From positions 1 to 35,505 of IMG/VR virus record IMGVR_UViG_3300035490_000021: a stretch of 35,505 nucleotides of DNA; one strand, written 5' to 3'. Numbering within the stretch: the first letter of the stretch is position 1; every line of letters starts with the position of its first letter. Below, piece by piece: positions 1 through 35,505 of this stretch. The notes below the pieces were generated by a model that saw nothing but the letters and a program-made list of their open reading frames with translations, searched no databases and was not told the origin of the DNA. Both the position numbers and the translations under genes were made by a program. The stretch comes from a virus.

Positions 1-117
1 CCCTGTGAGTTTATAGGAGTCTGTTACGGTGTTGGGGCTGAATCTGTAACGGCGGATTCCGAGCCGCCTGCCGGTTTTAAGCGAATTTCCTTGCCAGTCG
101 CTAAAACTGAGGTATAG
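1..117 (+). CDS. C-terminal end of an unidentified protein (partial)
   Basis: The first frame is open from base 1 to a TAG at 115-117, one base before the next ATG, which is the usual spacing in this genome. The visible 38 residues include CEFIGVCYG and a short Pro-rich stretch. A C-x5-C pair near the C-terminus, next to a Sak4-like recombinase, is reminiscent of the Cys-rich tail of Cas4/RecB-type PD-(D/E)XK phage nucleases, but too little is present to assign it. The GC-rich inverted repeat at 51-68 lies inside this reading frame, so I do not call it a terminator. Confidence 0.5.
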   Translation, partial: PCEFIGVCYGVGAESVTADSEPPAGFKRISLPVAKTEV

Positions 118-118
118 T

Positions 119-334
119 ATGGGCAAAGGATCACAACAACGTCCCCGCCTTGTAACGTACAAAGAGTACGCCAAGAATTGGGAAAGGGCATTTCCTAAAT
201 TGGAGAAACAAAATGAGTCTACCCCCGAACCGAAATATGCCTGTAGTCAATGTGGAAAACCGTGGGGCGTCTGTCAGTGTTGGAGTTGGTATGAAATCCC
301 CATTGACAAAGCCCCTGAACATCCCGAAGCCTAA
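119..334 (+). CDS. Small phage protein with Cys cluster (hypothetical)
   Basis: A 71-residue protein. It begins MGKGSQQRPRLVTYKEYAKN, which resembles the widespread small phage proteins that start MGKG.. and continue with a KxYxxNWxRxF-type segment. The C-terminal half has CSQCGKPWGVCQCW (about residues 42-55), two CxxC/CxC pairs that could bind one zinc. The function of this family is unknown to me. It follows the preceding stop directly, and its last 122 nt overlap the start of the ATPase gene in another frame. I keep both genes because this one has family-like N-terminal sequence and the ATPase has this genome's standard ribosome binding site. Confidence 0.7.
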   Translation: MGKGSQQRPRLVTYKEYAKNWERAFPKLEKQNESTPEPKYACSQCGKPWGVCQCWSWYEIPIDKAPEHPEA

Positions 335-1172
335 TCTTGCTCCTTCTGTTTCTTCTGTGAGCAATAAGAAGTTCACAGTAAAGCAGAATGATCCTAGTGA
401 CTTTGGGAAGAAGATTGTAATCTATGGTCCCGCCGGTGCAGGTAAATCTTCTCTCGCCGCGATGGCCCCCAATCCTGTGTTTCTGGATTTGAATAAGGGG
501 TTGACCGGCTTATCTGTGCAGGTTGTGGATGGAATTGTTACATTTGCCGATCTTCGGGCTGCTGTACAACAGTCAATCGCTTTTGTACCGGAAAACGGAA
601 CGCTAGTTGTGGACACAGTGAGCGAAGCGGATGAATTTATCGTGGATTACCTTAAGGTTCAACACAAGGTCGAATCTGTGTCAAAATTGGGGTACGATAA
701 ATTCCCATGTGCGAGTGAAGCATTGCGACTGTTACTGTCAGATTTTGATCCCATTATTAGGAGTAAGAGAAATGTGGTACTCTTGGCTCACGAGGCTACA
801 ATCAATTACAAAAATGCCTTGGGCAATGATTACCGTCAAATTGGTCCGCGTCTTTTACACTCCGCAAATGATTCTTGTCGTGACGCAGTTGTGGCGTGGT
901 CGGATCATACAATACGGGTCGCCCTGGCCGATGCCGAAGTGGTTAGTCAGACGGATGCGAAAGGCAAAGTGGTTGCCGGTAAAGCTGTCAATCGTAGTAC
1001 CCAACGCATTATTACGACTGATGGGAATCAATCTGTGATCGCCAAATCTCGACCCATTTTAGTTGAGGGGAAATACTATAGGCTACCCCCGGAGGGTATA
1101 GCCTTCACCGGCCCACAGGATGATAGCTTTTGGCGGGGGCTGGAAAATCCGACCATATTTGACAACCAATGA
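213..1172 (+). CDS. Sak4-like RecA-fold ATPase (phage nucleotide-binding protein, AAA_24 type)
   Basis: A 319-residue P-loop ATPase. The Walker A motif GPAGAGKSS lies at about residues 72-80, and a Walker B-type strand TLVVDT at about 130-135. This layout is typical of the AAA_24 / Sak4 family, RecA-like single-strand annealing or recombination proteins of phages; the role is inferred from family. The first 50 residues are Ser/Pro/Asn-rich and probably unstructured. The ATG at 213 is chosen because it is preceded by TGGAGAAACAAA, the standard signal of this genome; an ATG at residue 27 is the alternative. Its stop overlaps the next start (ATGA). The neighbouring SSB-like protein fits a recombination/replication module. 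Confidence 0.8.
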   Translation: MSLPPNRNMPVVNVENRGASVSVGVGMKSPLTKPLNIPKPNLAPSVSSVSNKKFTVKQNDPSDFGKKIVIYGPAGAGKSSLAAMAPNPVFLDLNKGLTGLSVQVVDGIVTFADLRAAVQQSIAFVPENGTLVVDTVSEADEFIVDYLKVQHKVESVSKLGYDKFPCASEALRLLLSDFDPIIRSKRNVVLLAHEATINYKNALGNDYRQIGPRLLHSANDSCRDAVVAWSDHTIRVALADAEVVSQTDAKGKVVAGKAVNRSTQRIITTDGNQSVIAKSRPILVEGKYYRLPPEGIAFTGPQDDSFWRGLENPTIFDNQ

Positions 1173-1327
1173 AATACCTTGTATCATGGGTGGATAGATA
1201 TGCCCGTCCCCGACAAAAAGAGGAACCGCAAGAATTGGTAGTGGAGCGGTGTAGACGCCTCCACCATCAGGGCTGCAAGCATTTGCAAATAGAACAACAA
1301 CAGGAGAAACCCCAATGTCCAAAATGA
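1169..1327 (+). CDS. Small basic protein linking ATPase and SSB-like gene (hypothetical)
   Basis: A 52-residue ORF starting in an ATGA overlap with the ATPase stop and ending 13 nt inside the next gene. Its 3' part contains CAGGAGAAACCCCA, the ribosome binding site of that gene. The product is Lys/Arg/Gln-rich with Cys at about 28, 36 and 50 (ERCRR.., GCKH.., PQCPK). The coupling on both sides and the lack of any other gene in this 142-nt gap support expression. Function unknown. Confidence 0.5.
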   Translation: MKYLVSWVDRYARPRQKEEPQELVVERCRRLHHQGCKHLQIEQQQEKPQCPK

Positions 1328-2223
1328 TAGATAGTCCCGGTACTTATCGCGGCACAGTCTTAGAGAGTAAATTCGATTACTCGACAAACGGTTGTCCACA
1401 AGCGATACTGAAACTTTCTGCTGCCCACCGATATACCGATGAACCGGAATGGATGGCAAAGTTCCAAATCACCGAACCGGATTACGTTGATTGGTCAAGC
1501 TATGAGGAAACCATTGTCGGCTTCTTCGTCATGTTCAAAGCCGGTGTGGAAATCTACAATGATGAAACCAAACTAAAGAATTACGATCAACTCAAGTTGG
1601 CTCTTGGGTGGGATGGCTTGTCATTCGAGCCGTTGAACGAAGGAGTGTTTGTCGGCAAAGAGGTAATGTATCGGGTGGAATCAAAAGAATACAACGGCAA
1701 ACAGCGGATTCAGGTATCGTGGATCGACGCTCCCGATGCCCCACCCACCCGCAATCTCGCCCCGTCTGATCCCGCAACGGTGAAGGCGGCAACTGCCAAG
1801 CTACAGTTTGCCAAGCCCGCCGTTAAACCGGCTGCGGCCAAGCCTGTGACGGCGGCAAAGAAACCCGCAAACCCTACCCAAGCCGCTACCGCTGTCCCTG
1901 CTGCCAAGCCTACGGCCCATGCGGCTGTCCCCAATACTTCCAAGACAGTGACATCCCCTTCTAAGGTGGCTGTGATTGTTCCAGCCCGGACTGATGAAGT
2001 TCATGCCGCTCCACAGTATGACCCGTGCAGCAAAGTTGTGGCGTGGACCGAAATCAGTGATCCCGATGGAAATGGAAATGCCGACGCCACATTGGTTGAA
2101 ACCGTGTGGAATGAAACTATTAACGCGGTTGCGGGTGCAGCTACTCCTGACGAGCAAATCACCGATGCACAGTGGGGGGAGATTCGGGTGAAAGGGTTAG
2201 AGAGATTGAATAAGAAGGGATAG
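1315..2223 (+). CDS. SSB/DUF669-like single-strand DNA-binding protein candidate
   Basis: A 302-residue protein in three parts: an acidic, beta-rich N-terminal domain (about 1-150), a Pro/Ala/Lys-rich linker (about 150-225, many KPA/AKP units) and a small acidic C-terminal segment. No catalytic motif is visible. The size, the structured domain plus low-complexity linker, and the position just after a Sak4-like ATPase match phage SSB or DUF669-type proteins that work with single-strand annealing recombinases. This is inference from context and layout. The start has AGGAGAAACCCCA upstream. The low-complexity linker is encoded by varied codons, so it is not a simple DNA repeat. Confidence 0.45.
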   Translation: MSKMIDSPGTYRGTVLESKFDYSTNGCPQAILKLSAAHRYTDEPEWMAKFQITEPDYVDWSSYEETIVGFFVMFKAGVEIYNDETKLKNYDQLKLALGWDGLSFEPLNEGVFVGKEVMYRVESKEYNGKQRIQVSWIDAPDAPPTRNLAPSDPATVKAATAKLQFAKPAVKPAAAKPVTAAKKPANPTQAATAVPAAKPTAHAAVPNTSKTVTSPSKVAVIVPARTDEVHAAPQYDPCSKVVAWTEISDPDGNGNADATLVETVWNETINAVAGAATPDEQITDAQWGEIRVKGLERLNKKG

Positions 2224-2247
2224 TATAACCTCGATTGTGGATTCTTT

Positions 2248-2571
2248 ATGACTACCGACCCCAAATCTCGAAAAGAAATTCCAATGGCTCGTGGTTTGTT
2301 AGATTACTTCCCCGATGCTTGTGCCGCTGTGGCGAATGTAAGTTTTGTTTCGACACAGCAACACCATCCTAACGAATCGATGCACTGGGATCGAGATAAA
2401 TCCCCCGATCATGCCGACTGTATTGCCCGACATCTCGTGGAACGTGGCACATTAGACACAGATGGATTGCGGCATAGTGCAAAGTTGGCGTGGCGGGCAT
2501 TGGCGTTGTTACAAGTTGAATTGGAAACTGTTAATTCATTAGTGAATTCTCCTAAAGTGGGGGATAAGTGA
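2248..2571 (+). CDS. dATP/dGTP diphosphohydrolase N-terminal-type protein (DUF5664-like)
   Basis: A 107-residue protein containing ARGLLDYFPDACAAVA, HWDRDKSPDHADCIARHL and LRHSAKLAWRALALLQVELE. These are hallmark stretches of a small all-helical phage domain annotated as dATP/dGTP diphosphohydrolase N-terminal (DUF5664). The His/Asp residues in HADC..RH are plausible metal ligands. By family, it may adjust the deoxynucleotide pool. The short N-terminal extension (DPKSRKEIP) also looks like the family, so I keep the ATG at 2248 rather than the one at 2284. Its stop overlaps the GTG start of the next gene (GTGA), so the two are probably co-translated. Confidence 0.7.
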   Translation: MTTDPKSRKEIPMARGLLDYFPDACAAVANVSFVSTQQHHPNESMHWDRDKSPDHADCIARHLVERGTLDTDGLRHSAKLAWRALALLQVELETVNSLVNSPKVGDK

Positions 2572-2951
2572 AAACGATCTACATTGCAGGTGGAATGTCG
2601 GGCTATCCCGACAACAATTTCCCCGCTTTTGATGCAGCCCGTGATCGGCTAAAGGCAAGGGGGGATAATCCTATTTCTCCCGCCGACTTAGACCGCAAGT
2701 ATGGATTCCGCACTCACTCCCGCGATTACGCCGCTCGTGACACAGAGGAAATCTTAAGGGAATGTCACGGCATATACTTACTCAGGGGATGGGAGAAGTC
2801 GTTAGGAGCAACGGCAGAGTTTTTTCTGTGCATGTGGATCAAGAAAGATGAGCCGGAATTTACGTTTGAATGTGAATCGGGTAGCGATGACCCTTTAAGC
2901 GACTTTGTTCGATATTGGGCACCGACTTACGTTCACGATATGGATTTATAA
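2568..2951 (+). CDS. DUF4406 nucleoside 2-deoxyribosyltransferase-like protein
   Basis: A 127-residue protein opening KTIYIAGGMSGYPDNNFPAF, the DUF4406 signature (Rossmann-like fold related to nucleoside 2-deoxyribosyltransferases). GWEKSLGATAEFFLCMW follows at about residues 84-100, where the Glu after GATA matches the catalytic Glu of the deoxyribosyltransferase fold. Activity in DUF4406 proteins is not established; a role in nucleotide salvage or modified-base supply is inferred. It starts with GTG in a GTGA overlap and ends in TAATG with the next gene. Fusion or neighbourhood of DUF4406 with diphosphohydrolase-type domains is common in phages, which supports a joint nucleotide-pool function. 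Confidence 0.75.
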   Translation: MKTIYIAGGMSGYPDNNFPAFDAARDRLKARGDNPISPADLDRKYGFRTHSRDYAARDTEEILRECHGIYLLRGWEKSLGATAEFFLCMWIKKDEPEFTFECESGSDDPLSDFVRYWAPTYVHDMDL

Positions 2952-3772
2952 TGATTAGAAACATCGTCGTATTTTCAGATTGTCATATCGGCTGTCGCCT
3001 CGCCTTGTGTCACCCCGATGGAGCAAGCGTAGATGGCGGTGGACACTACAAACCTTCGGCAATTCAACTTGAAATTTGGAAAGTGTGGCGTGAATTTTGG
3101 GATGAATGGGTGCCCCGTGCATGTAACGGTGAGCCGTTTATTGTAGTTAATAATGGCGATACAGTTGATGGCGTACATCATCATTCCACTACACAGTGGA
3201 GTCACAACATCCACGATCAACGGCTACATGCGGAATTACTCTTAGAGCCGATTGTGAAGGCGTGCAAGGGACGGTATTATCATATTCGAGGCACTGAGGC
3301 TCATGTGGGCCAGAGTGGGGAATATGAAGAGGCGATTGCGAAGAGTTTGGGAGCGGTTAAGGATTCACAGGGGAGATATGCGAGATGGGAATTGCTTAAA
3401 TCATTAGGAAAATATCATGTCCATTTCACACACCACATCGGCACAACTTCGTCGGCGGCTCACGAAAGTTCAGCGGTCAATGCGGAAATCTCCGCAATGT
3501 TTACAAACGCGGGACGTATTGGAATATCGCCGCCTGATGTTGTTGTTAGGTCGCACCGACACCGTTGCATCGAAGTCCGCCTTCCTTCTGAGGGAGGCTA
3601 TAAATCCAGTTTTACAACCGCTGCTTTCCAAGCTAAGACACCCTATGTTTACCGTATGCCGGGCGGTCGCACCGGATCATCTCAAATCGGAGGTAGTTTG
3701 ATTCGATTGGGGGACGAAGAGTTGCATACGAGACATTTTGTGAAAGATGTCATTTCCGTAGAAGCGGAATAG
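2951..3772 (+). CDS. Calcineurin-like metallophosphoesterase
   Basis: A 273-residue protein with the metallophosphoesterase motif series in order: DCHIG near the N-terminus (D-x-H), NNGDTVDG (GD), RGTEAHVG (a GNH[DE] variant with T-E-A-H), HFTHHIG, and RSHRHR near residue 200 (a GHxH variant). These residues would hold a two-metal centre for phosphodiester or phosphomonoester cleavage. The substrate is unknown; DNA repair or nucleotide hydrolysis are possible. I place the start at 2951 (TAATG overlap with the DUF4406 gene), although the frame is open 12 codons further upstream. The changed third and last motifs are unusual and could reflect a divergent subfamily. Confidence 0.75.
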   Translation: MIRNIVVFSDCHIGCRLALCHPDGASVDGGGHYKPSAIQLEIWKVWREFWDEWVPRACNGEPFIVVNNGDTVDGVHHHSTTQWSHNIHDQRLHAELLLEPIVKACKGRYYHIRGTEAHVGQSGEYEEAIAKSLGAVKDSQGRYARWELLKSLGKYHVHFTHHIGTTSSAAHESSAVNAEISAMFTNAGRIGISPPDVVVRSHRHRCIEVRLPSEGGYKSSFTTAAFQAKTPYVYRMPGGRTGSSQIGGSLIRLGDEELHTRHFVKDVISVEAE

Positions 3773-3774
3773 CA

Positions 3775-4011
3775 ATGCCGATTTTAGTCCCTCAATCCGC
3801 CGTTGATGCTGCTGTTTCCGCTTGGAAGAAGCAAGAGGGGATATTGGATGAGATGCCGAAGGATGGAATAACAATTGCGGCATTGATGACAGGTCGTAAT
3901 TGCAGTTGGCCTACGGCAAAGCGGTGGCTAAAAGCACATGCAATTTTACTTGGGAAGATCAAAATAGGACGCAATTGGAATCTCGTTTACAAATTAAAGA
4001 AAGGAAAATAA
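3775..4011 (+). CDS. Small basic protein, possible helix-turn-helix
   Basis: A 78-residue protein. The central segment (about 31-57, GITIAALMTGRNCSWPTAKRWLKAHAILL) has the pattern of a helix-turn-helix: a helix, a turn around GRNCS, then a recognition-like helix with Lys/Arg. The C-terminus is basic. This suggests a small DNA-binding or regulatory protein, but no family is recognised. It starts 2 nt after the phosphoesterase stop and ends 1 nt before the next start. Confidence 0.5.
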   Translation: MPILVPQSAVDAAVSAWKKQEGILDEMPKDGITIAALMTGRNCSWPTAKRWLKAHAILLGKIKIGRNWNLVYKLKKGK

Positions 4012-4012
4012 G

Positions 4013-4477
4013 ATGAAACATCCTGTAATTTATTATGCGGTTCTTGGAATACTTGTATTTATAATCGGAATGATGTTGGGGATATTGACTGGCTGTGCCT
4101 CCCACCACACTCTTACCCCCGCCCAAATCGCCACTACCCGCCCCATTACCCACCCCCTTACCAACATCCAAACAGTTATTGCCCACACTCAAAAGACTCT
4201 TGAGCCGATCAATATTATCGCCTTCCTAGCCGCTCTGGCCGGACTTGGCGTCGTGGTGTTGGGTGTGGTAGAGGCGGATAAGCCTTTGGAGCATATCGGC
4301 CTTGTGATTGCAGCCATAGCAGGCGTGGTCACAGTTGGAACGCTCGCCGGGATCATCATTCTGCCATTTGTTCCGTGGCTACTTCTTGCGGTGGGAGTTA
4401 TCGGACTAGCCGCTCTTGGTTGGTGGATTTACGTCCGGTTTTTCCGCAAGACGGTGGTTGCAAAACCGGCGGCGTAG
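4013..4477 (+). CDS. Membrane lipoprotein-like protein with multiple TM segments
   Basis: A 154-residue protein. An N-terminal hydrophobic segment ends in ILTGC (Cys about residue 28), a plausible lipobox for signal peptidase II. A Thr/His/Pro-rich region (about 30-65) follows, then hydrophobic segments around 70-86, 95-118 and 120-140, and a basic tail RFFRK. This suggests an envelope-anchored protein. Its place among small membrane genes makes a lysis or superinfection role possible but unproven. Start chosen from AAAGGAAAATAAG directly upstream. Confidence 0.55.
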   Translation: MKHPVIYYAVLGILVFIIGMMLGILTGCASHHTLTPAQIATTRPITHPLTNIQTVIAHTQKTLEPINIIAFLAALAGLGVVVLGVVEADKPLEHIGLVIAAIAGVVTVGTLAGIIILPFVPWLLLAVGVIGLAALGWWIYVRFFRKTVVAKPAA

Positions 4478-4492
4478 GGTATAGTAGAACCA

Positions 4493-4508
4493 TAGGAGAA
4501 ACAAAATG
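4493..4508 (+). promoter_or_regulatory. Standard translation initiation signal (TAGGAGAAACAAAATG)
   Basis: Copy of the translation initiation block used throughout this genome, here in front of the 85-residue coiled-coil protein. GGAG is placed 7-8 nt before the ATG. Confidence 0.75.
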
Positions 4509-4763
4509 CCTAGCAGTTTCTATGTCCGCAATGGGCACAAGTATGAGCAACGTACCGGGGCTTCGTTAGAAACGGTGGAAAAAGCCTATACGGATTACAT
4601 GGAGTCACTGAACAAAGTACAGCAAATGACAAACCGCCTTTGTGAGTTGCGGGGAGAACTTCTAATTTTAGAGCCAAAATTAGAGGCCGAGAAACTGAGG
4701 TGCCGATGTTATCAAAGTGGCGTTGACACTTACCAACATTTTGAAGATTTAGTGCGTGAATGA
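4506..4763 (+). CDS. Small coiled-coil protein (hypothetical)
   Basis: An 85-residue protein. Residues about 25-65 (LNKVQQMTNRLCELRGELLI and onward to KLEAEKLR) form heptad-like Leu/Val/Met spacing, so a coiled coil is likely. Cys at about 46, 66 and 68 (LRCRC) could form disulfides or bind metal. Start set by TAGGAGAAACAAAATG. No family recognised. Part of the run of separately initiated small genes at 4.5-6.0 kb. Confidence 0.6.
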   Translation: MPSSFYVRNGHKYEQRTGASLETVEKAYTDYMESLNKVQQMTNRLCELRGELLILEPKLEAEKLRCRCYQSGVDTYQHFEDLVRE

Positions 4764-4767
4764 TCTT

Positions 4768-4813
4768 GGCGGCATCCCCTAGTGGTAATCAGCCCAATCG
4801 AGGATAACCCGCC
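4768..4813 (+). promoter_or_regulatory. Intergenic stem-loop before the 58-aa membrane gene
   Basis: GGCGG (4768-4772) pairs with CCGCC (4809-4813), and ATCC (4774-4777) pairs with GGAT (4802-4805), leaving a 24-nt loop. A U-tract (CTTTTAAC) and the repeated ribosome binding block follow. It could be a weak terminator, an mRNA processing or stabilising hairpin, or a folded remnant. It has no T-arm or anticodon arm, so it is not a tRNA. Confidence 0.35.
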
Positions 4814-4835
4814 TTTTAACTAGGAGAAACAAATG
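4813..4835 (+). repeat. Repeated 23-nt leader / ribosome binding block, copy 1
   Basis: An exact copy of the 23 nt at 5033-5055: CTTTT, then AACTAGGAGAAACAAATG, ending with the start codon. The identity extends upstream of the Shine-Dalgarno core, so this is more than ordinary ribosome-site similarity. It points to duplication of an expression cassette or selection for the whole leader. Confidence 0.7.
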
Positions 4836-5009
4836 AAATTAGCTCTTTGCATGACTGCCGGACTTGTATTAGGGGGCGTAGGCGGGGGTTGTATGCACTT
4901 CATTCTTCCCGAACCCTATTCCATGACTGCATCCTTCTTTTGGGGAATGATTTGTGGATTTGGCGGTGTAATAATGGGAATGAGATGGCAAGGAATGTTT
5001 GAAATTTAA
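4833..5009 (+). CDS. 58-aa small membrane protein
   Basis: ATG with AGGAGAAACAA upstream. The product (MKLALCMTAGLVLGGVGGGC...) has two hydrophobic segments, about residues 4-24 and 32-50, split by a short polar Pro-Glu-Pro turn, and it is rich in Gly, Met and Cys. A two-TM hairpin of this size is compatible with a holin or another small phage inner-membrane protein, but there is no specific match. It ends in a short acidic tail (FEI). Confidence 0.6.
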   Translation: MKLALCMTAGLVLGGVGGGCMHFILPEPYSMTASFFWGMICGFGGVIMGMRWQGMFEI

Positions 5010-5032
5010 CTAGGCTCGATACCTAGCATCCG

Positions 5033-5055
5033 CTTTTAACTAGGAGAAACAAATG
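5033..5055 (+). repeat. Repeated 23-nt leader / ribosome binding block, copy 2
   Basis: The second exact copy of the block at 4813-4835, here in front of the 61-residue protein. A related shorter version (TAGGAGAAACAATG) starts the GroES-like gene at 5239-5252. Confidence 0.7.
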
Positions 5056-5238
5056 AATACCGCAGAATTGTATCGTGCTGCCCGTAAAGCCCGGCGTATG
5101 GCTCAATGTGACTTGGCCAGGCTCGAAAACGAAATCCACGATGCACAACTGAAAGTGAAGTTGGCGATGTTGGATGAGGAAGATGCCGCCGATAATCATA
5201 TCGGAATGGGCAATATTCAAGTTGGAAGTAATCGCTAA
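5053..5238 (+). CDS. Small helical protein (hypothetical)
   Basis: A 61-residue, highly charged and probably helical protein (ARKARRMAQCDLARLENEIH..., then an acidic DEEDAADN stretch). Its start is defined by the 23-nt leader block. It resembles the small amphipathic or coiled proteins found between phage genes, with no specific family match. Confidence 0.6.
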   Translation: MNTAELYRAARKARRMAQCDLARLENEIHDAQLKVKLAMLDEEDAADNHIGMGNIQVGSNR

Positions 5239-5249
5239 TAGGAGAAACA

Positions 5250-5600
5250 ATGCACTTCCCTCAAATGCGTAACAACTACGTCTTAGTCCGTGTACTTCAA
5301 AAGAAGGCACAGAAGGTTGGACTAATTGAAGTGACTAACAACATGAGTAAAGCGATTGATGAAGTTGAGATTCTCGGTGTCGGTCTCGGCACAACTTCAA
5401 TCAACAACACAACTCCCTCTACTTCCGATCTTCGCTGCGGTCAAATCTGTGAGGCGAAGATGCGATCCTATCGTGAATTGGGTGGCGGGGGAGAACAGGT
5501 ACGAGAAGATAGTATTGCATTTGTGTGGGGCAATGAGGCGTTGTCTATCATCCATGAGTCACAGATTATCGCCATTGTAAAGGAAGCGGATGTAGCCTAA
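5250..5600 (+). CDS. GroES-like co-chaperonin
   Basis: A 116-residue protein laid out like GroES/Cpn10: an N-terminal strand NNYVLVRVLQKKAQKVGLIEV (cf. RPLHDRVLVKR...GGI), a VEILGVGLG strand-turn (cf. GEVVAVGPG), DLRCGQICEAK (cf. VKVGDIVLF), and a C-terminal EALSIIHESQIIAIVKEAD, which matches the ..LIMRESDILAIVE end of GroES closely. A mobile-loop-like Asn/Thr/Ser stretch lies between. Phage GroES analogues (T4 gp31 type) replace host GroES so that the host chaperonin folds the capsid protein; that role is inferred here. Start set by TAGGAGAAACA. No GroEL gene is in the window. Confidence 0.65.
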   Translation: MHFPQMRNNYVLVRVLQKKAQKVGLIEVTNNMSKAIDEVEILGVGLGTTSINNTTPSTSDLRCGQICEAKMRSYRELGGGGEQVREDSIAFVWGNEALSIIHESQIIAIVKEADVA

Positions 5601-5608
5601 GATATATC

Positions 5609-5896
5609 ATGCCTCCCGACTCCATGAAAGAATTGTTGGAAAATGCGGAAGCCTACCGCGAAGTCATTGTCAAGCCTGTGGTTGATGCGTTGGAGTCTAA
5701 AATTGATCTGATGCTGAAGCCGATAGCGGATAAGCAAACTGCACAGGAAGGGCGGCTTGGGGCGGTAGAGACAAAGGTAAGTTCCCTACAGAGTATGTGG
5801 GGAAAAGTCTTAATCAGCGGCACGGTTTGGTCATCGCTAATCGGGATTGTATTAGGAATCTTTACTTCCAAAATTCGGAAATGGCTTGGGATTTAA
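5609..5896 (+). CDS. Coiled-coil plus C-terminal TM protein (holin/XhlA-like candidate)
   Basis: A 95-residue protein. It has an amphipathic, charged N-terminal helix with heptad spacing (about 5-65, including KIDLMLKPIADKQTAQEGRL and VETKVSSLQS), then one hydrophobic segment (about 69-87, VLISGTVWSSLIGIVLGIF), then a basic tail SKIRKWLGI. This topology resembles XhlA/holin-accessory proteins and other tail-anchored phage membrane proteins. The sequence match is topological only. ATG 5624 is an alternative start. Confidence 0.5.
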   Translation: MPPDSMKELLENAEAYREVIVKPVVDALESKIDLMLKPIADKQTAQEGRLGAVETKVSSLQSMWGKVLISGTVWSSLIGIVLGIFTSKIRKWLGI

Positions 5897-5897
5897 T

Positions 5898-5990
5898 ATG
5901 TGGTTCGTAATTGGGGCATTCACCTACGCGGCACTTCTCTTCTTCATCCTCTGCTTCATGGCGGGCACGGATATGTCAGACCGGGATTAA
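5898..5990 (+). CDS. 30-aa single-TM membrane peptide
   Basis: An ATG 2 nt after the preceding stop opens a 30-residue peptide made almost entirely of one hydrophobic segment (FVIGAFTYAALLFFILCFMA) with a short acidic tail TDMSDRD. The tight spacing and clean TM profile support a real gene. It is the last rightward gene and overlaps the last leftward gene by 4 nt on the opposite strand. Function unknown. Confidence 0.5.
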   Translation: MWFVIGAFTYAALLFFILCFMAGTDMSDRD

Positions 5991-6124
5991 GCAACCCACT
6001 CTCTCACACACGGATAGGGGATCAAATCTGGCCTAAATAACCAGAAGCGATAGAATACCAACCCGCACTCCAATAACTCCACGATCCAAAGTATCAAGAA
6101 GAAAATCAGGATTTTGTGTTTCAT
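5987..6124 (-). CDS. 45-aa membrane-anchored peptide, last leftward gene
   Basis: ATG 1 nt after the primase-helicase stop (GAAAGGTGATATG, with AAAGGTG as a plausible Shine-Dalgarno). The product MKHKILIFFLILWIVELLEC has an N-terminal hydrophobic helix, then a short aromatic/Pro segment. Its stop codon overlaps the stop of the convergent gene by 4 nt, so no intergenic terminator exists between the two operons. Function unknown. Confidence 0.5.
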   Translation of the reverse strand: MKHKILIFFLILWIVELLECGLVFYRFWLFRPDLIPYPCVREWVA

Positions 6125-6125
6125 A

Positions 6126-8291
6126 TCACCTTTCCGGTATCTTAGGAATTGGAATCTTCGTTATCTCTGTTTTCCATCTTCCCCGCTGATCCATTGAGAA
6201 AGTAAGGATCACGCGGGAAGTGCTTTTAACGTAAGACCAAATCCGCTGTCCGTTGATCGGTAGATATTTCCGTTCCCATCCGAGTTTATCCATGCTCTGA
6301 CCAAATTGGTGTTGTTGAGTAAGTCCGCGACTTCTAATATCTTCAAAGCCAAGGGCGATCCATAACTCATTGGGATCAACTATTCCTGTATGCCCGGATA
6401 ACAGTCTTTCTATTCCATCATAGATTGAGGTATTCTGTGTTGCTTTTTCCTGTTCTACGGCAGCAGCATCCCACAGTTCTCTTGGTAGTTTATGAGAAAT
6501 ACCCTGTGCTTCATAGTGAACTGCCTCTGCCCATAGTTGATCTACATTTTTACGCAATCCTTCAAGGTCAATCTCACCAACATGAACAGGCCAAAATCTC
6601 CGATTACCTGTAGGGTCAGATAGGAATCTTCGATCATTAGAAGAAGCAAAAAAGAGACACTTACGTTCAAAATCATCAGCATATCGTCCATAGCTTTCGC
6701 GTGCCCTGTCTTTGGGGCGAGACAGTAATCCTTTTACTGCGTTGGCTTCAGCTTTTGATAGCCCTTTAAGTTCTTGACATTCGACTATCCACTTTCCTTT
6801 AAGAAGATCAACTAGCACTTTGGCATCTGTGTTCAAACTTAAATCTTCTACCAGCCACGATGGTTTTTTAGCAAGAATTCCTATAGCTGTAGATTTATTA
6901 AGCCCCTGTTTTGGACTGATAAGAACCAACATCTCATCTTTTTGGCATCCCGGTTTTCTGACTCGCCGAACACCTGCAATTAGATGGAGTTTACCGATAG
7001 CTCGTACATATTCCGTATCTTCAGCATAGGCATAAGTAATCAACCACCGATCCAAACGAGGAATCCCGTCCCATTTTAGTGAGTCAAAATATTCAAGAAC
7101 TGGATTAATTTTACTGTCCCACGCTACATCATCTAATCGCTGACTAAATTCTGTCTCTCCAAATTTCATTCCAAATTCTTCTTGAAAGCGTATTTTAAGT
7201 CGATTCCGTGCAAGATCGCTGACAGGCTTATCTCCCGGAAATCCCGGCACGTCAACAAGGTGGGAACATCCAGCAAACATATCATAATAAACCCTAACCT
7301 TTAGTTGGGTAAGGGCGTATTTGAAGTTTTCCGTGGTAGGTTCGGGGAACCCCCATTGCCCTGTTCCTCCCGGCCAATCTTTATTTTGTTCCAATCTCCG
7401 TGCAATTGTCGCCTCCTTACCAAATTTAGTTTTCGCCCGTCGTAGTTCTTCTGCAAAATACGTTTCAGGGTCAGGACGTTCCCGTATTCGCTCTCCATGT
7501 TCCGATACCGGGTCGAGAAAATAAGTTTGGATTTCTTCATCGGTTTTTCCTTGCTTGAGCATTAACCCGAATTGGGCAAAGTCGTATTCGCTACGACTCT
7601 TATCTACTTGCTTAGCAGTTGGCGGTTTCGGAGGAACTATGATATTGAAGTTGGATAGATTGCAGACATGACCGGACTCGCTGATTACTGTTGATAGAGT
7701 GGGCACACGGCCCTTTGCAATCTTCCCGGCATCGGGATAATTAATAGTCCCCGGCAGCCGCATAATGCGGTCTATGTTGAAAGTTTGTGTCTCGTTTGTG
7801 AGTTGTTTTTCTAGGACTTTGTTGATTTGTTCGGCTATATCTATCTTCTTAGTTGGCTCATACAGCCGCCAATATCCGTGAATTCCGCTACCTGAGTTCA
7901 CGATGAAAGTAGGCTCATGTTTGAATGCCTTTAATACCTTCACATAGCGATCTTGTTCCTCTTTGACATCTTTTCCTTCTTGCGGGTCACAATCAACGTG
8001 AAAGTAGTAAACGGTATGAATATCTTTTTTGGCGGGCTTTTTATCCCACCCATCGCCGGGTGGATTCACGGTGAAATACAAATTCCATTTCTTTGCCCCG
8101 AACTTCTCCAACCAGTTTGTGACTTGTTCTTGTTTCGACACATCGAATGTAGCGGTAACAATGCCATTAGGGAATCCGGGTTGTCGCGGCTGGATACTTG
8201 TGAGAATCCAGTAACAACTTGGATGAAAGGATTGAAGGAATCGGATAGATTCCGTGTAATTCGGGTTCAATGCAAACCCCGGTTTATTCAA
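6126..8291 (-). CDS. Primase-helicase: AEP/RepB-like primase domain fused to VapE-type helicase
   Basis: A 721-residue protein. The N-terminal part has archaeo-eukaryotic primase motifs: YYFHVDCD (Asp about 100 and 102), NSGSGIHGYW (His about 138) and IDRIMRLPGTIN (about 173-184). The C-terminal part is a VapE (virulence-associated E) superfamily 3-like ATPase: P-loop SPKQGLNKST (about 459-468), Walker B-type WIVECQEL (about 501-508), sensor FFASSNDRRF (about 547-556) and GNRRFWPV. Such fusions prime and unwind phage or plasmid replication origins. It is the only replication enzyme I recognise in the window; the polymerase must come from the host or lie outside. It overlaps the upstream gene by 8 nt. 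Confidence 0.88.
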   Translation of the reverse strand: MNKPGFALNPNYTESIRFLQSFHPSCYWILTSIQPRQPGFPNGIVTATFDVSKQEQVTNWLEKFGAKKWNLYFTVNPPGDGWDKKPAKKDIHTVYYFHVDCDPQEGKDVKEEQDRYVKVLKAFKHEPTFIVNSGSGIHGYWRLYEPTKKIDIAEQINKVLEKQLTNETQTFNIDRIMRLPGTINYPDAGKIAKGRVPTLSTVISESGHVCNLSNFNIIVPPKPPTAKQVDKSRSEYDFAQFGLMLKQGKTDEEIQTYFLDPVSEHGERIRERPDPETYFAEELRRAKTKFGKEATIARRLEQNKDWPGGTGQWGFPEPTTENFKYALTQLKVRVYYDMFAGCSHLVDVPGFPGDKPVSDLARNRLKIRFQEEFGMKFGETEFSQRLDDVAWDSKINPVLEYFDSLKWDGIPRLDRWLITYAYAEDTEYVRAIGKLHLIAGVRRVRKPGCQKDEMLVLISPKQGLNKSTAIGILAKKPSWLVEDLSLNTDAKVLVDLLKGKWIVECQELKGLSKAEANAVKGLLSRPKDRARESYGRYADDFERKCLFFASSNDRRFLSDPTGNRRFWPVHVGEIDLEGLRKNVDQLWAEAVHYEAQGISHKLPRELWDAAAVEQEKATQNTSIYDGIERLLSGHTGIVDPNELWIALGFEDIRSRGLTQQHQFGQSMDKLGWERKYLPINGQRIWSYVKSTSRVILTFSMDQRGRWKTEITKIPIPKIPER

Positions 8292-8532
8292 AATCTTCCG
8301 TATCGGTATAGTCTGTAGATGCGTGTACCCGTTGAATCTCCCCTATCATCATTTCACACGCCTTTTCCTCCCCCCACACAAAAGTTTCTTGGGGAACGGC
8401 CACTATAACATCCCCATATCTGATTTGAAGATAGGATATAATATCTGTAAGGGTACAAAACGCAATAGGAGTTTTCTCTAAGATTTCAAAGTCTATCAAT
8501 TCTGCTTCATTTTTTGGATCGTTATCGTGCAT
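8284..8532 (-). CDS. Acidic small protein before the primase-helicase (hypothetical)
   Basis: An 82-residue acidic protein (many Asp/Glu, pI clearly low) with an ILEKTPIAFCTLTDIISYLQ helical stretch and an acidic end DYTDTEDFE. The start is supported by CCGGAGAAATAAAATG, the leftward form of the genome's standard signal. It overlaps the primase-helicase start by 8 nt, so co-translation is likely. No family recognised. Confidence 0.65.
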   Translation of the reverse strand: MHDNDPKNEAELIDFEILEKTPIAFCTLTDIISYLQIRYGDVIVAVPQETFVWGEEKACEMMIGEIQRVHASTDYTDTEDFE

Positions 8533-8556
8533 TTTATTTCTCCGGTTTTCGGGTAC

Positions 8557-11500
8557 TTAGAATTTTCTGATAAGATCAAGCCATCCCTGTTGTGTCTGTG
8601 GGGATTCGGTGTCTTTTCTGTTGTGTACTCTATCGCGTAAGATCGGCAACATCTGTAGTTTTTCTTGTTTACTTGCCTTATCCCATATTTGGGCAAGCTG
8701 CTGCGGCTCTAGGGTTTGGGCCATACGGGGAATTCCACCCGGCATTTGCGAGGTCCGTACTAGGCTCTTTATCTGATCCTTATCGTATCCGGCCTTTATC
8801 ATTTCGGCAATCACAGGTTGTAAATTCTGAGTTAGCCCTTCATTCCCTAGTCTATCCATCCACTCAAACCGCTGTTGTTGTACTTGTTGGGCTGTAGGAT
8901 CAAGTGGGCTGCGGGTTGCCTGTCGAACATCATAGGCAGCATTAAGAAACCGAGATCGTTCCTCTTTCTTACTTTCGCCCCTCACTCCAATCGCTTGTGC
9001 TTCCCACGGGAAACCTTGCCCTTCGTATTCTCTTTGTTCCGGTGACTCCCAAAAGTGAGTCTGAGTCGGCATTAAGGGAATTAGGTTCTTTGCGATATTT
9101 GTGACTCGACCTTCGGAAGTGAGTGGATTGCCTTGATAATCCCGGCCCGTCAAACTCTCGGCAATCGCGGTGACTTGGGGATTGATCTTTCGAGAGATAA
9201 TATCACCCCATCTGCCTTGACCAGCAGATACAACGTCATCTACAAAGTTGGACATAATCCCCGGCAGATGGCCGCGAATCTCTACGCCGTCTTTGTCTTT
9301 TTTTCCTGTGGCAAAGTGTAAGAAATCTTCACCTTTTGGAGCCCTGCCAGTCAGAGCATAAGTAAGCAATCCATTCACGCCAAGAAAGATTGTAGCATTA
9401 CCAATCAATCCCCGTAGTGCCGTAGTGTCCCCCGTCAAGGCCCGGCCAGCCATTCTTGCTTGTGCAGTTTCGTAGCCGAGCAAGGGAGAGAGAGCGTTTA
9501 ATGGAGCTTGGAGAGACGTAGGAAGAGTGTCCGGTTTTGTTTTTCCACCATACTGATTGTCGGCTAACTTCAACAATCTCTGCATAGCGGTATCATGTTG
9601 TGCCTGAGTTAAATCCGTATCGCCCATTATATGTCGTGTACCTTCCATGACGGCGGATACTTTTGCAACTTCGGCAAAATTCCGTGGGAAGTTCAAAACT
9701 TTACCGGGAATATCTGAACCGGGAAAGAGAGTTTTTTTCGCCGCCACATCTTTGGGGCTTGGAAGAATATCGCTATGGAAGCCGTATTGTTGAGCGTGAG
9801 CCAACACTTCACTTTGTTCAGGATCAAGCCGCCCCCTCATTGCCGTGATACCTTCCTGAACCCCGTGTGCATGTCCAGTTAAAGCATCTGAGACTACCCC
9901 GTTGACGGCCCGCAGCCCATTCACAGCGTCAAACAATAATTTCAACCGTAATGTCCCACCGACCAATCTGTTAGTTGTCCCTCTAGTAGATCGCTTCCAT
10001 CCGTCCATTGCGGCTTTCAAACCGGGATCAATTACAATTCGCTGTGTTCCTTGTCCCGTATCCTGTCCTGTCGCTTTGATAAACGCTTGATCGTTTGCGA
10101 GCCATCCCGGCAACTCTTCCATATTCGGGGGAAGCGGATCATTCGCTTTGATAATTTCCGCCCCGCGTCCACCAGTCGCTCTACTGAGCATGGAGGCCAC
10201 ATTGGTAGTTTCTGATCCCCGTTTCACAGCGTCCATCAAAGAATTTCTAGCAGCTAAAGAGTCCGCCTGATTGGCCCAAGCCCGTAGTTGCCCCTCTGCT
10301 AAATTAGGCTCCATTACTAAACCTTTTTCAGCAGCATACTTCTTAGCAGTTGCAATGGTAAAGCTATTATTTTGCTTAAAATAATTTTCAGCATCACCTA
10401 GTTTTTTAGTCGTGTTAGTACCTCCTGATGCTTCGGGGTCTTGGAACACCGACATAGTAAACCAGTTTGGTCGCAATTCTTCGGCATTTACTCCAAGAGT
10501 GGCATATTGGCGATTAATTTCATTATTAGTCGCGTGAAAGAGGGGTTCATGTTTCTTAAGACTGGGAGAAATAAACTCTCCAGTTTTATTCATTGCATCA
10601 TGGTTTCTTTCTTGTTCTTCAGCAGAGAGTTTGCCAAAATCCTTAACCCAATCTCCCATTCTATTCGTGAGATTCATCTTCACATTTGCGGCAGTTCCAA
10701 ACTGTTCCGCCAATGCTTGTGAACCTTCAGGATGAAACACACTCCGTACCGCCGCATTTAATTTCTCTCCTACAGTTGGTTTAGTTGGAGCCGCAATAGG
10801 AGTTGCTTCACGCGGTTGCAGTAAAGCGGCCAGTGTATTTTCTCTTTGGAATCCTTCCGCAATTTGCGGTGCAGGACGTGGAGTAGGATTAATTTCACCA
10901 CCCGGCTTACCGGGACCAAAGAGGCTAATTGCGGCTTTTTCCTCCGGCGTCTGCGGACCCAGAGGGCCGGTCACAGCTTCTATTGCCGTCGCGGGATTCA
11001 CAGTTTGTCCTGCACGTCGCCGCATTTCTTCTGTGATAGCCGGACGCCAACCGGATTGTACTTGTTGCCCTTGCCACTTCTGCACAACGTCCGGCCCCGC
11101 CGGCTCAGATGGTTTAAGCACAGTTGAAAGCGGTCCCTCTGTCGGCTCGGCTATCTTGATCCCCCTTGGGGGTTTGGGGATAATTTTTGGAGGCACATTT
11201 TCGGGTACTTTGGCCTCGACGGGTGGGGTAACGGGCTGGGACCGCGGCGGTTGCGGGGCCTCTTGCCCGGCCTCAATCGTCGGTTTAGCCTCAGTCCGAC
11301 CCTCCCCCGGCATTAAAGTTCCTTCCTCACGGGCGGCTTGTGTTAATCTGAGTTGCTCCAGGGGCACTCGGATTTCTTTTTCACTACCGCCCGCCGCTCC
11401 CAACCCAGCGGCTAGACCGACCCCTTCTGTAGGCGGTGCCCCAGCCGCTATGTTCGCCGCCGCTTGACCGCCCCCCATTACGGCCGCCCCCGCGATCCGA

Positions 11501-12108
11501 TTTCCAAAGGGGAGAAATTTGGATACTACCGGGCCGGCAACCTTTGCAACTTCCGGGGCAAATAAAGCCGTAGCTGCATTAATAACGTTAGGTAAGGTGA
11601 CTTCTCCACCGTGCTGGATAAGAGTGGCGGGAAGAAGGCCGGGAACCGTAGCCTCTGCTCCCGTAGCGGGTAAACTCACAAGAGTTCCGCCCATTCCATG
11701 TGCGGTTTCCACAGGGGGCGTTTCTAGATTTTGTACCCCACTGGCTATTGCTTGTTTTTCTTGAGAAGAATATGGGTCTAATCCGAGTAAACTTTGGGCA
11801 CCCACGCCTGCCCGTACCGCCATAGCCTCCGCGTCTCGCACAGGTTGAACCGCGGCATTGGCGTAGCCGCGGAGTGTATTAGTGTCAGCATGTGTCGCGG
11901 CGTTCTGTGCTTTTGCTATCAATTCATCTTGTGCCATCTGCGGAGCAATGGCCCATGACTCTCGCAAATGCCGCAGCATATCCTGTGCCTGTTGTGGCGT
12001 AGGATTACCCGGTAATGTGGTTAAATCAGCCGGGAGTTGCTTAAGATAGTCCGGTAATGTAGTTAAATCATCCGGTAGTTGTTTAAGATCGTTCGGGATA
12101 GCAGACAT
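8557..12108 (-). CDS. Large internal/ejection-type virion protein (large polyvalent-protein-like)
   Basis: A 1183-residue protein at the end of the virion gene cluster. The N-terminus has Leu-Pro repeats (DLKQLPDDLTTLPDYLKQLP, about 6-25, then ADLTTLPGN), followed by a helical segment and Ala/Gly-rich stretches at about 150-250. A long Pro-rich, low-complexity region spans about 250-430. The C-terminal 700 residues are mainly helical, with sequences such as FVDDVVSAGQGRWGDIISRK and NPQVTAIAESLTGRDYQGNP that I associate with very large phage virion or polyvalent proteins. Position and size resemble the internal ejection proteins of short-tailed phages. No lysozyme or protease motif was seen. 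Start supported by CCGGAGTAATTA. Confidence 0.65.
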   Translation of the reverse strand: MSAIPNDLKQLPDDLTTLPDYLKQLPADLTTLPGNPTPQQAQDMLRHLRESWAIAPQMAQDELIAKAQNAATHADTNTLRGYANAAVQPVRDAEAMAVRAGVGAQSLLGLDPYSSQEKQAIASGVQNLETPPVETAHGMGGTLVSLPATGAEATVPGLLPATLIQHGGEVTLPNVINAATALFAPEVAKVAGPVVSKFLPFGNRIAGAAVMGGGQAAANIAAGAPPTEGVGLAAGLGAAGGSEKEIRVPLEQLRLTQAAREEGTLMPGEGRTEAKPTIEAGQEAPQPPRSQPVTPPVEAKVPENVPPKIIPKPPRGIKIAEPTEGPLSTVLKPSEPAGPDVVQKWQGQQVQSGWRPAITEEMRRRAGQTVNPATAIEAVTGPLGPQTPEEKAAISLFGPGKPGGEINPTPRPAPQIAEGFQRENTLAALLQPREATPIAAPTKPTVGEKLNAAVRSVFHPEGSQALAEQFGTAANVKMNLTNRMGDWVKDFGKLSAEEQERNHDAMNKTGEFISPSLKKHEPLFHATNNEINRQYATLGVNAEELRPNWFTMSVFQDPEASGGTNTTKKLGDAENYFKQNNSFTIATAKKYAAEKGLVMEPNLAEGQLRAWANQADSLAARNSLMDAVKRGSETTNVASMLSRATGGRGAEIIKANDPLPPNMEELPGWLANDQAFIKATGQDTGQGTQRIVIDPGLKAAMDGWKRSTRGTTNRLVGGTLRLKLLFDAVNGLRAVNGVVSDALTGHAHGVQEGITAMRGRLDPEQSEVLAHAQQYGFHSDILPSPKDVAAKKTLFPGSDIPGKVLNFPRNFAEVAKVSAVMEGTRHIMGDTDLTQAQHDTAMQRLLKLADNQYGGKTKPDTLPTSLQAPLNALSPLLGYETAQARMAGRALTGDTTALRGLIGNATIFLGVNGLLTYALTGRAPKGEDFLHFATGKKDKDGVEIRGHLPGIMSNFVDDVVSAGQGRWGDIISRKINPQVTAIAESLTGRDYQGNPLTSEGRVTNIAKNLIPLMPTQTHFWESPEQREYEGQGFPWEAQAIGVRGESKKEERSRFLNAAYDVRQATRSPLDPTAQQVQQQRFEWMDRLGNEGLTQNLQPVIAEMIKAGYDKDQIKSLVRTSQMPGGIPRMAQTLEPQQLAQIWDKASKQEKLQMLPILRDRVHNRKDTESPQTQQGWLDLIRKF

Positions 12109-12111
12109 TAA

Positions 12112-12990
12112 TTACTCCGGTTGATTTAGAAGATCGGCGGCTGCTTTGTCCATCAACTTATCTAAAGCATCATCCTTTCTCCCCTTAACAGGCTTTTCTT
12201 TTTCAACTGCGGCTTGTTCGGCATCATAAGATGCCGATCCTTTTTCACCAATCGGATAAGCTTTTGAGTTAGCTTCAAATCGCTTCAAATCTAGCTCTTG
12301 CTGTTTAATTGCAAGTTCAGCCGCTTTCCCCGGATCGGTTTGGGCAAGTTGTTGAATATACTGATGAACATTCGCCTGTTGTTGTTCCGGTGTCACAGTT
12401 TCTTGTGGCGGTCCATATCGTTCCGGTTGTCCGTTCTTAATTTGAAACGTCTGTCCCGTACTCGGACTGTGGAGGATTGTACCTTCCGCATGTTGCTCAC
12501 CCGTTTGCGGGTGCGTCCAACCACCTTGCATCTGTGCCGGATTGGTGCCGAGCACACCGGCAAGATTCGCATTAGAAGGGGCTCGTGATCCCACAACATC
12601 GGCAAGATTTTGTGGGGGAAGCAGAGCATTCAGATTGGCCCCCCTATGTGGATTTTCCGGCGATTCACTTCCAACCGGCATATCCTGTCCCTGTTCTGTA
12701 TACTGTCCAGTTCTTCCCTCCAGCTTTTGTTCCATTTGGGCTTTGGTCATTTGCCGCCCTTCCGGCGATCTTTCCGCCGCCTGTTGGATCGTTGGCCCCA
12801 TCATACCCCCGCGTCCGTATCCGCTTATCCTGCTACTGCGGACAGACATGGGGCGATAAACAGGACGGCCCCATCCAGCCCTTGCCTCCGTATCCGGGTC
12901 TTGTGAGAGTAGGGGGTTTGGCGAAGGCTGCTGAATAGACTGCAAGTAGTTGAAAAGGGGGGAATCTTGTGGTCCGGCAATGCGGCTCAT
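12112..12990 (-). CDS. Pro/Gln-rich virion-associated protein (hypothetical)
   Basis: A 292-residue, low-complexity protein rich in Pro, Gln, Gly and Asn, with a charged helical C-terminus (KEKPVKGRKDDALDKLMDKA). It ends 3 nt before the large internal protein and probably works with it. The N-terminal MSRIAGPQDSPLFNYLQSIQ and RxSxRxSGYGRG segments look disordered. No catalytic motif. By position it may be an accessory injection or assembly protein. Confidence 0.55.
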   Translation of the reverse strand: MSRIAGPQDSPLFNYLQSIQQPSPNPLLSQDPDTEARAGWGRPVYRPMSVRSSRISGYGRGGMMGPTIQQAAERSPEGRQMTKAQMEQKLEGRTGQYTEQGQDMPVGSESPENPHRGANLNALLPPQNLADVVGSRAPSNANLAGVLGTNPAQMQGGWTHPQTGEQHAEGTILHSPSTGQTFQIKNGQPERYGPPQETVTPEQQQANVHQYIQQLAQTDPGKAAELAIKQQELDLKRFEANSKAYPIGEKGSASYDAEQAAVEKEKPVKGRKDDALDKLMDKAAADLLNQPE

Positions 12991-13001
12991 AGTACACCAT
13001 T

Positions 13002-13151
13002 CTACCGCTGTTTATCAACAGAGTCTTTCGTATTTTTGCTGTCATCCGGCTTATTCTGATCGACAGTAATCCCGTGTTCTTTTGCTAACCACTCTCCCGC
13101 CGACCGATAGACTTTCACAGGCTTTTGTTTGGGATGAAGAAGTAGTGGCAT
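13002..13151 (-). CDS. 49-aa charged protein (hypothetical)
   Basis: ATG in a TAATG overlap with the stop of the 95-residue gene upstream. The product MPLLLHPKQKPVKVYRSAGE continues with WLAKEHGITVDQN and a Lys/Asp-rich tail. The coupling and the otherwise empty gap support it. Function unknown. Confidence 0.5.
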   Translation of the reverse strand: MPLLLHPKQKPVKVYRSAGEWLAKEHGITVDQNKPDDSKNTKDSVDKQR

Positions 13152-13438
13152 TATTCGCCTCCCGCCGCTTCGGTATAGGGAGTTTGTTGATTATCACTCG
13201 CCGCTTCAAATGGAGCGTGTTGTCCAAATACCTGTTTCATACGCCTACTGGTTTGTTTCTCTAATGCTTGTCGGCTCGTTTTATAAGCATTAGTCGCTAC
13301 TTTCTTTTGGTTAGCGAGATGGACCAGTGCGGCCTTATGTCTATCGGGATTACTATGAATAGACTCCGCTTCTGTAAGCGTCTTTGCATCCTCTTCCGGG
13401 TCAAATTCGCCTGTCACGTTTGGAATCTTGTAGGCCAT
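13151..13438 (-). CDS. Paralogue A of a small helical protein (hypothetical)
   Basis: A 95-residue helical protein. Its core (about residues 17-77) aligns with the 89-residue protein at 27832-28101: DAKTLTEAESI vs DAETLQRAEEI, RHKAALVHLANQKK vs RHTKAVAHLAHKRD, and RRMKQVFGQHAP vs KKMKSVFGEHGP. The two share spacing without gaps through the core, so they are paralogues. Function unknown; both sit among small genes of the virion cluster. Confidence 0.65.
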   Translation of the reverse strand: MAYKIPNVTGEFDPEEDAKTLTEAESIHSNPDRHKAALVHLANQKKVATNAYKTSRQALEKQTSRRMKQVFGQHAPFEAASDNQQTPYTEAAGGE

Positions 13439-13462
13439 AGTTCACCTATCGACTATATGTCT

Positions 13463-14293
13463 TTACCATCCTAATGCAAGATAATTCCATACATAGGGCG
13501 TATTAGCAGCTAAGGCTACAGAGCCGCTTACAATTTCCCATTGTGTGCCAGTATTTAAGCCCTCTGCTCGAACTTGAGTTGTACCTGCTACTAAATTATT
13601 GGCATTGGCATTACCGGGATAAATTATTACTGAACTATCATTAGGAAACGGTGTGCCGAATGTTAGAATCACTACGGGAGAGTTAGTAGCTAATGATCCG
13701 GTTGAGCCAGTGCGTAGCGATATAGTTCCAGCATTATCATAACCTTGTAGGTTAATATTGAGACTGCCCCCGTGACCTGCTCCATTTCCTGTCACTATCG
13801 ACGTACTGGGTTGACTTCCGTCTATCGCCAACCAACCCACAGAGACGGGTGCAATAAGATCAAGTGTGCCGGTAGATAACGTTGTATTGCCATATCCATC
13901 CGATTGCAGATTTGTACTTATATCACACTGTATACCCAACGTGGAAGCTACCCACAACGTTCCAGTTAGCGGTACGGTACTACCGGCACTAAGAGGAAGA
14001 TACGGACCCCCAACTATATCGCTACCATTTATCCACATTAAGCCAGTGAAAGAAGTGGAATTCACAGTAAGAACTTGGCCTTGAGTACCGACTGGGACAT
14101 AAGTAACCGCTCCCGTCGAGCCGACAGTAAGAAGGGAACCTTCGCCACTAATATCTAAAGCGATTCCCGCATCTGTATTGACGATCCCGCCCTTCGGATC
14201 AACTAAAGTGCTACTTGTAGCTGTACCTACAGACAATCGTTGCAAATTACGACGAAGGCGATTGCCAGAGAGACTATTACGATCAATCCTCAA
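13463..14293 (-). CDS. Fibre/spike-like Ser/Thr/Gly-rich virion protein
   Basis: A 276-residue protein with beta-strand-rich, repeat-like segments (GEGSLLTVGSTGAVTYVPVG, TQGQVLTVNSTSFTGLMWIN, YLPLSAGSTVPLTGTLWVAS). These are the signature segments of phage tail-fibre and collar proteins. The N-terminus is basic (NRLRRNLQRLSVG). It contains about eight Ser-Thr dipeptides, one of several enriched proteins here. A role in receptor binding is inferred. The last residues YVWNYLALGW may be the end of a C-terminal domain. Confidence 0.6.
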   Translation of the reverse strand: MRIDRNSLSGNRLRRNLQRLSVGTATSSTLVDPKGGIVNTDAGIALDISGEGSLLTVGSTGAVTYVPVGTQGQVLTVNSTSFTGLMWINGSDIVGGPYLPLSAGSTVPLTGTLWVASTLGIQCDISTNLQSDGYGNTTLSTGTLDLIAPVSVGWLAIDGSQPSTSIVTGNGAGHGGSLNINLQGYDNAGTISLRTGSTGSLATNSPVVILTFGTPFPNDSSVIIYPGNANANNLVAGTTQVRAEGLNTGTQWEIVSGSVALAANTPYVWNYLALGW

Positions 14294-14294
14294 A

Positions 14295-15389
14295 TTATGA
14301 CTCAGAACGGAATGTAATAAACCGAGTTACCATTTGAGCAGCATTTGCCGTCGAAGCACTACCAGACCGTCCGGTAAATTGACTCGCAAGAGCAATAGTT
14401 ACGGGTTGAGTTAGGTCTATAGTAGATAACACATTCTCGTAAACTATTGGAGGAATTTGTGTAACACTCTCTGTACTTACCGGAGATTTCAAGATTGTAG
14501 ACGCTGCCGTTGTAACGAATCCCGTTTGCATTACTGCCGTAGAACCGCGATTAGAGAATCCAATCCGACCGTCTACTATAAAACTGTAGCTAGTAGACGT
14601 ACTAATCATACTGTTAGAGAAAATCTGAGTGGACAGCGTAAATTCCCGGCCTTGGAAAGTTGGGTCATTCGTCACAATCAGCCATAGGGCGTAATTTGTA
14701 GAACCTGTAGACCATAAGACCGTTGTTAATTCGGCGTCAATTCCCAACAATTTATTGGGAGCGTTAAGATAATTCGGAGGAAGAGTAATACTTCCAATGC
14801 CGGGGTTAAGTGGCTGTAAGGTAGAAACTTCAGCATCCTGATAGAAATTTTCTGCGTCTGATCCCGTGAACACTAGAATATTTTGCGGGATAATTCCTAC
14901 AGCATAAGTACCAGTGGGATAATCTCTCGCCAATCCAGTTTGAAAGCTAGTACCAGATGGAGAATACCAAATCTGACCTGGAACCGCATAAGACGGGTTG
15001 AAATTGATGGCAAACGTATCCGTACTAGGAACAATTAAATACCCAAAGAATTGAACAGTCGAAGGAATACCCCAAGACATCGTAACATTCGTGCTGGGGT
15101 CTATTAAATTGCACGCCGCCCAATCTAAACACGCACTTCCGGGATATGTAGATGTGTTGGGATAAAGAAGCCCACTACCTACACTAACGGCGGGCGTGGC
15201 TCCGGGACGTTGCTGACTTGGGGCACTAGGAGAATACAAACCTAGAACGTTGTGTATTTCTCCACCCGCACTAAAACTAGAAGCGAGATCACTAGTGTAG
15301 AAATACAAAGGCCCATATAGCGGGTAATTTGGACCCGCAGAAAGTGGAAGATCATATGAATTAGGGGCAACGGCTGGAATGTTCGGCAT
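14295..15389 (-). CDS. Ser-Thr-rich virion protein, probable spike/fibre component
   Basis: A 364-residue, beta-rich protein with aromatic and Asn/Pro-rich loops and about 15 Ser-Thr dipeptides. It has no recognisable catalytic motif. It lies 1 nt upstream of the fibre-like gene at 13463 and follows the Gln-rich protein, so it likely belongs to the same host-contact structure. Start supported by AAGGAATCTTTATG. It could be a capsid or tail decoration protein instead. Confidence 0.5.
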   Translation of the reverse strand: MPNIPAVAPNSYDLPLSAGPNYPLYGPLYFYTSDLASSFSAGGEIHNVLGLYSPSAPSQQRPGATPAVSVGSGLLYPNTSTYPGSACLDWAACNLIDPSTNVTMSWGIPSTVQFFGYLIVPSTDTFAINFNPSYAVPGQIWYSPSGTSFQTGLARDYPTGTYAVGIIPQNILVFTGSDAENFYQDAEVSTLQPLNPGIGSITLPPNYLNAPNKLLGIDAELTTVLWSTGSTNYALWLIVTNDPTFQGREFTLSTQIFSNSMISTSTSYSFIVDGRIGFSNRGSTAVMQTGFVTTAASTILKSPVSTESVTQIPPIVYENVLSTIDLTQPVTIALASQFTGRSGSASTANAAQMVTRFITFRSES

Positions 15390-15405
15390 AAAGATTCCTT
15401 CTTAA

Positions 15406-15876
15406 TTAAAACGGGCTAGTAGCCTGCCCCGGCCCTCTGTTGTATTGCACTCCCGACTGTGGGATACCGACTCCTTGCCCTAACGATGCAAGATAGTTTG
15501 CAAGAGCATTGCCCTCTTGTGAATACTGTCCGGCTTGTTGGCCATAAATATTCGCCGCCGCTCCTTGCTGTTGTCCCATAATATTCAACAACGCATTATT
15601 GTAAGTTTGAAGCGGGGCTTGTTGCAACGTTTGTGCAACTGTAGTATTGCCAAGTCCGCTATTCACAAGATTCTGTTGAACCGCCCCCTGATTCTGCTGC
15701 AATTGCTGTTGAGCCTGATTCTGCAAACCTGTGTATGCCTGTTGATTGGAGTTAAGGGCATTTTGAAGAGATGCAATAGCCGATCCATACCCGCCTTGAA
15801 TCGCGGCTTGGGGTGTTTTACCCTGTATCCCTTGCTGCATCGGCATAGCGGCCATGTAAGAACCGAGTGCGGACAT
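15406..15876 (-). CDS. Gln/Asn-rich low-complexity virion-type protein
   Basis: A 156-residue protein dominated by Gln, Asn, Ala and Gly (for example QQAYTGLQNQAQQQLQQNQG). Proteins of this composition next to nozzle genes in short-tailed phages are often small internal or tail components; that assignment is inference. The start is supported by AGGAGTCTGTTATG. The Gln codons are a mixture of CAA and CAG, so it is not an unstable DNA repeat. Confidence 0.55.
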   Translation of the reverse strand: MSALGSYMAAMPMQQGIQGKTPQAAIQGGYGSAIASLQNALNSNQQAYTGLQNQAQQQLQQNQGAVQQNLVNSGLGNTTVAQTLQQAPLQTYNNALLNIMGQQQGAAANIYGQQAGQYSQEGNALANYLASLGQGVGIPQSGVQYNRGPGQATSPF

Positions 15877-15885
15877 AACAGACTC

Positions 15886-16338
15886 CTATGCTGTAATTAT
15901 AGCCTTCAAATACGCCTCATGGGCGGCAATTTCTGTGGGAAAATAACCGAGATATACTTGCCTACCGGCAACTTGAGCACGCGATTGCCATTTATTTTCA
16001 GTTTTCCGAAAAGAAGCTCCAACTAACTTTCCTGCACGATGATAATACTTATTTGAATTGTTCCCTCGACGATCCGTAGAACGAAGATTATATCGCTGAT
16101 TATTAAGTGTATCCCCATTTTTATGATCGGCTAGTTTGCCATCTCTATGCCGCAACCCCAAAATCTCCCTAGCCATAGAAACAGTGTATGATTCATTCTC
16201 TGTATAAAAACGGCGTTCTGCATAAAAAGATCGGGAGGTAGGTCGCCATGCCGCCTGCCACTTCCACTGTGACAGCCATTCAAAATCGGCGTCATCAACT
16301 TTGGCAAATTGCCCTTGCGTAAGTGGAATTAGTTTCAT
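15886..16338 (-). CDS. HNH homing endonuclease (HNH + AP2-like DNA-binding segment)
   Basis: A 150-residue protein. VSMAREILGLRHRDG precedes LADHKNGDTLNNQRYNLR (about 93-110), the D-H-x-N..N-x3-N..L-R core of HNH_3-type homing endonucleases. A C-terminal GASFRKTENKWQSRAQVAGR...YLGYFPTEIAAHEAYLKA is a typical AP2-like DNA-binding tail. The gene is free-standing, with its own ATG 2 nt after the nozzle-protein stop. It probably spreads by cutting phage lacking it, and sits between two virion genes. Unlike the HNH fragments near the capsid gene, it looks intact. Confidence 0.85.
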   Translation of the reverse strand: MKLIPLTQGQFAKVDDADFEWLSQWKWQAAWRPTSRSFYAERRFYTENESYTVSMAREILGLRHRDGKLADHKNGDTLNNQRYNLRSTDRRGNNSNKYYHRAGKLVGASFRKTENKWQSRAQVAGRQVYLGYFPTEIAAHEAYLKAIITA

Positions 16339-16340
16339 AA

Positions 16341-18122
16341 TTATCTTTGTTGCCGGTTGATCCCCGAAGGCGTAAATGCCAAAACCATTCGTTCAAAACT
16401 CCAAGTTGCTTGATCCGTCGAATTTCCTAGCGTCACTGAAAACCAACCGCCGCCCAATCGCTGTTGGATAATAGGCTGTCGCCGATCCGTAGTAAATGTC
16501 TTAGTAAATCCAGGTAGATTGGTAGAAGCATTCGGCCATCCATACCCATCCACATCAACATCCGCAGCGGTAGGACCGGCTAACACAGAAAATTCGGCGT
16601 TAAAGGCATTTCCTGTAGAGCCAGGAGATGTAGAACCGGGAGCTTGATAGGTGATGTAATACCCCATCGTTGTATTCCCGCTGTATGTGGAAACAACTGG
16701 GTGCTGAAGAGTGATTGACACTCCTCCATTAAATGTCGGCCCGTTGCCCGCATTTTCTAACACCCGTCCGCCACTAGTAAGGACGAATTCGCTGATGTAA
16801 AAAGAATCATTGGACACAACTTGGGCCGTGCTGAAATGGGTATTTGTGCTATCAACCGTGCCCGTCATTTGTTTTATTACATAACCCGCACTGGCATACG
16901 AAGTCGAATATGTGGAAATATTCCCAGCGTAATCGAATTCGTTATACGGACTACTTGTAGACCCCGGAATATTCAATCCCGTATAAGTTGAAGGGCACTC
17001 CCCCATGTCCACTTCAATCTTTTGCAGAATTGCCGTTCGGTCAGGGAATGGGTTGATCGGAGCAAAGGTAATGAAAGATTGAATAGAGGTTCCTTCATCG
17101 TCTGTCGCTAAATCGTTTATTTGATGGATATTTCCATCTATTCCTCCTAATGCGAGGATTTGTTTAATATTCAGTGAACCCGGAACAAATGACGCAACAC
17201 AAGTCGGCCCCACATTGGCAGCATATTGAGCGGGCCATAGTCCATTATTCCTTGTATCAAAAATCAAGTGTGTCCCCGGAGACGCAATTGGAGAAATGGT
17301 AACAGGAGTGACATATATGTGAATGTATTTGTGGAGTTCATCATACACTAAAGAAACATTGTTAATATTACGATCCAGTGTTTGAAAGAACTGATCGTAA
17401 TTTTGGCCCGTCAACAATTGGGCCGGTCGATACTGGGCCCAAAATGGCATCAAAGAATATAGACCAGATGTCCCAACAAAATAGAGCGTGTGGTCAGGAG
17501 ATGTACACCATGCTTGCGGTCCAAGCATCCCCATGTGTTCGCTCATTAGAACGAATGAACCGCCGTCTGAAGGATCACCCTCTATGAGCCACATTTGGTC
17601 GATACAAGACACGATTGCCAGATCGTCATTGAAAGGAATAAAGGCCGTCACAGGTTGGCCGATTTGTCCTGATTCGCTGAAGTTAGCGGCCCATGCCGCA
17701 GCGGGATCGGTAGCGGCATAATTGAAATCGTATGGATTTCCTGTACGGGCCGCATAGATGTTCTGTGGGTTGTTGGCATCCTGATAGAGAATGAATCTAC
17801 CCCGCCACGTTACATCTTGGGCACAGAATGTCGGAGCAGGATCGGTGCTGGTACTGAGAGTGTTAAACGTGGTTGAATACGCAACCATGTTTTTTGTTGA
17901 CGTATTCAAATATGCAAGTGTTGATCCGTCAGTCATGTACACGCCAAGATTAAGGAAACACATGCTGATCGGATTCGTCGGGGAAAAGAAAGCATGAGCC
18001 TGATTACCCGCAGTTGAGACATTGCCAAAGGGATCGGATATAAATACATACCCATCTGTGGCAAAAACCAAATCATTAAAATATGTTGGTTTGGAAACAA
18101 AAATTGTATAACCGGCATTCAT
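16341..18122 (-). CDS. Tail nozzle/hub-like protein, C-terminal part
   Basis: A 593-residue protein. Alternating beta-strand blades (YIFISDPFG.., RGRFILYQDANNPQNIYAAR, AFIPFNDDLAIVSCIDQMW, TLYFVGTSGLYSLMPFWAQY) resemble the beta-propeller of T7 gp12/P22 gp10-type tail nozzle proteins. Late segments hold many Ser-Thr pairs (about 17). It starts in a TAATG overlap with the upstream 307-residue gene, whose N-terminal sequence looks like the matching first part of a nozzle protein. The two may therefore be a split version of one protein. Assignment is by fold pattern and gene order, not by a close match. Confidence 0.6.
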   Translation of the reverse strand: MNAGYTIFVSKPTYFNDLVFATDGYVFISDPFGNVSTAGNQAHAFFSPTNPISMCFLNLGVYMTDGSTLAYLNTSTKNMVAYSTTFNTLSTSTDPAPTFCAQDVTWRGRFILYQDANNPQNIYAARTGNPYDFNYAATDPAAAWAANFSESGQIGQPVTAFIPFNDDLAIVSCIDQMWLIEGDPSDGGSFVLMSEHMGMLGPQAWCTSPDHTLYFVGTSGLYSLMPFWAQYRPAQLLTGQNYDQFFQTLDRNINNVSLVYDELHKYIHIYVTPVTISPIASPGTHLIFDTRNNGLWPAQYAANVGPTCVASFVPGSLNIKQILALGGIDGNIHQINDLATDDEGTSIQSFITFAPINPFPDRTAILQKIEVDMGECPSTYTGLNIPGSTSSPYNEFDYAGNISTYSTSYASAGYVIKQMTGTVDSTNTHFSTAQVVSNDSFYISEFVLTSGGRVLENAGNGPTFNGGVSITLQHPVVSTYSGNTTMGYYITYQAPGSTSPGSTGNAFNAEFSVLAGPTAADVDVDGYGWPNASTNLPGFTKTFTTDRRQPIIQQRLGGGWFSVTLGNSTDQATWSFERMVLAFTPSGINRQQR

Positions 18123-19045
18123 TATGATAAACTCATGTTTCCATATCTGGCTGCTGAAGGTACAATTGCGGTAGTAGAAAGAGGACTAACACCCGTAAAA
18201 TAAGAAATTAACTGTGGACTAAAATTGTCGGCTAGTTGTCCATTTACATAATCTATTTGGGTATATGAATTGTTTGTTGGAGAGAATGTCCATTTTGTTT
18301 CAAATGTAGCTGAGCCTGTTAAATTTTCACTTCCTAAAATCACATAAGTAGATGCCAATAAGTAATAAATTCCTCCTGGCGATTGAGCGAGTAGACACAT
18401 AGCCGGATGTGACCCCGGATCGGGGAGAGTGAGAATAGGCGGCACAATTCCAACCGTGGACGGTCCATGGCCGTTCCCCATAAAATACGCTCCAATTTGT
18501 CCGCTTGTCCCGGCAGCTTGCGGTCCTCCTAAATTTGTAGTGCTATTCACATAAAAATTGAATGCAACATTAAACGGCGTGCCCCCACCAATATCATATC
18601 CCAATCCTGCCGTATAAGTAGAAGCCTCTGTTGTTACGAAACTTAATGTAAATTTTATATCGAGTTGCCCCCCATTCTGGACTACCCAATTCACAATGGA
18701 AGGCCCACCGCTGCTAATAACAGTTCCCGGCCCAAAAATGGATGGAACAAAAGAAGTAGGAATAGTAATCGAAGGTACAGGAATCCACGGTGAACCGGGA
18801 GTTAAAATGTATCCAATCGGCAACATCCCCTGAATTGGATCGCCAGTTGAAGTAGAACAAAATTGGGAGATACCGTAGCGTTGAGAAATTCTACGGCGTC
18901 CATCTAAGGAATAGGGGAGAACATTGAGGGCGTCAACCGCAGTACCCTCCGGTTGCTCTTCACGGGAGATTGCCCGCACAACGCCACCAATCGGCGATGT
19001 CAAGATTACAGTCGTATCACCGTTTTGATTTTTACCGGATGGCAC
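18122..19045 (-). CDS. Tail nozzle/hub-like protein, N-terminal part
   Basis: A 307-residue protein whose N-terminus reads SPIGGVVRAISREEQPEGTA, then VDALNVLPYSLDGRRRISQR. This is the opening typical of podophage nozzle or stabilisation proteins (..P.GEA.DA.NV.P.. followed by RRR/GL..). It then becomes a beta-rich domain with Ser-Thr pairs. It uses GTG at 19045, 1 nt after the previous stop; no ATG is in frame near by. The stop overlaps the start of the 593-residue gene (TAATG). Alone it is short for a nozzle protein, supporting a two-gene arrangement. Confidence 0.6.
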   Translation of the reverse strand: MPSGKNQNGDTTVILTSPIGGVVRAISREEQPEGTAVDALNVLPYSLDGRRRISQRYGISQFCSTSTGDPIQGMLPIGYILTPGSPWIPVPSITIPTSFVPSIFGPGTVISSGGPSIVNWVVQNGGQLDIKFTLSFVTTEASTYTAGLGYDIGGGTPFNVAFNFYVNSTTNLGGPQAAGTSGQIGAYFMGNGHGPSTVGIVPPILTLPDPGSHPAMCLLAQSPGGIYYLLASTYVILGSENLTGSATFETKWTFSPTNNSYTQIDYVNGQLADNFSPQLISYFTGVSPLSTTAIVPSAARYGNMSLS

Positions 19046-19046
19046 A

Positions 19047-19610
19047 TTAAACCGTCCGAAGCTGTTGTGTCGAGCCGCCGACGAATTCCGTCACGACATT
19101 CTGAGAATTAGTGTAATCGCTGAATGCGACGGTGCAATCACTAATCACCAAAGCGGCACTGTATACTTGATAATTACCGCCAGCAGTAGACAGGGTAATG
19201 GTAAAGGCATCGGGATACTGAAGATTCGCTCCCGTAATCTGCCAACCGATGTTACTGAATATTCCATTATTAACAACTGACGCAGCAGAAGCAACAGCAG
19301 ATGCGACACCCGCTGCGGCCCCTGTAGAGTAGATGGTAAGCAAGCCATAAACCGTAATGGTACTCGAACCTGTACCCGCCGTCGATCCCAAGAACCTCAA
19401 TTGCAAGTTGTCGGTAGTCTGATCGTAGGCCCGCGGGACTTGAAAGGGACCGAAGGTAGACACGCCGGTTGAGACGAGAAGCGGAGTATTGAAGGTGGGA
19501 GAAACATCAATATCCCGCAAATACCCACCATCACAATTAGTACCTTGATTGGTGCCGGTGATAACTTGCTTGATCTCGCGAAGATAATTAAGAGGATTTA
19601 GATCGGGCAT
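19047..19610 (-). CDS. Beta-rich virion protein between adaptor and nozzle (hypothetical)
   Basis: A 187-residue, Ser/Thr/Val/Ala-rich beta protein with about seven Ser-Thr dipeptides. It sits exactly between the adaptor and nozzle genes, so a head-tail joining or decoration role is likely by position. Start supported by AGGAGTATTTGTTATG. Cys-Asp near residue 26 (NCDGG) and DCTVAF near 157 are the only Cys sites. No motif identifies its fold. Confidence 0.5.
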   Translation of the reverse strand: MPDLNPLNYLREIKQVITGTNQGTNCDGGYLRDIDVSPTFNTPLLVSTGVSTFGPFQVPRAYDQTTDNLQLRFLGSTAGTGSSTITVYGLLTIYSTGAAAGVASAVASAASVVNNGIFSNIGWQITGANLQYPDAFTITLSTAGGNYQVYSAALVISDCTVAFSDYTNSQNVVTEFVGGSTQQLRTV

Positions 19611-19649
19611 AACAAATACTCCTGTAGTGAATTTTAGGCTGTTAAATGC

Positions 19650-20894
19650 TCATAGTAAATAAGGTTCTGTCGGCGGCGAAACATTGGGACGTAAATACCC
19701 GTGACTACGCCATTCCGCTAAATTCGCTGGTCCAATTCTTCGGGAAGGATTACCCACATACCCCAATTTCTTAGGGGCCATCATGTCGTTGAGTTTAAGG
19801 GCATTAGGAAGAGCTATGGTGCGATAGAACTGAAATTCCGGTCCACTGATCGAGTCCATCTGATAACGCTCTGCCTGTGCCCGTATCGCAGCCATGAGGG
19901 TGTTATCGAATGACAGAGGAATGGGCGGCTCATCTGTCCCGTTCACAAGATTATTAAAACTGAGAAAATAGGCAAAATTCACAGATAGAAATTCCGCCGT
20001 GATCCTGAACGTCATCAGCTCCCATCGGGGACGTGGAGGATTAAAGGCTTGAATTTGCACAGTGGGGAGCGGAATTTGCCGGACAGCCGCCCATTGGGGA
20101 ATTCCAAACTGCTGTGCGTACAATTGTCTCTGTTGCCGGATCGCCGCTTCATCCACCCAATCAATAAAAATACCGCGATTCGTATTAGCAATCCATGTGA
20201 TTTCCGAGCAATATGTGCCGCCGAAGTTAGCAGGCATCGTATAGTCACCAGTCGCGGCCATTGAAAACGGAATCTGGTTATTGGTGCTATTCAATGTGCT
20301 AGACCAATTCCCCATAGCCGTAATGTGATACGGATCAAGGAATGAATACACAGTGAAAGGGAGTCCCACAGTTGAAGTGGACGCCAGAGGGCTTGCTGAG
20401 GGAACAAACCACCCTGGCGTACCAGTAGACGGTTGACCATTCAGCCAAATATTCCGCAACTCCATTGTCTGCACAAAGTTGGGAACCGTCAATAGTGGAT
20501 ATTGTGTGCTGGCACTTGGGGAGATAGTAGGTGGCGTAGTGAGTACGAAGGTGAAAATGGTTGATCCAGTCACAGGATCGGTAGTCGATCCAGTTGAGGA
20601 GATGTAGGTAGACCCGGTAGGATCGGGGCCAATTTCTGGCCACAAATCAACTTGTGCGATCTGTTGCTGCCAATACCATCCTGTAGGCCGGGGGCCATCA
20701 TCAATCAACATTCGGATTGCATCATTGATGATTGTGGCACAAAGGGTGGAATTGTATGCATCTTGTGGGGGCTGTGGTATCCCTGTTCCAGTTGAGCTAT
20801 AGTAAGCAATACCCAACTTATACGCTACGTTAGTGAGTAGCGTATTAAAGTTTTGAGCCGATGTCGGCTCGCCAGTGGGAAAGGTCACACTCAT
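19650..20894 (-). CDS. Head-tail adaptor/connector protein (T7 gp11-like)
   Basis: A 414-residue protein. It opens with a helical part (NTLLTNVAYKLGI..., ATIINDAIRMLIDDGPRPTGW) and ends with ELMTFRITAEF..NFAYFLSFNNL...PIPLSFDNTLMAAIRAQAER. The latter resembles the conserved end of podophage adaptor proteins (..Y..PYPL.....H...L..ACLA.AE). The central insert (about 100-215) carries all of its roughly 12 Ser-Thr pairs, while the C-terminal half has none, so the insert may be an exposed domain. The function, linking portal to nozzle, is inferred from these features and gene order. Confidence 0.6.
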   Translation of the reverse strand: MSVTFPTGEPTSAQNFNTLLTNVAYKLGIAYYSSTGTGIPQPPQDAYNSTLCATIINDAIRMLIDDGPRPTGWYWQQQIAQVDLWPEIGPDPTGSTYISSTGSTTDPVTGSTIFTFVLTTPPTISPSASTQYPLLTVPNFVQTMELRNIWLNGQPSTGTPGWFVPSASPLASTSTVGLPFTVYSFLDPYHITAMGNWSSTLNSTNNQIPFSMAATGDYTMPANFGGTYCSEITWIANTNRGIFIDWVDEAAIRQQRQLYAQQFGIPQWAAVRQIPLPTVQIQAFNPPRPRWELMTFRITAEFLSVNFAYFLSFNNLVNGTDEPPIPLSFDNTLMAAIRAQAERYQMDSISGPEFQFYRTIALPNALKLNDMMAPKKLGYVGNPSRRIGPANLAEWRSHGYLRPNVSPPTEPYLL

Positions 20895-20901
20895 ATTCTA
20901 C

Positions 20902-21843
20902 TCAACAATGCACAACTAATGCTCTTGGCACATGGACTACTCCATGCTTAGATGCTAAATGAACCGCGTCCAAAAAATGTCCTTCTGCGTAGATGGAGCT
21001 TTCGGTCCAACCGATCTCTCTTACAAGTTCTGATCGGATCATATATGCGGGCCACGCTTTACAATGCGGCCAAACTCCAAATCCAGCGTAATGATGGGCA
21101 CAATCACATACCGCCGCATCGGCCTTAAAATGCTGAATTATCCCCACCATTTGTTCTATAAAGCCCGGTGTTAGATAATTATCATCTAGGGCAAAATTTA
21201 TAAATTCACCTTTCGCCGCATTTATACCCCATTGTCGCCAACAACTTCCCCAATGACTTTTTGTTTCCGGCGTCTCCACGAGCACAACTTTTTCCGGTTT
21301 TTCTTCTTCAATCCATTTTCGGGCTGCGGGATGCGGTCCATCCGTAACGATTACTAATTCCCAGTTATCGTATCGCTGAAATTTCATCGACAAGTGAGTG
21401 AATTTCAATCTATCTAAATTATTATAAGTAGACACAATAATCGAAACTAACGGCTCTCTTTCTAAAGGAATATGCCTTTCCCGCAATAATTCTTGATACC
21501 ATTTACGAGTATACGATCCGTGCAATAGAATAGGCGAATTATCTATGCCTCTATCCTTAAAAATTGCCGCTACTGTAGCATGACTTCGTTCTACGCCTTG
21601 AATACACTGAATGCACAAATGTGGAACATCCTTGTTTCGATCTATGAAATCCCAAGCCTGTTTTGCGGGATTATCAGACTTTGCCAAGTCATCAAAATAT
21701 AATATCAAACGATCCACCACTCTGGCTGGATCGTGGATCGGAGACACGGTATCGGGAATTTCGGCAAGTTGAAGAAGAGCAGTAGCCCCCGGAAGGTCAT
21801 GGTGTTCCAAAGAAAGCTGATTCCAGGCAAATACTTGTTGCAT
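20902..21843 (-). CDS. GT2-family glycosyltransferase
   Basis: A 313-residue protein starting at the ATG at 21843, in a TGATG overlap with the methyltransferase stop and preceded by GGAGGAAAATCTG. The GT-A fold is shown by VSIIVSTYNNLDR (about 133-145), DNWELVIVTDGPHP (about 159-172) and FINFALDDNYLTPGF (about 214-228). In the last, DDN fills the metal-binding DxD position. A region of about 130 residues of unknown type comes first. It would transfer a sugar to host surface glycans or to a virion protein; the acceptor is unknown. Co-transcription with the O-methyltransferase suggests they act on the same glycan. Confidence 0.85.
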   Translation of the reverse strand: MQQVFAWNQLSLEHHDLPGATALLQLAEIPDTVSPIHDPARVVDRLILYFDDLAKSDNPAKQAWDFIDRNKDVPHLCIQCIQGVERSHATVAAIFKDRGIDNSPILLHGSYTRKWYQELLRERHIPLEREPLVSIIVSTYNNLDRLKFTHLSMKFQRYDNWELVIVTDGPHPAARKWIEEEKPEKVVLVETPETKSHWGSCWRQWGINAAKGEFINFALDDNYLTPGFIEQMVGIIQHFKADAAVCDCAHHYAGFGVWPHCKAWPAYMIRSELVREIGWTESSIYAEGHFLDAVHLASKHGVVHVPRALVVHC

Positions 21844-22565
21844 CAGATTTTCCTCCAATATACTCCTGTAAAATCTACTTCACTTATGGGTATCGTTATG
21901 TTCTCTTTTCGCCGGTAGTCATCAACCGCCCGTTTACACGGTTCAATATTGTTATAGTCATCAATAATTACAAATCCTCCACCGGATACTTTTGGATAGA
22001 GATTCACAAGTGTATCCATTGTAGATTCGTACAAATCCCCATCAAGTCGCAACAACGCTAAATTCCTAATCGGAACAGTTGGGAATGTGTCTTTGAACCA
22101 TCCTTTTAGAAATTTCACATTCTCGCACAGCAGTCCGTACTTATCAAAATTAGATTTCACCTGTTCTAGTGAAATCTTTAAGTTATTCTCCAAGTAGAAG
22201 TTGTATCCGTTATCGAATGGATATTTATCTACATCGGGCTTAGGTAGTCCACAAAAGGAATCTGCAACCCAAACTGTGCGAAAATCCTCCTTGTAGGCTT
22301 TCAGAATTGCCTGCATAAAAATGCACGCTCCACCCCGCCAAACACCGGCTTCTAAAAAATTACCGTGGATTCCTTCTCGTATGACCGTTTCTGCACAAAA
22401 CTGGATATTATCCAACCGTTTCAGTCCAATCATCGTATGAGCAATTGGGGGTCTAGGTCCATTTCCCTCTATCCTATTTCCAGCAGAAATGTGAGGTTCT
22501 GTTTCGGAATAAATCTCGTTGACAAGACACCGCTTCATCAAATCAAGATATAAATTATTAGACAC
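21843..22565 (-). CDS. TylF-type O-methyltransferase (macrocin O-methyltransferase family)
   Basis: A 240-residue protein with the TylF signature set: YLDLMKRCLVNEIY at the N-terminus, GNFLEAGVWRGGACIFMQAI (about 84-103, SAM-binding), VWVADSFCGLPKPD, LLRLDGDLYESTMDTLVNLY (about 186-205, metal/catalytic Asp), GGGFVIIDDYNN and VYWRK. TylF enzymes methylate sugar hydroxyls with SAM and Mg. It starts with GTG after CAGGAGAAACAA, the genome's standard ribosome site. It is the first gene after a strong promoter and is coupled to the GT2 gene. Confidence 0.9.
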   Translation of the reverse strand: MSNNLYLDLMKRCLVNEIYSETEPHISAGNRIEGNGPRPPIAHTMIGLKRLDNIQFCAETVIREGIHGNFLEAGVWRGGACIFMQAILKAYKEDFRTVWVADSFCGLPKPDVDKYPFDNGYNFYLENNLKISLEQVKSNFDKYGLLCENVKFLKGWFKDTFPTVPIRNLALLRLDGDLYESTMDTLVNLYPKVSGGGFVIIDDYNNIEPCKRAVDDYRRKENITIPISEVDFTGVYWRKI

Positions 22566-22585
22566 TTGTTTCTCCTGTTCTACCC

Positions 22586-22613
22586 ATTATACGCTATAAA
22601 TAGCATAAGTCAA
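22586..22613 (-). promoter_or_regulatory. Sigma-70-type promoter for methyltransferase, glycosyltransferase and tail genes
   Basis: On the minus strand, TTGACT (22613-22608), a 16-nt spacer and a perfect TATAAT (22591-22586) lead into a short leader with AGGAGAAACAA and the GTG start at 22565. The -35 box overlaps the end of the U-tract of the preceding terminator, so transcription of the capsid block is separated from the block below. Confidence 0.8.
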
Positions 22614-22653
22614 CAAAAACGGCGTACCGGCCATGGAGGGATGCCGATACGCC
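22612..22653 (-). terminator. Rho-independent terminator after the capsid-adjacent gene
   Basis: The stem GGCGTA/TACGCC (22621-22626 with 22648-22653) continues, after one mismatch, into CGGC/GCCG (22628-22631 with 22643-22646), with an 11-nt loop. On the minus strand it is followed directly by GTTTTTGTT. It is placed 29 nt after the stop of the 22682 gene. Confidence 0.8.
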
Positions 22654-22681
22654 GGAACCGGGGAGAAACAAAACGCCACCA

Positions 22682-23647
22682 TTAAGGAGCGGTACGCTGT
22701 GTCACAGCGGCGGACAGGAAATCAACTTTGAGTCCGGTAGACAAAGTAGCTCCCATGACCCCGCCAGTAACGATAATCGCTCCGTAGCTGTTGAGAGTAT
22801 CAAACAAAGTCGGCGTCACTGTGACGGAACCAACTTGTGCCCCATTCACAGCGAAAATGACCTGATTGTAAGGCACATTGTACAACAGACCCAACTTTAC
22901 GCAAGTCGTGCTATTCAATACACCGGGGGCAGAAGCGGGCGACTGATACACGTTGCCGGGATTCCCGCCATAAGCCGTGCTATTGGTAAGCACAGTAGAA
23001 ACAACACAGTTAACCGTGCTGGCGTAAGCTGTAGAATTGGGCGGGGTGATCGTGCTATACGCACCGTTCGACGCAACACCCTGATAGATCGCATCAAAGT
23101 TATTCGGAGTGTCGCCGTGCAGCCAGAAACCAATCGCACCCGTGGACGGTAAAAGCTGATTGCTATTGGCAGTACCGGAAACAGTCTTGAGAATGTTACC
23201 AGTGGAAAGGCCGGTAGAAGTGGTGAGGCCGATAAACGCGGCTTGAACCGCACCGGCGTTCACAGTGGCAACCGACGCCTCAAAGATAACGTAACTTCCG
23301 CCCGGCTTAACCGGCCCCATCGGACGAGTAAAGATCGCGGCTCTACCGGCAAGAGTAGCCGTAGAACCGGGGGCCATGATAATCACATGGTCATTGCCGG
23401 TCGGAAGAGTGGAGGTACTGAGGTTGGCCGTGGTGTCATAATAGACACCGGAAGTAGCGGTAGACCCCGCATCCACTGACGTAAGAGCAGAAGGCCACAA
23501 CGCATGATCGAAATTCTCATCGACATAATAGCCAAGATCAAGATCGGTAATATCCCGACCGGCAGAAGGTGCCCACAGAAGGGGGGATTTCTGCTGAACA
23601 CTCTGAGTCGATGAATATTGCTGAACGGTGACAATGCCAGTGCGAAT
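22682..23647 (-). CDS. Ser-Thr-rich capsid-adjacent structural protein, no standard start codon
   Basis: Beta-rich protein directly after the capsid gene. The coding frame is open from 23656, just after a TAG, and reads TYIRTGIVTVQQYSSTQSVQ, then QKSPLLWAPSAGRDI and onward. No ATG, GTG or TTG occurs in this frame until a TTG at 23500. That TTG would cut off a clearly protein-like N-terminus of about 50 residues. I place the start tentatively at the ATT at 23647 (MRTGIVTVQQ..., 321 residues); this is an inference. About 15 Ser-Thr dipeptides are present. By position it may be a decoration or minor capsid protein. Confidence 0.55.
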   Translation of the reverse strand: MRTGIVTVQQYSSTQSVQQKSPLLWAPSAGRDITDLDLGYYVDENFDHALWPSALTSVDAGSTATSGVYYDTTANLSTSTLPTGNDHVIIMAPGSTATLAGRAAIFTRPMGPVKPGGSYVIFEASVATVNAGAVQAAFIGLTTSTGLSTGNILKTVSGTANSNQLLPSTGAIGFWLHGDTPNNFDAIYQGVASNGAYSTITPPNSTAYASTVNCVVSTVLTNSTAYGGNPGNVYQSPASAPGVLNSTTCVKLGLLYNVPYNQVIFAVNGAQVGSVTVTPTLFDTLNSYGAIIVTGGVMGATLSTGLKVDFLSAAVTQRTAP

Positions 23648-23670
23648 ATAAGTACCCTACTTTCTGTCAA
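23645..23670 (-). promoter_or_regulatory. 5' motif of the capsid-adjacent gene (copy 2)
   Basis: The minus strand reads TTGACAGAAAGTAGGGTACT and then TATATT, beginning inside the TGA stop of the HNH fragment. It resembles the element at 24917-24943: TTGA, AGAAAG, TAG, GGTA and an AT-rich end in the same order with two small gaps. It could be a shared translation leader, a promoter-like element or the boundary of an inserted sequence. Confidence 0.45.
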
Positions 23671-23795
23671 TGAGGAAGATAATCAGCTAACTTAAACAAC
23701 CGACTTCTATCCTCTTCAACTATTCCTAAGACTGCATTGCACCCGTGGCAAATCAGTCCGCGAAACTTTCCTGTTTGGTGATCGTGTTCCAAAGG
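23667..23795 (-). pseudogene. Endonuclease VII-like HNH fragment after the capsid gene
   Basis: Directly after the capsid TGA and in the same frame, 42 codons read PLEHDHQTGKFRGLICHGCN, then AVLGIVEEDRSRLFKLADYL. This is the second half of an Endonuclease VII/HNH domain (DHDxxTGxxRGLLCxxCNxxLG...YL). The CxxC half that should precede it is missing and there is no start codon, so it looks like a remnant, unless it is made by readthrough of the capsid stop. Confidence 0.75.
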
Positions 23796-24917
23796 TCAAA
23801 TTGGTAAATGGATATGCCACCCTGCCGACCGGCGATTTCTGATAACCAAGTTGTAGGTGCTATCAATGAAGCACGAAACAACTGTGTGCTGTTGAGCAGT
23901 AACCGCAGCTACCTTTTCTACGTTCCACATCGAATTTAACACGGTTGGTTGAATCGCACCCCAACGCACCATGTAAATCGACGCGGGATTTACGCTCCCG
24001 CCAGTGATAGAAGAAGTAACTGCTTCGGTATCCAAAGTCGGAGCGTATCTGAGCGGCACACCGCTAAGCGAGACACCTTCATTAGTGAAACCGATGCGGC
24101 CCGAAAAATCTTTTTCAGGACCAGTATAGTCGCCACTCTTGTAGCAGTAATCTTCCAACTCATCAACCGTGACGGCGGAAGCATACAAACCCATCTCACT
24201 GTCGATGCGAGAATAATCCTCACCGGGATTCTTAACCATCTTGGGAAAGGTAAAATCGGTGAGCCGGGTAATATGGCGAATCAATCGCACAAGAGAGTTA
24301 TCGACTTTGGTATAAGTACCTACCATGCTCTGCCACTTCGGTTGAATGGCAGCATCAATACCGGCACAGAGAGTGCCAGTAGAGCCGTCCTGATAGCGGA
24401 TAGTCTGACCGGCGAAACCCGATCCGGTGAATCCGCCATTGGCAAAGGGGAGGAAATATGGAATGCCGAGCGGAGTCTTGGTATCGCCCGCATTCACGGG
24501 CGTAATCCAGCCGTTCGCCTCATACAACTCGGCAAGCTGGATCATGGAATCGGTACGCTTCTGGTCGATGAGGTCGATGAAGCCGGACTTAGAACCGGAG
24601 TTCATCTCCAATTCAGCAACATCGTAAGACCAGTTGACACCGGAGAAGGCCCAAGGCACAATGATGGTGTTCATCGCCTGCGGAGCAGCCGGAACGTCGG
24701 TTTGATAGAGGACACGGTTTTGGGCCTGATTGAAGTTATAATTCAGGACCGCCATCTTCTGAATGGACTTCCCGCCTTCAGATTTAATGTGGTCGTCGTT
24801 GAGAACGGCACAGAGGGGATATTTTGGCTGGTTTAACATCAACTCCCAGCTTCCATCCCAGGGTAAGTCATTGAGCGTATCCTGAACGAGATCAGTCAGG
24901 GCAGATATGTCGGCCGT
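23796..24917 (-). CDS. Major capsid protein (HK97-fold type), no standard start codon
   Basis: The C-terminus ISxxxIDSTYNLVIRNRR-type stretch (visible as FIDSTYNLVIRNRRSAGW) and segments DLIDQKRTDSMIQLAELYEA and VRLIRHITRLTDFTFP match a family of phage major capsid proteins. The N-terminal helix ISALTDLVQDTLNDLPWDGS, expected in this family, lies upstream of any ATG. The frame is open only from 24935 (after TAG) and holds no ATG/GTG before residue about 27 of this call; TTG 24842 would remove the helix. I tentatively use ACG at 24917 (MADISALTDLVQ..., 373 residues). Only two Ser-Thr pairs. It probably forms the shell with the scaffold encoded upstream. Confidence 0.7.
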   Translation of the reverse strand, partial: TADISALTDLVQDTLNDLPWDGSWELMLNQPKYPLCAVLNDDHIKSEGGKSIQKMAVLNYNFNQAQNRVLYQTDVPAAPQAMNTIIVPWAFSGVNWSYDVAELEMNSGSKSGFIDLIDQKRTDSMIQLAELYEANGWITPVNAGDTKTPLGIPYFLPFANGGFTGSGFAGQTIRYQDGSTGTLCAGIDAAIQPKWQSMVGTYTKVDNSLVRLIRHITRLTDFTFPKMVKNPGEDYSRIDSEMGLYASAVTVDELEDYCYKSGDYTGPEKDFSGRIGFTNEGVSLSGVPLRYAPTLDTEAVTSSITGGSVNPASIYMVRWGAIQPTVLNSMWNVEKVAAVTAQQHTVVSCFIDSTYNLVIRNRRSAGWHIHLPI

Positions 24918-24943
24918 ATTATTACCGCTACCTTTCTATTCAA
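24917..24943 (-). promoter_or_regulatory. 5' motif of the capsid gene (copy 1)
   Basis: The minus strand reads TTGAATAGAAAGGTAGCGGT and then AATAATA, ending at the ACG proposed as start. It is similar in order and spacing to the element at 23645-23670. AAAGGT could act as a weak Shine-Dalgarno about 12 nt before the ACG. Confidence 0.45.
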
Positions 24944-24973
24944 CAACTGCCCGGTTCGGGTATCTGTTGAATA
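24937..24973 (-). promoter_or_regulatory. Strong hairpin immediately before the capsid gene
   Basis: A perfect 9-bp stem TATTCAACA/TGTTGAATA encloses a 4x4 internal loop and an inner CCCG-AAC-CGGG hairpin. It ends right at the AGAAAG of the capsid 5' motif and lies just after the stop of the HNH fragment. There is no T-tract on the minus strand, so it is not a typical terminator. It may protect the mRNA 5' end, guide ribosomes, or be part of an inserted element. Confidence 0.65.
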
Positions 24974-24982
24974 TTAGGCAGC

Positions 24983-25234
24983 TTAATGGGAATGTCGAAT
25001 TAGGTAGTATAGAGCGGTAGTTAAGATAAATGGACTATCACGGAAGAGGCCCAAGGCAGCATTACATTCTTTACACAGAAGATCGCGTGTCTCGTCGATT
25101 TCGTGATCGTGATCGCCACAAAGAATTGCACAAAATTTTCCGCAGATTTTACAAAGCCCGTCTTGTCGCGGTTGCTCCGCAAGAGAACGGGGTCTACTAA
25201 AAGCCTGCCGCCAATTCAGCAGGACTTTATTGGA
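24983..25234 (-). pseudogene. Endonuclease VII-like HNH ORF without start codon
   Basis: Directly after the scaffold TAG and in the same frame, 83 codons include LCKICGKFCAILCGDHDHEI, then RDLLCKECNAALGLFRDSPF and TALYYLIRHSH. CxxC, DHDH and CxxCN are the zinc and catalytic motifs of Endonuclease VII-type HNH nucleases, so the core is intact. No ATG, GTG or TTG is in frame between the scaffold stop and the core. It could be a remnant, a product of TAG readthrough, or start at an unusual codon. Confidence 0.75.
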
Positions 25235-26329
25235 CTATGCAATTCTCGTCACAAAATGCTTACTCTTTCTCGGTGAAGTTTCCGGTGCAGGATTCCCGCC
25301 CCCCACATTTCTCTGTGTGAGTGCAGCATCCCGTGCCTTCGCTTCATCTGTGATTTCCTGCCGAGCCGCAGCTTTCACAATCGGGGCGGCTAACGCATCA
25401 TGGGCCATCGTCAACGCCTCTGTGACGGTGACTTGCCGCCCCTGTGCGGCTAGACCAGCTTCTACCGCTGCGGCAGTTTCTAACAACTTCTGCTTCACTT
25501 CCGGCTTCGCATAATGCTCTGTGTACGCCTTCATTCCTTCCTGTGCAAAGAAGGAATTGATTTGCGTCTGAGTCGCGGCATTCTGTGCGGCCCGTGTAGC
25601 TTCCCGTTGCTGTTGCCGGAAAGCAATATCGGATCGTGCCTGTTTGGCAATAAAAAGTGCAGAAGGATTATTCGGATTCAGTTTTAGAAATTCCTGAATA
25701 TCTGCTTCAGTTACTTCATCCGTCGCAGCGGGAGCAGTCACAGGTGTTTGCTGTGCGGCTGGTTTTTGCTGTTGCACTTGCTGACCAAGCCGAGCATACG
25801 CTTCCACTTCCTTCTTGCGGATATTATGAGCCATCTCCGCAATATTTAGGAAGTCTTTACTTCCAGTTTTTAGTTTCTCATCAATCTGTGCATCTGTGTA
25901 GCCGTAATTCTGAAGGCTTCTACGGACTTCGGCGGGGAGAGTAGTAGTCTCTTCTGCTATAGGCTTTTGTTCCTGAGCGGGCTTTTCTTCTGCCTTAGCC
26001 GGTTTCGTTTCAGTCTTTTGTTCCTGAGCGGGAACTTTCTCTTCTTTCGGTTTCTTTTCATCGGATGCGGGCTTTTCAGCAGACGGTGAAACTGCCGGTT
26101 CCGGCGTAGACTTTGCAACCATCCGCACTACCGTGTGCTTCTTGGTTAGCGGCTGTCCCTCTTCCGTTGTCGCGGGAGTACCAGCCATTGCTTTGGCGAA
26201 TTTCTCATCCGAGATTCCGGCGGCAATCTTCGCCTTTGTAGCACGATCCGTGGGTTTCGGTGCGGGTGCTTGTACATCCGTTGCGGATTTTCGTTCGGGT
26301 TTAGGTGTGGGGATTACTGGCTCTGGCAT
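25235..26329 (-). CDS. Capsid scaffold protein
   Basis: A 364-residue, highly charged protein. A Pro/Lys/Glu/Ala-rich disordered N-terminal half (EEKPAQEQKPIAEETTTLPA and similar) is followed by a helical/coiled segment (about 150-340) and the tail SPRKSKHFVTRIA. Composition, predicted helices, and the position between portal and capsid genes fit a phage scaffolding protein. A basic C-terminus is usual for scaffolds that touch the capsid lattice. Start supported by TAAGGAGTTATCATG. A GC hairpin (26341-26359) precedes its ribosome site. Confidence 0.75.
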   Translation of the reverse strand: MPEPVIPTPKPERKSATDVQAPAPKPTDRATKAKIAAGISDEKFAKAMAGTPATTEEGQPLTKKHTVVRMVAKSTPEPAVSPSAEKPASDEKKPKEEKVPAQEQKTETKPAKAEEKPAQEQKPIAEETTTLPAEVRRSLQNYGYTDAQIDEKLKTGSKDFLNIAEMAHNIRKKEVEAYARLGQQVQQQKPAAQQTPVTAPAATDEVTEADIQEFLKLNPNNPSALFIAKQARSDIAFRQQQREATRAAQNAATQTQINSFFAQEGMKAYTEHYAKPEVKQKLLETAAAVEAGLAAQGRQVTVTEALTMAHDALAAPIVKAAARQEITDEAKARDAALTQRNVGGGNPAPETSPRKSKHFVTRIA

Positions 26330-26381
26330 GATAACTCCTTAGCCCGGACTCAGCCGGGGAAAAAGGGACAACTGACGGATT

Positions 26382-26642
26382 CTAGGCAATCTTTCTCATA
26401 GAGACAATAGACGACATCGGAATCGACAAACTTCCCCCACAATATTTTGTCCCCTCTGTTTCAAACATGTGGCCGCTGATTACGACATTGTGTTTCCCAA
26501 TAGAAGTAATCCACCCAATAGAAAAACAAAATGCTTGTGCTTCAGATCGTTCTTGCCAAGGCTCCCACACTTTTCCATCTCGAAACGAATCGGACCACTT
26601 CAATTTAACTACATCACCGAGTTTGAATTTACGGCAGATCAT
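26382..26642 (-). CDS. Small SH3-barrel-like protein (hypothetical)
   Basis: An 86-residue protein. FKLGDVVKLKWSDSFRDGKV at the start and WITSIGKHNVVISGHMF suggest a small beta-barrel (KOW/SH3-like). It starts in a TAATG overlap with the FmdB-like gene. Cys at positions 3, 39 and 68 are scattered. Function unknown. Confidence 0.6.
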   Translation of the reverse strand: MICRKFKLGDVVKLKWSDSFRDGKVWEPWQERSEAQAFCFSIGWITSIGKHNVVISGHMFETEGTKYCGGSLSIPMSSIVSMRKIA

Positions 26643-27001
26643 TATCGCTTCTTTTCTTTCATCGCGTAGTGGAAATGCTTTAGCACCCTACTTCTCTCTT
26701 GTTCGTTGTGTACGACTGGCACCCCGTACATATCACTCGCCGGATCACCCTCACATTGAATATCAGGATTCTGTTGTCGGAAATTATCAACTTCCTCTTT
26801 CTTCACAGGGGCGAGTGAAAACAACTCTATCGGTTTATGAAAATCCAATTGTGCGTGCGGGCATGGAAATTGACGTTTCGCTGTGAGTTGTTTGCATTCC
26901 GGGCATTCCTGCACTTCGGGGATAGGGTCTACTCTTCCGAACTTAAAGTAGTCGGTAAAAGTATTGCCGCAAACGTCACAGTGGTAATCGTATATTGGCA
27001 T
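26642..27001 (-). CDS. FmdB-type zinc-ribbon protein
   Basis: A 119-residue protein starting MPIYDYHCDVCGNTFTDYFK with CPECKQLTAKRQFPCPH at about 33-49. The MPxYxYxCxxCGxxF and CPxC pattern is that of the FmdB/putative regulatory zinc-ribbon family. The C-terminal half is a charged extension. Phages often carry one such protein near capsid genes; the function is not known. It overlaps the upstream gene by 26 nt and the downstream gene by 1 nt. Confidence 0.8.
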   Translation of the reverse strand: MPIYDYHCDVCGNTFTDYFKFGRVDPIPEVQECPECKQLTAKRQFPCPHAQLDFHKPIELFSLAPVKKEEVDNFRQQNPDIQCEGDPASDMYGVPVVHNEQERSRVLKHFHYAMKEKKR

Positions 27002-27242
27002 GTCGTTTTGGTATCCCTAGTTGACGTTCCTTGTATTCCGACTGCTTGGTTCGCAGCAAATCCCGTTTCTCGCACAGGAGTTGACGGAACTTATCAGGAT
27101 CATCAATGGCGGTTATTAAATCCGTCATATTTTGACCGGAAGTCAGAGCTTCCAAATGTTGTAAATCTGAGAGAGCAAAATCTTTCATCTCTCGCATTAC
27201 ATCGTTTACAAGTTGAGCAAAAGCGGCAAATGAGAGTGGCAT
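26976..27242 (-). CDS. Small helical protein (hypothetical)
   Basis: An 88-residue, mostly helical protein (FAQLVNDVMREMKDFALSDL..., FRQLLCEKRDLLRTKQSEYK) with a basic end. Start supported by CCGGAGAAACTAAATG. It overlaps the FmdB-like gene by 26 nt. No family recognised. Confidence 0.6.
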   Translation of the reverse strand: MPLSFAAFAQLVNDVMREMKDFALSDLQHLEALTSGQNMTDLITAIDDPDKFRQLLCEKRDLLRTKQSEYKERQLGIPKRHANIRLPL

Positions 27243-27413
27243 TTAGTTTCTCCGGTTACGCTGGCTATCTCTCCACTTTTCCACAGCATTAATAAAATGT
27301 TCCGCACTTCGACCAGGATTTGGACCGTGTTCAAAGGGAAGAGCCTCATCAGATTCCACATATCCCGGCAAGTCTCTAATTGTGTCTCGTATTAGTTCCA
27401 CTTTATTATACAT
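27243..27413 (-). CDS. 56-aa small protein (hypothetical)
   Basis: ATG in a TGATG overlap with the upstream stop. The product MYNKVELIRDTIRDLPGYVE continues with FEHGPNPGRSAEHFINAVEK and a basic end. Its 3' end carries the ribosome site of the next gene. Coupling on both sides and sensible composition support it. Function unknown. Confidence 0.55.
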   Translation of the reverse strand: MYNKVELIRDTIRDLPGYVESDEALPFEHGPNPGRSAEHFINAVEKWRDSQRNRRN

Positions 27414-27592
27414 CAGCTTATTCTCTGTACCTTGTGTTCAAACTTCTTTGTTGGTTTCTTAACTTTCTTGGGCAATTTCTTTCCGCGTGTGGCTCGATCC
27501 CATTCCGCCACTTCGGTTTTTCCGCCTAACGCCTTGATCCCGGTAGGCGAATGTCCCCATCTTGCTTGCTGTACGGATTTCCAAGGCATCAT
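27413..27592 (-). CDS. Conserved basic small phage protein (PxKSxxQxRWG...SPTGIKxLGG type)
   Basis: A 59-residue protein (58 if the second ATG is used) reading MMPWKSVQQARWGHSPTGIK, then ALGGKTEVAEWDRATRGKKL and a Lys-rich tail. I recognise this as a common small basic phage protein seen near portal and capsid genes (MPFKSKAQxRWxxSPxGxKxLGG...W...TxGKKLP), of unknown function. It lies in a different frame within the 65-codon ORF 27459-27656, which it overlaps by 134 nt. Confidence 0.7.
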   Translation of the reverse strand: MMPWKSVQQARWGHSPTGIKALGGKTEVAEWDRATRGKKLPKKVKKPTKKFEHKVQRIS

Positions 27593-27656
27593 CTATCCTT
27601 TCTACCAACCAATATACCCATGCAGGATACACGGTGATATGAAGTTCATCAATCAT
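27459..27656 (-). CDS. 65-aa overlapping ORF (hypothetical)
   Basis: ATG in an ATGA overlap with the upstream stop; the product is MIDELHITVYPAWVYWLVER and onward. The first 20 or so residues fall in sequence used by no other gene and look protein-like. The rest is the alternative frame of the conserved basic protein and is likely less constrained. It may be a real gene truncated by the overlap, or only a translated leader. Confidence 0.35.
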   Translation of the reverse strand: MIDELHITVYPAWVYWLVERIDDALEIRTASKMGTFAYRDQGVRRKNRSGGMGSSHTRKEIAQES

Positions 27657-27829
27657 GTGTGTCCAAAAGCCTTACGGAAATTACTGTGCCAGCTCTTTCC
27701 GAGATGCCCAACTTGATGCCCTTTCAAACTACCGGGCGATCCCATGTAGGGTTTTCCTTTTCTCGCACGGGCTAAGGGTTTAGTTCTTGCCTGATGTTCC
27801 GCTGCCTTAGTGGATTCGCCGTATTTCAT
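27653..27829 (-). CDS. 58-aa basic protein (hypothetical)
   Basis: ATG at 27829, 3 nt past the upstream stop, gives MKYGESTKAAEHQARTKPLA, then RARKGKPYMGSPGSLKGHQV. It is strongly basic with Gly, typical of a small nucleic-acid-contacting or structural phage protein. The frame is open two codons further up but only with TTG. Function unknown. Confidence 0.55.
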   Translation of the reverse strand: MKYGESTKAAEHQARTKPLARARKGKPYMGSPGSLKGHQVGHLGKSWHSNFRKAFGHT

Positions 27830-27831
27830 AA

Positions 27832-28101
27832 TCAAGTCTCACTTTCTTCTTTCGTTGCATCTGCCGGTCCGTGCTCACCGAACACGGATTTCATTTTCTT
27901 TCCTGTTTTCTGCATCAATGATCGCCGGGCATTGGCATGAGCAGAGATAATCGCATCCCGTTTGTGAGCAAGATGAGCAACCGCCTTAGTGTGCCGTTTG
28001 GAGTCTTGCTTTATCTCTTCAGCCCGCTGCAACGTCTCGGCGTCCGCACAGGCTTCATGGTCGTCTTTATCATACCCGTCATCGGGTTTTTCCGTTGCCA
28101 T
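27832..28101 (-). CDS. Paralogue B of a small helical protein (hypothetical)
   Basis: An 89-residue protein paralogous to 13151-13438. Shared blocks include DAETLQRAEEI, RHTKAVAHLAHKRD and KKMKSVFGEHGP in the same order and spacing. This copy has an acidic N-terminus (DGYDKDDHEACADAE). It lies 24 nt downstream of the portal stop. Function unknown. Confidence 0.65.
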   Translation of the reverse strand: MATEKPDDGYDKDDHEACADAETLQRAEEIKQDSKRHTKAVAHLAHKRDAIISAHANARRSLMQKTGKKMKSVFGEHGPADATKEESET

Positions 28102-28125
28102 ACTATACCATCTCTTTCATAGAAG

Positions 28126-30096
28126 TCAAAAAGCATTCGCCGTGGGTAGAGCCGGGGCCGGGGGCTTCCCGCCTATCCCGTGCAACAGGGCACTACGAAT
28201 CACACGCTGAGCGTCTACCGCCCCACCTTGAGCGGCCATGTTGGCTTGCTGCGGGGGCGTCGGCTGCGGGGCCATTACATTCCCCGGCTGTCCATTCTGT
28301 GCAATGGCATTATTCATCATCGGCGGTTTTTGGTCGGCTCTCACGTCACCACCCGTAGCCATCTGAATCGCATTATACTCCATTGCGGCTTTCTGTTGGA
28401 TAGCGGGAGCAAACAACACAGAATCCAGCCAAGTGATTCCCATATCCTGTGCCATGTGCCACAGCATTTGCGAAGCGTCGAATGGAATGCCGAGTGTTTG
28501 ACAAATCTGTGCCGCACCCGCAACGGCGGGAAGAATTTGTTGACAGAACATTTGTTCTTGTTGCAATCGAGTCTTGGAATCCATCCTACCTTCGGATTCC
28601 GGCTCAACTTTGAACACCAAATCCAAGAAATCGCCCGACCGATCTTCCGGGGTAAGATTAAATTGTACTTCCTCAATAGTCGGCGGCGTGACCCATTGCG
28701 GGACACCAGTCGGGCCAATTTGCATCTGTCCTGCATTCATTACTCGCTTACTTAGCAGTTCATTGAGCATCGGATTGGTGTGAATGAGATACGTCCGTTT
28801 ACGAGCTTCCTGTGCAGAAGCATCGTAAACCGCATTCTGCATATCAGAAAGACAGATAGAAGCATTCTTGTCTAATAGATTCGCAGCAGTCGCAGACTTA
28901 GCGGCAGAAGAAACACCGGATAGAGTTTCAACATTGGATGCCAGCATATTGAATTCTGACATCAGCATGTTCAGATGTTCAACGTTGCTATTTTCTTGCC
29001 CACCCAAACTAATCTTGTTTATCGCGGAAGGATCGTCCATCGAAATAGCTTCGCCGTCTGACGCATCAACAACTTTCTTCGCATTCTCGACTTCCGATGC
29101 TTTGTAAGCAAGAATATCTTTCTGCCGATCCGCCTGCATGGAAATCTTGACTGCCATACGATTGACAGCCATTTCCAACTGAAACAGCACTCGCATCAGC
29201 GGCACAGGGAGCGGCTGATCGGGAACGGGGATAGTGAGAGAAAGGAAAGTATATGGCCCTTCTTTTACGCCGAAATACGGGGCAACACGCAAGTAATCTT
29301 TTGCCTCATAATCGAAATCACCAGGAATCGTCACAATGGAATTAGCCGAAGGCACCCACAATTCGCAGATTTCGACTATATCCTCCAAGTCTGCATTCTC
29401 GCCGATATTAATATTCCCCATCGTAAGATTGGCAGTTTTCTTCTCGTTCACAGTGTTAGAGTTGTTTCGCGGGAGACGCTCTACTATATCTTTCTTGTAT
29501 TTGCCTGAATCAAGTAATACTCGTCGCGGCACTCGAATTTTATTTCCTATGAATCGGGCATCCAAATAGAGGTATTCTCGGCTGTCGGGGTCTGCTACAA
29601 AATCGTCAAAGCTAATACGTTCGGTATAAATCTCCCCAACGTCAATCTTGGTATTCCCCTCTTCTTCATTTTCCAAAGAAAGAATATCTCCACCTGCTTC
29701 TAGGCCCGTTTTCATTATTCCGATATTGTGAAGTGCGTCCATTATAACGCATCGGAGAATACTCGGCATTCGCTGTTTCTTATCGTAGAGGGATAGGGCT
29801 AATCCTAAACTCTGTGCATACTGTCTCGCTGGAAGATATGGCGTCTCTATCACATGGCGAAGAGATGGAATTACAAGCTGCGGCAAAAGAGTGCGGCCTA
29901 CGTTAAACAGCAATGCGAGAGGAGAATCTAACTTGATCTCCTTGTCGCTGGTAAAGGCCGGGCCAGCCATTAGCTTACAGGTGAATCGTGAGCGATAACG
30001 GTCAGGCTCTAAACGATCAAATCCGCGTTTCACTTCGGCGGCAAACTTGGCGGGACTTAATTTCCCTAAAATGTCTTTTGGCTTAGATTTAGCCAT
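28126..30096 (-). CDS. Portal protein
   Basis: A 656-residue protein encoded just after the terminase and before the scaffold. Features fitting a portal are a long mixed alpha/beta N-terminal part (about 1-320, DFVADPDSREYLYLDARFIG), a long helical stem-like region (PLMRVLFQLEMAVNRMAVKI, about 320-345) with the DASDGEAISMDDPSAINKIS loop, and GVSSAAKSATAANLLDKNAS near 425. A Pro/Gln/Ala-rich tail ends the protein. I use ATG at 30096 (MAKSKPK..., after TAGGATTGTAT), not the TTG two codons up. It would form the 12-subunit DNA gate at one capsid vertex. Confidence 0.85.
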   Translation of the reverse strand: MAKSKPKDILGKLSPAKFAAEVKRGFDRLEPDRYRSRFTCKLMAGPAFTSDKEIKLDSPLALLFNVGRTLLPQLVIPSLRHVIETPYLPARQYAQSLGLALSLYDKKQRMPSILRCVIMDALHNIGIMKTGLEAGGDILSLENEEEGNTKIDVGEIYTERISFDDFVADPDSREYLYLDARFIGNKIRVPRRVLLDSGKYKKDIVERLPRNNSNTVNEKKTANLTMGNINIGENADLEDIVEICELWVPSANSIVTIPGDFDYEAKDYLRVAPYFGVKEGPYTFLSLTIPVPDQPLPVPLMRVLFQLEMAVNRMAVKISMQADRQKDILAYKASEVENAKKVVDASDGEAISMDDPSAINKISLGGQENSNVEHLNMLMSEFNMLASNVETLSGVSSAAKSATAANLLDKNASICLSDMQNAVYDASAQEARKRTYLIHTNPMLNELLSKRVMNAGQMQIGPTGVPQWVTPPTIEEVQFNLTPEDRSGDFLDLVFKVEPESEGRMDSKTRLQQEQMFCQQILPAVAGAAQICQTLGIPFDASQMLWHMAQDMGITWLDSVLFAPAIQQKAAMEYNAIQMATGGDVRADQKPPMMNNAIAQNGQPGNVMAPQPTPPQQANMAAQGGAVDAQRVIRSALLHGIGGKPPAPALPTANAF

Positions 30097-30112
30097 ATAC
30101 AATCCTAGGCTC

Positions 30113-32107
30113 TTAAATAAAGTCTGTCACCTTAAACTTATCCCCCAACCGCAAGTCTCGCACCGTTCTATCCTTCGGAGGGTTAAGATAGCCGCCTGTC
30201 CTAATCCTATACCCCGGACTCCCCGGCGGGGCATTCTCAATGCCGTCCAAACTATTTTTCACTTGCGGTTTCGGCTCTTCGATTTCATGTTCTGATCCCG
30301 CCCAACAAGCGAGTGCGTCTGCGATAACTCTGTCGCCGTGTGCCGATTTCGCAGCTTCGCTTTCTTCTGTGAGGGAAGATGGTTCTATACTACCCGTCTC
30401 ACTCACAATATAATCGGCGGCCTCTTCTATTGCTTTTACGCTTGGATTAACAAAATGTCCCACAGCGTATTCGCGGCGAAGATTCCCAAGCATCAACGCT
30501 TTCTTACTCCGCGACGATGACCAACCGAGATTGGCAGTTACCTTGTCGATGTCCCGATTTGTAGTTGTAGCACGATAAATTTCGGGGTAAGAATAGATGC
30601 GAGATAATTGCCGCAACAAATCGAAACCGGGATTACCGTTCGCCTCCGGTACAACTAAAGGCCGCGTCGATCCCGATCCAAACCACAATGCCGCAGCAGC
30701 AATTTGTTTTGCGAAAGAATGAGGCGGTGTTCGGGAATCCGCGAATTCCGCAACTTTGTGACGCGTGCGTTTATTAATGACTGAGATAACAGAGTTAGAC
30801 GCACCCATTCCAAGTGACGTATCGCATCCGAATACCCAGAGATTCCCCGATCCATACAACTTATCATATTCTCCTTCTTTCGCATGTGGATTAGGATTTG
30901 GCGGAATAGTCCACAGGGACCACGGCCCCTTAGAATCTACCACAGCTTGTACCTTTGTCAAGTCTCTTCGTAAAATTATTTGTCGTATCTCTGACTCTGG
31001 CACATCTCTCTTAAACTCGATTCGCAATCTCAACAGAGGATCGCGGCCATAGGACTTCTTATGTTTGTCGAGGATCAATCCCTCAAAGAACGGTGTACCA
31101 GATTCCAGATAGTCAATATCTAGGTTCGAGGCAATATCGTTTGGGGATCGGATAGTGCATTGATGGGCATACCAAGATGAGGTAAGTTTCCACTTTCCAG
31201 GTGCGATTTCCACAGACGTTAAGTCGCTTGCTTTTTCGGGGGATAGCCACCAACCAAAAGTCTCGATTGGGATTTGGCCGCTAAATCTCACCTTTGCAAA
31301 GTAATTGGTCTTTCCCACGGGGGTGGACACAGGAAGTTTACACAATGTTACGTCTGTAGTCTGATCCCAGATAGATTTGAAATTCGGGTTTTTCGCAGCT
31401 TCGTCAAAATATACCGCGTCTCTGCGTTGACCCGTGAAGGCGAATTCAGCGGAAGCTCCGCCGTCGAGTCGGCATTTCCCGTCCAAGTTGAAGATATGTA
31501 ACCGTTTGCGGGCCAACCTTGGAAGCATCCATTGTGGAAGGTGCTGCAAACAGTAGTCAATTTTGCCCAATAAAGTTGCAGGATCGGAATTGACATGGAG
31601 CGGGTATCCTTTTACATCTCCCATTAAGGAGTCAACATCATCCTCAATTCGGGACAACAGACCAATTTCGCATCCCCTACGAAATAAGAAATGGTGGGTA
31701 AAGACATAGAGATACATCCAACTTGCCCCGATTTCGCGGGATTTCTCTAGGAGAAAGGAAGTACCTTTTAAGATGCTGTTATGAATTCTCTCCATCAATG
31801 CGATCTGACTTGGCCAAGGGATAAACGGTTCTAGCTTGCTATCTTTACTTACTGAAATTCCATCCACTCCCACTTCAAAAAACTTTCGTGTCCATCCGAA
31901 TAGCGACACCCACAGCACAGGCGAATCGGCACACATTTTAAGAATGGATGCCCGGAATCGCGGATCGGTTTCACAGCGTTCCAAGACAAATTTTCGCCGG
32001 GCTAGATTTTCCGTGCGGCCCATCGGGATTTCTAAACCACTCTTAGGATCGGTCCAGAATCTAGGCTGATGTGGGATTTCGATTTGGGGTTGGCTTTGGA
32101 ATTCCAA
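30113..32107 (-). CDS. terL: Terminase large subunit
   Basis: A 664-residue DNA-packaging motor. The ATPase domain has EKSREIGASW (about 121-130, Walker A variant K-x-R-x2-G-x-S/T) and DAVYFDEA (about 230-237, Walker B plus catalytic Glu). The RNase H-like nuclease domain begins with NLWVFGCDTSLGMGASNSVI (about 422-441, Asp about 429). The start is a TTG at 32107 after AAAGGCACATAAAC, which overlaps the TerS-like gene by 47 nt; the first ATG is at residue 30. A TTG start and long overlap suggest translation coupled to the upstream gene. Confidence 0.9.
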   Translation of the reverse strand: MEFQSQPQIEIPHQPRFWTDPKSGLEIPMGRTENLARRKFVLERCETDPRFRASILKMCADSPVLWVSLFGWTRKFFEVGVDGISVSKDSKLEPFIPWPSQIALMERIHNSILKGTSFLLEKSREIGASWMYLYVFTHHFLFRRGCEIGLLSRIEDDVDSLMGDVKGYPLHVNSDPATLLGKIDYCLQHLPQWMLPRLARKRLHIFNLDGKCRLDGGASAEFAFTGQRRDAVYFDEAAKNPNFKSIWDQTTDVTLCKLPVSTPVGKTNYFAKVRFSGQIPIETFGWWLSPEKASDLTSVEIAPGKWKLTSSWYAHQCTIRSPNDIASNLDIDYLESGTPFFEGLILDKHKKSYGRDPLLRLRIEFKRDVPESEIRQIILRRDLTKVQAVVDSKGPWSLWTIPPNPNPHAKEGEYDKLYGSGNLWVFGCDTSLGMGASNSVISVINKRTRHKVAEFADSRTPPHSFAKQIAAAALWFGSGSTRPLVVPEANGNPGFDLLRQLSRIYSYPEIYRATTTNRDIDKVTANLGWSSSRSKKALMLGNLRREYAVGHFVNPSVKAIEEAADYIVSETGSIEPSSLTEESEAAKSAHGDRVIADALACWAGSEHEIEEPKPQVKNSLDGIENAPPGSPGYRIRTGGYLNPPKDRTVRDLRLGDKFKVTDFI

Positions 32108-32483
32108 GTTTATGTGCCTTTAACTCCGCTCGCAACCGTTCTAATTGCTCTTTTGTAAGTTTCGGCGGATTAAGAATTTTCTTTGCGTACTCCGGGTCAT
32201 TTTCAATTTCTTTCACAACATCCACCCCCGCCACAGTGTTGGTATCCGCCGAAGTCGCGGGCCGTCCAAGTAGCCGGTCGAAGATTTCTTTTAGGGCGGA
32301 GGCTTGTTGATCGCTATATTCCCACTCTCCTGAATCGTTTACTCGGCCTCTGCCCGTTGCTTTTCTAACAAGATTGTGAGCAATTTGATCGGTTACACTC
32401 TTTGGTTTTAACCGAAAGAGCATATCTGCGTCTAAGGATAAATACTCCTCTAACTTTTCCCGGATTCGCTGGTTGAAATTCAT
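32061..32483 (-). CDS. Terminase small subunit-like protein
   Basis: A 140-residue protein upstream of and overlapping TerL. It is helical: an N-terminal NFNQRIREKLEEYLSLDADM, a second block LVRKATGRGRVNDSGEWEYS with a turn, and a charged C-terminal helix KLTKEQLERLRAELKAHKLG. Gene order and composition fit a small terminase, though I see no diagnostic motif. ATGA overlap with the upstream stop. Confidence 0.5.
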   Translation of the reverse strand: MNFNQRIREKLEEYLSLDADMLFRLKPKSVTDQIAHNLVRKATGRGRVNDSGEWEYSDQQASALKEIFDRLLGRPATSADTNTVAGVDVVKEIENDPEYAKKILNPPKLTKEQLERLRAELKAHKLGIPKPTPNRNPTSA

Positions 32484-32653
32484 CGGTGTTTTAGGCTGTA
32501 AGTCTCATATAACGTCCATAACACAGCAATCAATGTTGCCAAATGGGCGACGGCTGTAATAACTGCATGGAAAATCGTCCAGCGATTATTGTTTAGCATC
32601 AACTCACGATTAGTCATCGTGTGAGTTTGATTTGTTTTTATCCACAGTCGCAT
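32480..32653 (-). CDS. 57-aa single-TM protein (hypothetical)
   Basis: ATG in a TGATG overlap with the upstream stop (MRLWIKTNQTHTMTNRELML), followed by a hydrophobic segment (FHAVITAVAHLATLIAVLWTL) and a short charged tail. The stop overlaps the TerS-like start (ATGA). A later ATG at 32617 would also keep the TM segment. The role is unknown; small TM proteins near terminase genes are sometimes holins. Confidence 0.5.
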   Translation of the reverse strand: MRLWIKTNQTHTMTNRELMLNNNRWTIFHAVITAVAHLATLIAVLWTLYETYSLKHR

Positions 32654-33117
32654 CAGTATTGAGTATCCCCCAACGTCGAAATTCCCGGCGGTGTTTGAGT
32701 TGCCATCCAACCGGGCGGTGTAGTTCCGGGACCATGTTCAATGAATCCGCTACCCGCCAAATAAATCTGTGCGGTACTTGCCGCTCCAAGTGCAAGAACA
32801 CTCGGCAGTATGCCTTGCCCACCACAAATCGCATCTACGCTCTCTTCATGCCAATCTGCCGTTGCAGTATCAACCGCACCAAAACTAAGTAGGAGAGTTG
32901 AGGCAGTCACAGTGGTAGCACCCGCAGGAGCGTTAAGAATAACAACTTCACCCGCTGCTTCAACCGCTGTTCCATTCATTGTTTTGAGGGTGAGCCAGTC
33001 AGTCGGCAGAAAGATGTAGGGTTGATTGTTGGTGCCGGGGTAAAAAAGATTCAGAGATTGTGATGTTGATCCTGTGCTGCCAACAAAGGTATAGCGGATC
33101 GGTTTGCCGTGAGCCAT
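32653..33117 (-). CDS. Ser-Thr-rich tandem paralogue 1 (hypothetical virion-type protein)
   Basis: A 154-residue protein. It aligns along its length with the next gene upstream: GKPIRYTFVGSTGSTSQSLN vs GQPLRFAYVGTAGSTSQPFS, TASTLLLSFG vs TASTLLLALY, WHEESVDAICGGQGILPSVL vs WHEEGSEAVAPPQGIVPSII, and GFIEHGPGTTPPGWMAT vs GYVIHSPGTSVPSWMAT. The fold looks like a small beta protein. It contains about five Ser-Thr pairs. A tandem duplication at the start of the leftward operon. Confidence 0.6.
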   Translation of the reverse strand: MAHGKPIRYTFVGSTGSTSQSLNLFYPGTNNQPYIFLPTDWLTLKTMNGTAVEAAGEVVILNAPAGATTVTASTLLLSFGAVDTATADWHEESVDAICGGQGILPSVLALGAASTAQIYLAGSGFIEHGPGTTPPGWMATQTPPGISTLGDTQY

Positions 33118-33131
33118 AAAATCGCACTTTC

Positions 33132-33542
33132 TTACTTAGTTGCCATCCATGAGGGAACGGAAGTACCGGGGGAATGAATCACATACCCGGTGCCCGCCGC
33201 TACAAGAACGTTCGTGGAATCCAGAGTGTCTATTATAGACGGAACAATTCCTTGTGGGGGAGCCACGGCTTCGCTTCCTTCTTCATGCCAAAAACCGATT
33301 CCAGTACCGGGATACAAAGCCAACAACAATGTACTTGCAGTTATTTGAGCAGCCGTTATCCCTGTTGAGCTACAGATTGCTACCGAATATCCACTGGTTA
33401 TGGTCATCGAAGTAAGATAGAAAAAATCAGTGGACAAAGGCGTATAAGAATTATTCGACCCCGGAAGAAATACAGAGAATGGCTGGCTCGTTGATCCGGC
33501 AGTTCCTACATACGCAAATCTTAAAGGCTGACCGTTATTCAT
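33132..33542 (-). CDS. Ser-Thr-rich tandem paralogue 2 (hypothetical virion-type protein)
   Basis: A 136-residue protein and the first of the two tandem paralogues in transcription order; it is shorter by a C-terminal extension. The conserved WMATK end lines up with WMATQ in the other copy. It may be a small decoration or fibre protein, but that is inferred only from composition. Start at ATG 33542. Confidence 0.6.
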   Translation of the reverse strand: MNNGQPLRFAYVGTAGSTSQPFSVFLPGSNNSYTPLSTDFFYLTSMTITSGYSVAICSSTGITAAQITASTLLLALYPGTGIGFWHEEGSEAVAPPQGIVPSIIDTLDSTNVLVAAGTGYVIHSPGTSVPSWMATK

Positions 33543-33548
33543 ATAATA

Positions 33549-33737
33549 TTATTTCTCTTCAGATTCTAGGCTTGGATCACATAGTGTTTCCACAGGATTA
33601 TACGGAGCAGGGGGTAACGCTGCAATTTCTTGCTGTTCTTTGAAGCTCCGCTTGCGATAGCCCAACTGTTTCTCTCGTTTTTCTTCCTGTGACGAGAAAT
33701 CTTCGCGGAGGTTGAGCTTTCTAAAATGTTGATTCAC
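33549..33737 (-). CDS. 62-aa charged protein (hypothetical)
   Basis: GTG in a GTGA overlap with the upstream glycosyltransferase stop. The product HFRKLNLREDFSSQEEKREK continues with LGYRKRSFKEQQEIAALPPA and an acidic end. It is highly charged. Function unknown. Confidence 0.5.
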   Translation of the reverse strand: MNQHFRKLNLREDFSSQEEKREKQLGYRKRSFKEQQEIAALPPAPYNPVETLCDPSLESEEK

Positions 33738-34630
33738 ACAACACTCGCATCAATCTCTTCCTGCATTAATTTCTCTTCTCTCTGCAATTCCAATAGCACA
33801 AGTCGGGCATCGCCGCTGCCATATCCTATTGCTGATTTTCCGACTCCGGTAATCGTGCCGTCGAAGTTAGACTTCCATTTTTTGAGAAAAATTTCCACTC
33901 CGGCCAACCAGTCCGACTGCATGTAACTGCCGGTTGAGTTGTGTGAGATGTAAATATCAGTGCAGACAGCAGTACGCAATCCAGCGGTGTGGCAGTACAA
34001 GCTAAAATCCAGATCGTAAAAATGGAAGCCGGGATAACGAGTATCAAACTTAATTTTCTTCGCTTCATCCGCCCTCATAATCATGCAATAGCCGTCCATG
34101 ACTCGAATTCCTCTTACAAGTTTAGCTTGTCTCCCCCACACAGTTGTTTGACAAGGCCGCATTCCAGCAGCACGAATCATTGCCATTTCTGGTGTAATGA
34201 CTGTGCCTGGAGGATCGCTCGGATAGTTAACAACTCCCCCGTAACAACTTGGCAAGTGATCGAACCAGCGTGGACCTATTACGCGAGAAGCACCAGCGAA
34301 TCCCATTAAATCACATTTCGACATTCGTTCTAAAAGACGTTTACCACACACATAGTATGGCAAACTAATCGGCCAAGCGTCGTGGTGACTGAGGATTAGA
34401 TATTCAGTTTGACATTGTTCTAGGATTTGGTTGTATCCCTCTGCCATTGACTTTGCAGTAGCACAGAGAGTCGGCACTTCCTTCTGAAGATCGGATAATC
34501 CGCGTTGCCAGTGAAAAGTCGCTTCCCGTACACGTTCGGGTTGATGAGAACAGATGCCGAGAGAGAATGGAGGAAGAGAACCGGCGATTCGCATCCCGGT
34601 AGGAAGAGGAATTTTGTAGGGATCACTCAC
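33734..34630 (-). CDS. Glycosyltransferase-like protein (GT2/PF13712 type)
   Basis: A 298-residue protein with a GT-A-type layout. It has AEGYNQILEQCQTEYLILSH, then HDAWPISLPYY (about 75-90), with HHDAW at the nucleotide-sugar/metal position of 'glycosyltransferase like family' proteins. DGYCMIMRADEAKKIKFDTR and PGFHFYDLDFSLYCHTAGLR (about 185-220) are the acceptor-side signature of that family. It would add a sugar to a glycan or protein; target unknown. GTG start in a GTGA overlap. It is the second glycosyltransferase in the genome. Confidence 0.75.
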   Translation of the reverse strand: MSDPYKIPLPTGMRIAGSLPPFSLGICSHQPERVREATFHWQRGLSDLQKEVPTLCATAKSMAEGYNQILEQCQTEYLILSHHDAWPISLPYYVCGKRLLERMSKCDLMGFAGASRVIGPRWFDHLPSCYGGVVNYPSDPPGTVITPEMAMIRAAGMRPCQTTVWGRQAKLVRGIRVMDGYCMIMRADEAKKIKFDTRYPGFHFYDLDFSLYCHTAGLRTAVCTDIYISHNSTGSYMQSDWLAGVEIFLKKWKSNFDGTITGVGKSAIGYGSGDARLVLLELQREEKLMQEEIDASVV

Positions 34631-35121
34631 TTTTGTTCCTTCTGTTTCGTAAAAAATTTTAAGTGCCGTTCATCATCTTCATCCGTCCACACTTCGTCAC
34701 CATCATATCCCTCTGCATGTGTCCTGTCAAACTTGGCATCCAGCAGGCGAAATTCATCGGATACTGCGGGGGCTTCTTTCTCGTGATGTGGGAATGGGTC
34801 TAGTCCACGTTGTCTACAGTATTCTTTGTACTTGGTAAGTCGGGCATGTTGTTCAGGAGTTTGTGTATAAAGATTTTCAATCTGCCACGCACTCTCTTCT
34901 TCTAATCCCGGCGAAGTTATCCTTCGCGGAGGCGGTGAAAGTGTAGCAGTAACTGAATGTGGAACTAGAGAGCGTAGCTCAGGGCTATCCCCACTCAATT
35001 CCATTAAGGTTCTTCGTAGCAGTTCTAGCTTCTGAACAGTTATACAATACCGCCGTAATGCGGCATGGAACTGATAGCCGGGCGAGTGCCGGTACTTTCG
35101 CATAGCTTCATTGGTAGCCAT
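34627..35121 (-). CDS. First gene of the leftward operon (hypothetical)
   Basis: A 164-residue protein from ATG 35121 (MATNEAMRKYRHSPGYQFHA). It has a helical N-terminal half, a Pro-rich middle (ATLSPPPRRITSPGLEEES) and an acidic C-terminus (DGDEVWTDEDDERHLKFFTK). The frame is open to a GTG at 35145, but the proposed promoter's -10 box lies between that GTG and the ATG, so the ATG is preferred. The stop overlaps the GT gene start (GTGA). Function unknown. Confidence 0.6.
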   Translation of the reverse strand: MATNEAMRKYRHSPGYQFHAALRRYCITVQKLELLRRTLMELSGDSPELRSLVPHSVTATLSPPPRRITSPGLEEESAWQIENLYTQTPEQHARLTKYKEYCRQRGLDPFPHHEKEAPAVSDEFRLLDAKFDRTHAEGYDGDEVWTDEDDERHLKFFTKQKEQK

Positions 35122-35129
35122 TCTGTTGT

Positions 35130-35158
35130 ATTCTACGCCGATCACCCGTAGTCGTCAA
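35130..35158 (-). promoter_or_regulatory. Sigma-70-type promoter of the leftward operon (near-leaderless mRNA)
   Basis: On the minus strand, TTGACG (35158-35153), a 17-nt spacer and TAGAAT (35135-35130). Transcription would begin about 35123-35124, only 2-3 nt before the ATG at 35121, so the message would be nearly leaderless. Confidence 0.6.
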
Positions 35159-35505
35159 CCCCCAAATTTTGAGCCAAAATAACGTCCCCTACAGGTAGAT
35201 ACGGTAGTAGATCGTGGGTAGATAGTGTAGTAGATTTTTCCGTAATATGGGTAGGCTGTATGAGTTAATATACCCCTTAAATCTACAAATACACTACATC
35301 AGATATTTAGGCGGAACGTAGAAAGTTGGTAGATAGAATTTCAAAAAGTTGTGATGGTAGCTTAACCACCACCCCCTCCCATACGTCGATGGCAAGGGTT
35401 ACACCCCACCCCTTGTGGTTTACGGCGGGGAATACACAATGGGTGGCGTAGGCCATGATAGATAAACCCTATTAGGGTTATGATGATAGGGCCGCAAACC
35501 AGTAT
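35146..35505. other. 360-nt non-coding right end
   Basis: No ORF of convincing quality. It holds the promoter of the leftward operon, iteron-like direct repeats (35194-35235), an AT-rich stretch (35229-35300) with an inverted version of the repeat, and a C-rich/purine-poor segment (35369-35430). The layout (repeats, AT-rich block, next to a divergent boundary) is compatible with a replication origin or regulatory region. I see no tRNA. Confidence 0.4.
35194..35235 (+). repeat. 19-nt iteron-like direct repeat, two copies
   Basis: GGTAGATA-NN-GTAGTAGAT occurs at 35194-35212 and 35217-35235 (17 of 19 bases identical, centre spacing 23 nt). A partial third copy, GGTAGATAG, is at 35328-35336, and an inverted relative (AAATCTACAAATACACTAC) starts at about 35279. 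These could be binding sites for a replication initiator or a regulator. Confidence 0.6.

Follow-up and report, generated by a model that had tools for sequence, protein, structure and literature searches.

How are the major capsid protein and the next head protein of an uncultured tailed phage made when neither reading frame offers a standard start codon? The question is raised by a virus record of 35.5 kb, analysed here over its whole length (the window), in which all genes of the locus lie on the minus strand (Table 1).

Structure of the start-less locus

It turned out that the capsid frame, bounded upstream by a TAG (24938-24936), has its first ATG, GTG or TTG at a TTG at 24842, and that the frame of the neighbouring head gene, also bounded by a TAG, has its first standard start at a TTG at 23500. 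Only these two among the 43-45 genes surveyed in the window are without ATG, GTG or TTG. The genes on either side of a different homing gene (15886-16338) keep normal ATG starts, so such insertions do not generally cost a start. Both junctions show the same order: the upstream gene ends immediately, an in-frame Endonuclease VII fragment without a start follows, and the downstream gene again has no standard start. This confirms the layout described in an earlier note on this DNA.

Table 1. Features of the locus in window coordinates; L001, L003, L023 and L105 are contigs compared in the text.
Feature	Position	Strand	Remarks
Terminase	30113-32107	minus	First of the head-gene series reading along the minus strand
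Portal-position gene	28126-30102	minus	After terminase, before scaffold-position gene
Scaffold-position gene	25235-26329	minus	ORF ending ..FVTRIA, then TAG at 25237-25235
5' hairpin H1	25198-25228	minus	UAAAR-Y-CCUGCUG..CGGCAGG-C-UUUUA; terminator-like; conserved in L003 with a G.U to A-U change
HNH1	24983-25234	minus	In-frame, start-less, 5'-truncated Endonuclease VII relic; Pfam PF02945 (Endonuclease_7), E 2.3e-13
3' hairpin H3	24927-24982	minus	Predicted to sequester the AGAAAGG leader; L003 has the identical loop block ATTCAACAGATACCCGAACCGGG
Capsid leader	24918-24938	minus	TAG-bounded; TAGAAAGGTAGCGGTAATAAT
ACG where the capsid initiator codon is expected	24915-24917	minus	Also ACG in L003
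Capsid frame (major capsid protein)	23796-24917	minus	Predicted HK97 fold; no standard start; stop TGA at 23798-23796
HNH2	23667-23795	minus	What is left, in frame, of the C-terminal part of a second Endonuclease VII gene; L001 lacks the core
ATT near the expected neighbour initiator codon	23645-23647	minus	
Neighbour head gene	22682-23647	minus	No standard start; homologue adjoins the capsid gene in L023 and L105, there with ATG
Control: second-type HNH gene (PHROG 99 type)	15886-16338		Between two structural genes

Judged by its modelled fold and its position after the scaffold gene, the capsid frame is an HK97-fold major capsid protein. The AlphaFold model, made from 16 relatives, has a mean pLDDT of 65 (medium confidence), and the top matches of Foldseek against PDB are HK97-fold capsids (best E 2.3e-7, TM 0.3-0.5). 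No match of the capsid was found in annotated phages, Pfam or PHROGs, and a pattern search with its back-translated helix found zero relatives. The predicted structure of the neighbour was too poor for use. A tRNA/tmRNA search found none.

Both endonuclease fragments score above the curated PF02945 cut-off (HNH1 with 50.3 bits vs 23.6). They begin at profile positions 19 (HNH1) and 41 (HNH2), neither with a start codon, and the HNH2 match (E 4.9e-13) covers positions 41-80 only. A complete Endonuclease VII ORF that can be started is found only in L003, not in the window copies. The missing start of HNH1, counted by the earlier note as part of the anomaly, is real but not odd in itself, because HNH1 is a 5'-truncated relic and L003 holds a full-length gene with its own ATG.

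Beyond the neighbour gene, a near-perfect sigma-70 promoter (TTGACT-16-TATAAT, 22613-22586) stands right after a terminator-like hairpin and precedes methyltransferase-like and glycosyltransferase-like genes inside the virion operon.

Relatives with normal starts

Capsid relatives were gathered by scans with terminase, capsid and genome contigs. This gave 19 further capsid loci beyond this phage (about 25-41% identity), a few of which are near-duplicates of each other; L001, a second and nearly identical assembly of this phage, was left out of the count. The earlier note had proposed such relatives without HNH fragments as a guide to the native 5' ends, and the comparison was informative: in 19 of 19 the capsid has an ATG or GTG about where it is expected, just downstream of the scaffold gene (scaffold stop 14-66 nt upstream), most with an SD-like site and none with an HNH in the gap. 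Loss of the start thus goes with the HNH insertions, and the endonucleases are indeed decaying, which fits decayed homing elements in place of the normal starts, one of the mechanisms suggested in the earlier note.

In the alignment, the capsid Met of the closest relatives lies within one residue of the window ACG. The neighbour homologues in L105 and L023 start 16 residues before a conserved SPxxW and the window ATT stands 20 residues before it, about 4 residues from the homologues' Met. The upstream proteins also look shortened. The scaffold C-terminal tail is shorter than in relatives, a longer tail being common in the family (alignment of 17 scaffolds), and the capsid C-terminus is about 3 residues short (HLPI* vs HKAIPGS* and HKVIPAS* in the closest relatives). 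A match of L118 to the scaffold end (FVHRIAFP) was discarded, as it falls outside the L118 scaffold ORF.

Two further observations concern the relatives themselves. Eight distant loci (L105, L109, L110, L111, L112, L116, L118 and L120) have conserved stem-loops just downstream of the capsid gene and before the next one, whose loops resemble GG..AACGTAAC or GCGGTAAC; these may be an unannotated structured RNA, and no Rfam match was found in the four loci tested. Besides, the capsid relatives L126 and L127 come from contigs assigned to Phycisphaeraceae and Brocadiaceae genome bins, a hint that the virus group has Planctomycetota hosts.

The same start-less state in a diverged phage

L003, a 10 kb contig from another metagenome (82-97% identical to the window), has the same insertion site and the same ACG, with flanks about 93% identical on the 5' side and 86% on the 3' side. 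The Endonuclease VII gene between these flanks is a different one and is complete, ATG included (82.5 bits, PF02945). The capsid ACG is therefore seen in three assemblies, one of them about 20% diverged in the capsid. Divergence between window and L003 jumps across the first insertion, from about 6% at the scaffold end to about 20% at the capsid start. Such a jump is expected if homing endonucleases mark recombination boundaries (PMC10448857), and it is an indirect sign that these putative homing endonucleases may cut and home.

Elsewhere the identity of the two genomes also swings, from 97% between terminase and portal to 86% at window 33586-34551 (L003 1-966) and about 80% at the capsid start, and by this comparison the genome is mosaic. 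The intact HNH insert of L003 (9347-9600) contains a terminator-like hairpin, TATAAT-type boxes and a 29-aa hydrophobic ORF; its HNH ATG lies 7 nt after a TATAAT, so a leaderless mRNA is possible.

The capsid N-terminus was compared codon by codon between window and L003. Among the first 22 codons 13 differ, and all 13 differences are synonymous in the ACG frame; read in other frames, the same changes give 12-14 nonsynonymous ones. At the 3' end, window and L001 differ in 6 codons, again all synonymous. Purely synonymous changes at both ends indicate that capsid translation extends from roughly the ACG as far as the stop. By these substitutions the capsid is under strong purifying selection from the ACG onward, after the shared insertion, and the start-less state is old and functional. 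Together with the position of the homologues' Met near ACG and ATT, they agree with the earlier view that the layout is beyond chance. Comparison of the genomes thus confirms that an essential and conserved phage gene in which no start codon can be recognised has been retained, next to exchangeable homing genes, through substantial divergence.

Differences between the two inserts

The first insert ends in a predicted hairpin (H3). Folding gave z -3.9 for window 24890-25000 and z -7.2 for L003 10060-10170, and in this model a stable hairpin buries the SD of the capsid leader, in L003 especially. A scan of viral contigs for the 3' loop and the 5' hairpin found them only in these phages; three further matches of the 3' loop sit in unrelated genes. 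Rfam cmscan of window 21000-27000 and L003 9000-10229 found no intron family up to E 5 and no relevant family, and weak matches of microRNA families to the L003 hairpin were set aside as chance palindrome scores. This agrees with the earlier judgement that a group I intron is unlikely.

The second gap is different. It has no 5' RNA block, and L001 is without the HNH2 core, yet its neighbour gene is start-less too, with a capsid/neighbour gap of 98 nt. The earlier note had read the two junctions as independent repeats of one layout sharing a TTGA..AGAAAG..TAG..GGTA motif. Neither point is well supported: besides the differences just named, the similarity of the capsid and neighbour leaders is weak, ranking 27th among 903 leader pairs in the genome. 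Around this gap, a tract of about 115 nt (window 23844-23730 vs L001 5092-5155) differs between the otherwise almost identical phages: the capsid codons differ synonymously, the stop is TGA in the window and TAG in L001, and the lengths are 51 nt apart; it looks like a recombination or homing tract.

Possible initiation at ACG and ATT after proposed junction-replacing insertions

The simplest reading, to which we give a probability of about 0.4, needs nothing new. Two Endonuclease VII-type HNH homing-endonuclease genes would have inserted into consecutive junctions, scaffold/capsid and capsid/neighbour, and have since decayed. Each insertion would have replaced the native junction, so that a few C-terminal codons, the ribosome site and the ATG were lost; the clipped capsid and scaffold proteins suggest such replacement rather than mere addition. 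Translation of the downstream genes would now begin at ACG and ATT, near-cognate codons that each differ from ATG by one base, within the AGAAAG-type leader that remains 3' of the endonuclease relic. The capsid would begin with fMet-ADISALTDLVQDTLNDLPWDG, or with ADIS.. after Met removal. For the second gap, 98 nt in L001 is too short for any known self-splicing intron, so that initiation in place is the simplest account of the ATT gene.

Several points weigh against the ACG. In bacteria, ACG and AUU initiate translation very poorly, and the capsid protein is needed in hundreds of copies. A single transition would give ATG, and neither lineage has made it though most synonymous sites have changed. 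The SD of the leader is predicted to be occluded, as described above. By estimate, chance would place a near-cognate codon no more than one codon away from the expected capsid start with a probability of about 0.2.

Other explanations

The alternative that survives best, possible but less probable than initiation at ACG and ATT, is that the scaffold/capsid insert is removed at the RNA level like an intron of unrecognised type, the HNH being a homing gene that is turned over and the shorter neighbour gap a dead remnant. Joining ..GCAT to GGCCGAC.. in the window would create ATG, and joining ..GCGT to GGCCGAC.. in L003 would create GTG, as the capsid start, spaced like the AGGAGAAACAA-ATG sites of the genome. 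The ends of the insert are conserved while its HNH content differs, and the local capsid leader is occluded by the hairpin. Spliced introns in phage capsid and tail genes are real, one of only 265 bp (PMC3706429), so the idea is not far-fetched; in ICP1 introns the HNH content varies and the junctions stay (PMC10448857). Against it, no Rfam intron matches at E up to 5, terminator-like hairpins lie inside the insert, and no junction in gap 2, which is 98 nt in L001, yields a start in both alleles.

A specific form of RNA removal is more doubtful still, namely a small RNA element with exchangeable Endonuclease VII genes that lies inside the capsid start codon and is removed from the mRNA through guide pairing of H3 across the splice junction. 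In both genomes, 9 of 10 positions of the joined exon can pair with CCGGG(CAG/TGA)TT in H3; a U.G falls on the junction, and three loop substitutions keep the pairing. However, the position of the guide near the 3' end departs from both group I and group II, and the shuffle test gives p of only about 0.05, which makes the pairing a hint, not proof. The two leading readings imply different ancestors: a clean intron-like insertion implies an uninterrupted native junction, GCATGGCCGAC, and junction replacement implies a longer scaffold tail followed by SD and ATG.

Defective genomes or assembly error, in which the starts are broken and the genes unexpressed, would suit metagenomic contigs with relic HNH genes. 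This is largely refuted and has a slight probability at most: the same ACG occurs in separate assemblies from at least two metagenomes, with the capsid apparently held by purifying selection after the shared insertion, and translation from about the ACG makes assembly error a poor explanation.

Even less probable is ribosomal bypassing of the gaps in the manner of T4 gene 60, which would give joined products. The codon before each stop (ATT before TGA/TAG; GCA or GCG before TAG) matches a downstream landing codon (ATT; GCC), and of the matched ATT codons in gap 2 the first is followed directly by a stop and the second is preceded by an SD-like sequence, while a hairpin lies within the gap; T4 gene 60 shows all these features in a homing-endonuclease context (PMC5009743). 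But the gaps measure 98-853 nt vs 50 nt in T4, the codon match of gap 1 is synonymous only, the ATT match arises at about 3.5% by chance, and the products would be scaffold-capsid-neighbour fusions, whereas all relatives keep separate genes.

Translation from the internal TTG/ATG codons, of which 24842 and 23500 are the first standard starts, is the least probable of all, for the earlier note's proviso that the residues upstream might be untranslated runs against their synonymous-only changes, and an internal start would delete the N-terminal helix (residues 4-17, ADISALTDLVQDTLNDLPWDG region), which is modelled with good confidence, aligned in relatives and conserved at the amino-acid level.

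Three other candidates were rejected. Recoding of the stops was dropped, as ordinary genes here are separated by standard stops. For a -1 frameshift out of a TTG in the +1 frame, neither an SD nor a convincing slippery site is present, and conservation lies in the ACG frame. The bases of a GTG four codons before the scaffold stop are scaffold codons, which would have to be joined to the capsid in the transcript.

If ACG and ATT are used, the most abundant protein of the phage is made from codons thought nearly dead as bacterial starts, and gene finders would consistently overlook genes of this kind or misplace their starts. Splicing of the insert would instead mean a new type of intron that present RNA models do not detect. 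Under both readings, a homing gene can lodge at the start site of an essential gene and leave the virus viable.

Comparison with known systems

The bypassed T4 gene 60 (PMC5009743) resembles this locus in the stop right after a codon that recurs downstream, the hairpin, the SD-like site and the homing-endonuclease context; here the gap is far longer and separate proteins are expected, and the nascent-peptide evidence is confined to T4. The ShiLan insertion with a hidden HNH (PMC11855218) is, like the present one, an element matching no known intron or intein, but it keeps the host frame open, whereas here stops and missing starts are created.

The LittleE capsid intron (819 bp) and the BAKA tail intron (265 bp) (PMC3706429) show that an insert in a capsid gene, one of the two introns having a homing-endonuclease frame, is compatible with production of the protein. 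They split codons inside the gene and their splicing has been shown, whereas our insert is at the start codon and has no recognised intron core. In the tape-measure introns of ICP1 (PMC10448857), as between window and L003, HNH content varies at one site and the flanks stay, and nucleases mark recombination boundaries; the present insert lies between two genes and is known from DNA alone.

The free-standing HNH genes of T4-like phages (PMC2988022), such as mobA splitting topoisomerase 39/60 and mobE in Aeh1 nrdA, likewise insert in or beside essential genes and disrupt them, with hairpins and terminators that control the neighbours. Their nucleases are unlike the Endonuclease VII type found here, and both the nuclease genes and their neighbours have recognised starts, which the genes downstream of our inserts lack. 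In conclusion, the arrangement is a novel form of homing-gene insertion.
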